A DNA stretch of 64,000 bases from Candidatus Rokuibacteriota bacterium (GTDB taxonomy: Bacteria; Methylomirabilota; Methylomirabilia; Rokubacteriales; CSP1-6), in NCBI GenBank assembly GCA_023248995.1, contig JAHFDN010000001.1:1-64000 (forward strand). Reading direction: 5' to 3'. The notes beneath the pieces were generated by a model that saw only the letters and a program-made list of their open reading frames with translations, was not told the DNA's origin and ran no database searches. Shown piece after piece: positions 1 to 64,000 of the stretch. The stretch's first letter is position 1. Each line of letters begins with the position of its first letter. Both the position numbers and the translations under genes were made by a program.

Positions 1-1860
1 CTCGAGGATGTCCGGGTGATCCACCTTCAGGATCCCCATGTTAGCTCCGCGTAGAGTGCCCCCTTGTTTCACCGCCTCGGTGGCGCCGTTAAACACGCGG
101 AGAAAGGAAACCGGGCCCGAGGCCTTGCCGCCCGTCGAGGCGACGAAGTCGTCCTTGGGACGGAGCCGGGAGAAGGCGAATCCCGTTCCCCCCCCGCTAT
201 TGTGAGAGACGAAGCCGTTGGCGATATAGGCGTGCTTCAGGGGGACGGTCAGATCATAAACGCGGCGGATGCCCGCATAGCCGATCGCGGTCGCCCGGAC
301 GAAGAAGAACTCCTCAGCCGCCAGCTCCTCGAAGAACGGAGGAAAGGGGGCGGACTTTTTCATCACGGCCGTTAGCCTCTGCCGACTCAACTCCCTCGGC
401 GCTGTGACCCTGTTGAGGAGGTCGTCAAATTGGATCTTCGCCTCGCGCCTCGAGCTTGCAGGCAAGGCATCGTACCAGACGCGCAAGCGCGCGCGTTGAT
501 TGGGAATGGTCTCGCCTTTGACAAAAATCTCCTCGTCAAGGACAGCGGCCAGCCTCGCGGCCTTCTTCGCGGCGGCAAAGCCGATCTTTTCCCGGAACCT
601 GCGGAATCCTGCTTTGGTGCAGACCGAGATCTGCCAGCTTTCATACTGGGTCGCAGAGACGTCGCGCCGGAGGTGCGTCGGCACACCGAGGGCGAGCAGC
701 ATGATCTGCAGCTCTTCGCCAAGGCGACGCGAGCTCGTCGTCAAGGTGATATGCCCGTTCTGGCGGACGCAGCCATCAGCCGTAAATAGACCGCGGACGA
801 ATGCGGCCGCCACCTCCTCTGAGCTGCGAAGGATGACGTCCGGGATGTGGGCCTCCAGCGATGAGACTTTGGTGATGCCGAGGAAGGCAAACCACTCCTT
901 GACCTGCCTGCTCAGGATGGACACTTCGAAGGCGTTCCCTCCCGAATACCTGCTGACGCTCGGGTTCTTTTCGAAGAGCGCAAGACTCAGCTCCTTGATC
1001 CTCGCAACGACCTCAGGGCAGTCGTCTCCGACCGTGAACCGGATGCCGTCCCGGTGGTTCGATCCATCGCCGATGTAGAGGCCGATGAGCTCCGCAAGTT
1101 CGGGGGTGAGCTCCCGGGGCAGGCGATATTCCCGTGGCTTGAAGCTCGTCCGATTTCGTCCACGCTTCTGGCTGAGGGTGAATTCTGGCAACTTCGTCTC
1201 GCCGCCAACCCAGGAGCCTGGCTTCATGATCAGCCAATCGCCTTCCCGGACCTCGCCGATCTTCCGCCACTCATAGGATCCGTCGTGAGCGACGGCCAGC
1301 AGCCGGTGTTCGGCCGTGCCAACGATTTTGTAGCCCCGATTGGTCCTCACCTCAAAGACGGGTTGGTCGCCATTGTCGTGAAGACTGTTCACGTGGAAGG
1401 GGCCTTCATCGGTCATGACCAGGGCGCCATCCCTCACTTCGCTCAACCGGGTCAGGCCGTTGCTCATCACAAAAGTGTCCCCGACGAGGCACTTATGGAT
1501 GATGGCCGCCGCCTTGACGGCGTCGAAGATCTCCTCCATGGAGTCGCCCACCGGGAGCACGTAGCACGCCGAGTACTGGAGCTGGTTCCCCTTACCGGCG
1601 TTCATGAGCGTGGGGGAGTTCGGCATGAAGTAGCCGTCCACCATCAAGTCGTAGAAGGCCACGGCGACCTCCTGGGTCGCCGCCGGGCTTCGCCCGTAGC
1701 GCTCCTCCGCCCGGGCCAGGCACTGGGCCACCCGCCAGCACATCTCCTCGGGGGTCTCCTGCACCTCGTCCCCCTTGCGGGAGAGATAGCGCTCCCGGAG
1801 GACCCGGAGGGCGGGATCGCTCCAGTTCCCGACTTTCGACGGCCGCGTGTCGGACAGCAT
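1..1860 (-). CDS. nrdJ: Adenosylcobalamin-dependent (class II) ribonucleotide reductase, partial, with intein
   Basis: Reduces ribonucleotides to deoxyribonucleotides with a B12 cofactor, independent of oxygen. The frame is open from the ATG at 1860 to the left edge, so the C-terminal part lies outside the window. An AGGAGG ribosome site sits just upstream of the ATG. Extein residues 1-123 carry the family N-terminal region ending in AAIIHK. After the intein the extein resumes with [14 protein letters not shown] and continues through [20 protein letters not shown] and [19 protein letters not shown], which are hallmark class II reductase stretches. Joining the exteins gives the expected HKSGGGTGF active-site region. 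The gene is divergent from the sigma factor at 2229, across a 368-bp spacer. Confidence 0.95.
199..1491 (-). other. Intein with LAGLIDADG homing endonuclease domain inside nrdJ
   Basis: 431 residues between Lys123 and the Ser that follows codon 554. It starts with Cys ([12 protein letters not shown], block A) and ends with His-Asn before Ser (GFVSHN/S, block G), the residues needed for protein splicing. Block B is visible as GTAEH at intein residues 58-62. Two LAGLIDADG-type helices are readable: [10 protein letters not shown] at about 134-143 and [10 protein letters not shown] at about 231-240, so the endonuclease may still work. No stop codon or frameshift interrupts it. The insertion point, HK/SGGGTGF, is a highly conserved reductase site, as is typical of inteins. 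Confidence 0.93.
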
Positions 1861-1910
1861 ACGACTCCTCCTTTAGCTCTATGAGGTGGGCGGGTGACCC
1901 GTGCGGTGGA

Positions 1911-1932
1911 TGCCCGGGCGCCGTGCCCGGCA
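1911..1932. repeat. GC-rich hairpin in the nrdJ leader
   Basis: TGCCCGGG and CCCGGCA arms (one bulged base) flank a short CGCCGT-type loop, about 50 bp before the nrdJ start. It would form a stable stem in the nrdJ leader RNA. I could not fit it into a cobalamin riboswitch, since no B12 box is recognisable nearby. Function unknown. Confidence 0.45.
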
Positions 1933-2011
1933 AAGGCAGCCGTTGGGAAGGGGGCGCCAGCTGTCGCCGAGAACGCGGGTGGGTCCGTCCAGGCCTGTCA
2001 GCATTGTCAGT

Positions 2012-2029
2012 CCACACTATATTGTGTGG
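2012..2029. promoter_or_regulatory. NrdR-box-like palindrome upstream of nrdJ
   Basis: CCACACTATATTGTGTGG is an almost perfect 18-bp palindrome in the spacer between nrdJ and the sigma factor, about 150 bp before the nrdJ ATG. It resembles NrdR boxes (ACAC-AT-rich-GTGT), which control ribonucleotide reductase genes, but its AT core is 2 bp shorter than the consensus I know. The rest of the 1861-2228 spacer shows only the hairpin at 1911-1932. Confidence 0.4.
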
Positions 2030-2228
2030 CGGAGCAGAGCCTACCACACCAGATTTAGCATCGGTCAAGAAAAAAGTGGCAGCCCGCTCGTTCGGGTGAA
2101 CACAATCACAAGGTCATCCCAGGGGAGTTGGAGGGGCCGGACAGAAGAGCGGCAGAGGGCTCCTTCCCCCCCCTGCGGTCAACCAGGGGGGTGGCTGATT
2201 CGTCTATATTGGTGAGACCTCGAGGCAG

Positions 2229-2759
2229 ATGGAGCCCTTGTTAGACGGCCCGTCCAGGCAGGCGGAGTATGAGGCGCTCTACCGGAAGCACTCTGCCCGG
2301 GTGGAGCGCCTGTCCCGCCTTCTGCTGGAGGATGTCCAGGAGGCCCGGGACGTTCGGCAAGAGGTCTTCCTGAAGCTGCTCCGAACGCCGGAGCGGCCAA
2401 GGCCGGCGGAGTGGGGGCGGTGGCTGACCCGGGTGACGATCAACGCCTGTCGCGATCGCCGGCGCGCGGGGTGGTGGCAGTGGTGGCGCCGCCGGCACCA
2501 GCCGATCGACGAGGTGGAGGTCGAGGACCGTGAGGCGACGCCGGAGCGAGCCGCCCTCAGCGGGGAAGACCGGGAGCGGATCTGGCGCGCCTTCCGGCAG
2601 CTGCCGCCTCGCCAACGAGAGGTGTTCGCGCTTCGGCATCTCGAGGAGTGGTCCACCCAGGAGGTCGCCGAGGCGCTGGGGCTCAGCCCCGGCACCGTGA
2701 AGCGCCATCTGTTTCGGGCGGTTCGGCACTTGCGCAAGGGGTTAGGGGGACGCTCATGA
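2229..2759 (+). CDS. ECF-type RNA polymerase sigma factor
   Basis: 176 aa alternative sigma-70 family factor of the two-domain (extracytoplasmic function) size. Region 2 is at about residues 15-75 (EYEALYRKHSARVERLSRLLLED, then a DVRQEVFLKLL stretch). Region 4 is at about 110-170 (LPPRQREVFALRHLEEWSTQ, then EVAEALGLSPGTVKRHLFRA, a clear helix-turn-helix). The linker is unusually tryptophan-rich (AGWWQWWRRRH). The next gene, a membrane anti-sigma factor, overlaps it by 4 bp (ATGA), so the pair is translationally coupled. The downstream Spy-like and efflux genes suggest it answers envelope or toxic-compound stress; that role is inferred from synteny. Confidence 0.9.
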   Translation: MEPLLDGPSRQAEYEALYRKHSARVERLSRLLLEDVQEARDVRQEVFLKLLRTPERPRPAEWGRWLTRVTINACRDRRRAGWWQWWRRRHQPIDEVEVEDREATPERAALSGEDRERIWRAFRQLPPRQREVFALRHLEEWSTQEVAEALGLSPGTVKRHLFRAVRHLRKGLGGRS

Positions 2760-3226
2760 ACCGATGCCTTAGGGATCGAACGCTCTTGCTCAGCAGCTAC
2801 GGGGAGGGCAGCGAAGAGGATCGGGCCCACCTGAGGGCTTGCCTGGATTGCGCCCAGCGCTATCAGCGCTTGAGTCGGGATCTCGAGCTGATCGGCCGCG
2901 CGCTCCGGGAGGATCCGCCTGTCGCCGCGGTCGACCGTCTTCCGGGCGCTGTCAGGCGCCGCGGCCTCGTGGTGGCGGCCGCCCTGACCGCGCTGGCCAT
3001 CTTCGGCGGGGTCGAAGCGTGGATGTGGCGCGAGTCGGTGCTGTGGGTCCGTCCCCAGACGGAAGCCGGCGATGCCGACGCCCTCCGCTTCTTGGCAGAG
3101 GTGTCCGCCGTCCTGTCTTCAACAGGGGATGCGCCCACTGCGGACTTTGCCGACGTGGCAGCGATGCCGGAAACCGGCTGGTCGGACGAATGGGACGCAG
3201 GCCAGCTGTTTGATTACAACACGTGA
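2756..3226 (+). CDS. Putative zinc-finger anti-sigma factor, membrane anchored
   Basis: 156 aa, starting at the ATG that overlaps the sigma-factor stop (ATGA). A longer upstream reading exists in this frame but would lie inside the sigma gene. The N-terminal HLRACLDCAQRY carries an H-x3-C-x2-C motif like zinc-finger anti-sigma (ZAS) domains. A single hydrophobic segment (about residues 65-85, GLVVAAALTALAIFGG) would anchor it in the inner membrane with an acidic periplasmic tail. It most likely holds the sigma factor of the preceding gene inactive until a periplasmic signal arrives. Confidence 0.75.
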   Translation: MNRCLRDRTLLLSSYGEGSEEDRAHLRACLDCAQRYQRLSRDLELIGRALREDPPVAAVDRLPGAVRRRGLVVAAALTALAIFGGVEAWMWRESVLWVRPQTEAGDADALRFLAEVSAVLSSTGDAPTADFADVAAMPETGWSDEWDAGQLFDYNT

Positions 3227-3239
3227 GGAGGGAACGTCG

Positions 3240-3728
3240 ATGAAATCGGGATGGGGTGTGGTCTTGGCGGCGGTGCTCGCGATCGGCATCTGGACGGCGA
3301 CGGCCGCCGGACAGCATCCGGGAAGTGTCGGCCCATCCGGGGGGAGTCCGTGGCACGGGGAGTTCCGCATGACGTTGCCCCTGCTCGTCAAGGGAGTGAG
3401 CCTCACGGAGGCCCAGCAGGCTCAGGTGAAACAGATTGTGGCAAGCCATCGACCACAGTTTCAGGGGCTACTGAGCCAGCTACGGACCGCCCACGAGCAA
3501 TTGGCCGAGAAGCTCTATGCCCCAGGTCAGGTGAAGGCCGAAGATCTTGCCCCGCTCAAGGAGCAAATCGGCCAGCTCCGGGGACAACTCGCCCAAGAGG
3601 GGCTTCAGGTCGCCCTCGAGATCCGTGGGGTGCTCACCCCGGAGCAGCTTGCCAAGGCCGGGCAGACTCGACGACGTTTCAACGAGTTGCGCGCCGAAAT
3701 GAGGGGTCTCCTCGGGGCGGGTCAGTAA
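3240..3728 (+). CDS. Spy/CpxP-like periplasmic protein (LTxxQ motif)
   Basis: 162 aa. A GAGGAGG ribosome site precedes the ATG at 3240. Residues 1-23 look like a signal peptide ending near TAAGQ. The mature part is helical and charged, with LTEAQQAQVKQI and LTPEQLAKA matching the repeated LTxxQ motif of Spy, CpxP and ZraP. These are periplasmic chaperones or metal-stress sensors that bind unfolded envelope proteins. It follows the sigma/anti-sigma pair by 13 bp and precedes a tolC/macAB set, so it is probably both an output and a modulator of that regulon. Confidence 0.78.
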   Translation: MKSGWGVVLAAVLAIGIWTATAAGQHPGSVGPSGGSPWHGEFRMTLPLLVKGVSLTEAQQAQVKQIVASHRPQFQGLLSQLRTAHEQLAEKLYAPGQVKAEDLAPLKEQIGQLRGQLAQEGLQVALEIRGVLTPEQLAKAGQTRRRFNELRAEMRGLLGAGQ

Positions 3729-3741
3729 CGCCCCCGGAGTC

Positions 3742-3770
3742 CTGCCGCCGCGTGGGACAAAAGGTATAAT
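3742..3770 (+). promoter_or_regulatory. Possible promoter for the efflux operon
   Basis: A perfect TATAAT (3765-3770) sits in the 152-bp gap between the Spy-like gene and tolC, about 110 bp before the tolC start. The matching -35 region (around 3742-3747) is weak, so this may be an activator- or alternative-sigma-dependent start, or chance. Confidence 0.3.
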
Positions 3771-3880
3771 TTCCGTTCGTCTCTGGCGCAGGCGCCGGTA
3801 CAATATTTGCCGTGGCTGTCTGCGCTTTTCTCTGCCTCGCCAAGTCCTGAGGCGCTTTCCCTGATGGGAGGAGACTCCGC

Positions 3881-5275
3881 ATGAAACGGGGTTCGGTGGT
3901 GGGGCCGCCAGCGCTCGGTCTAGCGCTGGCTGTCGGCGTTTGGGGGATTCCACTGCTGGCGGCAGCCCAGCCCCCTCCCGAGCCTTCCTCGCCGCCCGTC
4001 TCCGCTCCAGCTCCCTCCCCTGCCACGTCCCCGGTTGCCGGGCGGGTGCTGACGCTGAAGGAAGCCATCAGGATCGGGCTTGAGACGCAACCCGACATCC
4101 AGGCCCGGCTCGCCGATTACGCTGCCGCTCAGCAGCGGGTGAAGGAGGCCCTCTCCAACATCTTGCCGCAATTGGGAGGCAGCTGGACGGCCAACCGTCA
4201 GAAGAGCGAATTCTTTTCGGGGTCCATCGGTGGCGGCACGCCGAAGCCTTCGCCGCTCTTCAGCACCAACCAGTCGGCGCAGGTTACGCTCTCCCAGATC
4301 CTCTTCGACTTCGGCAAAACCTTCGCCGCCACCGATGTGGCCAAAGCCCAGGCTGAGGTCTCGCGGTTCGATGCGGAGGTCCAGAAGGATCAGGTGATCC
4401 TCAATGTCAAGCAGGGGTACTTCAACCTGCTCTTGGCCAAGCGGCTCGTCTCAGTCAACGGGGCGGCTCTGGAGCGGGCCGAGCTGAACCTGAAGAACGC
4501 CAAGGGGTTTTTCGAGGTGGGGACCCAGCCCAAGATCGTCGTCGTCCGCGCCGAGGTGGACGTGGCCAATTCTCAGGTGTCGCTGATCCAGGCGCGGAAC
4601 GCGGTCAGCCTGGCGCGGGTTGCCCTGAACACGGCCATGGGGATCCAGGTGAACACGCCCACAGAGGTGGAGGACATCCTCGTCTACGAGCCCTACCCGG
4701 TGGATGAGGACCAACTGATCGGCGAGGCCATCCGGCAGCGGCCCGATTACCGTCGCGTGAATGCGGTGGTGACCTCAGCCGAGGCGTCAGTCCGCCAGGC
4801 GTTCCGGAACTTCCTTCCCGATATCGCGGGCCAGGGCCAGTACGGTGGAACTTTCCGGAGTCCCAGAAGGCCTGTCGATGACCTCGCCGAAACCTGGCTG
4901 CTCGGCGTCACACTCACGTGGACCATCTTCGACGGGGGCAACAAGATCGCGCGCTACCAGGAGGTCCAGAAGACCCTGGAATCCGGGCGCTCCCAGGTCA
5001 GATCCCTCGAGCTCTCGATCGGCCAACAGGTCGTCCAGGACGCGCTCAACCTCAATGCCGCCAGGGAGCAGATCGACGCGGCGAAAAAGGCGGTCGAGTC
5101 GGCTCAGGAAAACTTCCGTCTGGCTCGGGGTCGCTTCGACGCAGGCATCGGCACGATCATTGAGCTGACGGACGCCCAGCTGGCGCTCACGCAGGCCGAG
5201 GCCACGTACGCGCAGGCGCTGGCCAACTACCGGCTGGCCATCGCCCAGCTGGAGCATGATCTGGCCCGCCGATAG
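3881..5275 (+). CDS. TolC-family outer membrane efflux protein
   Basis: 464 aa, within the normal TolC/OprM range. GGGAGGAG lies before the ATG. The signal peptide is followed by a Pro/Ala/Ser-rich linker (about residues 30-52), then two outer-membrane-factor repeats: VLTLKEAIRIGLETQPDIQA opens the first, and DEDQLIGEAIRQRPDYRRVN the second. Long alpha-hairpin segments (EQIDAAKKAVESAQENFRLA) correspond to the periplasmic tunnel. It would form the trimeric exit channel for the MacA/MacB-type pump encoded directly downstream. Confidence 0.93.
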   Translation: MKRGSVVGPPALGLALAVGVWGIPLLAAAQPPPEPSSPPVSAPAPSPATSPVAGRVLTLKEAIRIGLETQPDIQARLADYAAAQQRVKEALSNILPQLGGSWTANRQKSEFFSGSIGGGTPKPSPLFSTNQSAQVTLSQILFDFGKTFAATDVAKAQAEVSRFDAEVQKDQVILNVKQGYFNLLLAKRLVSVNGAALERAELNLKNAKGFFEVGTQPKIVVVRAEVDVANSQVSLIQARNAVSLARVALNTAMGIQVNTPTEVEDILVYEPYPVDEDQLIGEAIRQRPDYRRVNAVVTSAEASVRQAFRNFLPDIAGQGQYGGTFRSPRRPVDDLAETWLLGVTLTWTIFDGGNKIARYQEVQKTLESGRSQVRSLELSIGQQVVQDALNLNAAREQIDAAKKAVESAQENFRLARGRFDAGIGTIIELTDAQLALTQAEATYAQALANYRLAIAQLEHDLARR

Positions 5276-5371
5276 GAAGTTCGGTGGGGGTCCCCCGGCG
5301 ACTGTGGGTTTCTCGCCGAGTGACCAGGGATAGAATCGTAGGAACCCGGCCCGGGAGGCCATCCCAAAGTC

Positions 5372-6766
5372 ATGAAGCGTCGGTTCCTCACGCTCCTCAT
5401 CATCGTGGTTCTCGCCGTTGGGGCCACGGCAGCCTGGTTCTATACCCAGGGACGCGGCGCGGTCCCGAAGTACCGGTTCGCCCGGGTGGAGAAGGGGCCT
5501 CTGACGGCCGCCATCTCGGCGACGGGGAATCTGAACGCCGTCATCACCGTCCAAGTGGGGTCCCAGGTCTCGGGGCAGATCAGCCAGCTACTGGCTGACT
5601 TCAACTCCCAGGTCAAAAAGGATCAGCTCATCGCGCGCATTGACCCGGCCACCTTCCAGGCGAAGCTCGGCCAGGCCAAAGGCGACCTCGAGGCGACCGC
5701 TGCCGCAGTCTTGAACCAGCGGGCCCTCGTCGAGCGGACGCACGCCGACCTGGAGAACGCGCGGGCCGCCCTCGCCGCGGGCAAGGCTCAGACGGCCAAG
5801 GCGCAGGTCGCCGTGCTGGACGCCAAGCGCAACCTGGACCGGACCGGCGAGCTTTTCAGGAAGGAGCTGATCGCCCAGAGCGACCAGGACACAGCGCAGG
5901 CCACCCACGATTCGGCGGTGGCCCAGATCGAGGCCAATCGCGCGCAGGAGCAGGCCCTGGCCGCGGCGGTTCGCTCCGCCGAAGCCCAACTCAGGGTGAC
6001 GGAGGCCCAGCTCAAGACCGCCGAGGCCCAGGTCAGGCAGAAGAAGGCCGCCCTCGACCAGGCCCAGGTGGACCTGGACCACACCATGATCCGCGCACCC
6101 GTGGATGGCGTCGTCGTGTCGCGGAACGTGGACGTCGGACAGACCGTGGCCGCCAGCCTCCAGGCGCCCACGCTGTTCACGATCGCCCAGGACCTGACCC
6201 AGATGCAGGTCGACACGAACGTGGATGAGGCCGACGTGGGACGGATCCGCGTGGGTCACCGCGCGACCTTCACGGTGGACTCGTTCCCGGGGGAGACTTT
6301 TTCCGGCGAAGTCGTCCAGGTCCGGAAGGCGCCCCAGGTGGTTCAGAACGTGGTGACCTACGACGTCGTGGTCTCGGCGCTGAACAAGGAGCTCAAGCTC
6401 CTGCCCGGCATGACCGCCAACGTGCGGATCGTGGTGGACCAGAAGTCGAGCGTCCTGAAGATCCCCAACGCCGCGCTCCGCTTCCGGCCCCAGGGGGTGG
6501 AGGCGGATGGCGTTCCCCGGAGCGGCCCGCCGCCGTCCGCCGGCCCAGCGGGGCAGTCTGCCAGACCCGGCGGTCTCACGGGGCGGGTCTGGGTGCTGGG
6601 GCCCGACACCCGTCCGAAACCCGTTTCGATTCGGCTCGGGATCAGCGACGGGACGTTCACCGAGGTCCTGGACGGAGGGCTCGCGGAAGGGCAGGAAGTG
6701 ATCGTGGGGGCCACAGACCGGCCGGCCCAGCCGTCGGGCGGCGGGACGCCGCGCCTGAGGCTCTGA
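5372..6766 (+). CDS. Periplasmic adaptor (membrane fusion) subunit, MacA-like
   Basis: 464 aa HlyD/RND-type membrane fusion protein. One N-terminal transmembrane anchor (about 4-22) is followed by a barrel/lipoyl half (VQVGSQVSGQISQLLADFNS) and a very long Ala/Gln-rich coiled-coil hairpin (about 95-235). The second lipoyl half reads IRAPVDGVVVSRNVDVGQTV, then a beta-barrel domain and a Pro/Gly-rich insert (about 378-405). The coiled coil is longer than in RND adaptors and suits ABC-type MacAB pumps. It bridges the inner-membrane ABC transporter and the TolC channel. Confidence 0.92.
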   Translation: MKRRFLTLLIIVVLAVGATAAWFYTQGRGAVPKYRFARVEKGPLTAAISATGNLNAVITVQVGSQVSGQISQLLADFNSQVKKDQLIARIDPATFQAKLGQAKGDLEATAAAVLNQRALVERTHADLENARAALAAGKAQTAKAQVAVLDAKRNLDRTGELFRKELIAQSDQDTAQATHDSAVAQIEANRAQEQALAAAVRSAEAQLRVTEAQLKTAEAQVRQKKAALDQAQVDLDHTMIRAPVDGVVVSRNVDVGQTVAASLQAPTLFTIAQDLTQMQVDTNVDEADVGRIRVGHRATFTVDSFPGETFSGEVVQVRKAPQVVQNVVTYDVVVSALNKELKLLPGMTANVRIVVDQKSSVLKIPNAALRFRPQGVEADGVPRSGPPPSAGPAGQSARPGGLTGRVWVLGPDTRPKPVSIRLGISDGTFTEVLDGGLAEGQEVIVGATDRPAQPSGGGTPRLRL

Positions 6767-6769
6767 GCC

Positions 6770-7516
6770 GTGCCGGCGCCTCTCATCGAGACGCAGGGGC
6801 TGGTCAAGGACTACCGGCTCGGCCCCCACACCGTGCATGCCTTGCGCGGCGTGTCGGTTCAGGTCGCTCGGGGGGAGTTTCTCGCGGTCATGGGACCGTC
6901 CGGCTCGGGCAAGTCCACCTTCATGAACCTCCTGGGGTGCCTCGATACCGCCACGGTCGGGCGGTACCTCTTGGACGGCGAAGACGTTTCGCGCCTGTCC
7001 CAGGACGCACTGGCCCGTGTCCGCAACCTAAAGATCGGGTTCGTGTTCCAGGGGTTCAACCTTTTGCCCAGGGTCAGCGCGGTGGAGAACGTCGAGCTCC
7101 CGCTGCTCTACAACGGCACTCTGCCGCGCGAGCGTCGCCCCAAGGCCCGAGCGAAGCTTGAAGCCGTGGGACTGGCCGACCGGGAGCATCACCACCCCGC
7201 CCAGCTCTCGGGAGGGCAGCAGCAGCGGGTGGCCATCGCGCGCGCCCTCGTGAACGACCCGGTCCTGATCCTGGCCGATGAGCCGACGGGAAACCTCGAC
7301 TCGCGCACGAGCGTGGAGATCATGGTGCTCTTCCAGGCGCTCAACCGGAGCGGGATCACCATCATCCTCGTCACCCACGAGGCGGACATCGCGGCGTTCG
7401 CCGAGCGCATCCTCTCCTTCCGCGACGGCCGGCTGATCAAGGACGAGGTCGTCCGGGAGCCCAGGGAAGCCCGGGCGCTCTTGGCAGGGCTCCCCGCCCA
7501 GGAGGACGAGGCGTGA
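6770..7516 (+). CDS. MacB-type ABC transporter ATP-binding protein
   Basis: 248 aa, GTG start 3 bp after the adaptor stop. Walker A is GPSGSGKST, the Q-loop is in FVFQGFNLLPRVSAVENVEL, the ABC signature is LSGGQQQR, and Walker B is LILADEPTGNLDS. This is the LolD/MacB/FtsE subfamily that drives mechanotransmission pumps rather than true uptake or export through the membrane. It pairs with the separate permease that overlaps it by 4 bp (GTGA); in E. coli MacB the two domains are fused. Confidence 0.93.
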   Translation: MPAPLIETQGLVKDYRLGPHTVHALRGVSVQVARGEFLAVMGPSGSGKSTFMNLLGCLDTATVGRYLLDGEDVSRLSQDALARVRNLKIGFVFQGFNLLPRVSAVENVELPLLYNGTLPRERRPKARAKLEAVGLADREHHHPAQLSGGQQQRVAIARALVNDPVLILADEPTGNLDSRTSVEIMVLFQALNRSGITIILVTHEADIAAFAERILSFRDGRLIKDEVVREPREARALLAGLPAQEDEA

Positions 7517-8745
7517 ACCTCTTGTTCGGCGCCCGCATCGCGCTTCGCGCGCTGCGGGTCAACGCCCTCCGCACGGCCCTCACCATGCTCGGCATCATCA
7601 TCGGCGTGGGCGCGGTCATCGCCATGGTGGCCGTCGGGGCGGGCGCCCAGGCGCGCGTCGCCGAGCAGATTCAGAGCCTGGGCTCCAACCTGATCATCGT
7701 CCTTTCGGGCGCCATCACGTCGGGCGGGGTGCGGCTCGGCCAGGGCACCCAACTGACCATCACGGAGGACGACGCCTGGGCCATCGGCCGCGAGGTGCCG
7801 GGCGTTCAGGCCGCCGCGCCCTCCATGCGCGGCACCGGTCAGGTCGTGTACGGCAACCTCAACTGGTCCACGATCGTCCAGGGGGTCACGCCGGACTTTC
7901 TCGAGGCGCGGGAGTGGGGGGTCGTCGCCGGCAAGCCCTTCACCAAGGAAGACGTGGACGGCGCCACCAAGGTGGCGCTCCTCGGCCAGACGGTCGTGCG
8001 GAACCTGTTTCCCGACACTGACCCGCTCGATCAGGTGATCCGGATCCGCAAGGTTCCCTTCGCGATCGTGGGCGTCCTTGAGCGGAAAGGGCAGAACACC
8101 TGGGGCCAGGATCAGGACGACATCATCCTGATCCCGCTCTCCACCGCGAAGAAGAAGGTCATGGGGGTGAGCCAGGCCAACGCCCGCTCCGTCGGGACGA
8201 TCTCCATCAAAATCCGGGAGGGGGCGGACATGAAGGAGGCCGAGCAGCAGATCCGGGATCTCCTGCGCCAGCGCCACCGCCTCCAGCCGTACCAGGACGA
8301 CGACTTCTGGCTCCGCAACCTGTCGGAGGTCCTCCAGACCCAGGAGGAGTCCTCACGCGTCCTCACGATGCTCCTGGCCGCCATTGCCTCAGTATCGCTC
8401 CTGGTCGGCGGCATCGGTATCATGAACATCATGCTGGTCTCGGTGACGGAGCGGACCCGCGAGATCGGCCTCCGGATGGCCGTGGGGGCGAGGCGCCGGG
8501 ACATCATGGTCCAGTTCCTCGTGGAGGCGGTGACGCTCTCCCTGATCGGCGGGCTGATCGGGATCGGCGTCGGCGTGGGCGGCTCGTACGGGGTCGCGTA
8601 CTTCGCCGAGTGGCGTACGCTGATCCACCCGGAGGCGATCTTTCTCGCCTTCGGCTTCGCCGGAGCGGTGGGGATCTTTTTCGGCTTCTACCCGGCGCGG
8701 AAGGCGTCCAGCCTGGATCCCATCGAGGCCCTCCGGTATGAGTAG
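7513..8745 (+). CDS. MacB/FtsX-family ABC transporter permease
   Basis: 410 aa. GTG start overlaps the ATPase stop. The first transmembrane helix (LGIIIGVGAVIAMVAVGAGA) is followed by a large periplasmic domain of the MacB_PCD type (about 50-280), then three C-terminal helices of the FtsX domain (ASVSLLVGGIGIMNIMLVSV, LSLIGGLIGIGVGVG, FGFAGAVGIFFGFYPARKAS). The classic SVTERTREIGLRMAVGARR coupling-helix motif is present. With the preceding three genes it completes a tripartite MacAB-TolC pump for antibiotics, peptides or lipid-like substrates; the substrate is unknown. Confidence 0.94.
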   Translation: MNLLFGARIALRALRVNALRTALTMLGIIIGVGAVIAMVAVGAGAQARVAEQIQSLGSNLIIVLSGAITSGGVRLGQGTQLTITEDDAWAIGREVPGVQAAAPSMRGTGQVVYGNLNWSTIVQGVTPDFLEAREWGVVAGKPFTKEDVDGATKVALLGQTVVRNLFPDTDPLDQVIRIRKVPFAIVGVLERKGQNTWGQDQDDIILIPLSTAKKKVMGVSQANARSVGTISIKIREGADMKEAEQQIRDLLRQRHRLQPYQDDDFWLRNLSEVLQTQEESSRVLTMLLAAIASVSLLVGGIGIMNIMLVSVTERTREIGLRMAVGARRRDIMVQFLVEAVTLSLIGGLIGIGVGVGGSYGVAYFAEWRTLIHPEAIFLAFGFAGAVGIFFGFYPARKASSLDPIEALRYE

Positions 8746-9136
8746 GAGGCCGCTCGCGCCTCTGGCCGGGCTCGCCCTTCTGATCGCCGGCGCGTCACCG
8801 GGCGCGGCCCAGTGGTACACGCCACAGTCGGACCGGGACCTTCGCCTCACCTGGAATGCCGAGCGCATCGGGCCCTCGCGGGTGCTGATCCTCGGCGACA
8901 TACAGAACGCATCCTCGCTCCCGGCTACTCGGGTGGCCCTTCGAGCGGAGGGACTCGACGAGGCGGGAAAGGTCGTCAGCCGGACCCGGGCCTACGTCCC
9001 GGGAGAGGTGCCCCCTCGCGGTTCGTCGAGTTTCGAGATCCGGCTCGTTCCTTCGGGGTCCGAGCGCCAGTACCGGGTCACCGTCGATTACTTCGAGTTT
9101 CTGGATCCCGTCCAGAGCGGCCGCGGATCCCCGTAA
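8738..9136 (+). CDS. Secreted protein of unknown function, FxLYD-like beta domain
   Basis: 132 aa. Its ATG overlaps the permease stop by 8 bp, so it is probably translated with the pump. A signal peptide (about residues 1-24, ending GAAQ) precedes one beta-rich domain with a pattern like FxLYD/DUF3426 modules (VLILGDIQNASSLPATRVAL, then VSRTRAYVPGEVPPRGSSSF). It may be a periplasmic accessory of the efflux system. I do not recognise a named family with certainty. Confidence 0.65.
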   Translation: MSRRPLAPLAGLALLIAGASPGAAQWYTPQSDRDLRLTWNAERIGPSRVLILGDIQNASSLPATRVALRAEGLDEAGKVVSRTRAYVPGEVPPRGSSSFEIRLVPSGSERQYRVTVDYFEFLDPVQSGRGSP

Positions 9137-9723
9137 CGGAACGTGACGGTCACGATCCCCACAGGCGTCCCATCGCCACACCGCGAGGTCGAACCAGGGC
9201 TCGCCGGGTAAGGCGCCGCGCGCGGGCGAAGGGTCCCTCGCCGCCCGCCGGCGTCCGTTCCATCGAGGAGCGCGGCTTTCCCCTCGTCAAAGAGCTGGCG
9301 AGGCTCGCGAAGCGGACGGGCCCGCCGGTCGTCAAGCTGGAAGGGGCGCTCGACATCCTCTTCGGGGCCTTCGGGGCTGGCGACGACCGCTTCTCTGGGC
9401 CGCTCCTGGAAGGGTGGCTCCGGGCGCGGCGGGACAAGCGTTACCGCCTCGCCATGGCCTGGCTCAGGGAGCAGCTGCGCCTGTCGGTGGAGGAGATTGT
9501 CGCCGAGGGCGTCGCCGCGGGGGCCTTCAGGCGGGATCTGGATCCGGTCGTCTTCTCGGCGGTCTGTCTCGGCGCGGCGGAGGGATGCCTTCTCCAGTCA
9601 GCTTCCCAGGGCGGGACCGTCGCCCCCGACGAACTCGTGAAGGCCCTCCTTCACCTGGCCCTCGCCCTCGCCGAGCGCGATGCCCGGGGATCTCCCGCTC
9701 CATCGGCTCGAGTTCCTTTCTGA
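9137..9723 (+). pseudogene. TetR-type regulator remnant lacking the DNA-binding domain
   Basis: A frame open through this region encodes, from about 9262, a helical stretch typical of TetR C-terminal ligand domains (WLRARRDKRYRLAMAWLREQ, then VEEIVAEGVAAGAFRRDLDP). No N-terminal helix-turn-helix is found in any frame between the previous stop (9136) and this point, and there is no convincing start codon with a ribosome site. It is best read as a 5'-truncated repressor of the upstream pump genes. A short HTH-less protein cannot be excluded. Confidence 0.5.
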
Positions 9724-9759
9724 GCGCCTTGATCAGGTGGGGAGCGCTTGGCATGTCCC

Positions 9760-10236
9760 TCACCCCCTGAACCGGACCGCCTCGACCACGACGAAGGCCA
9801 GGCCGGCCAGAAGCGTGAGGCCGTTGAGGACCACCGCGAGCCTGTGGAGCCGGGCAAAGGCCAGAGCCTCGGGCGCCGCGCTCCCCGGCAGGGCCCCGGC
9901 CGCCCGCATCGCCGCTCGCGCCGCCTCGCTCTGGGGCAGGAGGACCAAGAGCGCGTAGGAGGTCAAGATCAGCATGAGGAGGACAAGGGCGAGACTTCCC
10001 CCGAGCCCCTCGACCGCCGCCCTGGCGGCGAGCTGCCCCACGAGGCCTGCCAGAGCCAAGAGTCCGAGGACGAGCCCGAAGACGTAGTAGCGGGGAAACA
10101 CGGTCGTCACGAGATGGCCAGCGCTCTCGCGGTCGAGGACCGAAAAGGCGGCGGGGGCCACGAACAACGAGAAGAAGGCGATCGCCCCGACCCAGATCGA
10201 GACGCAGGAGAGTGTCAATACTTTCAGGTAGTTCAC
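9760..10236 (-). CDS. DUF4149-type integral membrane protein
   Basis: 158 aa, GTG start at 10236. Four hydrophobic helices are clear: LTLSCVSIWVGAIAFFSLFV, YYVFGLVLGLLALAGLVGQL, LALVLLMLILTSYALLVLLP and VVLNGLTLLAGLAFVVVEAV. The pattern FxxFVAPAAFxxLxxxxAGxxxxxxFPRYY resembles the DUF4149/TMEM205-like family, whose biochemical role is unknown. It ends tail-to-tail with the TetR remnant. Confidence 0.7.
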   Translation of the reverse strand: MNYLKVLTLSCVSIWVGAIAFFSLFVAPAAFSVLDRESAGHLVTTVFPRYYVFGLVLGLLALAGLVGQLAARAAVEGLGGSLALVLLMLILTSYALLVLLPQSEAARAAMRAAGALPGSAAPEALAFARLHRLAVVLNGLTLLAGLAFVVVEAVRFRG

Positions 10237-10285
10237 ACCGAGCCCCTTTTGAGCCTCTTTAAGAGTGATCCCGCTCGGTCACGGG

Positions 10286-11476
10286 TCAGATGACCCCCCG
10301 CGACCGAAGCGTTTCGATCTCCTGGGGGCTCAGGCCCAGGCGATCGCCGTAGATCTCCTCGTTGTGCTGGCCTAGCCTGACAGGTCCGGTCTCTCGGATG
10401 CTCCCCGGGCTCCGCGTCAATCGCGGAACGACGCCGACCATGTGGAGGAGTCCGCCGAGGGGGCTCGGCACGGCCACGATGTTCTCGCGCGCTCTGAGGT
10501 GCGGGTCCTCGAACAGATCTTTCACGTTGTAGACGAGGGAGGCCGGCACTTGAGCGGTCTCGAGCCGGGCGAGCGCGGCCGCCGCCTCCCGACCTCCCAC
10601 CCACTCCTGGATCAGGACGTCGAGCTCCTCGCGGAGCCTGAGCCGATCGTCCATCGTCCGATAACGCTCGCCGAGCTCCTCCCGCTCCATGGCGCGGAGG
10701 AGCCGCTCGAACATCCGATCGTTGCTGCACGCGACGGCGAGCCAGCGCCCATCGCGCGCCCGGTAGTGGTTGTGCGGGGTCACGTACTCGGTCCCTGAGC
10801 CGACCCGCTCCCGGACGTGCCCGGTGGCGCCGTACACGGGGATCAGCTCGTCCAGCATCCGGAGGATCGGCTCGTAGAGGGCGATGTCAACGACCTGCCC
10901 CTCGCCGGTACGCTCCCGATGCTGGAGCGCGATGAGAGCGCCGAGCGCTCCCATGACGCCGGCGAGGTAATCGGGGATCGTCGGCGTTCCCGGCGTCACG
11001 GGCGGGCGGTCCGGGTAGCCGGACAGATAGCTGATCCCGCTCACCGCCGCGGCGATCCGCCCGAAGCCGGGGCGCTCCCGATACGGCCCCGTCTGGCCGA
11101 AGCCCGAGACCCGGACCATGATGATGCCGGGGTTGAGCGCCCTCAGATCGTCGTAGCCGAGATTCCACCGCTCGAGCGTTCCCGGGCGGAAGTTTTCGGT
11201 CACGATGTCGCTCTGGGCGACGAGCCGCTTGATCAGGGCCTGTCCCTCGGGGGCGCGGAGGTTGCACGTGATGCCCTTCTTGTTCCGCGCCTCGGCGAGC
11301 CACCAGAGCGACACGCCGTCCATCCGCCGCCCCAGGCGGCGCAGGTCGTCCCCCAGCCCGGGCTGCTCGACCTTGATGACCTCGGCGCCGAACTCTCCCA
11401 GGAGCGTCGCAGAGACCGGCGCCGCCACGAACGTGGCCAAGTCGAGGACCCTGAGTCCTTCGAGCGCCGGCGCCAT
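10286..11476 (-). CDS. CaiB/BaiF (family III) CoA transferase
   Basis: 396 aa, the usual length. The N terminus LEGLRVLDLATFVAAPVSAT and the segment EVIKVEQPGLGDDLR are family III hallmarks. The region PTIPDYLAGVMGALGALIAL contains the Asp expected to form the aspartyl-CoA intermediate, and RTGEGQVVDIALYEPILRML follows. It moves CoA between carboxylic acids (formyl-, succinyl- or carnitine-type). Its substrate is not indicated by the neighbours; such genes are abundant in Rokubacteria-like genomes. Confidence 0.93.
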   Translation of the reverse strand: MAPALEGLRVLDLATFVAAPVSATLLGEFGAEVIKVEQPGLGDDLRRLGRRMDGVSLWWLAEARNKKGITCNLRAPEGQALIKRLVAQSDIVTENFRPGTLERWNLGYDDLRALNPGIIMVRVSGFGQTGPYRERPGFGRIAAAVSGISYLSGYPDRPPVTPGTPTIPDYLAGVMGALGALIALQHRERTGEGQVVDIALYEPILRMLDELIPVYGATGHVRERVGSGTEYVTPHNHYRARDGRWLAVACSNDRMFERLLRAMEREELGERYRTMDDRLRLREELDVLIQEWVGGREAAAALARLETAQVPASLVYNVKDLFEDPHLRARENIVAVPSPLGGLLHMVGVVPRLTRSPGSIRETGPVRLGQHNEEIYGDRLGLSPQEIETLRSRGVI

Positions 11477-11539
11477 CCTCCCCCTTATCGGCCAAGCTTC
11501 TCACGAAGTCAAGGCACGCAAGCGCGAGCGAAGGCGACG

Positions 11540-11560
11540 ACCCAGCCGCAAGGGCTGGGT
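11540..11560. repeat. Perfect hairpin between divergent genes
   Basis: ACCCAGCC (11540-11547) and GGCTGGGT (11553-11560) form an 8-bp stem with a five-base GCAAG loop in the 196-bp spacer between the CoA transferase and the TPR gene. The flanking GCGCGAGCGAAG word recurs near 13141, so this may be part of a dispersed intergenic repeat. No T-tract follows. Confidence 0.5.
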
Positions 11561-11672
11561 GCCCGCAGAGGTGGCTCGCTACGCTCGCGCCTCCGCCCCG
11601 GCGGCCCTTGCGGGCGGGTCCTAAGCCGCGCGCCGTTGACAGCGGGGATCCCCGACGGTAGAGTGGCCCCTG

Positions 11673-12395
11673 ATGCGCTCGGCGATGGTTGCGCTCGTTC
11701 TCGTCCTGGCGCCGTTGTCGGCCCTGGCCGAGTCGCCCATCGAAGAAGCGCGGGGCCTCATCCAGAACTACCACGAAGACGTGACGCGGCTCGACCGGGC
11801 CCGCGACCTGATGGAGAAGTTCCTCAAGACCGATTCCCAGGTGGAAGGGATGATTCTCCTCTCGCGGATCTGCTTCATGTGGGGGGACGTGCGGGCCAAG
11901 GACGACGAGGAGAAGCTGGCCGCCTACGACCGCGGCCGGCAGCTCGGCCAGCGGGCCACTGAGCTGGGGCCGAAGAACCCGGAAGCCCACTTCTGGTACG
12001 CGGTGAACACCGGCCGCTGGGGGACGACGAAGGGGGTGCTCCGCTCGCTCGTTCTCCTCCCCACCCTGCGCCAAGAGGTGGACACCATCCTCACGCTCGC
12101 CCCGGACGACCCCGGCGCGCTCGGGCTCGCGGGCAACATCGAGCTGGCCCTGCCCTGGGGCGACCTGGACAAAGCCGAGACGGACTTGCGAAAGGGGCTC
12201 AAGATCGATCCCCATTACACGGCGGTGCGTGTGGACCTCGCGCGCCTTTTGATCAAGCGGGGCCAGTACGAGGAGGCTCGAAAGGAGCTCCAGCGGGTCC
12301 TTGACGACAAGGAGCCGCGCTTTCTCGCCGACTGGACCGTCAAGCATACCAAGCGCGCGCGCGAGCTGCTCGACTCCATCAAGGGGAAGTCCTGA
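11673..12395 (+). CDS. Secreted TPR-repeat protein
   Basis: 240 aa with an N-terminal signal peptide (about residues 1-19, ending ALAE). TPR-like helices run from about 65 to the end: AYDRGRQLGQRATELGPKNP, LDKAETDLRKGLKIDPHYTA and QYEEARKELQRVLDDKEP. It resembles TRAP-transporter-associated T-component (TatT-like) and other periplasmic TPR proteins that bridge partners, but no TRAP genes are adjacent. Downstream nth starts 30 bp later in the same direction. Confidence 0.75.
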   Translation: MRSAMVALVLVLAPLSALAESPIEEARGLIQNYHEDVTRLDRARDLMEKFLKTDSQVEGMILLSRICFMWGDVRAKDDEEKLAAYDRGRQLGQRATELGPKNPEAHFWYAVNTGRWGTTKGVLRSLVLLPTLRQEVDTILTLAPDDPGALGLAGNIELALPWGDLDKAETDLRKGLKIDPHYTAVRVDLARLLIKRGQYEEARKELQRVLDDKEPRFLADWTVKHTKRARELLDSIKGKS

Positions 12396-12424
12396 AGCCT
12401 GAACCCGCGTGGCTGACTCGGGCG

Positions 12425-13096
12425 GTGAGGGCGCCCATGGACGTCCGGGCCATGGGCCGCGTCCTCCGTCGCCTCAGGGCCCGGGCGCCCGAGTGGAACC
12501 CGACCGCGCTGGCGGACGTGGCCGATCGGACGCGCCGCGACCCGTTCAGGATCCTGATCGCCTGCCTGCTCTCGCTCCGGACGAAGGACGAGACGACCGG
12601 CCCGGCGTCCGAGCGCCTCTTCGCTCTTGCGGGGACCCCCGAGACGATGCTGCGGCTCACGCCGCGCCGGATCGAGCGGGCGATCTTCCCGGTGGGCTTC
12701 TACCGCACCAAGGCGCGGGTCATCCGCGGCGTCTGCCGCGATCTCCTCGCGCGGTACGGCGGCGCGGTGCCCGGAAGCCTAGAGGAGCTGCTTGCCTTCA
12801 AGGGGGTGGGCCGGAAAACCGCGAACCTCGTCGTCACCGTGGGGTTCGGGAAGCCGGGGATCTGCGTGGACACCCACGTCAACCGGATCAGTAACCGCCT
12901 CGGCTTCGTGAGGACCAAGACGCCGGAGCAGACCGAGCTCGCCCTCCGGAAGAAGCTGCCGCGACGTTACTGGGTCGAGCTGAACGACCTCCTCGTGGCC
13001 TTCGGGCAGAACGTCTGCCAGCCCCTGTCGCCCCGGTGTTCGATCTGCCCGGTCCGGGGACTCTGCCCGCGCATCGGCGTGATCCGCTCCCGCTGA
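12425..13096 (+). CDS. nth: Endonuclease III (DNA glycosylase/AP lyase)
   Basis: 223 aa; GTG at 12425 or ATG at 12437 are both possible starts. It removes oxidised pyrimidines and cuts the abasic strand. The helix-hairpin-helix (LAFKGVGRKTANLVV) holds the catalytic Lys, and ICVDTHVNRISNRLG holds the catalytic Asp. The C-terminal [4Fe-4S] ligands C-x6-C-x2-C-x5-C are present in CQPLSPRCSICPVRGLC. It faces endonuclease IV (nfo) tail-to-tail, making a base-excision repair pair. Confidence 0.95.
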   Translation: MRAPMDVRAMGRVLRRLRARAPEWNPTALADVADRTRRDPFRILIACLLSLRTKDETTGPASERLFALAGTPETMLRLTPRRIERAIFPVGFYRTKARVIRGVCRDLLARYGGAVPGSLEELLAFKGVGRKTANLVVTVGFGKPGICVDTHVNRISNRLGFVRTKTPEQTELALRKKLPRRYWVELNDLLVAFGQNVCQPLSPRCSICPVRGLCPRIGVIRSR

Positions 13097-13169
13097 ACCC
13101 GATGACGCCCCCCACCTCTTCTCCTCCCTTCACGCAAGGCGCGAGCGAAGCGAGCCTTCCTTAGTGGGC

Positions 13170-13190
13170 ACCCGACCCTTGCGGTCGGGT
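13170..13190. terminator. Bidirectional hairpin between nth and nfo
   Basis: ACCCGACC (13170-13177) pairs with GGTCGGGT (13183-13190) across a five-base CTTGC loop, in the 111-bp gap between the convergent ends of nth and nfo. Its placement suits a shared terminator, but no strong T-run follows on either side. The nearby GCGCGAGCGAAG word is shared with the spacer at 11522. Confidence 0.5.
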
Positions 13191-13207
13191 CAGGGGGAGG
13201 GGAAGTC

Positions 13208-14068
13208 TCAGCGCCTCTTGGCCTGGAGCCGGCGGAGCGTTCTCAGGTTTCTCACGTCCCAGTCGTCGTCCTTCGGCGTCTCGAGGACCATGGGGATCCT
13301 CCTGAATCGGCGGTCGTGGAGGAGCCGGCGGAACGCGCCCACCCCGATGTGGCCCCTGCCGATGTGCTCGTGGCGATCGAGTCCCGAGCCGAGCGGCGCC
13401 TTGGCGTCGTTCAGGTGGCACGCGAGGACCGCCCCCGTCCCCACGGTCCGCGTGCAGGCCTCCATCGTCCTGGCATATCCCCCCGGCGTCCTGATGTCGT
13501 AGCCGGCGGCGAAGAGGTGGCAGGTGTCCAGACAGACCCCGAGCCGTTTCGGCTCCTTCACACGGTCGAAGATGGCCCCGAGCTCCTCGAACCTCGCCCC
13601 CAGGGTGTTCCCGGCGCCCGCCGTGTCCTCCAGCACGATCCTGACGTCGTAGCCTCTGGTTCGTACCGTCAGCTCGTCGAGCGCGGCGACGACCCGGCGG
13701 ATTCCCGCCTCGATGCCGCTCCCCTTGTGCGACCCCGGGTGGATGACGACGAAGGACAGCCCGAGGGTCTCGGCGCGCTCCAGTTCGTCCGCGAAGGCGT
13801 CCACGGCACGCCGCCACTCGGCCTCAGCCGGGGTGGCGAGGTTGATGAGGTACGTCGCATGGGCGAAGACCGTCCGGATCCCCGTGGTGCGCCGGGCCCG
13901 GCGGAAGAGCCGCACGTCCTCGTTGGTGAGCGGCTTGGCCGTCCACTGGAGCTGGTTCTTGACGAAGAGCTGGACGACGGAGCACCCGACGGCCCTGCCC
14001 CGCTCCAGTGCCAGGGAGAGGCCGCCGGCGATGGACATGTGGGCGCCGAGCCGGTCAGCTGGAGGCAC
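13208..14068 (-). CDS. nfo: Deoxyribonuclease IV (AP endonuclease)
   Basis: 286 aa TIM-barrel enzyme of the Nfo/EndoIV family, which cuts 5' of abasic sites using three zinc ions. Motifs are in order: LGAHMSIAGGLSLAL at the N terminus, FVVIHPGSHKGSG (metal His), IVLEDTAGAGNTLG (metal Glu), GVCLDTCHLFAAGYD, ACHLNDAKAPLGSGLDRHEH and HIGRGHIG, and the terminal PMVLETPK. The length is normal. The start overlaps the upstream SRPBCC gene by 14 bp. Confidence 0.95.
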   Translation of the reverse strand: MPPADRLGAHMSIAGGLSLALERGRAVGCSVVQLFVKNQLQWTAKPLTNEDVRLFRRARRTTGIRTVFAHATYLINLATPAEAEWRRAVDAFADELERAETLGLSFVVIHPGSHKGSGIEAGIRRVVAALDELTVRTRGYDVRIVLEDTAGAGNTLGARFEELGAIFDRVKEPKRLGVCLDTCHLFAAGYDIRTPGGYARTMEACTRTVGTGAVLACHLNDAKAPLGSGLDRHEHIGRGHIGVGAFRRLLHDRRFRRIPMVLETPKDDDWDVRNLRTLRRLQAKRR

Positions 14069-14516
14069 CGAAGAGCTCCTCCAGGCGTCGCCGCCGGTGG
14101 GCGAAGATCGCGCGGAGCTGCCGGCCGACCACGAGGGCGTGGAGCAGGCACCCGAGGGGGCCCAGCGGGAGGCGGTAGGTGACCCGGTCTTCGACCCACG
14201 TTCCCCCGTTTTCCTCCCTGAAGACGTGGCGGTGCTCCCAGCGCGCGTAGGGACCGCGCAGCTGGACGTCGACGAAGCGGTAGGGAGGGTCGTACTCGCG
14301 GATCATCGTCCGCCAGCGGAGGCAAATCCCCAGCCAGCGGATCCGACAGTCAAAGACGGCGCCCGCCTCGAGCGGATTCGGCGGGGAGGTGAGCAGCGTG
14401 AAGCGGAGCCGGCCCGGCGTGATCGCGGTCAGGTTCGCCGGATCGGCGAAAAACGAAAAGACGTCCGCGCGAGGCCGGGGAAGCCAGAAGCGAGACTCGA
14501 GGATGTGGTCGGCCAT
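14055..14516 (-). CDS. SRPBCC-fold (START-like) protein
   Basis: 153 aa single-domain lipid/hydrophobic-ligand-binding fold. ESRFWLPRPRADVFSFFADP opens the domain, and ANLTAITPGRLRFTLLTSPP matches the polyketide-cyclase-like/CoxG-type subgroup. It closes with the long C-terminal helix LLHALVVGRQLRAIFAHRRR. Ligand and role are unknown. It diverges from the EamA transporter with only 23 bp between starts. Confidence 0.8.
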   Translation of the reverse strand: MADHILESRFWLPRPRADVFSFFADPANLTAITPGRLRFTLLTSPPNPLEAGAVFDCRIRWLGICLRWRTMIREYDPPYRFVDVQLRGPYARWEHRHVFREENGGTWVEDRVTYRLPLGPLGCLLHALVVGRQLRAIFAHRRRRLEELFGASS

Positions 14517-14539
14517 GACTCCCGCGCTATGATAGGGAG

Positions 14540-15448
14540 GTGCCCGCGCTCAGTCAAACGCGCGCCTACCTGGCGCTGCTCCTCGTGGTGTCGCTCTGGG
14601 GAAGCTATCCGGCCATGACGAAGCTCGCGCTGCCGGACCTGCCGCCCTTCTTCTTGGCGCTCTTTCGATGCGCGCTGGGCGGGGCGTTCCTGGTGATCCT
14701 CCTGCTGCGGCGCGGCTCGGGGGCGCTCAGGTCCCTGACGCTGGAAGATCTGGGCGCCTTCGCGGTCCTCGGGTTTTGCGGGATCGTGATTTCCACGGCC
14801 CTCACCTACCTCGCCATCTCTCTCACCACCGCCTCCAACGCGGTGATCCTCCAGGCGTCCACCCCCGTCATGGTCGCCGTGGGCGCCCGGCTCTACCTGG
14901 GCGAGCGGCTCCGGGGAATCCAGTGGCTCGGGGTCGCCTGCTCCGCGGCCGGCGTGCTGCTGGTTGTCACGCGCGGGCAGTGGGCCACGCTCCGCCTCGG
15001 GAACCTTCACGCCGGCGACTTCGTCATCCTCTTCTCGCTGACCGGGTGGAGCGCCTACACGATCTATGGCAAGCAGGTGCTGACGGTTCACTCGCCGGCG
15101 CTCGCGACGACGCTCTCCTACGTCCTGGGAACAGCCATGCTGCTCCCGCTCTCGCTCCTGACCGCCCATCTCTTCCCCGCGCCGCGCTTCGGCTCGATCA
15201 CGGCGTGGGGCGTCATCCTGTACCAGGCCATCCTCGGGGCGCTGGCCCACATCTGGTGGTACGAGGGGGTGCGGGCCATCGGCCCGAGCCGCGCCGCCAT
15301 CTTCATGAACTTCCAGCCGGTGGTGGGCGTCCTCTTGGCCGCGGTCCTGCTCGGCGAGAGGATCGGGGCGGCCCAGGTGGTCGGCGGCGTGGGCGTCCTC
15401 CTCGGCGTCGCGCTCACGACCCGCCCGAAACAAAGGGCCGAGGACTGA
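14540..15448 (+). CDS. EamA/DMT-family transporter
   Basis: 302 aa inner-membrane protein with two EamA repeats of five helices each (about residues 8-140 and 150-290). SLWGSYPAMTKLALPDLPP, ISTALTYLAISLTTASNAVI and LQASTPVMVAVGARLYLGER mark the first repeat; AIGPSRAAIFMNFQPVVGVL and LAAVLLGERIGAAQVVGG mark the second. These carriers export metabolites or amino acids. The substrate cannot be told from sequence. The start is GTG. Confidence 0.9.
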   Translation: MPALSQTRAYLALLLVVSLWGSYPAMTKLALPDLPPFFLALFRCALGGAFLVILLLRRGSGALRSLTLEDLGAFAVLGFCGIVISTALTYLAISLTTASNAVILQASTPVMVAVGARLYLGERLRGIQWLGVACSAAGVLLVVTRGQWATLRLGNLHAGDFVILFSLTGWSAYTIYGKQVLTVHSPALATTLSYVLGTAMLLPLSLLTAHLFPAPRFGSITAWGVILYQAILGALAHIWWYEGVRAIGPSRAAIFMNFQPVVGVLLAAVLLGERIGAAQVVGGVGVLLGVALTTRPKQRAED

Positions 15449-15494
15449 CGTCCCCGGCCCCCCATCGCGCCCCGCGGCTTCTCCCAGCGCCGGC

Positions 15495-15962
15495 TTAGAG
15501 CTTCTTCACCTCGGCCAGAATCTTTGCCGGGTCGGGGATCTCCCCCTTCCCGTAACGCTCGGCGAACCGCACCTTCCCCTGCTTATCCACGACGTAGGTG
15601 GCCCGGTAGTTGGCGTTCAGCTCCGGCCACCAGACCCCGTAGTTCTTCACGACTTCGCGGTGCACGTCGGCCAGGAGCGGGTAGCTGACCCCGCCGAGCG
15701 ACCTGGCCCACGCGTCGTGGCAGTAGATGCTGTCGGTGCTGATACCCATGACCTGGGTAGCGGCCGCCTCGAAGTCCCTGAGCCTGCCTTCGAAGGCGGG
15801 CATCTGCTTGGTTCACCCGGGAGTCCAGTCGAGGACGTAGAAGAGGAGGACGACGTTCTTCTTGCCCCTGAACTCGCCCAGCGTGTGCTCCTTTCCGCCG
15901 ATCCCCGGGAGCTTGAAGTCGGGGGCCTGCTCGCCCACCTTGATCTCGGTGGTGCTCGTCAT
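15495..15962 (-). CDS. Selenocysteine-containing peroxiredoxin (TGA read through as Sec)
   Basis: 155 aa if the in-frame TGA at 15815-15813 is decoded as selenocysteine. ATG at 15962 follows an AGGAGG ribosome site and overlaps the stop of the upstream MBL gene (ATGA). The AhpC/TSA thioredoxin fold is complete across the TGA: VGEQAPDFKLPGIGGKEHTL, VVLLFYVLDWTPG-U-TKQMPAFEG, then VMGISTDSIYCHDAWARSLG and YVVDKQGKVRFAERY. The TGA (codon 50) sits exactly at the peroxidatic cysteine of FYPLDWTPxCT. Cys81 may be the resolving thiol. It would reduce peroxides in the cytoplasm. A plain gene-finder would split this into two short pieces. Confidence 0.88.
15782..15801 (-). promoter_or_regulatory. Bacterial SECIS-like hairpin just after the TGA
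   Basis: On the minus strand, GCC(C)GCCU pairs with AGGC(A)GGC around a UCGA loop, giving a seven-pair stem with one C-A mismatch. The loop G lies 22 nt downstream of the TGA. A short stem with a G in the apical loop at about this distance is what SelB recognises in bacterial selenoprotein mRNAs. It lies inside the coding sequence, as expected. Confidence 0.65.
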
Positions 15963-16909
15963 CGGGCGTCTCCTCCTTTCGCGCGCTGGGACATCGTGCG
16001 GCGCTTTACTATATCCGAACCCGCTCGCCGTTTCAACCGCGCGGGCGTCAGCCTCGCCCCCGGCTTCCGCCGCTCCGCCCAGAGGCGGTGGCGGTTGGCC
16101 TCGAGCAGCCGGTTGGGCCGGCCGAGGTATTCCGCGGCGGTCACCACCTGCCTGGTTTCCCAGAGGCGGTGGAGCCGCTCCGCCTGGCGCGGGTCCCGGA
16201 CGGCGTGGTGATCCATGATGACCCGGCAGCCCGTGGTCTCGATGATCCGGAGCAGGTTTTCGATCCCCTGGTCGATGAGGGCGGCGCCGATCTGTTTTTC
16301 GATGTACGAGGGCGGGCCCGAGAGGTACAAGAGGCGAGGCCGCTCGCGGATCAGGTAGGCCGTCGCCACCGGGGAGAGCGGCCCCTGGACGTCGGAGGCG
16401 TGGACGAACCTGAACCCGTCCGAGCCATCGGTGACGGTCAGCGCGACGACGTAGCCGAGCCCGGTGCCCTCCACACCGTGGGCCAGCGGGGGCGACGCGG
16501 TCAGCAGCAGGTCGGTGAAGTCGTAGCGGCGTCCCTCCGCGGCCTCCAGCCGGCAGCGCGGGGCGATGGCTCTCCAGAGGTTGCCGCCGCGCTGGCCCTG
16601 CTTGGGGTTGATCATGCGCCGCGGGTCCTTGGCCCACACCTGCCGCCCCGCGTAGAACTCGGGGTCGTAGCGAAAGTGGTCTTCGTGGTAGTGGCTCACG
16701 AAGACCACGTGGGCCCGCGTCGCGTAGGTCGAGATCAGGTTGTTGGCGTCCCGCAGGGCGGCCCACTCCTCCTCGGCGGGGGGGAGATTGTAGCGCGTCG
16801 GGCCGAGCGTGGCACCAGGGTCGATGAGGATCCGGGTCCGGCCCCCCTCGACGTAGGTGGCCATCGACCGTACGCCCAGCGAATCCGCGGCCAAGGGAAT
16901 GACCTTCAC
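15959..16909 (-). CDS. Metallo-beta-lactamase-fold hydrolase, UPF0282-like
   Basis: 316 aa. The metal-binding motif H-x-H-x-D-H is seen as SHYHEDHF at residues 73-78. The beta strands TRILIDPGATLGP and FRFVHASDVQGPL supply the later metal ligands, and VIMDHHAVRD follows. The pattern matches the UPF0282 group of MBL proteins, common in archaea, with no assigned substrate. The C-terminal 30 residues are basic and variable. The gene overlaps the selenoprotein start, so the two are coupled. Confidence 0.82.
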   Translation of the reverse strand: MKVIPLAADSLGVRSMATYVEGGRTRILIDPGATLGPTRYNLPPAEEEWAALRDANNLISTYATRAHVVFVSHYHEDHFRYDPEFYAGRQVWAKDPRRMINPKQGQRGGNLWRAIAPRCRLEAAEGRRYDFTDLLLTASPPLAHGVEGTGLGYVVALTVTDGSDGFRFVHASDVQGPLSPVATAYLIRERPRLLYLSGPPSYIEKQIGAALIDQGIENLLRIIETTGCRVIMDHHAVRDPRQAERLHRLWETRQVVTAAEYLGRPNRLLEANRHRLWAERRKPGARLTPARLKRRAGSDIVKRRTMSQRAKGGDAR

Positions 16910-16918
16910 GCGCGCCTC

Positions 16919-17242
16919 CTAGAGTCTCCTGAGCGCGAGGAGCGCCAGGCGGGGACGCCGCCGGGGGCCGGCCCAGCGGTGGCGACCCAGGTCCACCCGG
17001 CCCCGCCTGAACGGGACATCCTCCTGTTGGAGCAGGATCCGCTGGGTCACCATCCCGCTGACGTTGGCGCGGAGGCTGATCCCGCCGCGGGCGTTGAGGA
17101 CCCGCTGCCACGGTGTACCGGGGGGGCACCGCTTCATCGCGTACCCGACCGCGCGGGCCGCTCGGGGGTAGTCGAGGAGCGCAGCGAGCTGCCCGTACGT
17201 GGCCACTTTCCCCCTGGGAATTTGGCGGACGAGGCGGTGCAC
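16919..17242 (-). CDS. MGMT-fold alkyltransferase-like protein
   Basis: About 107 aa from the GTG at 17242; the upstream frame back to 17284 lacks a better start codon. VRQIPRGKVATYGQLAALLD and PRAARAVGYAMKRCPPGTPW are the MGMT DNA-binding domain. The alkyl-accepting PCHRV motif is replaced by PWQRVLNARGGISLR, so no active-site cysteine exists, as in alkyltransferase-like (ATL) proteins. ATL proteins bind O6-alkylguanine and pass lesions to nucleotide excision repair. The His-to-Gln change in PWHRV is unusual. Confidence 0.8.
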   Translation of the reverse strand: MHRLVRQIPRGKVATYGQLAALLDYPRAARAVGYAMKRCPPGTPWQRVLNARGGISLRANVSGMVTQRILLQQEDVPFRRGRVDLGRHRWAGPRRRPRLALLALRRL

Positions 17243-17283
17243 CGCCTGGTTGAAGGGGCGGCCGGCCCCGCCCCGCCCTGGGT

Positions 17284-19077
17284 TTACCTCCCGCACTGCA
17301 GTTCGTAAAGGTGCGAGTAGATGCCGCCCCGGCGGAGGAGCTGGGCGTGCGTTCCCTCCTCGCGCACCCGCCCCTTGTGGAGGACCAGGATGCGGTCCGC
17401 CCGCTGCACGGTCGAGAGGCGATGCGCGATGACGAGGCTCGTGCGTCCCGTGAGGAGGCGGCCCATCGCTTCCTGGATCAGGGCTTCGGACTCGGGATCC
17501 ACGCTGGACGTGGCCTCGTCGAGCACCAGAACGGCCGGATTGTACACCAGGGCGCGCGCGATGGCCAAGAGCTGGCGCTGGCCCTGGGAGAGATTGGCCC
17601 CGCGCTCCCTGATCGGGTGGTCGAAGCCTGCCGGCAGTGATTCGATGAAGCCGCGGGCGTTGGCCAGCGTCGCCGCCCGCGCCAGCGCGTCCTTGGTCAC
17701 CGCCCCGTCGGCGGCGAGCCGGAGGTTGGCCTCGACGCTCCCCGAGAAGAGAAAGACGTCCTGCGGAACGAGCCCCACGCGGCGGCGAAGCGCGTCCAGC
17801 TCCCACTCGCGGACGTCCGTCCCCTCCACGAGCACACGGCCGCGGGTCACGTCGTAGGAGCGGTTCAGGAGGCGCGTGACTGTGCTCTTGCCCGCGCCCG
17901 TCACCCCGACGAGCGCGACGCACTCGCCCCGCCGGACCTCGAAGGAGCAATCGCTCAGCACCCACTCCTCGCCCGTGTAGGCGAACCAGACGTTTGTCAC
18001 GTCGACGATCGGACAACGCCCGTCCGCGCGCCCCCTCGCCCGCCCCGAGCGGATCGTCGGCTCGAGATCCAGAAGTCCGAAGATGCGCTCGGACGAGGCC
18101 ATGGCCGCCTGCATCACCGCGTACTTCGCCCCGAGGTCCCGGATCGGGAGGAAAAAGCGGTTGGTGTACTCGATGAACGCCACGAGGCCGCCGAAGCTGA
18201 GGACCCCTTGCCAGATCTGCCCCCCGCCGTACCAGAGAAGCAGCGCCACCGCCGCCGATCCGATCGCCTCCACCACGGCGTAGAGCGAGGCGTCGTAGGT
18301 CGTGGAGCGGAACTGGGCCCGGCGGAAGTCGGCGCTGAGCGCCTCGAACCTCAGGCGCTCCTGCGGCTCGCGGGCGGAGAGCTGGATCACCGTCATCCCC
18401 TGGAGGCTCTCCTGCAGGAACGCGTTGAGGCGCGCGAGCCGGCTTCTGAGACCGCGGTAGGCGATCCGTGACTGGCGGCGGAAGTAAGCGGCCGCGGTGA
18501 AGAGCGCCGGGACCAGCGCGAACGTCACCAGGGCGAGCCGCCAGTTCATGGCGAGCATCACGACCACCACCCCGGCGAGGGTCACGACGTCGCCCAGGAT
18601 CGCCACCACACCGCTCCCGAACATGTCGCTCACCGCTTCCACGTCGTTGAGGATGCGCGTCATGAGCCGCCCGACGGGGTTCCTGTCGAAAAAGGCCGCG
18701 TCCAGGGTCTGCGTGTGGGCGAACAGCCGGAGGCGGAGGTCATGCAAGACCCGCTGACCGGTCAGGTTCATCAGGTAGCTCTGGAGCATTCGGAGGGCGT
18801 AGAGGCCCGCCAGCGTCAGGAGGAACACCGCGGCCACGCCGCTGAGCCCGGGCCAGTCGCCCGGCAGGATGTGCGCGTCGATGGCGATCTTGATGAGGTA
18901 CGGCTGGAGGAGCTCGAGGGCCGCGATGGGAAAGAACAGGACCGCCGAAGCGACCAGGACGCGCCGGTACGGCCGGGCGACCTCCCAGAGACGCCGGGCC
19001 AGCCGGGCGTCGTAGGCCTTGCCCAGGATCTCGTCGTCGTGGGGATCCGCCGGAGCGCGGCCGCCGTGGCTAGGCAC
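17284..19077 (-). CDS. ABC exporter half-transporter (permease-ATPase fusion), second of a pair
   Basis: 597 aa. A six-helix transmembrane domain occupies about residues 35-330. The nucleotide-binding domain has Walker A GVTGAGKSTVTRLL, signature LSQGQRQLLAIARAL (LSQGQ rather than LSGGQ) and Walker B AVLVLDEATSSVDPESEALI. It overlaps the preceding gene by 8 bp. The two together look like a heterodimeric multidrug/lipid exporter of the LmrCD/TmrAB/MdlAB kind. This subunit keeps the canonical catalytic Glu in LDEATS. Confidence 0.92.
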   Translation of the reverse strand: MPSHGGRAPADPHDDEILGKAYDARLARRLWEVARPYRRVLVASAVLFFPIAALELLQPYLIKIAIDAHILPGDWPGLSGVAAVFLLTLAGLYALRMLQSYLMNLTGQRVLHDLRLRLFAHTQTLDAAFFDRNPVGRLMTRILNDVEAVSDMFGSGVVAILGDVVTLAGVVVVMLAMNWRLALVTFALVPALFTAAAYFRRQSRIAYRGLRSRLARLNAFLQESLQGMTVIQLSAREPQERLRFEALSADFRRAQFRSTTYDASLYAVVEAIGSAAVALLLWYGGGQIWQGVLSFGGLVAFIEYTNRFFLPIRDLGAKYAVMQAAMASSERIFGLLDLEPTIRSGRARGRADGRCPIVDVTNVWFAYTGEEWVLSDCSFEVRRGECVALVGVTGAGKSTVTRLLNRSYDVTRGRVLVEGTDVREWELDALRRRVGLVPQDVFLFSGSVEANLRLAADGAVTKDALARAATLANARGFIESLPAGFDHPIRERGANLSQGQRQLLAIARALVYNPAVLVLDEATSSVDPESEALIQEAMGRLLTGRTSLVIAHRLSTVQRADRILVLHKGRVREEGTHAQLLRRGGIYSHLYELQCGR

Positions 19078-20815
19078 GGGAGATTTCCTCCTCCAGCTGC
19101 TGGATGCGCCAGAGGCGCCGGTAGAGGCCCCCCTGGGCGATCAGCGTGTCGTGACTGCCCTGCTCCACGATTCGTCCCTCGTCGAGCACGACGATCCAGT
19201 CGGCCGCCCGGGCGGCCTTAAACCGGTGGGTGATCAGGAGCGTGGTCCGCTCCCGGAGCACGTCGCCGAGCGCCTCGAGGATCTCGACCTCCTTGGCGGC
19301 GTCCACGTTGGCGAACGCGTCGTCGAGGATGAGGATGGGAGAGTCGGGCAGGAGCGCGCGGGCGAGGGCCGCCCGTTGTCGCTGCCCCCCGGAGAGCGTG
19401 ATACCCCGCTCTCCCACGACGGTGTCCCATCCCTCCGGGAAAGCTCGGATCTCGGCGTCGAGGCCGACCGCGCGCGCCGTTTGCTCGAGGCGTGGCGCCA
19501 GGGCGTCGTCGTCGGCGAGCGCCAGGTTCTCGCGGACGGTGCGCGAGAAGAGGAAGGGTTCCTGGGGGACGTACCCGACCGCCCGGCGGAGGTGCTCGAG
19601 ACGGAGCCGGCGGACGTCGGTGCCGCCGATGAGGAGGCTGCCCGCCGGCGGGTCGAAGAGGCGCGGGATCAGGGCGCCGAGCGTGGACTTGCCGCTCCCC
19701 GTGGGACCGACGATCGCCAGCGTCAGTCCCGGTGGGATCGCGAGCGTCACGTTTCGGAGCGCCGGCCCCCGCCCCTCGTGGGCGAAGGTCAGGTTCCTGA
19801 ACTCGATCGTGGCGGCCCGGAAATCCGGCGGGCGGTCCAGGGCGTCGGAGGCGTCCCGGATCGAGGGTTCCGCGGCGAGGATTTCGGCGATGCGCCCGAG
19901 CGCTGCCAGGCCGCGCCGCACGATGGAGAGCGTCCAGCCGAGCGCGATCGTCGGCCACGCCAGGTGCGCCAGGTACGCGTTGAAGGCGACGAAGGCGCCG
20001 AGCGTGATCCGTGTCTCGACCACCGCCCTGCCGCCCTGCCACAGCACGATCAGCGTGCCGATCCCCGCGACCAGGCCCATGAGCGGGGAGAACGCGGCCT
20101 GCGTCCGCGCCAGGCGGAGGCTCCGGCCGAGGTACTCGCCGTTGAGCCCCTGGAACTGGCGGATCTCGCTCGCCTCCATCGCGTAGGCGCGGACGACGGC
20201 CATGCCGGCCAGGTTCTCCTGCACCTTGGCCGAGAGCTCCCCGAGTTGCTCCTGCACCGCCTGCGACTCCTGGTGGACGGTGGCGTTGAAGCGCCTGGCG
20301 ACGAGGATCAGGATCGGGAATGGTGCCATGGCGTAGAGGGTCAGCCGGGGGTCGAGCGCCAGCATGGCGGCGAGCGTCCCGACGAAGGCGATCGCCGTTC
20401 CCAGGAGGCTGAGGGCGCCGAAGCCGACGAGGTGCCTCACGGCCGCGAGATCGTTCGACGCGCGCGACATCAGATCGCCGGTGCGGTGCGCGTGGTAAAA
20501 GGCCTGGGGGAGCGCCTGGAGGTGGCGGTAGAGCCGGTTGCGGACATCCTGTTCCACCGCCTGGCCGCCGCCCAGGATCGAAAACCGAGAGCCGAGCCTC
20601 ACCAGCCCGTGCGCAGCGGCGAGGCCGAGGATCAGGAGGATGTACTTGCGGAGCTCGGGGGTGCTCGATCCGCGTTGAAGCGCTTCGATGGCGAGCTTGA
20701 CCGTCCAGGGGATGGCCAGCGAGCAGAGGCTCCCGAGCGCGAGGAAGAGGAATCCCAGGGCGTAGCGGAGCCCGTAGGGGCGGAGGTGCGCGAGCAGCAG
20801 TCGCGGCGGGCTCAC
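19070..20815 (-). CDS. ABC exporter half-transporter, first of a pair
   Basis: 581 aa from the GTG at 20815, which overlaps the panE stop (GTGA); the same frame stays open further upstream but only through panE in another reading. The membrane domain spans about residues 10-310. The ATPase domain has Walker A GPTGSGKSTLGALI, signature LSGGQRQRAALARAL and Walker B PILILDDAFANVDAAKE. The catalytic Glu after Walker B is Asp here (LDDAFA). That is the usual asymmetry of heterodimeric exporters with one degenerate site, and it fits pairing with the next gene. Confidence 0.92.
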   Translation of the reverse strand: MSPPRLLLAHLRPYGLRYALGFLFLALGSLCSLAIPWTVKLAIEALQRGSSTPELRKYILLILGLAAAHGLVRLGSRFSILGGGQAVEQDVRNRLYRHLQALPQAFYHAHRTGDLMSRASNDLAAVRHLVGFGALSLLGTAIAFVGTLAAMLALDPRLTLYAMAPFPILILVARRFNATVHQESQAVQEQLGELSAKVQENLAGMAVVRAYAMEASEIRQFQGLNGEYLGRSLRLARTQAAFSPLMGLVAGIGTLIVLWQGGRAVVETRITLGAFVAFNAYLAHLAWPTIALGWTLSIVRRGLAALGRIAEILAAEPSIRDASDALDRPPDFRAATIEFRNLTFAHEGRGPALRNVTLAIPPGLTLAIVGPTGSGKSTLGALIPRLFDPPAGSLLIGGTDVRRLRLEHLRRAVGYVPQEPFLFSRTVRENLALADDDALAPRLEQTARAVGLDAEIRAFPEGWDTVVGERGITLSGGQRQRAALARALLPDSPILILDDAFANVDAAKEVEILEALGDVLRERTTLLITHRFKAARAADWIVVLDEGRIVEQGSHDTLIAQGGLYRRLWRIQQLEEEISRA

Positions 20816-21732
20816 CCGGGGGCGCCGTCCCGGAACGGCCTGAGGGCGGCGTAGACCGAGAACAACACCGGCGTCGGGATGCCGAGCTTTTCGCCGAGGC
20901 GGATCGCGTGGCCGTGAAGCGCCTCGAGCTCGAGGCGCTTGCCGTGGATCAGGTCGTGGTGGAGCGAGGAGGTGAAGGTGGGGCCGAGACGGTCGGCGTG
21001 GCCCATGATGTCGTCCACGGTGTTGGGACCGAGGTCGATCCCGGCCGCCTTGGCCAGCCCGGCGAGCTCTTCGACAATCAGGCGGTACATGCGGCGAGTC
21101 TCCGGGATGGACCGGATGACCCCGATCGGGCAGCGCGTGAGCGCCGTCATCCCGGCCTGGGCTGTGATGAAGAGGTACTTCTCCCAGAGTACCTCTCGAA
21201 TGCGGGGCGAGCGCTCCGCCGGAATTCCGGCGCGCTCCAGGGCGTCCTGGATTTGTCGCGACCGCGGCGTCTCTGCCCCGTCCAGTTCGCCGAACACGAT
21301 CTTCCCGCCGAACGAGTGGGCGATCACGCCGGGGGCCTCGATCGTGGCGAGGACGTAGGCGGCGCCGCCCAGCACGCGCCCGGGGCCGACGACGCCGGCG
21401 ATGGTCTCCTCGTTGCCCACGCCGTTCTGGAGCGAGAGGACGGCGGTCTCCAGACCCACGACGGAGCCGATGGCCCGGGCGGCGGCTTCCGTGTCGAAGG
21501 ATTTGACGCAGAGGAGGACCAGGTCCGTGGGGCCGGCGCTCGCCGGACTGTCGGTGGCGCGTCCGGGGACGACCCACTCGCCCTCCGTGGCCGATTTGAT
21601 GCGGAGCCCGTGGGCGCGGATCGCCTCCAGGTGGGCGCCGCGCGCCACGAACGTCACCTCTTCGCCGGCCCTGGCCAGCTTGGCGCCGAAGTACCCCCCG
21701 ACCCCACCGGCCCCCATCACGACGATCTTCAC
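20812..21732 (-). CDS. panE: 2-dehydropantoate 2-reductase (ketopantoate reductase)
   Basis: 306 aa. Reduces ketopantoate to pantoate with NADPH in pantothenate/CoA synthesis. The Rossmann motif GAGGVGGYFGAKLARAGEEV is at the N terminus. LSLQNGVGNEETI and EVLWEKYLFITAQAGMTALT contain the conserved Asn and Lys positions of the family, and STLHHDLIHGKR-type sequence (here SSLHHDLIHGKRLELEALHG) is the typical substrate loop. Several PanE-like paralogues act on other 2-keto acids, so the substrate is likely but not certain. Confidence 0.9.
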   Translation of the reverse strand: MKIVVMGAGGVGGYFGAKLARAGEEVTFVARGAHLEAIRAHGLRIKSATEGEWVVPGRATDSPASAGPTDLVLLCVKSFDTEAAARAIGSVVGLETAVLSLQNGVGNEETIAGVVGPGRVLGGAAYVLATIEAPGVIAHSFGGKIVFGELDGAETPRSRQIQDALERAGIPAERSPRIREVLWEKYLFITAQAGMTALTRCPIGVIRSIPETRRMYRLIVEELAGLAKAAGIDLGPNTVDDIMGHADRLGPTFTSSLHHDLIHGKRLELEALHGHAIRLGEKLGIPTPVLFSVYAALRPFRDGAPG

Positions 21733-22178
21733 GGCTCCTCCTTGGCGGGTGCCTCAGCGAGCGCGCGCTTGAGCGCGCGGCGCGCCAGGTCGTACGCCTG
21801 CGACTGATAGAGCATGGTGTTCGGCGGCTCCCACTCCCAGATCACCGACCGGTTCCTGGTCTCGGCGTCCAGCTTGGTCCACAGGTCCGTGTTCGCGCTC
21901 CGGTCCCGTCCGCCTTTGGCGCCGTCCACCAGATAGGCGCTTGCGCTCACCACGCGCACCGCCGTCGCGCGGTCTCGTCCCCTGAGTGACCTGAATCCTT
22001 CGATGGTCGCCGTGATCTCCATCCGGTTGGCCGTCGTCGCCTCTGCCGAGCCATGCCCTTCCTTCTCGAGGCCCGTCGGGAAGCACGCGACGTATCCCCA
22101 GCCGCCCGGCCCGTGGGCCTCCTGGCAGATGCTGGAGACGACGAGAAGGATGGAGCGCTCGATGTGCTTGGGCGGCAT
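21729..22178 (-). CDS. RNase H-fold protein with altered catalytic residues
   Basis: 149 aa from the ATG at 22178 (an upstream ATG at 22223 is less likely). The RNase HI pattern is recognisable: HGPGGWGYVACFPTG, then TTANRMEITATIEGFRSL with the conserved Glu, SASAYLVDGAKGGRDRSANT, DLWTKLD, IWEWEPPNTMLYQSQAYDLA. Compared with E. coli RNase HI, the aspartates at positions equivalent to 10, 70 and 134 appear replaced (S, A and Y). It may bind RNA-DNA hybrids without cleaving them, or have diverged. Overlaps panE by 4 bp. Confidence 0.68.
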   Translation of the reverse strand: MPPKHIERSILLVVSSICQEAHGPGGWGYVACFPTGLEKEGHGSAEATTANRMEITATIEGFRSLRGRDRATAVRVVSASAYLVDGAKGGRDRSANTDLWTKLDAETRNRSVIWEWEPPNTMLYQSQAYDLARRALKRALAEAPAKEEP

Positions 22179-22324
22179 CGGGGGCCTTCGTTTAAGAAAA
22201 GCACCGGCCGGGTCGGCTGTCAAGGCGTGTGTCGCGAGCGGCCCCGATTGGCCGCCCGTATCGGCTGTGGTACGATCGTGGGCGGTGCGGCCCCAGGCCG
22301 CATCGTGCGTGTTTGAGGTCCGTC

Positions 22325-23119
22325 ATGGACGATCGGTGTCGGAGCGCGGCGGTTCGGATCGCGAAGCGCGCCGGCGCGCTTCTCCGCGCCGAGGCGGGGA
22401 AGCGTCGCCAGATCTCCTTCAAGGGCAGCCCGACCAACCTCGTCACCGAAATGGATCGGCGCTCGGAGGCGCTGATCATCGACGCTCTCCGCGCCGAGTT
22501 TCCGGAGGACGCGATCCTCTCGGAGGAGCGCGGGGCGGTGGGTGGGCCCTCCGTCCGCCGGTGGATCATCGATCCGCTGGACGGTACGACGAACTATGCC
22601 CACGGCCTCCCCGTCTTCGCCGTGTCCATGGCGCTCGAGGTCGACGGCGACGTGCGTCTGGGGGTGGTGTACGATCCCACGCTGGACGAGTGCTTCGTGG
22701 GCGAGCGCGGTCGCGGCGCGCGGCTCAACGGCGGGGCGCTGGCGGTGTCCCCGACGCCGACCCTCAACGAGAGCCTCCTGGCCACGGGGTTCCCCTACAG
22801 CATCCGCGAGACGGCCCGCAACAACCTCGCCGAGTTCGCCGCCTTCAGCCTGCGCTGCCAGGGCGTCCGCCGAATGGGCTCGGCGGTACTCTACTTCTGC
22901 TACGTCGCGGCGGGGCGGCTGGATGGCTACTGGGAGCTCCGGCTCGGCCCCTGGGACGCGGCGGCGGGCGCGCTCATGGTGGAGGAGGCCGGCGGGCGGG
23001 TGACGAGCCTCGAAGGGGGCCCGCTCGATCTCGAGCATCCGGCGGTGGTCGCGTCGAACGGGCGGATCCACGACGAGATGCTCAGGGTCCTCCAGGAAGC
23101 GAAGGGTCAGCGGGCCTGA
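22325..23119 (+). CDS. Inositol monophosphatase family protein
   Basis: 264 aa, ATG at 22325 with a GAGGT site upstream; earlier in-frame codons lie in the divergent promoter region. Metal-binding motifs are intact: ILSEERGAVGG (Glu), IIDPLDGTTNYAHGLPVFAV and GPWDAAAGALMVEEAGG. Magnesium-dependent phosphatase for inositol-1-phosphate or related sugar phosphates (possibly histidinol phosphate or fructose bisphosphate). It ends tail-to-tail with the gene at 23156. Confidence 0.92.
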   Translation: MDDRCRSAAVRIAKRAGALLRAEAGKRRQISFKGSPTNLVTEMDRRSEALIIDALRAEFPEDAILSEERGAVGGPSVRRWIIDPLDGTTNYAHGLPVFAVSMALEVDGDVRLGVVYDPTLDECFVGERGRGARLNGGALAVSPTPTLNESLLATGFPYSIRETARNNLAEFAAFSLRCQGVRRMGSAVLYFCYVAAGRLDGYWELRLGPWDAAAGALMVEEAGGRVTSLEGGPLDLEHPAVVASNGRIHDEMLRVLQEAKGQRA

Positions 23120-23155
23120 TGATCCCGGGATTCCGCCAGGAGCGGACGGGGGGGC

Positions 23156-23860
23156 TCAGGGCGTGCCGGTGCGCGCTTTGTCGAAAAGCGTCTCCGCGCG
23201 AGCGGAGTTGAACACGCCGCAGATGCAGAAGCGCGCCAGGTACGTGGTGGCCTCGCGCGGGCTCCGTCGCCCCTCCTTGACCCAATCGAGGAGCTTCTTG
23301 ACGAGGCTGTGCGAGACCATCCCGTGCCCGCACATGGTGCCGATCTCGAGCACCGCGCGGTCCGGCAGGCGCTCGACCCGACCCTGGAAGCCGAGCGAAT
23401 ACTCCACGCTGTGGCGCCGGATCCCGGCTCCCTGGCAGCACCGCCTGGCCGCGTCCATGGGAGCACTGATGTTGATCGAGACTCCGAGGTCTGCGTCGCG
23501 GAGGTCCTTGACGAACGCCTCCATGTCCTCGAAGGTCGAGAAGACGGCGGCCATCGTCGTGTGCCCCTCGACGTCGTTGACCACGCGCTCCGGGTCCGGG
23601 CGGTTGTCACGGCGCCAGTGGGCCAGCGGGTTCAAGCGCGGCTGCGGGCGGTAGATGCCGCCTTTGGTCGCGTCGCCGACGTTCACGGGATCGTGGCGGA
23701 GGGCGAGCCGGGCGAACGTCCGGTACTTGTCCACGAGCGCGTCGTCGTTCAGGTTCCGGCTGGCCATGGCGAAGACGACATAGTCGTCCGCCACGGGTGG
23801 CACATCGGATCGCCGCTCGACGGCGTAGTGTTCGCTCCAGCGGTGGAGTGTATTCGTCAC
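23156..23860 (-). CDS. Cysteine-rich protein of unknown function, partner of an Fe-S protein
   Basis: 234 aa from a GTG that overlaps the Fe-S gene stop by 4 bp (GTGA). No family recognised. The N-terminal half has a ferredoxin-like look (VVFAMASRNLNDDALVDKYR, GHTTMAAVFSTFEDMEAFVK). The C-terminal half carries conserved-looking cysteine clusters: ARRCCQGAGI, GTMCGHGMV and ARFCICGVF, plus HSLVKKLLDWVKEGRRSPRE. The cysteines suggest a metal cluster or redox cofactor. Coupling implies it forms a complex with the [4Fe-4S] protein upstream. Confidence 0.72.
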   Translation of the reverse strand: MTNTLHRWSEHYAVERRSDVPPVADDYVVFAMASRNLNDDALVDKYRTFARLALRHDPVNVGDATKGGIYRPQPRLNPLAHWRRDNRPDPERVVNDVEGHTTMAAVFSTFEDMEAFVKDLRDADLGVSINISAPMDAARRCCQGAGIRRHSVEYSLGFQGRVERLPDRAVLEIGTMCGHGMVSHSLVKKLLDWVKEGRRSPREATTYLARFCICGVFNSARAETLFDKARTGTP

Positions 23861-24669
23861 ACGGCCACCTGCCGCGTGACGCGGCCCAGCCCCAGGTTCG
23901 TCTTGCCCCGGTAGGCAGGGTAGCCCTCCCGCTCCAGCAGCGCGGCGAGCGGCTCGTTCCCGGCAGCGTCGCAGCGGCTCGAGACTCCCACGGCGACCAC
24001 CGTGTCCAGTTCGCGCGAGACGCTCCTGATGATGTGGAGGATCGCGGGGACCTGATCGAGGCCGGTCTTGATCTCGACGATGGCCGAAAGCACTTTCTCG
24101 TTCAGGATGTCCTCGCGGATCAGCCCACGGTCGGGTTCGGTCATCAGGGAGGTCACGGGGTTGTTCTTCTCGAACTCGACCCCGAAGGCCGCCAGCCGCT
24201 GGGTCATCTGCTGGATGTCGCCAAAGCGCGCGCCGACGCCGGGGCGGCCGAACTCGATGACAAACCCGGCCTCGCCCTCCTTGACCCGGTTCGTCACGTC
24301 GTTGGTCTTCACCTCGGCGGTGCCGCGCCCGTGGATCCCGGTGGACTCGTGAGGCACTTGAGGATCGGAAAAGGCGCGCCGCACGATGCGGGGCCACGTC
24401 AGGTCCTGAGGGACGATGGCGTCGGTGGGGCAGATGTCGGGTTCGGGGTCGAAGCGGAAGCGGAACGCCTTGGCGACCCGGCGAATGGCCCGGACCATCG
24501 GCGGGAACAGGCGCTCCTTGGACATGCCCCTAAAGCAGGCGTAGCACTCGACGCACTCATCCTGGTTGACCTGGGCGCGCCCCACCGCCGGGTCGATGTA
24601 GATCGCTCCCATCGGACAGACGGGGATGCAGTTGCCGCAGGCCACGCATCGGTACTGGTCGATCTGCAT
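23857..24669 (-). CDS. 4Fe-4S ferredoxin-domain protein of unknown function
   Basis: 270 aa, GGGAGGG before the ATG. One standard cluster motif is at residues 8-19 (CVACGNCIPVCP). A second starts as CVECYAC at about 39-45, but the final Cys-Pro comes only after some 34 residues (DICPTDAIV), so that cluster is split by an insertion. The C-terminal two thirds (EAGFVIEFGRPGVGARFGDI onward; ILHIIRSVSRELDTVVAVGV) are not ferredoxin-like. The protein forms a coupled pair with the cysteine-rich gene downstream. Pathway unknown. Confidence 0.78.
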   Translation of the reverse strand: MQIDQYRCVACGNCIPVCPMGAIYIDPAVGRAQVNQDECVECYACFRGMSKERLFPPMVRAIRRVAKAFRFRFDPEPDICPTDAIVPQDLTWPRIVRRAFSDPQVPHESTGIHGRGTAEVKTNDVTNRVKEGEAGFVIEFGRPGVGARFGDIQQMTQRLAAFGVEFEKNNPVTSLMTEPDRGLIREDILNEKVLSAIVEIKTGLDQVPAILHIIRSVSRELDTVVAVGVSSRCDAAGNEPLAALLEREGYPAYRGKTNLGLGRVTRQVAV

Positions 24670-24762
24670 CGGTGCCCTCCCCGACCGAACCTCCCGCTAC
24701 ACTAGCCGGGAGCCTGCGCGTCTGTCAAGGCGGGCCGCCCTTCCGCCGCGTGGCCGGCGCTC

Positions 24763-25227
24763 TCACGGCACCTCGCGGTCGAGACGGTGCGCGTGGCCGC
24801 CGGCGCGGAGGATCGTCCGGCCGGTCCGCTCGTCGTACTCGAGGATCTGGCCCAGTTGGTACGCCGCGGCCCGGGAGAGGCGCGCCTCGAACTGGCCCCC
24901 CTTGATCCGGCAGTACGGGACCTCGCCCGGGCCGAGGCGCAGCGTGGTCGGATCCAGGACCTCCTGGGTCCCGTCGTTGAGCGTCAGGCGGAACGCCTGG
25001 CCCTCGGCCTCGATCCGGATGACGATGAAAGGCGCGTCGGCGACCTCGACGACAATCCGGACCGGCCCGGCCTGGATGAAGTAGCCGGCGTCGTCCCGGC
25101 GCAGGCTGCGTCGGAGGTTTTCGAGAATGCCGGCGTGGGTGATCTCCTCCCCCTCGTGAAGCCACTCCCCGTCCCGGTTCACCTGGATGCGGGGCAGAGT
25201 CCACTTGGCGGGGTCCGGCGTGCTCAC
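24763..25227 (-). CDS. DUF1285-type protein
   Basis: 154 aa from the GTG at 25227, which overlaps the Memo-like gene stop (GTGA). The sequence follows the DUF1285 pattern: WTLPRIQVNRDGEWLHEGEE, ITHAGILENLRRSLRRDDAG, YFIQAGPVRIVVEVADAPFI and VPYCRIKGGQFEARLSRAAA. Proteins of this family are two-domain beta folds of unknown function, usually cytoplasmic. Confidence 0.78.
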   Translation of the reverse strand: MSTPDPAKWTLPRIQVNRDGEWLHEGEEITHAGILENLRRSLRRDDAGYFIQAGPVRIVVEVADAPFIVIRIEAEGQAFRLTLNDGTQEVLDPTTLRLGPGEVPYCRIKGGQFEARLSRAAAYQLGQILEYDERTGRTILRAGGHAHRLDREVP

Positions 25228-26465
25228 GGAAAGACGACGCTCGCGAAGGTGACCGTCCCCTGGGGGTCGGGCCACTGGGCATAACGAAGCAGGCGGCCCC
25301 GGCCGGGGGGGAGACAGCGAAGCAGAGTGTAGATGGGTGACAGCCCGCAGATCCGTCGGCCGTCGCCGTCCCTCGCCACCGACTCGTAGAAGGCCGCGGG
25401 GTCCACGGCCGTCACGGCCTCCAGCATGGCCCGGTCTTCGCGCTCGACCCGAGCCAGCGCGGCCGGCCCCACGGGCTCCGGATCGCCGAAGCGCGGCCCG
25501 ACGTGGGCCAGGTCCGCTCCGGCAATCAGGCAGACGCGACGCTTCGAAGTGGCGATAGCGCCCCGGAGAGCGTCGAAGAAGCGGGGGACGCGCGCGTCGG
25601 CCTCCGGATCCTTGCCCAGGGCCGGGCTCTCGTGGAGGAAACTCGCCAGGAGGGGGACGACCGTGAAGTCACGCCGGCCCCCGAACAGGTAGCGGAGAAG
25701 CACCGCCTGGAACTCGATGGAGTGCTCGGCCCGGTGGGCCAGCTCGCTCCCCAGGAGATCGTGCCCGTACCGGCGGCCGAGGGCCTCGGCGAACTCGCGG
25801 TCCACCGGGGCGGGCCCGAGCGGGGTTTCGAAGCTCTTGAGGGTGAGCGCGAACGGGTCGGGCATCCCTGCGTGACACGTCCCGACGATCACGAAGAGGT
25901 CCGCGTCGCTCCGCCGGGCCAGTTCCCGGTAGGCCCAGGCGTAGATCGGTCCGCCCCGGTGGAAGTCAATGTGGGGGGCGACGAGCCCCCGGACCTCGGC
26001 GCTGCGGTCGGCCTCGCCGGTCGGCCCCGGTCCGTCGGGATGGGCGAAGAAACCCTCGACCTGCTGCCGCAGCGCTTCCGGCTCGCCCGCGTAAGCGCTG
26101 CCGGCGTGGACCGCCGGACGGGCGGGGCTCGCCCTGAACGCCGCCTCGATCGCCTCGCGGCGCCGAGCGAAGCCAGGGCTGTCCAGGAAGCCGTGCTCGT
26201 CCAGCGTCCCGAGGATTTCCTGGAGCCGCTCGCTCGGCAGCAGCTCGCCGCGGCGGCGCATGAACACCTCCTGGATGTCCAGGAGCGTGTGCTCGCCGTC
26301 GAAAAGGGAAACGATGTCGAGGAGGGGCACCGGAAGGACCAGAACCGATTCGGTGAAACCTGACGGGTCGCGCAGCGCGATGCCCTTGCGCCCGCCGGCC
26401 TCCACCGGGAACGCCTCGACGGGGCGCAGCTTCGGGCGGAACGGGGCGGGCGCGCGACCTCTCAC
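25224..26465 (-). CDS. Memo-like protein (AmmeMemoRadiSam system protein B type)
   Basis: 413 aa, GTG start overlapping the upstream gene stop. An N-terminal extension of about 110 residues (FDGEHTLLDIQEVFMRRRGE) looks like a small helical regulatory domain. The Memo domain follows: LVAPHIDFHRGGPIYAWAYR, VIVGTCHAGMPDPFALTLKS, HRAEHSIEFQAVLLRYLFGG and LIAGADLAHVGPRFGDPEP, with the His/Cys metal-site positions kept. In the AmmeMemoRadiSam set this protein accompanies a radical SAM enzyme and an AMMECR1 protein; neither is nearby, so this may be a stand-alone Memo dioxygenase-like enzyme. Confidence 0.85.
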   Translation of the reverse strand: MRGRAPAPFRPKLRPVEAFPVEAGGRKGIALRDPSGFTESVLVLPVPLLDIVSLFDGEHTLLDIQEVFMRRRGELLPSERLQEILGTLDEHGFLDSPGFARRREAIEAAFRASPARPAVHAGSAYAGEPEALRQQVEGFFAHPDGPGPTGEADRSAEVRGLVAPHIDFHRGGPIYAWAYRELARRSDADLFVIVGTCHAGMPDPFALTLKSFETPLGPAPVDREFAEALGRRYGHDLLGSELAHRAEHSIEFQAVLLRYLFGGRRDFTVVPLLASFLHESPALGKDPEADARVPRFFDALRGAIATSKRRVCLIAGADLAHVGPRFGDPEPVGPAALARVEREDRAMLEAVTAVDPAAFYESVARDGDGRRICGLSPIYTLLRCLPPGRGRLLRYAQWPDPQGTVTFASVVFP

Positions 26466-26764
26466 TCGTGGGGGAAGGAGAGGATCACCGCGTCGAGGCG
26501 GATCACTCGATGCTCTTGCTCGCTCAGGTAGAAGTAGTGCCCCTCCACGTCCTCGGGGTTCTCCTCGAACGCCACGACGGCTTCCAGCGGCGGCATCTCG
26601 CGGAACGCGTTGGCGCCTTCGTCGAACCCGTCCCCCCGGCCGACGACCTGGCCGTACCGAATGGGCGAACCCTTGGGGCAGTGGACGCGGATGTCGGCGG
26701 GGGGCTCGCTCAGGAGCTTGACCAGAAGGTTGATGCCGAACACCTGCACGGGAATCTGGCTCAT
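26462..26764 (-). CDS. Small protein with GroES-like pattern, unknown function
   Basis: 100 aa. The middle part (CPKGSPIRYGQVVGRGDGFD, then VVAFEENPEDVEGHYFYLSE and HRVIRLDAVILSF) echoes the co-chaperonin fold, in which a GEV-x-AVG strand is followed by a mobile region and a terminal strand. Similarity is weak and no GroEL gene is near. It opens the operon that continues into the Memo-like and DUF1285 genes (4-bp overlap). Confidence 0.6.
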   Translation of the reverse strand: MSQIPVQVFGINLLVKLLSEPPADIRVHCPKGSPIRYGQVVGRGDGFDEGANAFREMPPLEAVVAFEENPEDVEGHYFYLSEQEHRVIRLDAVILSFPHE

Positions 26765-26799
26765 GAAGTCCTCTCGGGGTCGGTGTGGCCCTTATCTTA

Positions 26800-28530
26800 T
26801 CACGCCTGCCACGACCGTGCCGAATCGGTCACGATCCACGCGGTCAGGACCGTCGCGGCCGTCAGGAAGAGGATCCCGCGCCCGGCGCTTCCCAGCAAGA
26901 GGGCGCCGATCCCGAACAGGCCCAGGTAAACCACGAGGCACCCGAGAGTCCAGTGGAGCAGGTCCCGCGGCCCGGGACCTTCCGCCGAAGCCGCGGGGCC
27001 CGTGATGTGGCGCCACCCAGGGCCGCCCGGCCTCACCCGGGCGCAGAAGCGCTGGAGGTGTTCGAGCGGCTCGCTGGGGGTGAGGTACGTCACGGCGACC
27101 CACACGGCGGTGGTGCCGGCGACCGTGAGCAGCATGAGCCAGGCAAAATCGTGCGCGTCGTCCACGCGGAGCCCAACGCCCCACTGGAGCCCGAACGAGA
27201 AGGCGAGGGCCCCGCCCATGGCCGCCACCTCCGACCACGCGTTGATGCGCCACCAGTACCAGCGGAGGAGATAGACGAGCCCGGTCCCCGCGCCGATCGC
27301 CAGGAGGAACTTCCACGCGCCCTCCACCGACCGGAGGTAATACGTGATGACCCCGGCGACCAGCATGATGCCGACCGTGGCCAGGCGACCGACCGCCGCG
27401 TAGTGGCGAGGCTCGGCCTCGGGGCGCCACAGGCGGCGGTAGACGTCGTTGACGAGGTAGGAGGCGCCCCAGTTGAGGTGGGTCGAGATCGTGGACATGT
27501 AGGCGGCGAAGAAGGCTGCCAGGAGGAAGCCTCGCCAGTAGGGTGGCAGGAGATCCACCATCACGCGGACGTACCCTTCCTCGGGATTGGCGAGCCCCGG
27601 ATAGAGCACCATGGAGACGAGGGCGACCAGGATCCACGGCCACGGTCGCAGGGCGTAGTGGGCGAGGTTGAACCAGAGCGCGGCCAGGAAGGCGTGACGC
27701 TCGTTCGGCGTGGAGAAGAGCCGCTGGGCAATGTAGCCGCCACCACCGGGCTCGGCGCCCGGATACCAGGAGGCCCACCAGTTGACCGCGACATAGACGA
27801 AGAACGTGAAGGCCGGCATCCACGCCGAGTGGAGGTCCGGTAGGAGCGCGAGCGGGGCGTCGTCGGGGAACCTGGCGTGCAGCGCGGCCACCAGTGCCGA
27901 GAGCCCGCCGACCTCGCGCACGGCGAACACGGCCAGGGCCAGCGAGCCGGCCATGGCCAGGATGAACTGGACGAAGTCGGTGAGGACGACTCCCCACAGT
28001 CCCGAGAGCGTCGAGTAGAGCGCGGTCAGGAGGAACAGCGCGACCGTAGCCTCCCACTTGCCGACGCCGAGGGTGAGCCCGAGGATCGTCGCCATGGCGT
28101 GGGTCACCCACCCGATGATGAGGCAGTTGATCGGCACGGCCAGATAGGCGGCGCGGAAGACGCGCAGGAAGGCGGCCGGGCGGCCCGCGTAGCGAAGCTC
28201 GGCGAACTCGGCGTCGGTCATGACCTGGGCCCGCCGCCAGAGGCGGGCGTAGAAGAAGACGGTGAGCATGCCGCTCATCACGAACGACCACCAGAGCCAG
28301 TTGCCGGCGATGCCGTGCTTGACGGTGAGCCCGGTCACGGCGAGCGGCGTGTCGGCGGCGAACGTGGTGGCGACCATGGAGGTGCCCGCGAGCCACCAGG
28401 GGATCCGGCGGCCAGACAGGAAGTACTCCTCCGCGCTCTTGGCGGCGCGTCCCGCGAAGGCCAGCCCCACCGCGAGGGAAAGGACGAAGTAGAGGACGAG
28501 GATCAGCCAGTCGAGGCCGGTCAGGATCAC
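26800..28530 (-). CDS. Sodium:solute symporter family protein
   Basis: 576 aa with about 13-14 hydrophobic helices. SLAVGLAFAGRAAKSAEEYF followed by LSGRRIPWWLAGTSMVATTF is the SSS-family N terminus, and FFAAYMSTISTHLNWGASYL is the signature-like segment with sodium-site Ser/Thr residues. A soluble linker (about 470-505) precedes the last helices. It couples sodium entry to uptake of an unknown organic solute. Its ATG overlaps the rmuC stop (ATGA). Confidence 0.92.
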   Translation of the reverse strand: MILTGLDWLILVLYFVLSLAVGLAFAGRAAKSAEEYFLSGRRIPWWLAGTSMVATTFAADTPLAVTGLTVKHGIAGNWLWWSFVMSGMLTVFFYARLWRRAQVMTDAEFAELRYAGRPAAFLRVFRAAYLAVPINCLIIGWVTHAMATILGLTLGVGKWEATVALFLLTALYSTLSGLWGVVLTDFVQFILAMAGSLALAVFAVREVGGLSALVAALHARFPDDAPLALLPDLHSAWMPAFTFFVYVAVNWWASWYPGAEPGGGGYIAQRLFSTPNERHAFLAALWFNLAHYALRPWPWILVALVSMVLYPGLANPEEGYVRVMVDLLPPYWRGFLLAAFFAAYMSTISTHLNWGASYLVNDVYRRLWRPEAEPRHYAAVGRLATVGIMLVAGVITYYLRSVEGAWKFLLAIGAGTGLVYLLRWYWWRINAWSEVAAMGGALAFSFGLQWGVGLRVDDAHDFAWLMLLTVAGTTAVWVAVTYLTPSEPLEHLQRFCARVRPGGPGWRHITGPAASAEGPGPRDLLHWTLGCLVVYLGLFGIGALLLGSAGRGILFLTAATVLTAWIVTDSARSWQA

Positions 28531-29606
28531 GCGTCGGGTCCGGGGAGCGCCGCCTGTTCGCCCTTCCGCTCGATGGCCTCCAGCTTGGCTTCGAAGCGCC
28601 CTAGGTCGCGCTCGGCGTCGGCGAACTGCTTCTGCGCGTTGCCGAGGTGGCCGCCGAGCTTCACGAAGTGGTCCATGATCTTCTCGAGGTCTCCGTCGAG
28701 CCGGATCAGGTCGTTCTGGATCTCACGGGCATTGGCCTCGATGCTGAGCCCGCGGAGGCCGAGGACGATGACCTGGAGATAGGCGTAGAAGCTGTTTGGC
28801 GACACGGGCACCACGTGGCGCGACCGCGCGTGGGTCGCGATGGACTCCTCCTCCGCTTCCTCGTCCTTCACGACCATCTCGTAGTAGACGTTCTCGGCCG
28901 GGACGTACATGAACGCGAAGTCGAAGGTTCCCTCGTCCGGGAGGATGTACTTCTTGGCGATCTCTTCGACGCGGTTCTTGACGTCGCGGGCGAAGGCCTT
29001 CCGGAACGCCCGCCGCCGCTCCTCCTCCGGCTCGGCGAGCATCCGGCGGAAGTTCTCCAGCGGGAACTTGGCGTCCACCGGGACGAGGCGCCCGCCGATC
29101 CGGATCGCGACGTCGACCTTGTCCCCGGTCTTGAAGCCATACTGGAGCTCGTACCAGTCGCGCGGCAGCATCTCGGCCAGGAACTGCTCCAGCAGGGTCT
29201 CCCCGAGCTCGCCTCGGACCTTGGGGGATTTGAGGATCTGCTCGAGCCCGGCGATGTCCTTGCCGACCTCCATCACGCGCTGGGTCTGCTCGCCGAGCTT
29301 GCCAAGGCTTCCCTGGACGCTGCCCACGACCTGGGTCACGTGCTGGAGCTCTTGCTGGACGCCGCTCCCCACCTGCCCCACCTGTCCGGCCACTTCGGTC
29401 CTGAGCTGGTGGAGTTCCTGCCTGACCGCCGAGAGCGTGCTCTCCTGGATCTGGCGCGCCTCGCTCCGGGCCGCCTCGATCTCGGTCTTGAGCAGGAGCA
29501 GTGCCGATTCCGCCTGGCCCTTGGTCGCTTTCGACACCGCCCACACGGCGAAGGCGATCGCCGTGATCAGGAGGACGAGCAGCGCCGTCGTCCACTCGGC
29601 CGTCAC
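28527..29606 (-). CDS. rmuC: DNA recombination protein RmuC
   Basis: 359 aa from the GTG at 29606, overlapping the TIGR02757 gene stop (GTGA). N-terminal membrane anchor (LLVLLITAIAFAVWAV), a long coiled coil (about 25-120), then the RmuC nuclease-like core: KSPKVRGELGETLLEQFLAE, KTGDKVDVAIRIGGRLVPVD, AKFPLENFRRML, FAFMYVPAENVYYEMV and VVPVSPNSFYAYLQVI. The conserved Asp/Asp-x-Lys of the restriction-endonuclease-like fold is in VPVDAKFP. It limits rearrangements at inverted repeats. Confidence 0.93.
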   Translation of the reverse strand: MTAEWTTALLVLLITAIAFAVWAVSKATKGQAESALLLLKTEIEAARSEARQIQESTLSAVRQELHQLRTEVAGQVGQVGSGVQQELQHVTQVVGSVQGSLGKLGEQTQRVMEVGKDIAGLEQILKSPKVRGELGETLLEQFLAEMLPRDWYELQYGFKTGDKVDVAIRIGGRLVPVDAKFPLENFRRMLAEPEEERRRAFRKAFARDVKNRVEEIAKKYILPDEGTFDFAFMYVPAENVYYEMVVKDEEAEEESIATHARSRHVVPVSPNSFYAYLQVIVLGLRGLSIEANAREIQNDLIRLDGDLEKIMDHFVKLGGHLGNAQKQFADAERDLGRFEAKLEAIERKGEQAALPGPDA

Positions 29607-30487
29607 GCCCTCCCCCTCCAGTGGCGGCAGACCGAGCGGAGCCCGCAGGGGGGGCAGACGACCGGATGCCGCCGGTCGAGGCAGTCGCCCGACATTCGCT
29701 TGTGACAGAGGGGGAAGTCGTACTTGACCGGGTCCAGCGGGTCCAGGAGGCGCAGGCGGCCGGTGATCTCCACCGCCATCCGCCAGTTGCGGCTCTTGCG
29801 GCGCGTGAGGCCGATGGCGCGGGACATATTTTCGACGTGCGTGTCCACGGGGATCAGGAGCTTGGCGGGCGGAATCTCGGGCCAGAGGCCGAAGTCGGGC
29901 GGCTCGCGTCGCACCATCCAGCGGAGGAAGAGGTGGAGGCGCTTGCAGGGCCCGCCCGTCGAGGGGAGCGGAAAGAGGTGGCGGTATCCCCGGGAGAGGC
30001 GGTTCCCGGGAAAGATCGCCTCGAGGTCCTGGGTCAGGAATCCCCGGACGAAGCGCTCGAGCGCGGGCCCCACGTCCGGGTCGCCCGGGGCATACCCCGA
30101 GACGAAGTACGCCCTGAAGGAGCCGTGACGGAGGAGGAGGCGCTCGGAGGCGAGGCAGAAGGCCGCCAGGTCTCGCGGGCGGTTGAAGCGGTAGTGGAAG
30201 CCCTCGAAGCGTTTTCCATCCTTTCGCGGGTCGAAGCCCAGGACGAACCGGTGCGGGGAGGGATCCATGCGGGCGAGGACCCAGTCCACCCACGGCGCGA
30301 AGAGGTCCACGCGGCCGTAGGCGAGGCAGGCGGTTAGAAGCGCGACCACCTCGCGATCAGCAGGGTCGGGATAACGGAGCGGGAACTGGATGGCGTCCCG
30401 GTCGAGGCGAGCGGCCCAGTCGAACTCCCGGTAGAGCCGGTCGAGCGGAAGTTTGAGCCGGCTGACGGAGGTCATCGTCCCGCCCAC
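29603..30487 (-). CDS. TIGR02757 (DUF2400) family protein, HhH-GPD-like
   Basis: 294 aa; GTG at 30487 or the in-frame ATG at 30475 may start it. VVALLTACLAYGRVDLFAPW, RFVLGFDPRKDGKRFEGFHY and LRWMVRREPPDFGLWPEIPP are typical. VDTHVENMSRAIGLTRRKSR resembles the catalytic VDTHV of endonuclease III-like glycosylases. The C terminus has a cysteine cluster (CHKRMSGDCLDRRHPVVCPP, then CGLRSVC) that could hold an Fe-S cluster. Activity is unproven; the coupling to rmuC hints at DNA repair. Confidence 0.85.
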   Translation of the reverse strand: MGGTMTSVSRLKLPLDRLYREFDWAARLDRDAIQFPLRYPDPADREVVALLTACLAYGRVDLFAPWVDWVLARMDPSPHRFVLGFDPRKDGKRFEGFHYRFNRPRDLAAFCLASERLLLRHGSFRAYFVSGYAPGDPDVGPALERFVRGFLTQDLEAIFPGNRLSRGYRHLFPLPSTGGPCKRLHLFLRWMVRREPPDFGLWPEIPPAKLLIPVDTHVENMSRAIGLTRRKSRNWRMAVEITGRLRLLDPLDPVKYDFPLCHKRMSGDCLDRRHPVVCPPCGLRSVCRHWRGRA

Positions 30488-30520
30488 GTGGCTTCATCAT
30501 AGCACGGGCTAATGACCGGC

Positions 30521-30829
30521 TCAGGGTCGGGACTTAAGCTCCCGCAGGTGCTCTTCCAGGTGCTGCCGGGCAATCACCTCGTTCGCCGGGTCCAGCCACT
30601 TCACCTGCCCCAGGCGTGAGAGGGCCGACCGGAGGTGCGGCACATCCACCTCCCCGTCTTCGGTGTGGTGCGGCAGATGGCGCATTGTGCGGCCGTCCGG
30701 CGCGATCTCGACCACCGCGAAGGCCGAGTCGCGAAGCCTCTGGATCCGCTCCTGTTTCCATTCTTCCGCGAAGGCCGGACCGGCCAGAGCGATGAGCGCG
30801 AGGAGCACACAGGGAATTGACGCCCACAT
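30521..30829 (-). CDS. Small secreted protein of unknown function
   Basis: 102 aa from the ATG at 30829, chosen because an AGGGGAGG site lies 8 nt upstream; an ATG two codons earlier is too close to it. Residues 1-21 form a signal peptide (LLALIALAGPAFA). The mature part is short and charged (WKQERIQRLRDSAFAVVEIA, HLPHHTEDGEVDVPHLRSAL). No domain recognised. Confidence 0.6.
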   Translation of the reverse strand: MWASIPCVLLALIALAGPAFAEEWKQERIQRLRDSAFAVVEIAPDGRTMRHLPHHTEDGEVDVPHLRSALSRLGQVKWLDPANEVIARQHLEEHLRELKSRP

Positions 30830-30901
30830 GGTCATCACCTCCCCTGTCAGTATGGCCAGGAGAGGAGCGGGCGCAATGTCCAACAGAAGAGACGTATCCA
30901 G

Positions 30902-31834
30902 CTAGGGGTGAGCTTCCAAGTAGCGCTCCGCTTCCAGAGCGGCCATAGAGCCCGTCCCGGCCGCCGTGACGGCCTGGCGGTAGGTGTAGTCCTGGACGTC
31001 GCCCGCGGCGAAGACGCCCGGTACCGACGTTCGGGTCGCCCCGGGGGCCACCTTGACGTAGTCGTTGGGCAGGAGCTCGATCTGCCCCCTGAAGAGCTGC
31101 GTGTTGGGCAGGTGGCCGATGGCGACGAACAGCCCATCCACCGGCCGCGCCGTGACCTCGTCACTCTGGAGGTTCCGGAGGCGCACCCCGGTGACCATGC
31201 CCTTGGCGACGTCCAGCACGTCCTCCACCGCCGAGTTCCAGAGGAACTCGATCTTGGGGTTCTTGAAGGCGCGCTCCTGCATGATCTTGGACGCCCGGAG
31301 CGCGTCGCGACGGTGGACCACTTCCACCTTCCGGCCGAGGCGGGCCAAGTAAAGCGCCTCCTCCATGGCGGAGTCCCCCCCGCCCACAACCATGATGTTC
31401 TTGTCCTTGAAGAAGAAGCCGTCGCAGGTGGCGCAGGTGGAGACGCCGCGGCCCATGAGCGCCTTCTCCGACGGGAGCCCCAGGAGCTTCGACGACGCGC
31501 CCGTGGCGATGATCACGGAGAGGGCCTCGTAGGTGACGTCTCCCGCGGTGATGCGAAACGGCCGCGTCCGGAAGTCCACCGCGGTCACGTCCTCGCCGAC
31601 GATCTCGGTATCGAAACGCTCGGCCTGCTTCCGGAAAACCTCCATGAGCGGGGGGCCATCAATGCCGTCCACAAAGCCCGGGTAGTTCTCCACCAGGGTG
31701 GTCAGCATCAGCTGGCCTCCCCACTGGCTGCCAATGAACATGAGCGGGGAGAGATTGGCCCGCGCGGCGTAAATGGCGGCGGTGAAGCCGGCTGGCCCCG
31801 ATCCGATGATGATGACCTTCCGCGGCACTGGCAT
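30902..31834 (-). CDS. trxB: Thioredoxin reductase
   Basis: 310 aa from the ATG at 31834, preceded by GGAGGAG; an upstream ATG (31867) would place that site inside the gene. FAD motif IIIGSGPAGFTAAIYAARAN, redox pair CATC in VSTCATCDGFFFKDKN, NADPH motif VVGGGDSAMEEALYLARLGR, and C-terminal FAD motif VFAAGDVQDYTYRQAVTAAG. It passes electrons from NADPH to thioredoxin and so could supply peroxiredoxins such as the selenoprotein at 15495. Confidence 0.96.
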   Translation of the reverse strand: MPVPRKVIIIGSGPAGFTAAIYAARANLSPLMFIGSQWGGQLMLTTLVENYPGFVDGIDGPPLMEVFRKQAERFDTEIVGEDVTAVDFRTRPFRITAGDVTYEALSVIIATGASSKLLGLPSEKALMGRGVSTCATCDGFFFKDKNIMVVGGGDSAMEEALYLARLGRKVEVVHRRDALRASKIMQERAFKNPKIEFLWNSAVEDVLDVAKGMVTGVRLRNLQSDEVTARPVDGLFVAIGHLPNTQLFRGQIELLPNDYVKVAPGATRTSVPGVFAAGDVQDYTYRQAVTAAGTGSMAALEAERYLEAHP

Positions 31835-31896
31835 GGCGTTCGCTGATCTCCTCCGGATCGCCGTCATTGTATTAGATGCGAGAAGGATTCGGAAGG

Positions 31897-32658
31897 TTAC
31901 ACGGGGGGTTGGCCAGGGAGGAGGAGCGGGCCCAGGTCGGTGAGGGCCCTGAGCTCGTAGTCCGGCGCGGGGATGCCGGGCGGGAGCGCGTCGCCGTTCG
32001 GGTTGAGCCAGGCCGCGGGCATGCCCATGGCTTTGGCGCCCACGACGTCAATGTCGGCGCGGTCCCCGACGAACAGGGCGTCTCCGGGGCCGATGCCCAG
32101 CCGGCTCAGGGCGGCCTCGAAGATGGCGGCCTTCGGCTTCCGCCACCCGACGTCGGCGGACACCACGACGGTTTCGAAGAGGCCGGTCACTCCCTCCCGG
32201 TCCAGAATCCAGTGCGCAGTTGGCGCGTAGTCGAAGTTGGAGACGATCCCGAGCCTGTACCGGCCGGCGAGCGCCGTCACACAAGCCCGGTGGGCCTCTG
32301 GGAGCTCCGCCGCAAGAGAGAGATGGTATTTATGCGTCTCGAGGAGGTCGGCTAGGACCTCGGCGGGGATCCGGGCGGGTTCGATGCCCAAGCGGCAGAA
32401 GAGGAGCCCGAAGCGGTCGACGGCGGGGACCTCGCGGTGGTCGGTGGCGCGGATCCGTTCCGCTTCCTGCCAGCTCCAGAGGAGCGCCTCGAAGAAGCGG
32501 GGAAGGTCCACGCTCGGCGCATGGGGGGCGAGAATCGGGAAGAGGCGCCCTGCGGTGGAATGCACGGTGGTGCCGTTGATCTGGACCTCCGGCAGGCGGG
32601 TTCTGTCGAACCGGACCAGGGTGTCGAACAGATCGAAGAGGACCGCGGAGAGCCTCAC
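31897..32658 (-). CDS. HAD-superfamily hydrolase
   Basis: 253 aa haloacid-dehalogenase-type phosphatase. Motif I is LFDLFDTLVRFD, motif II is in RLGIVSNFDYAP, the motif III Lys is near DVGWRKPKAAIFEAAL, and motif IV is LFVGDRADIDVVGAKAMGM. The cap is of the C1 helical type (about 20-120). Substrate unknown. It is the last gene coupled to the two giant GGDEF/ATPase/HEAT genes (ATGA overlap at 32655-32658). Confidence 0.9.
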   Translation of the reverse strand: MRLSAVLFDLFDTLVRFDRTRLPEVQINGTTVHSTAGRLFPILAPHAPSVDLPRFFEALLWSWQEAERIRATDHREVPAVDRFGLLFCRLGIEPARIPAEVLADLLETHKYHLSLAAELPEAHRACVTALAGRYRLGIVSNFDYAPTAHWILDREGVTGLFETVVVSADVGWRKPKAAIFEAALSRLGIGPGDALFVGDRADIDVVGAKAMGMPAAWLNPNGDALPPGIPAPDYELRALTDLGPLLLPGQPPV

Positions 32659-35600
32659 CGGGGGGAATCCCCCTGGCGGCGCCGCGACAAGGCCAGGCGG
32701 GCCGTCGAGCGTACGGACAAGCTTGGATCTTTGAGTGCGGCGCGGAGCCCTTCCTCAGACCCGGGAAAGAGAAGCTCGCCGAGGGCGCGGGCCGCGGCGG
32801 CCCGGACAGTTTCCGGGAACCCCCTGACGAGCCCCAAGAAGCGCGGGCGCTGCCGCAGAACATCCACGAGGGGATCAACCGACTCTTCGTCCTTGAGCTG
32901 GCCCAGACAGACGCAGCAGGCCTTCAGCAGGTCGGCCGGCGCCTCCTTCCGGAGGAGCCGGACGATCGCGTCCACAAGTTCCGTCGTGTGGAGCGCCCGC
33001 ACGCCCTCGAGGGCGCCCGCGGCGACCCCGGGTTGCGGCTCCGACAGGGCGCGCCGCAGAAACAGCACTGCAGCGGTCCTCGGTACGCGGGAGAGGACGC
33101 CGGCGAACTCCGCGCGCACGAGCACGTCCGGGTGGGCCAGGAGGGAAAAGAAGTCAGGCCCTAGCTCGGGGGCGAGTAGATCGAGGACGCTGACGATCCG
33201 GCGCGCCACCACCACCGGCGTAGGGGGATGAAGCCGCGGGAGCAGCAACGGGAGCCCGGCGCCGGGCAGTGAGCGGAGGAGGCTCGCGGCGATCTTGCGA
33301 ACGTCCGCATCCTCTTCCTGCGCCACGATGGTCGCGACAAACTGGGCGGTCCCCTCGCCGAGCGCCGCCAGGATGACTCGGCTCTGCTCGCGGCGGTGCG
33401 GCTCGCTGCCCTTCAGGGCGGCCTGGAGCGGCTGGAACACGCCGGCCTGAGCCATCGTCTCTACGGCCGCGGTCGCCATCGGGAGGAGCTTTTTTTGATC
33501 CGGCTTCCCGACCTGTCCTTTGCCCAGTGCTTCGGCCAGGCTCAGCGCGCGCGCGAGGTCGTCGTAGCGGAGGTAGAGCTTGAGGGCCTCGGTCGCGGCG
33601 CGGACTTCCCACTGGAACGCGCGCTGGCCCGCTTCCTTCACCAGGGCCCGCTCCAGGGGCTCGAGCGAGAGCTCACGGAGCCACAACTGCGTGTCGAAGT
33701 TCGCTCCGGTGAGGAGGACGTTGAGGCCCGCGGCGGCCCGCTGGCGGGTCCCTTCCATGGGGTCGGCCAGGCCGGCCATGATCCTCTCCCAGAGGCGGCG
33801 CGCCAAGTCTGTCCGCTCGGAGCCGAGCCAGGAGGCGACGGCGGCGGGGATGTCCTCCTCGCGGAAATCCGAGGTGGCCGAGGGCGAATGCAGCCACTTT
33901 GCAACCTGCTCGAAGAGGCGGTCCTCCTCCCTGGGTGTCCGTGGAGAAGCGGTGGCCGCTTCTCCCGACCCCGTTCCCGCTCCTGCCTCTACCTGTCCCG
34001 GTCTTCCGCCCCCCGTCAGCGAGCCACGGGCCGCAGCGTACGAGCGGCTTCCTACCTGGATCGTCCTGATGCCATGCTCCTCCAGGACCTTACTCAGCAC
34101 CCCAGGGCTCGAGACCTCCTCGGAGGCTTGCTGAGCGAGCTGGGTCAGGAGCACCTGAAGGTCGGCGCGGCTCAATCCCCGCGTCAGCGTGAGGCTGGTC
34201 AGGGCGTTGTCCTGCATGAGTTTGTACAGGAGCGGGATCGTGAGGCCGAACCACTTCGAGTTCGGGCGAACGCCGTTGATCACGATGGCCTCTTCGGCGA
34301 GCGCGAGGGTCACCGAGGGCAGTCGCTCGAGGAGCATCTGGGCCTGGTCCTCCAGCTTCTCCTGGAGCGCGACGTTCAGCTCGTTCTCGGGGGGGTAGAG
34401 CCGGAGGTTATCCACCGCGCCGGCGAGCGACCGGAAGGCTTCGGCCGCCAGGCGCATGGCCTCGTCGTCCAGGATCGTCTCCTCCCCCGCCCGGCCGGCG
34501 CCATGCGTCGCGCTGGCGAGGTAAATGGCGGGGAGGACGCCGATGTGCAGAATGTTCCGGGATCGCATCAACTTCTCCCAAGCGCCCACCTCCGGGGGAA
34601 TCCCCTGCGGCGGGCCGCTCAGGATCCTCAAGAGGTTTTCTATTTCACTCTCGATCGTCCCCCGGACGAATGTGACACTCCGGACGCCATGCTCCCTGAA
34701 GAAGCGGAGGAGATCCTGGACGAGCGCGGCCAGGGTTTTGCCCTCCACGGGCTGGCCGCTGGCCAAGAGAGTGCCGCGATGCTCCGCGAGGGTGATTCCC
34801 TCGCGCTCTTCGAGCAGGCGCAGCAGCATGGAGGCGGCGCCGGCCACCTCCTCCCGCACGAGCAGGTTCCCCGCGGGGAAGACGCGCATGTTCTTCAACG
34901 CAAGAGCCATGGTCTTGATGAACGAGAGCGCCAGGGGCAGGGTGGCCTCGTCGAGCGGCTCGGAGTCCTCCGGGATCCTTACCTTGACGGTCGCCGCCTC
35001 GCGACCGTCGCCGGATCCGGTCGCCACGCCCCCAGGGTCGGTGCCGGTCCTCCCGCCGGAGGAGCCCCCGCCCTCGCCGGCCCCGGGCGCCCCGACATCG
35101 GCCGCCGAAAAGAACCACTCGCGGAGCGCCCGAAGTTTTTGACGATAGAATCCGGCCTTGCCGGCATCGTCGGAGCGCTCGAAGTGGTAGGCGATCGGCC
35201 CGATAGCCTCCTCGCCCCCGACCCCCGCCAGGCCCTCGTAGACCTGGGCGACCTTGCGGTGCGTCTGGCGGCGGTGGGCCGGGTCCACGCCCCCGTAGAC
35301 GAATTCGCGGAGTCGCTCGTTCGAGAACCGGATCTCTCCCGGGTCCGCCGCGGGATCGCCCGGCTCGAACACCCCGGAGGCACGACCCCGATCCACCAGG
35401 TGGAGGGTCTCTCCGGGGTCCTGGCCCAGCACTTCGGCCAGGACGGGCAGATCCACGGTCGGGCCGATGATGGAAGCCTCCGACACGATCTCGAGGGTCT
35501 CCGCGTCCAGGTTCTCCAGGCGCCGCGCGATGGCTTCGTCAGCGGAGGCGGGGAAATCCTCGGGCGTCAGCTGCTCGAAATTCCACGCCTTCTCTTCCTG

Positions 35601-36986
35601 GCGAAGGAGCCCCCGCGTGATCAGCCCTTTCAGCGTCTCCTCGACGAGCAGCGGGACCCCCCGGCTGACCTCGAAGAGTTGCTGCTGGAAGCGGAGGGGC
35701 GGTGCGGGGTGCCGGAGGATGTCGGCCGCCAGATCCCCGACCTGCCCCAGCGTCAGGCGGGAGAGTGCCAGCCGGCGGAACTGGGAGGAGGCCTCGAAGT
35801 ACGGCAGGAAGGCGCGGAGCGCGCGTACGTCCGTGTGGGGCTCGTCTTCCTCGGGGAGGTCCACCACCGCGGTGGCGTGAACGATGACCCTCCCCTCCTC
35901 CCGGCTCAGGAGGTGGAGGAAGACCTCCAGGCTGGCTTCGTCCGCCCAATCGAGGTTTTCCAGGAAGACCGCCACGGGCGTACCCTCGGAGATCAGACAG
36001 AGGAGATCCAGCATGGCCTGGAAGAGCTGGCGCCGGCGCTCGGGAGCGGGGATCTCCTCGAGAGTGCCTTTGCTCGGGCTCAGGAAGGGAAGAACCGAGC
36101 CCGCCGCCGCCAGCTTCGGCCCGGCGAGCCGCGCCGCGGCGGGCGCGATCAGCTCCGGGGAGCGGTCGAAGTATTCCTGGAGCAGCGGCCCGAGCGTGCT
36201 GTAGGGGACGGCCCGGTGATGAGGCAGGCAGCCGCCCTGGATAGACTTGAGACCGACACTCCGGGCAAGGGCAGGCAGCTCCGCCAGAAACCGGCTCTTT
36301 CCTAGGCCGTGTTCGCCTTGCACGAGGATGAATCGGCTCCGTCCTGAGGCTGCCCCTTCGAAGAGCGACCGGCAGAGGTCGAGCTCCTTCTCCCTCCCCA
36401 AAAGGCGCGGGCGGTGCAGTTGCGCGAGCGCCTCCTTGTCCGTCGGGAGCCTCTCGCCCGTGTCCTGGCTCGTGCGGTTCTTGCCCAGGCGCTTGGCGCG
36501 CGCGAGGGCGTGTCGCGCCTTCTCGATCAGCCCGGAGGCGGTCTGGACCTCGTCGGGGAATGTGGCCACGCCCAGGCTCGCCTTCGTGGGGATCCCGCCG
36601 GGCGCGTGCGGGACGACGATCGGGGCCGCGCCGATCCGAGCGCGGATCTTCTCGGCGACGACCATCGCGTGGTCGCCGTTCGCCCCCTCGAGAAAGACGA
36701 AGTACTGGTCGCCCGCGTAGCGAATGGCGAACCCCCCCTTGCGCCGCCCTTCCTCGAGGAGCAGGGCCACCTGTCTTAGGACGACGTCGCCGGCGAGGCG
36801 GCCGTGGGTCTCGTTGATCGCCTTGAAGTTGTCGAGGTCAACCAGGAGCACCGAGAGCGGAATCTTCTCGGAGGCGAGCCACTTAAAGCGCTCGCGCAGG
36901 TACTGCGCCATAAACCACCAGTTGTAAAGGCCCGTCAGGCGATCAAGGAAGAGGAGCCGGGTAGGGTCGCGAAGCGGGACCGTCAT
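32655..36986 (-). CDS. Giant GGDEF-like / STAND ATPase / HEAT-repeat protein (paralogue 2)
   Basis: 1443 aa, multidomain. Residues about 10-170 are a GGDEF domain (DRLTGLYNWWFMAQYLRERF, LLVDLDNFKAINETHGRLAG), but the active motif reads AGDQY, so diguanylate cyclase activity is unlikely. From about 190, GREKELDLCRSLFEG leads a STAND-type ATPase with P-loop GEHGLGKS and Walker B VAVFLENLDWADEASLEVFL. Next comes a helical region, then two related modules centred on MRVFPAGNLLV and LRLYPPENELN. The last 300 residues are HEAT-like repeats. A low-complexity Gly/Ala linker (about 620-655) is notable. Its ATG overlaps the stop of the upstream paralogue. Confidence 0.85.
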   Translation of the reverse strand: MTVPLRDPTRLLFLDRLTGLYNWWFMAQYLRERFKWLASEKIPLSVLLVDLDNFKAINETHGRLAGDVVLRQVALLLEEGRRKGGFAIRYAGDQYFVFLEGANGDHAMVVAEKIRARIGAAPIVVPHAPGGIPTKASLGVATFPDEVQTASGLIEKARHALARAKRLGKNRTSQDTGERLPTDKEALAQLHRPRLLGREKELDLCRSLFEGAASGRSRFILVQGEHGLGKSRFLAELPALARSVGLKSIQGGCLPHHRAVPYSTLGPLLQEYFDRSPELIAPAAARLAGPKLAAAGSVLPFLSPSKGTLEEIPAPERRRQLFQAMLDLLCLISEGTPVAVFLENLDWADEASLEVFLHLLSREEGRVIVHATAVVDLPEEDEPHTDVRALRAFLPYFEASSQFRRLALSRLTLGQVGDLAADILRHPAPPLRFQQQLFEVSRGVPLLVEETLKGLITRGLLRQEEKAWNFEQLTPEDFPASADEAIARRLENLDAETLEIVSEASIIGPTVDLPVLAEVLGQDPGETLHLVDRGRASGVFEPGDPAADPGEIRFSNERLREFVYGGVDPAHRRQTHRKVAQVYEGLAGVGGEEAIGPIAYHFERSDDAGKAGFYRQKLRALREWFFSAADVGAPGAGEGGGSSGGRTGTDPGGVATGSGDGREAATVKVRIPEDSEPLDEATLPLALSFIKTMALALKNMRVFPAGNLLVREEVAGAASMLLRLLEEREGITLAEHRGTLLASGQPVEGKTLAALVQDLLRFFREHGVRSVTFVRGTIESEIENLLRILSGPPQGIPPEVGAWEKLMRSRNILHIGVLPAIYLASATHGAGRAGEETILDDEAMRLAAEAFRSLAGAVDNLRLYPPENELNVALQEKLEDQAQMLLERLPSVTLALAEEAIVINGVRPNSKWFGLTIPLLYKLMQDNALTSLTLTRGLSRADLQVLLTQLAQQASEEVSSPGVLSKVLEEHGIRTIQVGSRSYAAARGSLTGGGRPGQVEAGAGTGSGEAATASPRTPREEDRLFEQVAKWLHSPSATSDFREEDIPAAVASWLGSERTDLARRLWERIMAGLADPMEGTRQRAAAGLNVLLTGANFDTQLWLRELSLEPLERALVKEAGQRAFQWEVRAATEALKLYLRYDDLARALSLAEALGKGQVGKPDQKKLLPMATAAVETMAQAGVFQPLQAALKGSEPHRREQSRVILAALGEGTAQFVATIVAQEEDADVRKIAASLLRSLPGAGLPLLLPRLHPPTPVVVARRIVSVLDLLAPELGPDFFSLLAHPDVLVRAEFAGVLSRVPRTAAVLFLRRALSEPQPGVAAGALEGVRALHTTELVDAIVRLLRKEAPADLLKACCVCLGQLKDEESVDPLVDVLRQRPRFLGLVRGFPETVRAAAARALGELLFPGSEEGLRAALKDPSLSVRSTARLALSRRRQGDSPR

Positions 36987-39900
36987 GCCTTCGGCCTGGC
37001 TTCGAGTTCTTGTTCCAGCCTGAGGAGCGCCAGGCGGGCGGCCGAACGGACCGTCTTGTTCCGCTCCTTCAGGGCGACCTGAAGCCCCAACTTGGCTTCA
37101 GGGATGGCAAGCTCGCCCAGCGCGCGGGCGGCCGTCGCCCGGACGCCTTCGGGGAGGCCCTTTTTGAGACCGAAGAAGCGCGGCCGCTGCCCGAGGATCT
37201 GAAGGAGGGGGCCGATTGCACGGGTGTCCTTGAGCTTCCCCAGGCAAAGGCACGCGACGCGCAGCACGTGGTCGTTGGCCGGGTTGTCGAGGATCCGGAG
37301 CACCGCGTCGAGCAGCTCGACCCCCTGGAGGCCCCTCACGCACTCGAGCGCCCCCACCAGCACGTCGGACTTTCGCTGGCTCAGGGCTTGGCCGAGGAAG
37401 CGCATGGCCTGGTCGCGGCCGAGGCGCGTTAGCGTCCGCCCCGTTTCGGCTCGGACCTCCGCCTCGGGGTGGCCCAGGAGGAACAGGAACTCGTTTCCCA
37501 GGGCCGGGACCAGCAGGTCGATCACTGCCACGATCCGACAGAGCCGCTCGATCGACTCGGATCGATGGAGCTCGTCGGTCAGGAGGCGGACGCTGGCCTC
37601 TCCCTGGGCCCGCACGAGCGTCGCGGCGGCCCGGGAAACCTCCTCGTCCGCGCCGTCGAAGATCAGGCCCAGCAGCATGGGGACCGCCGCGGCGCCCAGC
37701 CCCGACAGGATGGCGCTCCCCTGCTGCCGTCGGATCGGATCGCGGTCCTTCAGGGCCATCAAGACGGGCTCGAGGGCGCCCACGGCGGCGAGGGAATCCA
37801 CGAGGCCCTTGACGGATTCCAGGAACTTCCCGGGATCGGGCCCCCTTTCTGATGTGCCGGCAAGCCCCTCGGCGAGCCGCGCCGCGCGCGAGAGATCGCC
37901 GGCGACGAGGAAGTGCTTCAAGCCGGCAGAGACGACTTTCACCTCGACTTGAAAGGCCTCTAGCTCCCGCTCTTTCCCGAGAGCCGTCGCGAGCGGCTCG
38001 GTCATCACGGAAAGGAGCCAGGTGACCGCCTCCTCCTGGGCCTCCCTGAGGCAAAGGGCCAGACCCTCCGCCGCCTTGCGCCGGAGAGTTCCGTCCGCCT
38101 GCCCCAGGCCGGACGCGGTTCGCTCGACGAGTTGGCGCGCGAGGTCTTCGCGTTCCCTGCGTTTGAGGGCCTGGATCAAGGCCGGGAGTTCTTCCTGGAT
38201 TCGTCGCTCCAAGAAGTTTGCCAGCGGTTCCCCGAGCAGCTCGGCCGCGCGTCGAAGGGTCGGCTCGGTCTCGGAGACCTCCATCTGGCCCGGCGGGCGC
38301 GGACCCTCCTCGGGCGGAGCCTCGGGTTCGGCGGTCTTGGCCTGCTCGAGTCGGGTGGCAGCAGCGTACAGCCGAGTCCCGACCTCGATCGTCGAGATCC
38401 CTCGCCCTTCCAGGACGCTCCGCCAGAAGGTCGGCGCCCGTTGCTCCTCTTCGACGGGCTGGGCCAAGTGGGTGAGGAAGAGGCGAAGCTCTTCGCGGGT
38501 CACCCCTCGCCGGATGGTGAGGCTCGTCAGGCCGCTATCCTCCATGAGCCGGTGCAAGATCTCGATCGTGATGCCGAAGAGCCGGGGATTCGGCCGGGTC
38601 GCGTTGACGACGAGCGCCCCTTCGGCCATGGCGAGGGTCAGGCTCGGAATCCGCGTCAACAGCGTCTGCATCTGCCGTTCGAGCTGATCGAGGGTGTGGG
38701 TGATCAGCTGGCTCTCCGGCGGATAGAGGCGGATGTTGTCCACCGAGGTGGCGAGCACGCGCAGGGCGTCCCGCACCAGCACGAGCGTCGGGTCGTCGAG
38801 CTCCACCTCCTTCTGCTCCCGCCGCCAGATCGTCCGGCCCTCCGTCGCGGCCAGATAGATGACTGGGAACACGCGCACGTGCGCGATCTTCGCCGATTTG
38901 AGCCGTTGCTCCCAGAAAGCCACGTCGTGCTGGATCCCCTCGGGTGGTCCGCTCAGGATCTTGAGGAAGCCCAGCACGTCCGCCTGCGTTGCTCCGCGCT
39001 CGAACGTGCACCGGCGAATCCCGTGGTCGGCGTAAGTCCTCAGAAGCTCCTGTGCGAACGGGAGCAGTCCCTTGCTCTCCACCGTGCGGCCGTTGAGCTG
39101 CAGGCTCTGGCTCTCCTCGGCCAAGGTCACGGCTTCGACGCGGGCCAAGAGCTCGCCGATTGCGCCGCTCACGCTGGCCCAGCCGTCGGTCACGAGCTGG
39201 CTTCCCTCCGGGTACACGCGCATGTTCTTCACGGCCACGGTCAAAGCTCTCAAAAACCGATCGGCCAGGGGCCAGGTGCGCTCGTCCAGCGCGAGCGTGG
39301 TTTCGGTGGTCCCGACCTTCAGACTGAGCTCGCGCGCGAGCTCGTCGGCGGAGAATAACTGCCCGGAGAACTCCTGGACGCGCCGGCGGTAGAAATCGGC
39401 CTTGGCGGGGTCGTCCGACCGCTCGAAGTGGTACGCCAGCGGCCCGAGCGCCTCGTCCACCAGCGGGCCCGCCAACCGCTCGGTCACCTCTCCCACCACT
39501 CGGTGGGTCCGCTGACGGTCGTTCGGATCCAGGTGGTAGTACACGACCTGCTGGAAACACTGGCTCAGGAAGCGGACCTCGTCGTCGTCCCCGAGGGGAC
39601 CCGGGTCCTCGAACACGCGGTGCTTCTTCCCCTGATCCACCAGCGCCAGGGTTTCTCCCGCGTCCTTCCCCAATACCCCCGAGAGAAGCGAGAGGTCCAC
39701 ATGGGGGCCGACCACCGCCGCTCTCGTGATCATCGTTTGGGTTTCCTGGTCGAGGGTCTCCAGTCCTCCCAGGATGGCGGCCTCGAGGGTCGCCGGGACG
39801 GCCTCGGGCTCCACCGCGTCCAGGTTCCAGATTCCCTGGGGTGATTGAAGGGCGCCCTTGGCGATGAGCCCCTTGAGTGTTTCCTCGACGAAGAGCGGGA

Positions 39901-41227
39901 TGCCGCGGCTCGCCTCGTAGAGGCGCTCGAAGAAGGCCGGCGAGCCCTCGGAGTTGACCAGGATCTCGGTCACCATCTGCGCGACCTGGGAAGGCGTCAG
40001 GGACGGCAGGCTGAGCCGGGCGAGGCTCGGCGATTGGCGCAGGAGCGCGAAGAGCCGCTGAAGGGGGCCAGGCGTTCCCTCCTGTTTGGCGAGGCCCTCG
40101 GACTGGGTCGCGGCGTAGACGATCACCCGGCCTTCCTCCCGGTCCAGGAGGCGATAGAGGACCTCGAGGCTCGCCTCGTCCACGAAGTGGAGGTCGTCGA
40201 GGAACAGGACCAGGGGGGCGCCCTCCGAGAGGAGGCAGAGGAGATCTTCCATGGCATGGAAGAGAAGGCTCCGCCGGTCCTCCGGAGCGAGCGGCTGCCG
40301 TGGCGGGTCGGCAGTCGCCAGGGCGGGAATGAGCGTGCCGATTTCCGCCACGGTGGGCGCGGAGAGCCGGCGTCGGATCGCGTCTTGGTGCTCCGTCGCG
40401 CGCCCGAGGTAGTCGGAAAGCGCCTCTTTGAGGGTGCTGTAGGGGATGGCCTGGTTCGAGTGCAGGCATCGGGTAAACAGGCACCTGAGCCCCCGGTTCA
40501 CGGCGCGGGCCTGTAATTCCAGGAGGAGGCGGGTCTTGCCCACGCCGCGGCTGGCCTCGACGAGGAAGAGCCGGTTCTTGCGCAGAGCCTCGTTGAGGAG
40601 CGGTTGCTCGAGCTGGCTCAACTCCCCTTCCCGCCCGACCAGCCGCGGGCACGGGAAGCGCTTGAAGATTTCCGCCTCGGACGGAAGCGTCCAACCGCCC
40701 GCCCGGCTCACGCAGTTCTTCCCCATCCGCTTGGAGCGGTAGAGAGCCTGGTCGGCGGCCTCGATGAGCTGGGACGGCGCGGCCGCGTCCTCGGGGTAGG
40801 CGGCGACGCCGAGGCTCAGGCGGACGGAGATTCCGGTAGGCGCCTTGGGGGTGGCAAAGGAGTCGGCGCTCACGCGTTCCCTGATCGTCTCGGCCACCCG
40901 GACCCCTCCGGCGCCGTCGGTCCCTTCCAGAAACGCGAAAAATTCGTCCCCGGCAAAGCGAATGGCATATCCGCCGGGGGGGAGAGCCTCGCGGACGATC
41001 TCGGCAACCCGCTTCAGGACGAGGTCACCCTCGAGGTGACCGTACGTGTCGTTGATCTGCTTGAAGCCGTCCAGATCGAGCATGATGACGGCGAGGCTGC
41101 TTCGCTCCCGGGTCAGCTGGTCCAGGCGCTCGCGCAGATACTGCCGCATGAACCGCCGGTTGTAGAGCCCGGTCAGCTCATCAACGAAAATGAGCCGTGA
41201 GGCCTCACGAATCCCTGCGATCGCCAT
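36983..41227 (-). CDS. Giant GGDEF / STAND ATPase / HEAT-repeat protein (paralogue 1)
   Basis: 1414 aa with the same architecture as the next gene. The GGDEF domain at about 10-170 (DELTGLYNRRFMRQYLRERL, LDLDGFKQINDTYGHLEGD) has the motif AGDEF, so it keeps Asp-Glu and could be active. The ATPase from about 200 has an atypical P-loop, EASRGVGKTRLLLEL, and Walker B LVLFLDDLHFVDEASLEVLY. Two repeated modules follow (KNMRVYPEGSQLV and DNIRLYPPESQLI), then HEAT-like repeats from about 1130. It looks like a signalling hub that links nucleotide signalling to protein scaffolding. A sigma-54 promoter lies 56 bp upstream. Confidence 0.87.
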   Translation of the reverse strand: MAIAGIREASRLIFVDELTGLYNRRFMRQYLRERLDQLTRERSSLAVIMLDLDGFKQINDTYGHLEGDLVLKRVAEIVREALPPGGYAIRFAGDEFFAFLEGTDGAGGVRVAETIRERVSADSFATPKAPTGISVRLSLGVAAYPEDAAAPSQLIEAADQALYRSKRMGKNCVSRAGGWTLPSEAEIFKRFPCPRLVGREGELSQLEQPLLNEALRKNRLFLVEASRGVGKTRLLLELQARAVNRGLRCLFTRCLHSNQAIPYSTLKEALSDYLGRATEHQDAIRRRLSAPTVAEIGTLIPALATADPPRQPLAPEDRRSLLFHAMEDLLCLLSEGAPLVLFLDDLHFVDEASLEVLYRLLDREEGRVIVYAATQSEGLAKQEGTPGPLQRLFALLRQSPSLARLSLPSLTPSQVAQMVTEILVNSEGSPAFFERLYEASRGIPLFVEETLKGLIAKGALQSPQGIWNLDAVEPEAVPATLEAAILGGLETLDQETQTMITRAAVVGPHVDLSLLSGVLGKDAGETLALVDQGKKHRVFEDPGPLGDDDEVRFLSQCFQQVVYYHLDPNDRQRTHRVVGEVTERLAGPLVDEALGPLAYHFERSDDPAKADFYRRRVQEFSGQLFSADELARELSLKVGTTETTLALDERTWPLADRFLRALTVAVKNMRVYPEGSQLVTDGWASVSGAIGELLARVEAVTLAEESQSLQLNGRTVESKGLLPFAQELLRTYADHGIRRCTFERGATQADVLGFLKILSGPPEGIQHDVAFWEQRLKSAKIAHVRVFPVIYLAATEGRTIWRREQKEVELDDPTLVLVRDALRVLATSVDNIRLYPPESQLITHTLDQLERQMQTLLTRIPSLTLAMAEGALVVNATRPNPRLFGITIEILHRLMEDSGLTSLTIRRGVTREELRLFLTHLAQPVEEEQRAPTFWRSVLEGRGISTIEVGTRLYAAATRLEQAKTAEPEAPPEEGPRPPGQMEVSETEPTLRRAAELLGEPLANFLERRIQEELPALIQALKRREREDLARQLVERTASGLGQADGTLRRKAAEGLALCLREAQEEAVTWLLSVMTEPLATALGKERELEAFQVEVKVVSAGLKHFLVAGDLSRAARLAEGLAGTSERGPDPGKFLESVKGLVDSLAAVGALEPVLMALKDRDPIRRQQGSAILSGLGAAAVPMLLGLIFDGADEEVSRAAATLVRAQGEASVRLLTDELHRSESIERLCRIVAVIDLLVPALGNEFLFLLGHPEAEVRAETGRTLTRLGRDQAMRFLGQALSQRKSDVLVGALECVRGLQGVELLDAVLRILDNPANDHVLRVACLCLGKLKDTRAIGPLLQILGQRPRFFGLKKGLPEGVRATAARALGELAIPEAKLGLQVALKERNKTVRSAARLALLRLEQELEARPKA

Positions 41228-41282
41228 CGCCTGCTCTCGTGTTCAAAATACCCCCGGTTGACCGGGTGATGGGCTTCCTTTC

Positions 41283-41298
41283 TGCACCAAACGTGCCA
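41283..41298 (-). promoter_or_regulatory. Sigma-54 (RpoN) promoter for the GGDEF/STAND/HEAT operon
   Basis: Minus-strand TGGCACGTTTGGTGCA matches the TGGCACGnnnnTTGCW consensus at 15 of 16 positions, including the required GG and GC at the -24 and -12 steps, 10 bp apart. The start of transcription would be near 41272, leaving a leader of about 45 nt before the ATG at 41227. Confidence 0.72.
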
Positions 41299-41328
41299 AA
41301 ATGCCTGGGGCTTCCCCTTTGCCGGTTC

Positions 41329-41341
41329 GGCACCTGGTGCC
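41329..41341. promoter_or_regulatory. Palindrome upstream of the sigma-54 promoter
   Basis: GGCACC-T-GGTGCC is a perfect inverted repeat about 31 bp upstream of the -24 element. It could be a binding site for a regulator of the sigma-54 promoter; enhancer-binding proteins often bind such repeats, although usually 80-150 bp away. Confidence 0.35.
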
Positions 41342-41367
41342 CCCCTTCACTCCTCCCCCGGCCGGTC

Positions 41368-41386
41368 AAAAGGGCGAAATCCGCCC
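41368..41386 (-). terminator. Rho-independent terminator after the MetE-like gene
   Basis: On the minus strand GGGCG (41386-41382) and CGCCC (41376-41372) form a stem with a five-base loop, followed by TTTT (41371-41368). It lies 48 bp after the stop at 41434 and would insulate the Lut/MetE operon from the sigma-54 operon. Confidence 0.55.
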
Positions 41387-41433
41387 ATTTTCAGCAAGAA
41401 AAAGGGGAAGTTGCCCATGAGATGGGCACCGCG

Positions 41434-42444
41434 CTACGGGGTCTTCGGGAGCTCGGCTCGTAGGGTCCGAACGATGCCGACCATCGCCGCGAGCTTCGCC
41501 CGGCTCTCCTCGACCGTGCGGGTTTTGAGCCCACAGTCCGGGTCCACCCAGATGCGCTCCGTCGGCAGGACGCGCAGGCCGCGCATGATGCGCGCGCGGA
41601 TCTCCTCCCGGGTTTCGATCTTGTGGCTGTGCACGTCCAGCACGCCCAGGGAGAGATCTTTGGTGAAGGGGTCCTTCTCGAAGATTTTGAGGAGGTCGAG
41701 CGCGCTGTTTGAGATGGCGAGATCGAGATTATCGACCGGAAGCTCCAGCATGTCAGGGTAGATGGTCTCGAAGGCCCCGTAGCAGGCGTGGGTGATGAAG
41801 TAGGCGGGCAGCCCGTCCACGGTGAGGGAGAGGGCTTCGATCGCGAAGGGCAGCTCCTCCTGACGGACGGAGATTGCCGGCTCGTCAATCTGGATGATCT
41901 TGGCTCCGGCCTCGATGAGCGCCTCGACTTCTTTTCGGATCTCCCTCGCCAGAGCGAGGCAGGCGGACTTGCGGTCCGGGTAGTAGTCGTTGAACGACCA
42001 GTCCATGATCGTGTAGGGACCGGTGAGCATCCCCTTCACTGGTTTCGTCGTCAGGCTCTGAGTCCACCGCCACCACGCGACCGTCATGGGGGCCGGCCAC
42101 CGGACGGGGCCCACGATGATCGGCTTGTGGTAGTAGCGGTTGCCGTAGGAACGGACCAGGCCGCCCGTCCGGAAGCCGCCCATGATCTCCGCGAAATGGG
42201 CCACCATGTCGCCCCGGTACTGCTCGCCGTCCACGAGGACGTCGAGCCCGATCTCTTCCTGCGCGCGCACCCAGTACTCGGTCGCTTTCTTCTCGAGCGC
42301 CTCCAGCTCAGGCCTGGTGAGCTCTTTGCGCGCGTACTTCGTTCGCGCCGCGGCCAGCTCCGGGGTCTTGGGGAAGCTGCCCACGGTGCTCGTGGGGAGC
42401 AGGGGCAGATCGAGGCCCAGGCGCGCGAGTTTCTGTCGGCTCAT
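41434..42444 (-). CDS. Cobalamin-independent methionine synthase-like protein (core MetE)
   Basis: 336 aa, only the catalytic barrel of MetE. Opening PTSTVGSFPKTPELAAARTK and DVLVDGEQYRGDMVAHFAEI are typical. Zinc ligands are kept: His and Cys in FITHACYGAF, and the distal Cys in WVDPDCGLKTR. QIDEPAISVRQEELPFAIEA is the conserved core. Core MetE enzymes move a methyl group to homocysteine from donors other than polyglutamyl folate. It overlaps the second MetE-like gene by 4 bp. Confidence 0.88.
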   Translation of the reverse strand: MSRQKLARLGLDLPLLPTSTVGSFPKTPELAAARTKYARKELTRPELEALEKKATEYWVRAQEEIGLDVLVDGEQYRGDMVAHFAEIMGGFRTGGLVRSYGNRYYHKPIIVGPVRWPAPMTVAWWRWTQSLTTKPVKGMLTGPYTIMDWSFNDYYPDRKSACLALAREIRKEVEALIEAGAKIIQIDEPAISVRQEELPFAIEALSLTVDGLPAYFITHACYGAFETIYPDMLELPVDNLDLAISNSALDLLKIFEKDPFTKDLSLGVLDVHSHKIETREEIRARIMRGLRVLPTERIWVDPDCGLKTRTVEESRAKLAAMVGIVRTLRAELPKTP

Positions 42445-43427
42445 GATCGTCCCCCGAGGTAGGCGTCCCGGAGGCGTTTCATCGTCTCGAGCTTCTGCCG
42501 GGCGCGGTCGCGCGGCAGGAACTCGAGCCCGCAGGACGGCATGAGGAAGGCCTGCCCGACCTTGAGGGCGGGGAGCACCGTGTCGAGAATGGGGAAAACG
42601 CCCTCCCGCGTCTCGAGCTTCGTGTTTCGCGCGTCGATCAACCCGAGCGCCAGGGGTTTGTCGGAGCCCGCCTCGGCGATGAGCATGGCCAGCTTGGGGC
42701 CGTAGGTGAAGTCCAGGCCGAGCACGTCCACGGGCATGGCCTGGAGGTCACGGTAAAGGGGCGTGACGTCGCCGAACGACGTATGGAGCATCAGCCGCGA
42801 CGTCCCGCGCTCGGCGGCCAGTGGCGCGAGGGCCTCCTCGAGCACGTTCAGGTCCTCGGGGTGGCGCAGGATGGCCGGCTCGTCCACCTGGATGAGCGTC
42901 GCCCCTGCGCCTGCCAGGTCTCGGACCTCCTGGGCCAGCGGGTCGGCGTAGGCGAGCGCTAAGGCGTGGACCGAGGCGTAGGCCCCGCCGAGGATCGAGC
43001 CTCGCGCCAGCGTGTACGGTCCCGTCAGCACGGGCTTGATCGGACGGGACGACACGGAGCGGGCGAACTCGTACTCCGGCAGGAGGATCGGTCCTCGGCG
43101 GTGGACCCGTCCCCGGACGACCGGCTGGCGGAAGTAGACGTTCGTGTCGAAGAGGCGGAGGAGACCGTTGATCTCGATTCCCTCGAGGCGGCGCGCCAGG
43201 TGGGAGTAGGGATCGTACCAGCGAATCTGGCCGTCGGTGACGAGCTCGATCCCCGCCTCGATCTGCTCGCGGATGGCGGCCGCGGTCACCTCGTCCTCGA
43301 CTTCTCCGAACGCTTCCTCGCTCAGTTCCCCCCGTTCCCGCTGGCCGTAGGCCTGGCGGTGGCGTTGAAGGTCCGGGGCATCGCCGATCCGCGGATAACT
43401 TCCCGCGGTGGTCAGAGTCAGTTCCAT
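42441..43427 (-). CDS. MetE-like methyltransferase paralogue with altered zinc site
   Basis: 328 aa core-MetE homologue: LTTAGSYPRIGDAPDLQRHR, ELVTDGQIRWYDPYSHLARR, KPVLTGPYTLARGSILGGAY, IQVDEPAILRHPEDLNVLEE. The first zinc motif is LMLHTSFGD, that is His-x-Ser instead of His-x-Cys, while the distal Cys (LMPSCGLEFLP) remains. It may use a different metal geometry or substrate from its neighbour, or act as its partner subunit. The gene follows DUF2203 by 11 bp. Confidence 0.82.
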   Translation of the reverse strand: MELTLTTAGSYPRIGDAPDLQRHRQAYGQRERGELSEEAFGEVEDEVTAAAIREQIEAGIELVTDGQIRWYDPYSHLARRLEGIEINGLLRLFDTNVYFRQPVVRGRVHRRGPILLPEYEFARSVSSRPIKPVLTGPYTLARGSILGGAYASVHALALAYADPLAQEVRDLAGAGATLIQVDEPAILRHPEDLNVLEEALAPLAAERGTSRLMLHTSFGDVTPLYRDLQAMPVDVLGLDFTYGPKLAMLIAEAGSDKPLALGLIDARNTKLETREGVFPILDTVLPALKVGQAFLMPSCGLEFLPRDRARQKLETMKRLRDAYLGGRS

Positions 43428-43438
43428 GCGAGTCTCCT

Positions 43439-43849
43439 TTAGAGCGGCTTTCTTCGGGCGTAGCCCTCCTCCAGGCTGTGCCAGAAGCTGATCCTGGTTT
43501 CACCGAAGCGCCAGCAGAGGTTGACCTCGCGGTCCTCGAGGAGGTGCGGGAAATCCACCAGCCCCATCGACAGATCCTTGGGCACCCCGCCCAGCTTCGT
43601 GATCGCGGCGATCCCTGCCTGGGCCCGACGGGTCAGCTCCTCGAGTCGCCGGGCGCGCTCGCGCCAGGTCTCGCGGTCGAGGATTGCCCCTCCCGCGGCC
43701 ATGATGCGGTGCTGCTCCTCGCGGAGGGCCGAGCGGAGTTTCCCGATCTCGCCCTGGATGTCCATCAGCCGTTCCATGATCGTCATGAGCTCCGGGATGA
43801 GAGCCTCCACGTCCTGGGGTGAGAAGTACTTCTTCGGCTCATGCGCCAC
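43439..43849 (-). CDS. DUF2203 family protein
   Basis: 136 aa from the GTG at 43849, which has a TGAGGT site 7 nt upstream. FSPQDVEALIPELMTIMERL starts a helical N-terminal half (about 8-95), and LGGVPKDLSMGLVDFPHLLE followed by VNLCWRFGETRISFWHSLEE is the signature C-terminal half of DUF2203. Family function is unknown. It sits 10 bp after lutC and before the MetE-like pair. Confidence 0.8.
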   Translation of the reverse strand: MAHEPKKYFSPQDVEALIPELMTIMERLMDIQGEIGKLRSALREEQHRIMAAGGAILDRETWRERARRLEELTRRAQAGIAAITKLGGVPKDLSMGLVDFPHLLEDREVNLCWRFGETRISFWHSLEEGYARRKPL

Positions 43850-43859
43850 GGCGCTTACC

Positions 43860-44588
43860 TCACAGGGAGTCCACGAAGATGGCATGGACTTCCTTGGGTC
43901 CGTGAACCCCGCGGGTCAGGGTGAGCTCGATGTCTGCGGTCCGGCTCGGCCCGGTGATGAAGTTCACGACGGCGCCGCGGCGTGCGCTCTCAGGCTCCGC
44001 GTGGAGCGCCTCGAGGATCACGCCCACCTGTTCCAGCGTCTCGAGGAGCCGGCTCTTGCCGAAGATCGCCACGTGCGTCTCCGGCAGGAGCGACGTGGTG
44101 CGGGGGCGGCCCGGACCGGACATCAGGATGAGCGTGCCGGTCTCCGCGAGGGCGAAGTCGGCACCCGTCACCCCGATCTGGGCCGCGGCCGCCGCCTCGC
44201 GGTAGCGCGCGCGGGCGTCGTTGTCCCCGTGTACTGGCGCCGCGACGAGGCTCAGCCCTTCCGCTTCCAGGCTGGGGCGCAGGTCGATCCCGAGTTGCCC
44301 GGGGTCCCAGCTTGTCACCCCGCGCGCGTCCTTCTGCCGGGCGATGTCCCGGATCACGCTCGGGACATCTTCCATGGTGCCGACCCGGTGAAAGACCCCG
44401 CTGACCAGTGCGAACTCCTCCTGGAAGCGCTCCAGTGCCCCGGGCCACCGGTCGGTCATCTGCCGCCTCACGGCCTGGGCGGCTTCCGCCGGGCGCTCGG
44501 GGCGCGGCGCGGGGGTGGCCGGGAACAGCCCCGGGGCCCGCCGGACTTCTGCCCGGATGCGACCGAGGAACTCCGCGCGCGTCGCCAT
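43860..44588 (-). CDS. lutC: LutC/YkgG-type LUD-domain protein
   Basis: 242 aa. LUD domain with GVTGADFALAETGTLILMSG, LLPETHVAIFGKSRLLETLE and FITGPSRTADIELTLTRGVH, GPKEVHAIFVD. In Bacillus-type LutABC this is the third subunit of the iron-sulfur L-lactate-oxidising complex. The N-terminal 45 residues (Pro/Ala-rich) are variable. It starts 2 bp after the LutB stop. Confidence 0.92.
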   Translation of the reverse strand: MATRAEFLGRIRAEVRRAPGLFPATPAPRPERPAEAAQAVRRQMTDRWPGALERFQEEFALVSGVFHRVGTMEDVPSVIRDIARQKDARGVTSWDPGQLGIDLRPSLEAEGLSLVAAPVHGDNDARARYREAAAAAQIGVTGADFALAETGTLILMSGPGRPRTTSLLPETHVAIFGKSRLLETLEQVGVILEALHAEPESARRGAVVNFITGPSRTADIELTLTRGVHGPKEVHAIFVDSL

Positions 44589-44590
44589 GC

Positions 44591-45997
44591 CTACCGGAGT
44601 TCGCGCCAGCGCTCGCTGAACGTGCGCGCGGCCACGGGGGGGAGGTCGCGGCCCTTTGTCCACCGGGCGAACACGAGAGGGAGGTTCTGGAGCCGCCCCC
44701 CTCTCACGAAGGGCCGCTGGGCCAGGCGGCCGAGCGTGGCGGCCAGCCTGAACAGCGCCGGCGTGGTCAGCACCTGCGCGAACGTCTTGAAGAGGACGCG
44801 CTCCGCCAGCGGGGCGATCCGCTCCCGGTCCAGGCGCTGGCGGAGCTCGATCAGCATGCGCGGAATATCGATGCGAACCGGGCACACCTCCTGGCAGGCG
44901 CCGCAGAGGGAGGAGGCATGGGCGAGATCCTTCACGGCGCGATCGCCCTTGAGCATGGCCGTGAGGAGGATGCCGATCGGGCCTGGGTAGGTGTAGCCGT
45001 AGGCGTGGCCGCCGATCTGGCGATAGACCGGGCAGACGTTGAGGCACGCGCCGCACCGGAGGCAGTAGAGGGCCTCCCGGAGTTCGCTCGCGATCTGCCT
45101 CGCGCGCCCGTTGTCCATGAGGATCAAATGGAACTCGTCGGGCCCCTCCAGCTCGCCGGGTTGGCGCGGCCCGCGCACGAGCGTGGTGTAGACGGAGATC
45201 TTCTGGCCGGTGGCGCTCCGGGCCAGGATCCCGAGGAAGAACATCAGGTCGGTCATGGAGGGGATCACCTTGTCGATCCCCATGACCGCCACGTGGATCC
45301 GCGGCAGCGAGGTCACCATGCGTCCGTTGCCCTCGTTGGTGACCAGCACGATCGTGCCGGTGTCGGCGACGGCGAAATTGGCGCCGGTGATTCCCATGTC
45401 GGCCTGGAGAAACTTCTGCCGCAGCTCCTTCCGCGCCACGGCCGTCAGGACCTCGGGATCGGCCGGGAATTGCCCTTTGAGCACCCGGGAGAACAGGTCG
45501 GCGACCTGGCCCCGGGTCTTGTGGATGGCCGGCGCGATGATGTGCGACGGCTTCTCCCTGGCGAGCTGGATGATGTACTCACCGAGGTCGGTCTCGATCG
45601 GCGTCACCCCGGCGTGTTCGAGGGCTTCGTTCAGCTCGATCTCCTCGGTCGCCATGGACTTGGACTTGACGACCGTCTTGACGCGGCACTCGCGGCAGAT
45701 CCTGAGGATCGTCTCGCAGGCTTCCTCGCCTGTGGTCGCCCAGTGCACGTGGCCGCCCAGGCGCTCGACGTTGTCGGCCAGCATGTTGAGGTAGTGATCC
45801 AGCCTCTGCAGGGTCGCTTCCTTGATGGCCCGGGCCTGGTCGCGGGCTCTCTCTCCCTGGGGGTAGGTCGCGAAAGCCTCCTTCCTGAGGCCGATGAACT
45901 TGGTCGTCGCGAGGGTCAGCGCCTGCTGGAGAGACGTGTCCCGCAGCGCTGCGCCCGCCCGCTCGCTGAAGGGCGTCCGGAGCGCCTGGTCGCTCAT
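44591..45997 (-). CDS. lutB: LutB-type iron-sulfur LUD protein
   Basis: 468 aa from the ATG at 45997, overlapping the lutA stop by 4 bp. The LUD domain (about 60-300) contains VVKSKSMATEEIELNEALEH and GITGANFAVADTGTIVLVTN. Two [4Fe-4S] motifs follow: CLRCGACLNVCPVY and CGACQEVCPVRIDIPRML. Electrons from lactate would run through these clusters to LutA. The C terminus (about 410-468) carries the usual hydrophobic helix region of the family. Confidence 0.94.
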   Translation of the reverse strand: MSDQALRTPFSERAGAALRDTSLQQALTLATTKFIGLRKEAFATYPQGERARDQARAIKEATLQRLDHYLNMLADNVERLGGHVHWATTGEEACETILRICRECRVKTVVKSKSMATEEIELNEALEHAGVTPIETDLGEYIIQLAREKPSHIIAPAIHKTRGQVADLFSRVLKGQFPADPEVLTAVARKELRQKFLQADMGITGANFAVADTGTIVLVTNEGNGRMVTSLPRIHVAVMGIDKVIPSMTDLMFFLGILARSATGQKISVYTTLVRGPRQPGELEGPDEFHLILMDNGRARQIASELREALYCLRCGACLNVCPVYRQIGGHAYGYTYPGPIGILLTAMLKGDRAVKDLAHASSLCGACQEVCPVRIDIPRMLIELRQRLDRERIAPLAERVLFKTFAQVLTTPALFRLAATLGRLAQRPFVRGGRLQNLPLVFARWTKGRDLPPVAARTFSERWRELR

Positions 45998-46734
45998 GGC
46001 TCGTCGGGACCCGCCAGGACCTGCGCCAGGTGGAGCGCCCGGACGCGGGAGCCCTTGCGCGACAAGCCGCCAGCCATCTGCAGGAGGCAGCCGGCATCGC
46101 AGGCGACCACGCACTCGGCACCGCTCTTCTCGACGTTGGCGATCTTCTTGGCGAGGATCGAGGTGGAGACGTCGGGCAGCCGGACGGAGAAGGACCCTCC
46201 GAAGCCGCAACACTCGTCCGCTCCCGGCAGCTCCACGAGCTGCACCCCCTCCAGGTTGCCCAGGAGGGTCCGCGGGGACTGGGACTCGCCCAGGCCGCGC
46301 AGGAGGTGGCAGGAATCGTGGTAGGTCACCTTGCCTTTGAAGCTCGTCCCGACGCGGCTCGCGCCCAGCACCTTGACGAGAAACTGCGAGAGCTCGTACG
46401 TCCGCCGCGCGAGCGCCTCGGCCTCCCGCGCGAGCTCCGGGTCGTCCCGGAAGAGCCCCGGGTACTCTTTCTTCACCATCCAGGCGCAGGACCCCGAGGG
46501 GACGACGACGTGCTCGGAGGCGCCGAAGAGGGGGATGGTCCGCCGCGCCACGCGCGCGGCCTCCCGATGGTAGCCCGAGTTGAACAGGGGCAACCCGCAA
46601 CACGTCTGGTTCGGCGGGAAGTTCACCGTGACGCCCAGCCGGCGGAGGAGCCGGACGATGGCCACCCCGACCTCGGGGAAGAAGAGATCCCCGAGGCACG
46701 TGACCATGAGGGAAGCGCGAATGGGCCCTGTCAT
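45994..46734 (-). CDS. lutA: LutA-type (Fe-S)-binding protein with CCG domains
   Basis: 246 aa. Two cysteine-rich CCG domains: NQTCCGLPLFNSGYHREAAR and SCAWMVKKEYPGLF for the first, SCHLLRGLGESQSPRTLLGN and ADECCGFGGSFSVRLPDVST followed by CDAGCLLQMAGGLSRKG for the second. This is the first subunit of the LutABC lactate utilisation complex, related to glycolate oxidase GlcF and heterodisulfide reductase HdrB. First gene of its operon. Confidence 0.94.
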   Translation of the reverse strand: MTGPIRASLMVTCLGDLFFPEVGVAIVRLLRRLGVTVNFPPNQTCCGLPLFNSGYHREAARVARRTIPLFGASEHVVVPSGSCAWMVKKEYPGLFRDDPELAREAEALARRTYELSQFLVKVLGASRVGTSFKGKVTYHDSCHLLRGLGESQSPRTLLGNLEGVQLVELPGADECCGFGGSFSVRLPDVSTSILAKKIANVEKSGAECVVACDAGCLLQMAGGLSRKGSRVRALHLAQVLAGPDEP

Positions 46735-46748
46735 AGGTCCTCGGCGGG

Positions 46749-47072
46749 CTAGTGCGGCGGGGGCGGCGGAGCCACCACGACCAGGATCACCAGCGGATCC
46801 GGGCCGTCGTTGACGAGCCCATGCTCCGTGCCGGCCGGGGCGACGAGCGCTTCGCCCGCCCGTAGCGCGGCTTCCGTCCCGGCCAGAGAGAACCGCCCCG
46901 CGCCCTTGAGGACGTAGTATATCTTGTCCTGCGCGTCATGGGTGTGGGGTTTCTGGACCTGGCCCGGAGACACGCAGTAGAGGTCGAGCTGGAGCCGTCC
47001 GGTCGTCGCCAGTGGGATCTTCGCCAGCTTTTCCGGCTGAAACTTGACGTGCTCCTCCACGCGGACCTTCAT
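46749..47072 (-). CDS. Cupin-domain protein
   Basis: 107 aa single cupin barrel. Motif 1 is KPHTHDAQDKIYYVLKGAGR (two His and Glu/Asp-type metal ligands), and motif 2 is AGTEHGLVNDGPDPLVILVV. It may be a small metal-dependent isomerase, dioxygenase or sensor. It ends 14 bp before lutA and could belong to the same transcript. Confidence 0.85.
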   Translation of the reverse strand: MKVRVEEHVKFQPEKLAKIPLATTGRLQLDLYCVSPGQVQKPHTHDAQDKIYYVLKGAGRFSLAGTEAALRAGEALVAPAGTEHGLVNDGPDPLVILVVVAPPPPPH

Positions 47073-47211
47073 GTCGCAAACTCCTCAAAAATAAACTTGC
47101 CGACCCCGGGAAGGGCCGGCACGGAGTTGTGGGGGTTCGACCGCGGGCCTGGGCCGAGCTCCCGAAGAACGTCCCGCAGGGAGGCGCGGCCGACGCCCCC
47201 CCTCGGGGATG

Positions 47212-48240
47212 CTAGCCGATCCTCCAGGTGTCCCCGGAGACGAGAAGTGCTCCGATGTCTCCCGGTCCCCGGTCCGCGATGGCTTTGTGCTCCTGCTCGA
47301 GCAGGATCTCCTCGTACACGGGTTCCTGGATGCTTTCGATCACCCCGATCGGGATCGGGAAGTCCGGCGGCGCCAGCTTGGTCAGCACGGAGGCCTTCCA
47401 GGCATTGGTCTCATCGTGCACCCAGAGGGTGCTCTCCGCGACGTCCTTGGCCCGCACGGCGCGAGGAGTCGGGCCGTCGAGCACGAGCCCACGGCGATCG
47501 TCCACCGGACCAAACAGGAGCGGCCGGCCGTGCTCCAGCCTGAGCTCGTGCAGGCTCTTCGACTCCCGATCGTACAGGACGTTCCAGGCGAGGTCGTTGT
47601 AGACGTTGCAATTCTGAAGGATCTCGACGAAAGCCGCCCCGTGATGCTGCGCCGCGCGCTTCAGCGTCTCCTCCATGTGCGCCACGTTGCGATCCACGGT
47701 GCGGGCGACGAACGTCGCGCCGGAGCCGCGCGCGAAGGCGCAGGGGTTGAGCGGCCGGTCGGCCGCGCCCATGGGCGTGGACTTGGTAACCTTGCCCAGC
47801 TCGCTCGTGGGGGAATACTGGCCCTTGGTCAGGCCGTAGATCCGGTTGTTGAAGAGCAGGATGGTCACGTTGACGTTGCGCCGCAGCACGTGGAGCAAAT
47901 GGTTGCCGCCGATGGACAGGCCGTCGCCGTCGCCGGTGACGACAAAGACCTTGAGGTCCGGTCGCGCCAGTCGGAGGCCGGTCGCGATGGCCGGCGCGCG
48001 CCCGTGGATGGTGTGGAAGCCGTACGTGTTCATGTAGTAGGGGAAGCGGCTCGAGCAGCCGATCCCCGAGATGAACACGATGTTCTCGCGCGGCAGTCCC
48101 AGGTCCGGCATCATCTTTTGCGCCGCGCTTAAAATTGCGTAGTCACCGCAGCCCGGGCACCAGCGGACGTCCTGGTCGGATTCGAAATCCTTCTTCGTGT
48201 ATTTCCTGGGGGCCGTGGTTTCGCCTGCCGGATGGCTCAT
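47212..48240 (-). CDS. korB: 2-oxoacid:ferredoxin oxidoreductase beta subunit
   Basis: 342 aa from the ATG at 48240, overlapping korA by 4 bp. Fe-S cysteines are in RWCPGCGDYAIL, GIGCSSRFPYYMNTYGFHTI and LNPCAFARGSGATFVART. Thiamine diphosphate binding is in VVTGDGDGLSIGGNHLLHVL and ILLFNNRIYGLTKGQYSPTS. With KorA it oxidises 2-oxoglutarate (or another 2-oxoacid) to acyl-CoA while reducing ferredoxin; run in reverse it fixes CO2. The substrate assignment rests on family resemblance. Confidence 0.93.
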   Translation of the reverse strand: MSHPAGETTAPRKYTKKDFESDQDVRWCPGCGDYAILSAAQKMMPDLGLPRENIVFISGIGCSSRFPYYMNTYGFHTIHGRAPAIATGLRLARPDLKVFVVTGDGDGLSIGGNHLLHVLRRNVNVTILLFNNRIYGLTKGQYSPTSELGKVTKSTPMGAADRPLNPCAFARGSGATFVARTVDRNVAHMEETLKRAAQHHGAAFVEILQNCNVYNDLAWNVLYDRESKSLHELRLEHGRPLLFGPVDDRRGLVLDGPTPRAVRAKDVAESTLWVHDETNAWKASVLTKLAPPDFPIPIGVIESIQEPVYEEILLEQEHKAIADRGPGDIGALLVSGDTWRIG

Positions 48241-50108
48241 TGCTTGTCTCTCAAGAGCTGCTCGATCGTTTCGCGGACCTCCTGCGTCGGAATCGGGAGC
48301 CCGCGCACCCGATTGAGGCCGACGGCGTCCACGAGGTACTCCGCGCGGAGGATGCGTACGAGCTGGCCGCTGTTGACCTCGGGGACCAGGATGCGGTCGT
48401 ACTGGCGCAGGATCTGGCCGAGGTCGGGCGGCAGTGGGTTCAGATGGCGGAGCTGAATGCTCGCGACAGCCTTTCCCTCCTGCTGGAGCTCCTCCACCGC
48501 CGCGGTGATGGTCCCGTAGGTGCTCCCCCACCCGACGACGAGCACGTCACCCGCCGAGGGACCGTTCACGGTGGTCGGGGGGATTTCCTGCGCTACGCGC
48601 CGCACCTTCTCGGCCCTGAGCCGGACCATCAGGTCGTGGTTCTCGGCGTCATAGGACACGGTGCCGGTGATGTGCTCCTTCTCCAGGCCGCCGATCCGGT
48701 GCTCGAGGCCGGGCGTCCCGGGGCGGACCCAGGGACGGGCGAGCGTCGCCTCGTCCCGTAGGTAGGGGAAGAAGCCCTCGGCATCGGTCCGGAACTTGAC
48801 CGGGATGTCCCGCAGCGTCTTCGGGTCGGGGATGAGCCAGGGCTCGGCGCCGCTCGCGAGGTACCCGTCACTCAGGACGACGACCGGCACCATGTACTTG
48901 ACCGCGATGCGGATGGCCTCGTAGGCGATGAAGAAGCAGTCGCCCGGGGTCGCCGGCGCCAGCACGACCACCGGCGACTCGCTGTTGCGCCCGTGGAGCA
49001 CCATGAGCAGATCCGCCTGTTCGGTCTTCGTCGGCAACCCCGTGCTCGGCCCCGCCCGCTGGATGTCGAAGACGACGATCGGCAGTTCAGCCATGACGGC
49101 CAGGTTCATGCCTTCAGCCTTGAGCGCGATGCCGGGGCCGCTCGAAGCGCACACGCCGATCGCCCCACCGAACGCCGCTCCGATGATGCTCCCGATCGCG
49201 GCGATCTCGTCCTCGGCCTGGAATGTTCGGACCCCGAAGCGCTTGTGGAGCGCCAACTCGTGAAGAATATCGCTGGCGGGCGTGATCGGGTAGGCGCCGT
49301 ATACCACGGTCAGCCGGGTCCGCTGGGCCGCGGCCAGAATCCCCCAGGCGAGCGCCCGGTTGCCGGTGATGCTCCGATAGACCCCCGGCGGCATCGCCGC
49401 CGGCTCTATCCCGTAGCACTCCGTGAAGATCTCGGCCGTCTCGCCGAAGTGGTACCCGGTCTTCAGCGCCCGGATGTTGGCCTCGGCGATCGCCGCGTGT
49501 TTGGCGAACCGCCTGCCGATCCAGCCGAGCGTCGGCTCGATGGGGCGCGTGTAGATCCAGGAGACCAGCCCGAGGGAGAAGAAGTTCTTGCAGCGCTCCT
49601 TCTCCCTGGCGCCGAGGGCCACCTCCTCCAGCGCCTCCATCGTCATCCGCGTGATGTCGATCTTGTGCAGCCGGTAGCGGTCTTCGAGCGCCGCGTCGGT
49701 GAGCGGGTTACTCCGGTATCCCGCCCGATCGAGGTTCTTCTGCTCGAAGGCCGCCGTGTTCACGATCAGCAGGCCGCCCTCTTTCAGGTCTCCCAGGTGC
49801 ACCTTGAGCGCGGCGGGGTTCATCGCCACCAGGCAGTCGAGGCGATCGCCCGGCGTGTACACGCGGCGGCTCCCGAACTGGAGCTGGTAGCTCGACACAC
49901 CGAACAGCGTACCGGCGGGCGCGCGGATCTCCGCGGGGAAGTTGGGCAGCGTGACGAGGTCGGCCCCGGCCCAGGCGGCCTCGGTGGCGAACTGCTCGCC
50001 GGTCACCTGCATGCCGTCCCCCGAGTCCCCCGCAAACCGAACCACGGCGCGGTCGAGCTGACGGCGCTGCTTCGAAACGGCAGAGGCCGGCGCGCTGGCG
50101 TCGCTCAT
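48237..50108 (-). CDS. korA: 2-oxoacid:ferredoxin oxidoreductase alpha subunit, gamma-alpha fusion
   Basis: 623 aa from the ATG at 50108. The gamma domain lies at about 15-190 (VVRFAGDSGDGMQVTGEQFA, FPAEIRAPAGTLFGVSSYQL). The alpha domain follows (RALAWGILAAAQRTRLTVVY, GAYPITPASDILHELALHK, FGGAIGVCASSGPGIALKAE, QRAGPSTGLPTKTEQADLLM). The C-terminal domain II is at about 500-623. This fused form pairs with a short beta subunit, as in the two-subunit KOR of many aerobes. Transcribed after the CBS gene. Confidence 0.93.
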   Translation of the reverse strand: MSDASAPASAVSKQRRQLDRAVVRFAGDSGDGMQVTGEQFATEAAWAGADLVTLPNFPAEIRAPAGTLFGVSSYQLQFGSRRVYTPGDRLDCLVAMNPAALKVHLGDLKEGGLLIVNTAAFEQKNLDRAGYRSNPLTDAALEDRYRLHKIDITRMTMEALEEVALGAREKERCKNFFSLGLVSWIYTRPIEPTLGWIGRRFAKHAAIAEANIRALKTGYHFGETAEIFTECYGIEPAAMPPGVYRSITGNRALAWGILAAAQRTRLTVVYGAYPITPASDILHELALHKRFGVRTFQAEDEIAAIGSIIGAAFGGAIGVCASSGPGIALKAEGMNLAVMAELPIVVFDIQRAGPSTGLPTKTEQADLLMVLHGRNSESPVVVLAPATPGDCFFIAYEAIRIAVKYMVPVVVLSDGYLASGAEPWLIPDPKTLRDIPVKFRTDAEGFFPYLRDEATLARPWVRPGTPGLEHRIGGLEKEHITGTVSYDAENHDLMVRLRAEKVRRVAQEIPPTTVNGPSAGDVLVVGWGSTYGTITAAVEELQQEGKAVASIQLRHLNPLPPDLGQILRQYDRILVPEVNSGQLVRILRAEYLVDAVGLNRVRGLPIPTQEVRETIEQLLRDKQ

Positions 50109-50125
50109 GGGGTCGCGTCTCTCCC

Positions 50126-50650
50126 TTAGCCGGCGTCCACCTGGAGCGGCCGCTTGATCTCGTCTCCTGGCCTCAGGTTCAGGACCGCCTCCGGAAAAAT
50201 CTCCGCCAGCCACCTGACCACGTCATTGACCGTCACGATCCCGATCGGGCGATGCTGGGCGTCCACGAGGGGGACCGTCCGATAGCCCGCGTTGTTCATC
50301 CGGTTCACCGCGTAGCAGATCCGGTCCTGAGGGGAGAGGGCCTCGGGTTCGCGGGTCATCACCTCGGCGAGCGTGGTCTTGTGGACGTCCCGCCCCTGCC
50401 CCACGACGCGCGTCAGCACGTCCCGCTCCGTGAAGATGCCGATGAGCCGCCCGTCCGCGTCCACGATCACGACCGCGGCCCGGCGGTTGGCCAGCATCTT
50501 CGCGATGGCCTCGTGCACGGTGGCGGTTTCGGTGAGGCGGAGCGGCTCACTCGGCGCCAGCAGGTTCACGGCATCGTTGAGGAGCGCCCCTTCGAGCTTT
50601 CGAAACTCGTCGTCGCCCGACTCGGAATACTCGTCCTGAAACTCGTTCAT
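50126..50650 (-). CDS. CBS-domain pair protein
   Basis: 174 aa from the ATG at 50650. An acidic N-terminal tail (MNEFQDEYSESGDDEFRKLE) precedes two CBS repeats: PLRLTETATVHEAIAKMLAN to FTERDVLTRVVGQGRDVHKT, then VMTREPEALSPQDRICYAVN to GIVTVNDVVRWLAEIFPEAV. CBS pairs bind adenine nucleotides and act as energy sensors. It lies 17 bp before korA, so it may tune the oxidoreductase to cellular AMP/ATP. Confidence 0.88.
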   Translation of the reverse strand: MNEFQDEYSESGDDEFRKLEGALLNDAVNLLAPSEPLRLTETATVHEAIAKMLANRRAAVVIVDADGRLIGIFTERDVLTRVVGQGRDVHKTTLAEVMTREPEALSPQDRICYAVNRMNNAGYRTVPLVDAQHRPIGIVTVNDVVRWLAEIFPEAVLNLRPGDEIKRPLQVDAG

Positions 50651-50814
50651 GGTCCTCAGCACCTCCGGCCCCTGACACGCGCACATCGCCGCCTGCCGAG
50701 ACACCTCACGATGTTGGTCCGGTCCTCCCCTGAAGCCCGTCGCAGCATCTTCTATGGTATCGGAGGGTGTGGCAGATGGCAAGGCGATCGGCTTCTGGTC
50801 GGACCGCCCGCCGG

Positions 50815-51945
50815 CTAGAGCTCGAGGAGCTTACCCTTGGCCGCCCGCGTCAGGTTGCGGCACCCCCCCGCCTCGACGACCACCAAGTCCTCGATCCGGA
50901 CGGCCCCCGCTCGCGTGTAATAGAGCCCCGGTTCCACCGTGACGACTTGGCCGGCTTTAAGGGTGTGATCCACCTTGCTGATGCGCGGCGGCTCGTGGAT
51001 GTCGAGCCCCACGCCGTGGCCGGTCCCGTGGAAGAAGCCCTGGTTCCTTCCGTCCACGACCCCGGTCTCGAAACCGCGGCCTTCCATGGTCCGGGTGACC
51101 TCGGCGTGGATCTGGCGTCCCGAGGCGCCGTCCCGGACGAGCTCGATGCCGCGCCGCTGGGCGGCCAGAACGGCATCGTACATCCGCCGGAGGGCGTCCG
51201 AGGCTCTCCCCTTGACGACGGTTCGTGTCATGTCGGCGAAGTACCGGGTGCGACTCGAGCGGGGGAAGATGTCGAAGATGATGGACTGGTGGGGCCGAAT
51301 GGGGCCCGAACCCTGGTTGTGCGGGTCCACGCCGTCGAGCCCGCACGCGACGATCGTGTGCTGGGCCACGCAGTCGTTTTCCATCAGCGACACGTTGATG
51401 ACCTTCTTCATCTGCTCGACCGTCAGCGGCCGGCCGCGCCAGCGCACCTCTTCCCCCCTGATCCGGCTCTCCCGGAGGACCCCGAGCGCAGCCCGGAAGG
51501 CGGTCTCGGTATGGCGCTGTGTCTCCGCGATCGCCGCGATTTCCTCCGCGGACTTGACGAGGCGTTCCGGGAAGAACGGGTCGGGGCGCGCCGCCACCCG
51601 CACGCCCTTTTCCCGCAGGCGATCGGCGTACTCCAGGGGGAAGGCGGACGGCACGCTCACGAGGGGGACCCCGTACGCCTCCAGGAGCAGCCCGACCATG
51701 TCGATCAGGTGGGGAGATGGCCAGCGCTGGCGGGCTTTGCCCTCGTATTCGGAGAGGGAGAGCACCTCGTCGACGCGGGCCTGGGCGCGCGCGCGGTCGA
51801 TTTCCAGGTCGCTCATGAGCAGGATCTTGCGCTCGCCCACCTGGAGGAAGACGAAGGGGTCGGGCGCCAGAAAGCGGGTCGCGTAGTAGAGGTTGGCGTC
51901 GGCCTCGCTGGTTGCGATAAGGAGAAGGGCCGGCTCCCGGGTCAC
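50815..51945 (-). CDS. M24-family metallopeptidase (Xaa-Pro aminopeptidase-like)
   Basis: 376 aa, GTG start. The N-terminal creatinase-like domain spans about 1-140. The pita-bread catalytic domain has metal ligands in order: FDIFPRSSRTRYFADMTRTV (two Asp), FFHGTGHGVGLDIHEPPRIS (His), VVTVEPGLYYTRAGAVRIED (two Glu). It would cleave peptides with proline at the second position. The gene is not obviously linked to its neighbours. Confidence 0.92.
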   Translation of the reverse strand: MTREPALLLIATSEADANLYYATRFLAPDPFVFLQVGERKILLMSDLEIDRARAQARVDEVLSLSEYEGKARQRWPSPHLIDMVGLLLEAYGVPLVSVPSAFPLEYADRLREKGVRVAARPDPFFPERLVKSAEEIAAIAETQRHTETAFRAALGVLRESRIRGEEVRWRGRPLTVEQMKKVINVSLMENDCVAQHTIVACGLDGVDPHNQGSGPIRPHQSIIFDIFPRSSRTRYFADMTRTVVKGRASDALRRMYDAVLAAQRRGIELVRDGASGRQIHAEVTRTMEGRGFETGVVDGRNQGFFHGTGHGVGLDIHEPPRISKVDHTLKAGQVVTVEPGLYYTRAGAVRIEDLVVVEAGGCRNLTRAAKGKLLEL

Positions 51946-52003
51946 GTAGCTAGGATAGCACGCGGCCTCGGCGGCCTCAACGCGCGGCCGACCGGGGCGG
52001 GCG

Positions 52004-52894
52004 TCAGGCCCCCTCGCCCGCCTTGCGCAGCGACTTGATGAACCGCACGGCGGTGGGCGAGAGGTGCTTCTGCTTGCGGTAGATGATGCCGATCGGGCGC
52101 ACCAGGTCCGGGATCCCGAGCGGCCGAGCCGCCAGGCTGCCGATCTCCGTCTCCTTCACGACCGCGGGACGGGGGAGGATGCTGACCCCGGCGTCGATCG
52201 CGATGGCCTGCTTGATCGTCTCGATGTTGTCGAATTCCATGACCACGTTCACGCGCACGCTCTGCTGTTTCAGAGCCCGGTCGATGGCCCTGCGGATTCC
52301 CAGGTCGGGGTCGAAGGCGACGAATTTCTCCCCGTTCAGATCCGGCGGCATCACCACCCGTCGCCGGGCGAACCGGTGGCCGGGGTGACAGACAACCACC
52401 ATCTTCTCGTCTCGCCACGGGATGACCGCGAGGGCGCGCATGGCGGGCGGGTAGGACATGATCCCGATGTCCGCCTCGTCGTTGATGACGGCCTCCACCA
52501 CTTTGTGCGGGTGAAGGCACTCGAGTCGGACCTTGGCCTGGGGGTGGGCGGACATGAACGGCTGCATATGGCGGCTCATGTCGTGCAGGCCGACCGAGTA
52601 GATGGCGGCGACGCGGACGGTCCCGTCCAGCCGCGTCCGCGACGCGCCGACCCGGGCCTTGGCCTCTTCGTAGCGGTGGAGGAGGTCGCGGCAGGCGTCG
52701 TAGAGCGCCCGCCCCTCGGGGGTGACCGTGAACGGGCGCTTGGTCCTGTCGAGGAGCCGCACCCCCATGTCCGCCTCCAGCTGCTGCACAGACTGGCTGG
52801 CGGCGGACTGGGAGACCTCGTTGGCCGCGGCGCCGCGGGAGAAGCTCTTGAGGCGGACGACGTCGCAGTAGAGCTGGAGCGTTTCCAGGTTCAC
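52004..52894 (-). CDS. LysR-family transcriptional regulator
   Basis: 296 aa from the GTG at 52894. The winged helix is at about 1-60 (NLETLQLYCDVVRLKSFSRG, then AANEVSQSAASQSVQQLEAD and MGVRLLDRTKRPFTVTPEGR). The effector-binding domain is of the periplasmic-protein fold (GTVRVAAIYSVGLHDMSRHM, EADIGIMSYPPAMRALAVIP). It diverges from gltB across a 129-bp spacer, the layout of B. subtilis gltC, so control of glutamate synthase is likely. Confidence 0.92.
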   Translation of the reverse strand: MNLETLQLYCDVVRLKSFSRGAAANEVSQSAASQSVQQLEADMGVRLLDRTKRPFTVTPEGRALYDACRDLLHRYEEAKARVGASRTRLDGTVRVAAIYSVGLHDMSRHMQPFMSAHPQAKVRLECLHPHKVVEAVINDEADIGIMSYPPAMRALAVIPWRDEKMVVVCHPGHRFARRRVVMPPDLNGEKFVAFDPDLGIRRAIDRALKQQSVRVNVVMEFDNIETIKQAIAIDAGVSILPRPAVVKETEIGSLAARPLGIPDLVRPIGIIYRKQKHLSPTAVRFIKSLRKAGEGA

Positions 52895-52900
52895 AGCGGC

Positions 52901-52976
52901 AGGATACACTATTAGCATATCTGATGCACAGTATTTTTCCTTTGGGCGTGACTTATGATTGGACTTCGTGTATCCT
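52901..52976. promoter_or_regulatory. Inverted repeat in the lysR-gltB spacer
   Basis: AGGATACAC (52901-52909) and its exact reverse complement GTGTATCCT (52968-52976) bracket the divergent promoter region. A smaller repeat, GCAT-n5-ATGC, lies inside at 52915-52927. LysR-type factors bind paired sites like these and bend the DNA between them. The second arm lies beyond the ATG at 52955, which argues for the gltB start at 53024. Confidence 0.45.
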
Positions 52977-53023
52977 CACCCGAAAGATTGTTCCGGTCCT
53001 TCACAAGCCATGAGGAGGTCTCG

Positions 53024-56000
53024 GTGACCGACGCGCCGCACGCCAAGCCGCTGACCCCGGACGGGCTCCCCCCCGCCCAGGGGCTCTACGACCCGGCCCA
53101 CGAGCACGACGCCTGCGGCGTCGGGTTCGTCGTGGACATGAAGGGGCGTCAGTCGCACGGCATCGTCCTACGGGCCCTGACCGTCCTCAAGAACCTGCTC
53201 CACCGTGGGGCCTGCGGGTGCGAGGTCAACACGGGGGACGGGGCCGGGATTCTCATCCAGATGCCGCACGCCTTTCTGGCCCGCGAGTGCCTGACGCTGG
53301 GGATCGTCCTGCCGGCCTCCAGGTGGTACGGCGCCGGGCTCGTCTTCCTGCCCACCGACCCCGGCCAGGCCAGGCGCTGCCAGCAGGTCTTCGAGGAGAT
53401 CGTCCGGGAGGAAGGGCAGACGATGCTGGGCTGGCGGGACGTGCCGACCGACGACTCGCCCGTCGGGCCGAGCGCCAGGGCCGTGGAACCCGTCATCAAA
53501 CAGGTGTTCATCGCGCGCGATCCTGCGATTCGAGACGACCGGCAGTTCGAGCGTGTCCTCTACATCGTCCGCAAGCGGGTCGAGCACGCCATCTACGGGT
53601 CGGAGATGGCGGCGCGGAAGCTCTTCTACCTGCCGAGCCTCTCCTCCAACACGCTCATCTACAAGGGGATGCTCTCGGCAGACCAGATCGAGACCATGTT
53701 CCCCGACCTGACGGATCCGGCGATCGAGTCGGCGCTCGCCCTGGTCCACCAGCGCTTCTCCACCAACACCTTCCCCTCCTGGCCTCTGGCTCATCCCTAC
53801 CGGTATCTGGCTCATAACGGAGAAATCAACACCCTGCGCGGAAACATCAATTGGATGCGCGCCCGGGAGGCCCTTTGCGAGTCGCCCCTCCTGCCCGACC
53901 TGAAGAAGATCCTCCCCATCGTGCTCGAAGGCGGGAGCGATTCGGCGATCTTCGACAACGTGCTGGAGTTTTTGGTCATGACCGGGCGGCCCCTGCCGCA
54001 CGCCGTGCTCATGATGATCCCGGAGGCGTGGAGCGGCCACGAGTTCATGGACGAGGACCTGAAGGCCTTCTACGAGTACCACGGCTGCCTGATGGAGCCC
54101 TGGGACGGGCCCGCGTCCATCGCCTTCACCGACGGCACCGTCATCGGGGCGGTCCTGGACCGGAACGGGCTCCGTCCCTCGCGCTACTACGTCACGAAGG
54201 ACGGACTGGTCGTCATGGCGTCGGAGGTGGGGGTGCTGGACATCCCGCCCGACAACGTCCTCATGAAGGAGCGGCTGCACCCCGGCCGGATCTTCCTGGT
54301 GGATACCTCCCAGGGCCGGATCATTGACGACGCCGAGCTGAAGCGGGCCTTCGCCACCGAGCATCCCTACCGGGAGTGGCTCGGGCGGCACCTGGTCCCG
54401 CTCCAGAATCTCCCCGCACCACCCCACGTCCACGAGCCGGATCACGAGACGGTGCTCCAGCGGCAGCAGGCCTTCGGCTACACCCACGAGGACCTCCGCA
54501 TCCTGATGGGGCCCATGGCGAAGAACGGGGAAGAGCCGGTGGGCTCCATGGGGACCGACACCTCGCTGGCCGTCCTGTCGAACCGCCCGCGTCTGCTCTA
54601 CGACTACTTCAAGCAGCTCTTCGCCCAGGTGACCAACCCGCCCCTGGACGCGATCCGCGAGGAGCTGGTGACCCAGATGTCCACGACGATCGGGCCCGAG
54701 CGTAACTTATTGATGCCCGAGCCGGAGAGCTGCCGCCAGATCAAGCTCAGGACCCCGATCCTGGACAACGAGGAGTTGGCCCGGGTCCGGTACGTGGATC
54801 GGCCCGGGTTCAGATCCATGACGCTGCCGATGCTCTTCCCGGTCGGCAAAGGGGGCCCGGGGCTCGAGAGCGCCCTGGAGGAGCTCTGCCTCAAGGCGAG
54901 CCAGGCCATCGCCCTCGGGTATACCTTCATCATCCTCTCCGATCGGGGCGTGGATAAGGACCTGGCGCCGATCCCGGCGCTCCTGGCGACGGCCGGCGTC
55001 CACCACCACCTGGTCCGCGAGGGGACCCGAACGCGCGTGGGGCTCGTGATCGAGAGCGGGGAGCCGCGCGAGGTGCATCACGCGGCGCTCCTCCTGGGCT
55101 ACGGCGCGGGAGCCATCAATCCCTACCTGGCCTTCGAGAGCCTGGACGACATGATCCGCCAGGAGCTCCTGCCCGGGCTCGACCACGTGAAGGCGGTGAA
55201 GAGCTACATCAAGGCCCTGAACAAGGGAGTGTTGAAGGTCATCTCCAAGATGGGGATCTCCACCATCCAGTCCTACCGGGGCGCCCAGATCTTCGAGGCC
55301 ATGGGCCTCGACAAGGAGTTCGTGGACCGGTTCTTCACCTGGACCGCCTCCCGCATCGGCGGCGTCGGGCTCGACGTGATCGCCGAGGAAGCGCGCCTCC
55401 GCCACCGGCACGCCTTTCCGGAGCGGCCTGTGGGGAAGCCTGACCTCGACTGGGGGGGCGAATACCAGTGGCGGCGCGACGGGGAATACCATCTCTTCAA
55501 CCCCGACACGGTCTTCAAGCTCCAGCACGCCACCCAGAGCGGCCGGTACAAGATCTTCAAGGAATACACCCAGCTGGTGGACAACCAGAACCAGCACCTC
55601 TGCACGCTCAGGGGGCTCTTCGACTTCAAGGTGGCCGAGACGCGCATCCCCATCGAGGAGATCGAGCCGGTCGAGTCCATCCTCAAGCGGTTCGCCACGG
55701 GCGCCATGTCCTACGGCTCGATCAGCCAGGAGGCCCACGAGACGCTGGCCATCGCGATGAACCGGATGGGCGCCCGGTCGAACACGGGCGAGGGGGGGGA
55801 GGACCCGGCGCGCTACAAGCCTGATCCTAACGGCGACCTGCGGCGGAGCGCGGTCAAGCAGGTCGCCTCCGGCCGATTCGGCGTCACCAGCGAGTACCTG
55901 GTCAACTCGACCGATCTGCAGATCAAGATGGCCCAGGGCAGTAAGCCCGGCGAAGGCGGCCAGCTCCCCGGCCACAAGGTCTATCCCTGGATCGCGAGGG

Positions 56001-57613
56001 TCCGCTACTCCACCCCCGGGGTGGGGCTGATCTCTCCGCCCCCCCACCACGACATCTACTCGATCGAGGACATCAAGCAGCTCATCCACGATCTGAAGAA
56101 CAGTAATCCCAAGGCCCGTGTTCACGTGAAATTGGTCGCTGAGGTGGGGGTCGGGACGGTGGCGGCGGGAGTGGCCAAGGCGTTTTCGGACGTCGTGCTG
56201 ATCTCCGGCCACGACGGCGGCACCGGGGCCTCCCCGCTCAGCAGCATCAAGCACGCCGGTCTCCCCTGGGAACTGGGTCTCGCCGAGACCCAGCAGGTCC
56301 TCGTGCTGAACAAGCTCCGCGACCGGATCACCGTCCAGGTGGACGGGCAGATGAAGACCGGGCGCGACGTGGTCGTGGCGGCGCTCCTCGGCGCCGAGGA
56401 GTACGGCTTCTCCACGGCCCCGCTGGTCGTGATGGGCTGCGTCCTGATGCGCGTCTGCCACCTGAACACGTGCCCGGTGGGGATCGCGACCCAGGATCCC
56501 GAGCTCAGGAAGAAGTTCACGGGGAAGCCCGAGTTCGTCCAGAATTTCTTCCGGTTCCTCGCCGCGGAGGTCCGGGAGTACATGGCCCAGCTCGGCTTCA
56601 GGACCATGGACGAGATGATCGGGCGGGTGGACAAGCTCGACATGAAGAAGGCGCTGGATCACTGGAAGGCGCGCGGGCTCGACTACTCCTCGATCCTCTA
56701 CCAGCCGCAGGTCGGGCCCGACGTGGCGATCCGCAAGGTGCGCGAGCAGGATCACGGCCTGGACAAGGCGCTGGACAGGACCACGATCATCCCGCTCTGC
56801 CGGCCGGCCCTCGACCGGCGCGAGCCCGTGGATCTTCGCCTGCCGATCCGAAACGTCCACCGGACTGTCGGGACCCTCCTGGGCTACGAAGTCACCAGTC
56901 GTTACGGAAGCGAGGGGCTCCCCGACGACACGATCAGGATCCACTTCACGGGCTCGGCGGGCCAGAGCTTCGGGGCGTTCATCCCGCGGGGGATCACGCT
57001 CGTCCTGGAGGGTGACTCCAACGACTACCTCGGCAAGGGCCTGTCGGGTGGCAAGATGATCGTGTACCCGCCGCGGGAGTCTACCTTCGTTCCCGAGGAG
57101 AACATCCTGGTCGGCAATGTCGTGCTCTACGGAGCCACCAGCGGCGAGGCGTACTTCCGAGGCGTCGCGGGTGAGCGGTTCGCCGTCAGGAACAGCGGGG
57201 CGCGCACTGTCGTGGAGGGCATCGGCGACCACGGCTGCGAGTACATGACGGGAGGTCGCGTGGTCGTCATCGGCGGCACAGGACGCAACTTCGCGGCCGG
57301 CATGTCCGGCGGCGTCGCCTATGTTCTCGACGAGGTGGGCGACTTCAGGATCCGCTGCAACCTCGGCATGGTGGATGTCGAGCCCCTGGTTGCGGACGAA
57401 GATGTGCGCGAGGTGAGAGAGCTCCTCCGTCGCCACGCCCGCTACACCCAGAGCACGGTGGCAGAAGGAATCCTCGCCCGGTGGGGCAAGACGCAACCCA
57501 AGTTCGTGAAGGTCATGCCGCGCGATTACAAGCGGTCCCTCAATGCCATGAAGCGGGCCCAGGAGGAAGGAATCCCCTGGGAGAAGGCGGTGATGGAAGG
57601 GGCGCATGGGTAA
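53024..57613 (+). CDS. gltB: Glutamate synthase large subunit
   Basis: 1529 aa from the GTG at 53024, chosen for its GAGGAGG site 5 bp upstream; an in-frame ATG at 52955 lacks one. Makes glutamate from glutamine and 2-oxoglutarate. The class II amidotransferase domain starts at Cys31 ([13 protein letters not shown]), so the preceding residues are a cleaved propeptide. FMN/synthase domain: [60 protein letters not shown]. The 3Fe-4S ligands are in [20 protein letters not shown]. The GXGXG beta-helix domain closes the protein. Confidence 0.96.
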
Positions 57614-59051
57614 GCCCACCGGCTTCATGGAGTGGAAGCGCGACAAGCAGCCGTACCGCGCGGTGGCCGAGCGGGTCCGGGACTGGAAGCTGCAGATGCT
57701 TCCGTGGCCCGAGGACACGCTCCAGAAGCAGGGCGCGCGCTGCATGGACTGCGGCATCCCCTTCTGCCACGAGGGCTGCCCGCTCGGCAACCTGATTCCC
57801 GACTGGAACGACCTGGTCTACCGCGACAAGTGGCGGGAAGCGATCGACCGCCTCCACGCGACGAACAATTTCCCCGAATTCACCGGGACCCTCTGCCCGG
57901 CCCCGTGCGAGGGCTCCTGCGTCCTCGGCATCAACGACGACCCGGTGACGATCAGGGCGATCGAGCTGGCGACCATCGACCACGCCTTCGAGGCCGGATG
58001 GGTGAAGCCCGAGCCCCCGGTCGTGCGGACCGGCAAGAAGGTCGCGGTTGTCGGCTCAGGGCCCGCCGGGCTGGCCGCTGCCCAGCAGCTCAATCGCGCA
58101 GGGCACTGGGTGACGGTCTTCGAGCGGGACGACAGGATCGGCGGCCTCCTGCGCTACGGGATCCCCGAGTTCAAGATGGAGAAGCGGGTCCTTGACCGGC
58201 GCCTCCAGCTGATGGAGAAGGAGGGGGTGGACTTCCAGGTCAACGCCCACGTGGGAGTGACCGTGTCCGTCGAGGACCTGCGCCGGGAGTTCGACGCCAT
58301 TCTCCTTGCCGGTGGCGCGACGCTCCCGCGAGACCTCAAGGTGCCTGGGCGCGAGCTCGGCGGCATCCACTTCGCCATGGAGTACCTGACCCTCCAGAAC
58401 AGGCGCTGCGAGGGCGACCCGATCCCCGACGAGGGGTTCATCACCGCCGGCGGGAAGCGGGTCGTCATCATCGGGGGCGGCGACACGGGGGCCGACTGCC
58501 TGGGCACCGTCCATCGCCAGGGCGCCGCCTCGGTCCACCAGTTCGAGCTCCTTCCCCGCCCGCCCGACGAGCGTGCTCCCGACAACCCCTGGCCCCAATG
58601 GCCGGTCATCTTACGGACATCCGCGGCCCACGCGGAGGGAGGGATCCGTGAATACGCCGTCTCGACCACTCGCTTCTCGGGGGAGAACGGCCACGTGAAG
58701 AAGCTCCACGCTCACCGGGTCGAGATGGTGCGGGAGGGCGGGCGCCTCGACTTCAGGCCGATCCCCCACACCGAGTTCGAGCTGGAGGCCGAGTTGGTCC
58801 TTCTGGCCATGGGCTTTCTTGGCCCGGAGCGGGACGGCGCCTTGAGTCAGCTCGGCCTCAAGCTGACGGAGCGCGGCACCGTGTCGCGGGACGTGAACTG
58901 GATGACGAGCGTCCCCGGCGTGTTCGTCGCCGGGGACATGCAGCGCGGCCAATCCCTCATCGTCTGGGCCATCGCCGAGGGCCGGAGCGCCGCCCGGGGG
59001 GTGGATCTCTACCTCATGGGCCGCTCCGATCTCCCCGCCCCTCTTCCGTAG
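57606..59051 (+). CDS. gltD: Glutamate synthase small subunit
   Basis: 481 aa, overlapping gltB by 8 bp. Supplies electrons from NADPH to GltB. Fe-S ligands: [20 protein letters not shown] and [16 protein letters not shown] motif [25 protein letters not shown] motif [16 protein letters not shown], and C-terminal [20 protein letters not shown]. The last 25 codons ([20 protein letters not shown] onward) recur in altered form at 61079-61135 and 61641-61713, so this 3' end seems to have been a target or source of duplication. Confidence 0.95.
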
Positions 59052-59055
59052 CCCC

Positions 59056-59544
59056 ATGCCCCTCAGCCGGCAGGAGCGCGAGCGCCTCATCCAGCAGTAC
59101 GCCGACGGCCCGTCCCGCCTGCGCGCGGCCTTCATGAGGATCGCCGAGGAGGCGCGGAAGTGGCGCCCGGCGCCGGGGGAGTGGTCGGCGCACGAGATCG
59201 TCTGCCACTGCGCCGATTCGGAAACGAACGCGGCGGCCCGGATCCGCTACGTCGTCGCCGAGAAGGATCCCCTGGTCCTGGGCTACGACGAGAACGCCTG
59301 GGTCCAGCGCTTCGACTACCACTCGCACCCGATCGAGGCGGCTCTCGCGACCGTGGACGCCGTTCGCGCCAACACCTCGGCGCTCATCCGGCGGCTTCCG
59401 GGCGAGGCCTGGGCGCGCGAGGGGCAACACACCGAGTCAGGCCGCTACACGGCGGAGGACTGGCTCAGGATCTATGCGGCCCACCTGGAGGAGCACGCCC
59501 GCCAGATCGAGAATAATCTCGCCGCCTGGCGGGCCCGCCAATAG
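59056..59544 (+). CDS. DinB-family protein
   Basis: 162 aa, 4 bp after gltD. Four-helix DinB/YfiT fold: PSRLRAAFMRIAEEARKWRP, EWSAHEIVCHCADSETNAAA, LATVDAVRANTSALIRRLPG and LRIYAAHLEEHARQIENNLA. Three histidines (in HEIVCH, and HLEEHA) fit the metal site of the family. DinB-like proteins are thiol-dependent S-transferases or of unknown role. It is the last gene before the accessory island. Confidence 0.85.
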   Translation: MPLSRQERERLIQQYADGPSRLRAAFMRIAEEARKWRPAPGEWSAHEIVCHCADSETNAAARIRYVVAEKDPLVLGYDENAWVQRFDYHSHPIEAALATVDAVRANTSALIRRLPGEAWAREGQHTESGRYTAEDWLRIYAAHLEEHARQIENNLAAWRARQ

Positions 59545-59645
59545 GTCACTCCGAGTATTACCCCCCCTGTGCGCTCCTCTTCCGATGTGGTCCCGGAGGG
59601 GCCCGAGGGATCGATCCCGTCCTTCGGGGGTCAGGTTCTTCTGTC

Positions 59646-59707
59646 GCCTAACGATAAAGCTCACCGGCGTGCCGCTTTTGCGCGTCCGGTGAAGCGAACG
59701 GTTAGCC
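59646..59707 (-). other. Putative integron attC recombination site
   Basis: 62 bp with the four-box attC layout. Outer boxes are GCCTAAC (59646-59652) and GTTAGCC (59701-59707). On the minus strand the first reads GTTAGGC, a perfect R' core (GTTRRRY). Inner boxes are GCTCACCGG (59659-59667) and CCGGTGAAGC (59686-59695), complementary except for one extra unpaired base, the extrahelical base that sets attC strand choice. The stop codon of the minus-strand gene (59704-59702) lies in the R'' box, as in gene cassettes. Confidence 0.6.
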
Positions 59708-60847
59708 AGCCCGGCGCAAGGATGTCGTTCCAATAGAACCATGCTCGGCGTCCCAAAGAAGGTCGGCTTCCGAGAAAGCCTGGCGAGCGTGACTGTATGC
59801 CACTACGCATACCGGCGGCCACTTCCACTGTTGATGCACCACACCCGCACGCTCCGTCGAGAATCTGATCGTACCGCGCGTACCCTCCAACTCCATGCGG
59901 CGCAACGCATCGCGGACGTTCGGCGGTTCCGTAGTCCCAGCGTCCTCGAAAGCGCGCGCGAGCACGAGCACACTATCGAACCCTTCGAAGGCGACGAATG
60001 TCGGTTCTCGGCCGTACTGCTTCTTGAAGTGCATTGATATGCGCTTTCCGTTGCCCGTGGGGCGGTCCGGTCGCGTGTACGAGAGGAAAGGGACCTGTAT
60101 GGCACCGGTACCAGCAATCTCCCACCAGTCCGGAAACACCGTGCGTCCCGCAGGATCTCCGAAAAAGCATGCAGGCGGGACAAGGCCATGGTTGTGCGCC
60201 TCGCCCACGACCGAACGCAGTGGTTCCGGGTAGGCCATGAGAAGGAGCAAGATGTCCGGGACCGCAGACTCCGATTGCTTCGCCTTGACTTGCCGGATCC
60301 AGGACGCTGCATCGGCCAGTCCTGGAGCAACTGAAAGCCGCGTAAAATGTACGCCTAAGTTTTGGAGCCGACCCTCTATTGCTCTTGAGCCGTTGTTCCA
60401 ATAACGATTATCTTCTTGAAGCGCGACGACATGCTGAAAACCCTGTGACGCTAAAAAGTCGGCGTAGATAGCCCAACCGTAGGATTGAGGTGGTGCAAGA
60501 CGAAACACGAAACCCAACCTGCGGGCTGTGATGTCATCCAGCGTCGCGGACGCGCATACGAAGGGGAGGCCGGAACGCTCCACTGGCTCTACGATGGCAT
60601 CAGCAACCACGCTGTGGAACTCGCCGGCCAAGGCGTGGACGCTTTCTCCAAGCAGCCTCTCGACAGCGGCCACACCTGCCTCCGGTCGGCCATGTGTGTC
60701 CTCAAATAAGAGAGTCAACTGCCTGCCCAGCACGCCACCCGAGCCATTAAGTTGCTGCACGGCGAGACTCATCCCGTCCTTGAGTTCGCGTCCTGCCCAA
60801 GGAATGCCCGGCAACGTCAGCGGGCCAAGACCGCCGATACGTATCAC
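59702..60847 (-). CDS. ABC-type substrate-binding-like protein without signal peptide (cassette gene)
   Basis: 381 aa, GTG start after a strong GGGGGAG site. Periplasmic-binding type I fold of the Leu/Ile/Val-binding group: GGLGPLTLPGIPWAGRELKD, LAVQQLNGSGGVLGRQLTLL, FVFRLAPPQSYGWAIYADFL, AFEGFDSVLVLARAFEDAG. It begins directly with the first beta strand and has no signal peptide or lipobox, so it is probably cytoplasmic, perhaps a ligand sensor like AmiC. Base composition looks less GC-rich than the flanks. It is bounded by the attC at its 3' end and a GTTAGCC core at 60894-60900 upstream. Confidence 0.82.
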   Translation of the reverse strand: MIRIGGLGPLTLPGIPWAGRELKDGMSLAVQQLNGSGGVLGRQLTLLFEDTHGRPEAGVAAVERLLGESVHALAGEFHSVVADAIVEPVERSGLPFVCASATLDDITARRLGFVFRLAPPQSYGWAIYADFLASQGFQHVVALQEDNRYWNNGSRAIEGRLQNLGVHFTRLSVAPGLADAASWIRQVKAKQSESAVPDILLLLMAYPEPLRSVVGEAHNHGLVPPACFFGDPAGRTVFPDWWEIAGTGAIQVPFLSYTRPDRPTGNGKRISMHFKKQYGREPTFVAFEGFDSVLVLARAFEDAGTTEPPNVRDALRRMELEGTRGTIRFSTERAGVVHQQWKWPPVCVVAYSHARQAFSEADLLWDAEHGSIGTTSLRRAG

Positions 60848-60893
60848 CTTCTCCCCCTTTACGTCGTTACCTCACACACCTCATTGTGGAGCT

Positions 60894-60900
60894 GGCTAAC
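60894..60900 (-). other. Possible upstream boundary of the integron cassette
   Basis: Minus-strand GTTAGCC, the same heptamer as in the attC at 59701-59707, 47 bp before the GTG start of the binding-protein gene. If both cores mark crossover points, the cassette is about 1.25 kb. No full attC could be folded here (only a GGCCAAC-like box at 60940-60946). The wider gap 60848-61158 otherwise holds only this core and the gltD-tail copy at 61079. Confidence 0.35.
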
Positions 60901-61066
60901 TAGAATTAGGTAGAAGCGTATATCACGGCAAACCTTGCAGTTGGCCGCAACCTATCGCGGAGACGCATCGCCAGGGTCTACCGCGTATCTCCAGGTTCTT
61001 CCGGGGAGTTGCCCTCCGGAGACCCAGGCGCTGCCATGTTATGCAGCATCGCGTTGCGGCCTATCC

Positions 61067-61085
61067 CGGCGTGCCTTCCGTGGCA
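61067..61085 (+). repeat. 19-bp direct repeat, copy 1
   Basis: CGGCGTGCCTTCCGTGGCA occurs here, directly joined to the extra gltD tail, and again at 62442-62460 inside the large inverted repeat. An exact 19-bp match 1.4 kb apart points to a shared mobile or duplicated element. Confidence 0.6.
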
Positions 61086-61135
61086 TCGACCTCTACCTCA
61101 TGGGCAAGTCCGACCTCCCCGCTCCCCTCCTCTAA
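61079..61135 (+). repeat. Extra copy of the gltD 3' end (copy 1)
   Basis: Encodes RGIDLYLMGKSDLPAPLL then stop, nearly the C terminus of GltD ([17 protein letters not shown]). Positions 61082-61122 are identical to 61663-61703 over 41 bp, and both differ from the local gltD in the same places (ATC-GAC, AAG for CGC). The two copies are therefore closer to each other than to the resident gene and may have come from another genome. Confidence 0.8.
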
Positions 61136-61158
61136 GGGGGCACGAGGCGCCCCTAACG

Positions 61159-61371
61159 CTATAGAAGGTCGCGAAACTTTTCGACGGTTAGGCCGGCGTC
61201 GCGCACGATGCCGCCCAGCGTGTAAGCGTTAACGGGATTGTGACGGGGAATGGTAAGAATGCGGACGCCGTCGGTCATAACGACGTGCTTACCTTCACGG
61301 ACAATGCGAAACCCGGCCTTCTCCAGCGCGCGCACGGCATCTCGGTGGTTGACGCCGGGGATCTTGGGCAC
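61159..61371 (-). CDS. hicA: HicA-type toxin
   Basis: 70 aa double-stranded-RNA-binding-fold mRNA interferase. GVNHRDAVRALEKAGFRIVR and EGKHVVMTDG hold the conserved Gly-x-His catalytic His, and the C-terminal half is TIPRHNPVNAYTLGGIVRDA. Normal length for HicA. It lies 2 bp after hicB; antitoxin-first order occurs in many HicBA loci. Flanked by the two extra gltD tails. Confidence 0.92.
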   Translation of the reverse strand: MPKIPGVNHRDAVRALEKAGFRIVREGKHVVMTDGVRILTIPRHNPVNAYTLGGIVRDAGLTVEKFRDLL

Positions 61372-61373
61372 GC

Positions 61374-61571
61374 CTATGAGGTGACTTCGACTTCGCGGAC
61401 GACCGCCCCTTTCAGGAGTCCTTCACGCGCGGCGAGGTACTCGCGAATCGCGTCTTTGATGTTCGCCAGCGCCTCCTGTTCGGTGGCACCCTGCGACCAG
61501 CACCCCGGCAGCCCCGGAACCGAAACACTATAGCCTTCGTCCCTCTTCAGCAACGCAATCTTGTATTTCAT
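61374..61571 (-). CDS. hicB: HicB-type antitoxin
   Basis: 65 aa, the short form of HicB with only the partial RNase H-like domain. YKIALLKRDEGYSVSVPGLP, GCWSQGATEQEALANIKDAI and REYLAAREGLL are typical. It should bind and neutralise HicA. No DNA-binding domain is attached, so autoregulation may be weak or need another factor. Confidence 0.92.
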   Translation of the reverse strand: MKYKIALLKRDEGYSVSVPGLPGCWSQGATEQEALANIKDAIREYLAAREGLLKGAVVREVEVTS

Positions 61572-61640
61572 GGCTCAAGTATATACCGGAGAGATGCTAC
61601 CGTCTAACAGGAATCGCCATGTCCCATTTCCGATACACCG

Positions 61641-61713
61641 GCCGAGGGGGAGCGCCGCCCGCGGCATCGACCTCTACCTCATGGGCAAGTCCGACCTCCC
61701 CGCCCCGCTTTGA
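61641..61713 (+). repeat. Extra copy of the gltD 3' end (copy 2)
   Basis: Longer than copy 1: it matches gltD from GCCGAGGG (in the EGRSAARG codons) to a TGA stop, with 2 bp missing after GCCGAGGG. It ends RGIDLYLMGKSDLPAPL. It overlaps, in antisense, the end of the ceramidase-like gene. Copies 1 and 2 are direct repeats that bracket hicBA at about 560 bp spacing. Confidence 0.82.
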
Positions 61714-62372
61714 CGCGGAGGGGGCCTCGACGCCCCCATCCGTACCTCCCCTGGAAAATTGATAATCACACTCCGCATTGCCAAGTAGACGACAACTCCG
61801 TTCAGGACGTGCCAGAGGAAGTGGGTGCCGATTAGCAAATAAGGGCATACAACTTTATCAACTGTGCGAAAAACGAGCGAGAGTGAAAATACCCCCGTTG
61901 TCGCGAGCAGCAGGAAATGACCTCTCTTTCGTTGCTGGAAATGGTACAGTCCCAGGCTGAGTAGCAAAAGGAATGAAGGAGAATAGATGAGTGAGCCGTT
62001 GAGGATGTTCGGGAATTGCCTCCCGAGATAGGCTGCAGCAGCGAAGCCGACTGTGCAAGCGGATGCAAGCTCGATGCGTATTCCCACAACTGTGCGCGTG
62101 TACAGCCACAGAAACCAGAGCTGAAACAGCAGAATGGGGAGCGCGTCTAGGACCCTCGCCCATCCCGTCGCGAACGTGTGGAATGCGATGCTCCCAACGC
62201 CGATGGTGACAAACAAGGCGATTAGCCCCGAGCTCCCCGCCGACAGAGCATTCGCACGTCGGGCCAGAGACCAGGCCGCCCAAGCAGCGATCAGAAAGGA
62301 CAGATTGGTGGACGCATTGACTGGTTCCGCAAATAAACCGGGACCCAAGCGTTCACAGTAGAGATCGATCAC
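61674..62372 (-). CDS. Ceramidase-family membrane protein
   Basis: 232 aa, about seven transmembrane helices. DLYCERLGPGLFAEPVNAST is the family opening. VGSIAFHTFATGWARVLDAL carries the His and Asp, and GTHFLWHVLNG the His-x3-His, which form the zinc site in alkaline ceramidases. It may hydrolyse an amide-linked lipid. The last 20 or so residues (ASRPPPRQSGAGRSDLPMR) are translated from the reverse of the gltD-tail copy, so the native C terminus was probably replaced there. Noticeably less GC-rich than the surroundings. Confidence 0.85.
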   Translation of the reverse strand: MIDLYCERLGPGLFAEPVNASTNLSFLIAAWAAWSLARRANALSAGSSGLIALFVTIGVGSIAFHTFATGWARVLDALPILLFQLWFLWLYTRTVVGIRIELASACTVGFAAAAYLGRQFPNILNGSLIYSPSFLLLLSLGLYHFQQRKRGHFLLLATTGVFSLSLVFRTVDKVVCPYLLIGTHFLWHVLNGVVVYLAMRSVIINFPGEVRMGASRPPPRQSGAGRSDLPMR

Positions 62373-62408
62373 GCGTTACCGCGCTGGTGGAGCGGCCTAA
62401 AGATCGCG

Positions 62409-62486
62409 CCTCAACGCTCCTCCGACACTAGGCTGACGCCACGGCGTGCCTTCCGTGGCAGCTCGCCTGGCGCTCAGGCGTTGAAG
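62409..62486. repeat. 78-bp two-tier inverted repeat, attC-like in shape
   Basis: Outer arms TCAACGC (62411-62417) / GCGTTGA (62478-62484) and inner arms GCCACGG (62438-62444) / CCGTGGC (62453-62459) nest around an 8-base loop. The layout of outer and inner boxes is that of an attC site, but the cores CCTCAAC and GTTGAAG fit the RYYYAAC/GTTRRRY rule imperfectly. It contains the second copy of the 19-bp repeat (62442-62460). It marks the right edge of the island. Confidence 0.5.
62442..62460 (+). repeat. 19-bp direct repeat, copy 2
   Basis: Exact copy of the word at 61067-61085, here placed in the centre of the 62409-62486 inverted repeat, covering its loop and the right inner arm. Confidence 0.6.
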
Positions 62487-62527
62487 ATCCGATCAGCCGG
62501 CCTCCGCACCCAGCCGGCCCCCGTCGG

Positions 62528-63550
62528 TTAGCCGCCGCGGGTGTGCATCTCGAGGTGGGGGTCCTGACGCAGCTCGCCGATCTGGACCAGGGGGCTCCGG
62601 CTGCCGAGGGCCAGGCGCTCCTCGGCGCCCCGGTCGGCCCGCTTGTGCCAGATGGGGGCGATGAGGGCCTTGAGCTCTGCCTTCGAGGCGCCACGCCGCA
62701 GGGGCCCCCGGAGGTCGGTCCCGTCCTTCGCGTAGAGGCAGAGGTACCACATGCCATCGGCGGTGAGGCGGCTCCGGTCGCAGGAGCGGCAGAAGGGCGC
62801 CGTCGTCGAGGAGATGATCCCGAAGACGGTCCCGTCGGGTAACCTGAAGCGGTCCGCCGGCGCCGAGCTTTCCTCGATCACGGGTTGGATACGGCCGTAG
62901 TGACCCTCCAGTCGCTCCAGGATCGCCGTGCGGGGGAAGACCTTGTCCATGGACCAGAGCGTGGCGCCGCCGACGTCCATGTACTCGATGAAGCGCACCT
63001 CGGCGCTCACTTTCTTGCCGTACTCGATGAGGTCCACCAGCTCGTCGTCGTTGGTCCCCCGCATGACCACCGAGTCGAGCTTGAGCCCCTTGAAGCCTGC
63101 CCGCCCCACCGCCTCGATTCCACGGAGCGCCCTCGCCAGATCGTCGCGGCGCGTCAGGCGCCTGAAGCGCTCGGGCTGGAGCGTGTCGAGGCTGACGCTC
63201 ACCCGATGGAGTCCCGCCTCGTAGAGCGCCTGGGCCTGCTCGGCCAGGAGCACGCCGTTGGTCGTCATGGCGAGGTCCCGGATGGCCGGCTTGGCGGCGA
63301 GCATCCGGACGAGCGCTGGCAGATCCCTGCGCAGGAGCGGCTCCCCGCCTGTCAGCCGCACTTTGTCCACGCCGAGCTCGGTGAAGACGTCCGCGAGGGA
63401 GCTGATCTCCTCGAAGTGAAGGAGATGCTCGCGGGGGAGCCAGACGTACTCGTCCTCCGGCATGCAGTACTGGCAGCGCAAATTGCAGCGGTCGGTGACC
63501 GAGATGCGGAGGTTTCGAAGCGGGCGGCCCAGGGTGTCGAGGTGGGGCAT
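62528..63550 (-). CDS. moaA: GTP 3',8-cyclase (molybdopterin synthesis)
   Basis: 340 aa radical SAM enzyme for the first step of molybdenum cofactor synthesis. The N-terminal cluster is in RCNLRCQYCMPEDEY (C-x3-C-x2-C). VRLTGGEPLLRRDLPALVRM and HRVSVSLDTLQPERFRRLTR are the SAM-domain motifs. The second cluster is CRSC plus a Cys 13 residues on (DGMWYLCLYAKDGTDLRGPL). The C-terminal Gly-Gly (HTRGG) needed for activity is present. Confidence 0.96.
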   Translation of the reverse strand: MPHLDTLGRPLRNLRISVTDRCNLRCQYCMPEDEYVWLPREHLLHFEEISSLADVFTELGVDKVRLTGGEPLLRRDLPALVRMLAAKPAIRDLAMTTNGVLLAEQAQALYEAGLHRVSVSLDTLQPERFRRLTRRDDLARALRGIEAVGRAGFKGLKLDSVVMRGTNDDELVDLIEYGKKVSAEVRFIEYMDVGGATLWSMDKVFPRTAILERLEGHYGRIQPVIEESSAPADRFRLPDGTVFGIISSTTAPFCRSCDRSRLTADGMWYLCLYAKDGTDLRGPLRRGASKAELKALIAPIWHKRADRGAEERLALGSRSPLVQIGELRQDPHLEMHTRGG

Positions 63551-63557
63551 GGACGGT

Positions 63558-63863
63558 TCAGATCTCGATGAAGACCCCGGTGCCTTCCACCTTCACCGGA
63601 AAGCAGGCGACCTTGACCGCCGGGTTGTTGGTGTTGGCACCCGTGCTGACGTCCCACCGCCAGCCGTGCCAGGGGCATGTCACCACGGAGCCTTCCAGTT
63701 CCCCCTCGCCGAGCGGGCCGCCGCGGTGAAGGCAGGTATTGTCCAGGGCGTAGAAGGTTCCGTCCACGTTGAAGAGGGCGAGGGTCTTGCCTTGCACCTC
63801 GATCACCTTGGCCTCGCCCGGGTTGAGATCGGCCTTGTCGGCAATCTTGGCCAGTGTGCCCAT
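63558..63863 (-). CDS. Rieske [2Fe-2S] ferredoxin
   Basis: 101 aa. Rieske ligands are C-x-H in DNTCLHRGGPLGEGELE and C-x2-H in VVTCPWHGWRWDVSTG, 17 residues apart. Small soluble Rieske proteins of this kind (NirD-like or dioxygenase-ferredoxin-like) carry electrons to an oxygenase or reductase. It lies 7 bp before moaA and 20 bp after the chlorite-dismutase-like gene. Confidence 0.93.
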   Translation of the reverse strand: MGTLAKIADKADLNPGEAKVIEVQGKTLALFNVDGTFYALDNTCLHRGGPLGEGELEGSVVTCPWHGWRWDVSTGANTNNPAVKVACFPVKVEGTGVFIEI

Positions 63864-63883
63864 GTTCTCTTCTCCTTCGAAGC

Positions 63884-64000
63884 TCAGCCGAGGGACCAGA
63901 GGATCTCCTCTATCGGCCGCTTGACACAGGTGAAGATCGGCGTGTCACGGACCGTGTAGAGCGACCCTCTGGTCTCGCGGAGCCGCATGACCAGCGTGAC
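63884..64000 (-). CDS. C-terminal end of a chlorite dismutase/HemQ-like protein (partial)
   Basis: 38 codons and a TGA are visible; the 5' part lies beyond the window. LVMRLRETRGSLYTVRDTPI followed by FTCVKRPIEEILWSLG resembles the conserved C-terminal helix and strand of chlorite-dismutase-family heme proteins. The fragment is short, so the assignment is tentative. Confidence 0.5.
   Translation of the reverse strand, partial: VTLVMRLRETRGSLYTVRDTPIFTCVKRPIEEILWSLG

Follow-up and report, generated by a model that had tools for sequence, protein, structure and literature searches.

GGDEF domains act as dimers, and the canonical diguanylate cyclases PleD and WspR are controlled by phosphorylation of a receiver and carry an RxxD site for inhibition. 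STAND ATPases, which assemble on ATP binding, are familiar mainly as components of immunity and as transcriptional regulators. Nucleotide cyclase/AAA_16 repeat proteins, such as those of Rhizobium and the TOMM kinase/cyclase fusion (TIGR03903), share with the two proteins reported here an N-terminal cyclase-type domain followed by an AAA_16 and helical unit. DUF3391 HD-GYP phosphodiesterases have an N-terminal domain of ~140 aa followed by HD-GYP, a plan also seen in the module-HD-GYP proteins described below. In RcbA/RcbB of Vibrio vulnificus, a two-gene c-di-GMP unit, the GGDEF domain of one repeat protein is de-represses by the other, acting through like repeat domains in both partners (PMC12282931).

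The locus lies in a window of 64,000 nt (the whole stretch of DNA analyzed) at the start of a contig from a Candidatus Rokuibacteriota bacterium. A first-pass annotation had described two adjacent paralogues of ~1.4 kaa with the order GGDEF, STAND-type ATPase, two repeats and HEAT-like repeats, an order that it could not assign to a named system. Both open reading frames were found, overlapping by ATGA, and the domain order was upheld by Pfam and an internal-repeat match.

36983..41227, minus strand: gene A, 1,414 aa; GGDEF, AAA_16/STAND, module 1, module 2, HEAT solenoid
32655..36986, minus strand: gene B, 1,443 aa; domain order as in A
36983..36986, minus strand: ATGA start/stop overlap of A and B, read from the sequence
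31897..32658, minus strand: HAD-like hydrolase gene, named by reading the sequence, with no profile; 4-nt overlap with the end of B

The HAD-like hydrolase gene is possibly a third gene of the operon. A and B were 42% identical across their length, and identity was similar from domain to domain (40 to 51%), indicating that both have been kept as whole proteins. Pfam matches were obtained in each for GGDEF at aa 14 to 171 (A, E 4.1e-43; B, E 1.9e-31), for AAA_16 at aa ~195 to 367 (A, E 2.1e-21; B, E 3e-22) and for HEAT_2 at the C terminus (A, E 3.6e-12; B, E 4.4e-15), and no Pfam family matched aa ~640 to 985 of either protein. Full-length orthologues at 67 to 70% identity were found in related genomes; the nearest named relative, a Candidatus Rokuibacteriota MAG, had an identical A-B arrangement and 68% identity to the entire A. 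Judged from their sequences, A and B are genuine conserved genes. No convincing membrane segment was present in either, the maximal 19-aa hydropathies being 1.7 and 2.1, with the value of 2.1 falling within the HEAT part.

The N-terminal domains were examined for the residues associated with cyclase activity.

40715..41188, minus strand: GGDEF domain of A, by Pfam
40940..40954, minus strand: AGDEF active-site motif of A, from sequence and alignment
36474..36947, minus strand: GGDEF domain of B, by Pfam
36702..36716, minus strand: AGDQY motif of B (GDQYF codons GGC GAC CAG TAC TTC)

The earlier readings of AGDEF in A and AGDQY in B were both correct. All of the GGDEF features checked were present in A (AGDEF, the metal Asp in DLDGFK, ND-Y-GH--GD and a K-GK tail), which thus combines a GGDEF match with the signature and the metal Asp; its product is predicted to be an active diguanylate cyclase. 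PleD and WspR were among the best matches of the GGDEF domain, but, unlike in these enzymes, neither receiver control nor an RxxD inhibitory site was seen here, the stretch just ahead of the A signature being devoid of RxxD. The Asp of the GD motif favors c-di-GMP over the product of cGAMP-type Hypr enzymes; its retention in the alignment, therefore, speaks for c-di-GMP as the product. The signature was also found in five B orthologues and not in the window's B, due to AGDQY. Every A and all five B orthologues covering the region (L009, L118, L119, L120 and L123) carried AGDEF, as did 23/26 of the aligned giant proteins that cover the site, and AGDQY was restricted, among readable B orthologues, to the window's B. 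The proposal of a catalytic/regulatory heteromer, in so far as it rested on a dead GGDEF in B, was thus rejected as a general rule, as the loss is peculiar to this genome. Independent decay of the signature was observed in two single-copy giants of another phylum, both on long branches (AGDNF in L210:7039-11334 and GADEF in L211:6367-10611). With the signature degraded in these two proteins and in the window's B, cyclase activity would appear not to be essential everywhere.

The second domain was identified as a STAND-type ATPase, as had been claimed, by the combination of AAA_16, a region matching the TOMM kinase/cyclase model and a conserved GxP motif.

40127..40645, minus strand: AAA_16 NTPase core of A; Walker A GVGKT, Walker B LFLDDL
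39383..40126, minus strand: STAND lid/helical region of A with a GIP (GxP) motif, within the TOMM_kin_cyc match
35895..36407, minus strand: AAA_16 core of B, Walker A intact
35952..35966, minus strand: Walker B of B, FLENL replacing FLDDL

Walker A was present in all giants covering it and GxP was present in 27/28, the exception (L130) having GNT. The Walker B motif was LDD in all A proteins, and an acidic pair was found in all outgroup giants; all six B proteins covering this site had LEN, indicating a fixed asymmetry between A and B. The published Walker B consensus permits Asp or Glu at the first, metal position (PMC7583971), and hence B may still hydrolyze ATP; the motif of B is, by its sequence, probably altered, a term that fits better than dead. 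A partial match to TIGR03903 in NCBIfam extended the ATPase unit to aa ~611 (B, aa 189 to 611, E 5.7e-28). The two proteins nevertheless fell far under the cut-off of this model (97 and 90 bits versus 705.75, or 97 versus 706 at best), the ATPase part alone being matched, and differ from the cyclase/AAA_16 proteins in that GGDEF takes the place of the adenylate cyclase domain and the tail consists of two undescribed modules plus a HEAT solenoid. A search of plasmids gave only partial cyclase/AAA matches, among them Rhizobium plasmid proteins annotated as adenylate/guanylate cyclases, with 24% identity over aa 41 to 604 of A. A and B were filed with the STAND-regulated cyclases. Four more large AAA_16 open reading frames (1,027 to 1,396 aa) without the module were present in the same genome (G000:C25:77036, C4:38350, C22:286032 and C56:47682, loci L002, L005, L006 and L001, respectively), three of them with a second, weaker AAA_16-like match.

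The remainder of each protein consists of two repeats and a helical tail.

38834..39292, minus strand: module 1 of A, from the internal repeat and a profile
38345..38803, minus strand: module 2 of A, AlphaFold mean pLDDT 86
34503..34958, minus strand: module 1 of B, by profile
34020..34475, minus strand: module 2 of B, by profile
36998..38275, minus strand: C-terminal HEAT-like alpha solenoid of A, from the HEAT_2 profile and an AlphaFold model
32673..33944, minus strand: C-terminal HEAT-like solenoid of B, from the HEAT_2 profile and the A-B alignment

The AlphaFold model of the C terminus of A was wholly helical from aa ~987, with a pLDDT of about 80 to 90, and Foldseek matched this solenoid to alphaRep and PP2A scaffold HEAT proteins (E 5e-7 to 1e-5, with low TM-scores). 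Both the profile and an alpha-solenoid fold were, therefore, in agreement with HEAT repeats. A model of the two modules plus the solenoid was of low confidence in its tandem-module half, which was excluded from use. The claim of two repeats was borne out by a match between modules 1 and 2 of A (33% identity, E 3.5e-19; repeat length, ~155 aa). The R-x-Y/F-P motif by which the repeats had been recognized is present in this lineage but is lineage specific: the Arg was absent from all three HD-GYP rows and from 1/3 HEAT rows of the module alignment and was, hence, rejected as a universal signature. What is widely conserved is a turn made of an aromatic residue and Pro (Y-P) and, further on, a Gly. 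A single module was modeled with confidence (pLDDT 86, pTM 0.81) as two long helices and a hairpin followed by mixed alpha/beta structure.

No match to this module was found in Pfam, among the sequences of solved structures (best E 0.015, to an LRR protein and chance-like) or, with the model as the query, among PDB and viral models (best E 0.49 and 0.31, TM ≤0.35), and identity with a known domain was rejected on this basis. As the fold has no annotated relative, it suggests no ligand. DUF3391 left the module region unmatched, its sole match (E 0.034) lying outside the module at aa 143 to 182. The centre of A and B thus remained without a named family, in line with the first-pass annotation. 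That annotation had also made its case dependent on the central and C-terminal parts lying outside any well-described family; a wider module/HEAT family does exist, but it is itself undescribed and, hence, novelty is not lost. No paper describing the GGDEF-STAND-HEAT order or pairs of HEAT and HD-GYP genes was found among open-licence literature.

A single-module profile was built from the module alignment and searched against whole genomes, phylum by phylum. Positive genomes numbered 38/95 in the same phylum, 63/148 in the phylum of a Desulfuromonadales genome and 35/119 in Acidobacteriota, the phylum of a Bryobacteraceae genome; for other phyla (Chloroflexota, Cyanobacteria, Spirochaetes and others), 2 of 24 genomes were positive, a sample too small to exclude the module there. 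Profile matches that belong to no Pfam or PDB family were recurrently fused to GGDEF, HD-GYP, HEAT and PilZ domains: the fusions detected were to GGDEF-STAND (n = 27), HD-GYP (n = 50), HEAT, cNMP-binding plus PilZ (n = 2) and histidine kinase (n = 1), so that the module mostly stands beside domains making, breaking or sensing c-di-GMP. GGDEF-STAND-module(1-2)-HEAT proteins occurred in all three phyla, the Acidobacteriota copy (L273) ending at a contig end before any HEAT. Reading of the loci with Pfam identified module-HEAT, module-HD-GYP, module-HEAT-cNMP-PilZ (L216 and L255) and module-histidine kinase (L258) as the other architectures. The same gene follows in both PilZ-bearing loci (L216:7014-12056 and L255:4920-7676); with its CPFC-type start (FYRRQLPGA...CPFC), it reads like a zinc-finger primase-type protein.

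Same-strand module genes adjoined 49/50 of the module-HD-GYP genes, a count that is not a rate since some loci were fetched for having two hits, and the HEAT-type gene lay upstream. The order was reversed in one entry (L278, where two pairs follow each other) and the only lone module-HD-GYP gene (L132) was near a contig end. Gaps between the HEAT and HD-GYP genes were mostly −25 to +25 nt, the majority of pairs overlapping or standing no more than ~15 nt apart, with a 4-nt overlap frequent, and four seemingly lone HEAT-module genes also had an HD-GYP neighbor whose N-terminal part had diverged. The 49 pairs read came from three phyla (L133, L134, L136, L137, L217-L243, L249-L262 and L278-L285). 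Read from domain content, the HEAT/HD-GYP pair is an undescribed, putative c-di-GMP phosphodiesterase unit. On the module tree, the host-architecture label changed 9 times versus ~83 after shuffling, indicating that the architecture classes are old lineages rather than products of recent shuffling. The gene A product is best read as the predicted synthetic counterpart of this pair. The genome itself contained only the four modules of A and B and no module-bearing HD-GYP protein, so the link between counterparts is one of homology and not of co-occurrence; its c-di-GMP setting comprised 7 GGDEF, 14 PilZ and 4 HD_5 matches.

A promoter-like site was detected upstream of gene A.

41283..41298, minus strand: sigma-54-like -24/-12 element TGGCACGTTTGGTGCA, 71 nt upstream of A

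This element (TGGCACG-N4-GTGCA) fits 11/12 consensus positions and was the only 11/12 site in the 64-kb window; rpoN is present in the genome. An 11/12 element preceded 7/7 A orthologues of the pair-bearing branch, including one from another family (L122), these being related sequences rather than independent tests. It was missing ahead of A in the A-only branch of genus g14 and in most outgroups, and no site of this type was found ahead of the HEAT/HD-GYP pairs (0/49). Two adjacent MetE C-terminal-like genes, named by reading, lie directly upstream of A (41434-43427); this pair also precedes A in L009, and relatives are found near A in several near genera. Apart from the MetE-like pair in near genera, no neighbor was recurrent; hence, the neighbors point to no pathway or signal and were rejected as a clue to one.

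As GGDEF domains work as dimers and STAND ATPases assemble with ATP, the simplest machine would be a solenoid-gated STAND assembly that unites GGDEF domains. The C-terminal HEAT solenoid of A would bind a signal or partner protein, and the signal would pass via the two modules to the ATPase, which would load ATP and self-assemble, bringing the N-terminal GGDEF domains together in a c-di-GMP-making dimer. B would be an anciently duplicated, co-translated partner in contact with A; with its altered Walker B, it probably binds ATP with little hydrolysis and could keep a joint assembly ON or primed. Made from the same mRNA, it could tune or lock the assembly of A, and in most lineages it may supply a second working GGDEF domain, one that is degraded in this genome. 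The module would be a dedicated adaptor which, with a HEAT arm, may also serve the two-gene HEAT/HD-GYP unit elsewhere. That A is a STAND-switched soluble diguanylate cyclase, B its co-translated partner and the module an adaptor for c-di-GMP enzymes is a reading to which we give an even chance of being correct.

The distribution of the two genes bears on whether they work together. At E 1e-5, a two-module profile detected 22/95 genomes of the phylum, weak single-module matches included. A-B pairs were present in genera g1, g13, g16 and g18. The first-pass annotation had staked the pairing on related genomes not carrying only one such gene, but A was found alone in G074, G075 and G077 (all g14) and in G010 and G014 (another family), and a single giant was found in G128, G252 and G154 of another phylum; an obligate pair was, therefore, rejected. 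The giant of G010 (L121) lacks its start and that of G074 (L127) stops at a contig edge, a genome-wide search giving one giant each. These single-A genomes, together with the AGDEF retained in B orthologues, favor a different arrangement, in which A and B are two cyclases, each a homodimer, that work in parallel on inputs that are alike but distinct, and the tandem reflects operon duplication rather than a complex. G253, a genome of the second phylum, has two giants in tandem with a gap of ~500 nt, likewise demonstrating that tandems can occur without overlap. Against this arrangement, which we consider unlikely, the 4-nt overlap was kept in all six pairs with a readable junction (that of the window and five others), no genome with B and without A was detected by the two-module profile among the 95 genomes of the phylum, and the Walker B change conserved in all six covering B proteins marks a fixed asymmetry. 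Given this overlap and the conserved Walker B difference, A and B may form a lineage-specific complex. In the tree, all B proteins formed one clade and all A proteins another, both fully supported and beside the giants of the second phylum, so that the duplication looks old, with later loss of B or transfer of A by itself.

The classical role of STAND proteins is regulatory, and most of the mass of A and B is ATPase and solenoid. The GGDEF domain could, on this basis, be mainly a nucleotide-binding sensor or dimerization device, with the output being STAND-HEAT protein-protein signaling like that of MalT, and the GGDEF residues lost in the window's B, L210 and L211 are consistent with such a role. 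It is, however, a distinctly improbable one given the AGDEF of 23/26 giants, the absence of any DNA-binding output domain in Pfam searches and the company that the module keeps with other c-di-GMP domains (HD-GYP and PilZ). STAND proteins also act in defense (Avs). NTP-dependent conflict systems do, in rare cases, carry a GGDEF domain (PMC7159879), but an anti-phage STAND sensor with a cyclase effector is highly improbable here: no Avs-like PADLOC model covered either protein (B gave nothing and A gave only a long HEAT model over the repeats and a weak P-loop match), no recurrent partner gene was found among the neighbors, inheritance was mostly vertical within genera and the sigma-54-like promoter was conserved.

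For a two-gene unit of repeat proteins that regulates a GGDEF domain, RcbA/RcbB is a precedent, as an analogue and with no claim of homology. The two systems are alike in having alpha-solenoid repeats in both partners of a c-di-GMP unit and differ in that the repeats of RcbA/RcbB are TPR rather than HEAT, with neither a STAND ATPase nor the module named in the abstract (PMC12282931).

The most interesting part of these findings is the undescribed module that links GGDEF-STAND giants, HEAT/HD-GYP pairs and PilZ proteins in three phyla. It could mark an unrecognized modular c-di-GMP system spanning three phyla or more (Methylomirabilota, Rokubacteria included, the phylum of Desulfuromonadales, and Acidobacteriota), in which synthesis would fall to a STAND-switched GGDEF-STAND-module-HEAT protein, hydrolysis to a two-gene unit of HEAT-module and module-HD-GYP proteins and the effector role to proteins bearing PilZ, and in which one new adaptor or sensor fold with HEAT arms would recognize a common signal or scaffold; this we put forward tentatively, as a proposal somewhat more apt to fail than to hold. 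The module is a candidate new domain for Pfam and supplies a shared role, open to testing, for many hypothetical genes labelled "HEAT" or "HD" in environmental bacteria. With a STAND ATPase joined to a second-messenger cyclase, c-di-GMP output could be set directly by assembly that ATP drives, and the two-copy operon, thanks to the conserved Walker B change of its B gene, offers a natural experiment in how asymmetric STAND assemblies behave.
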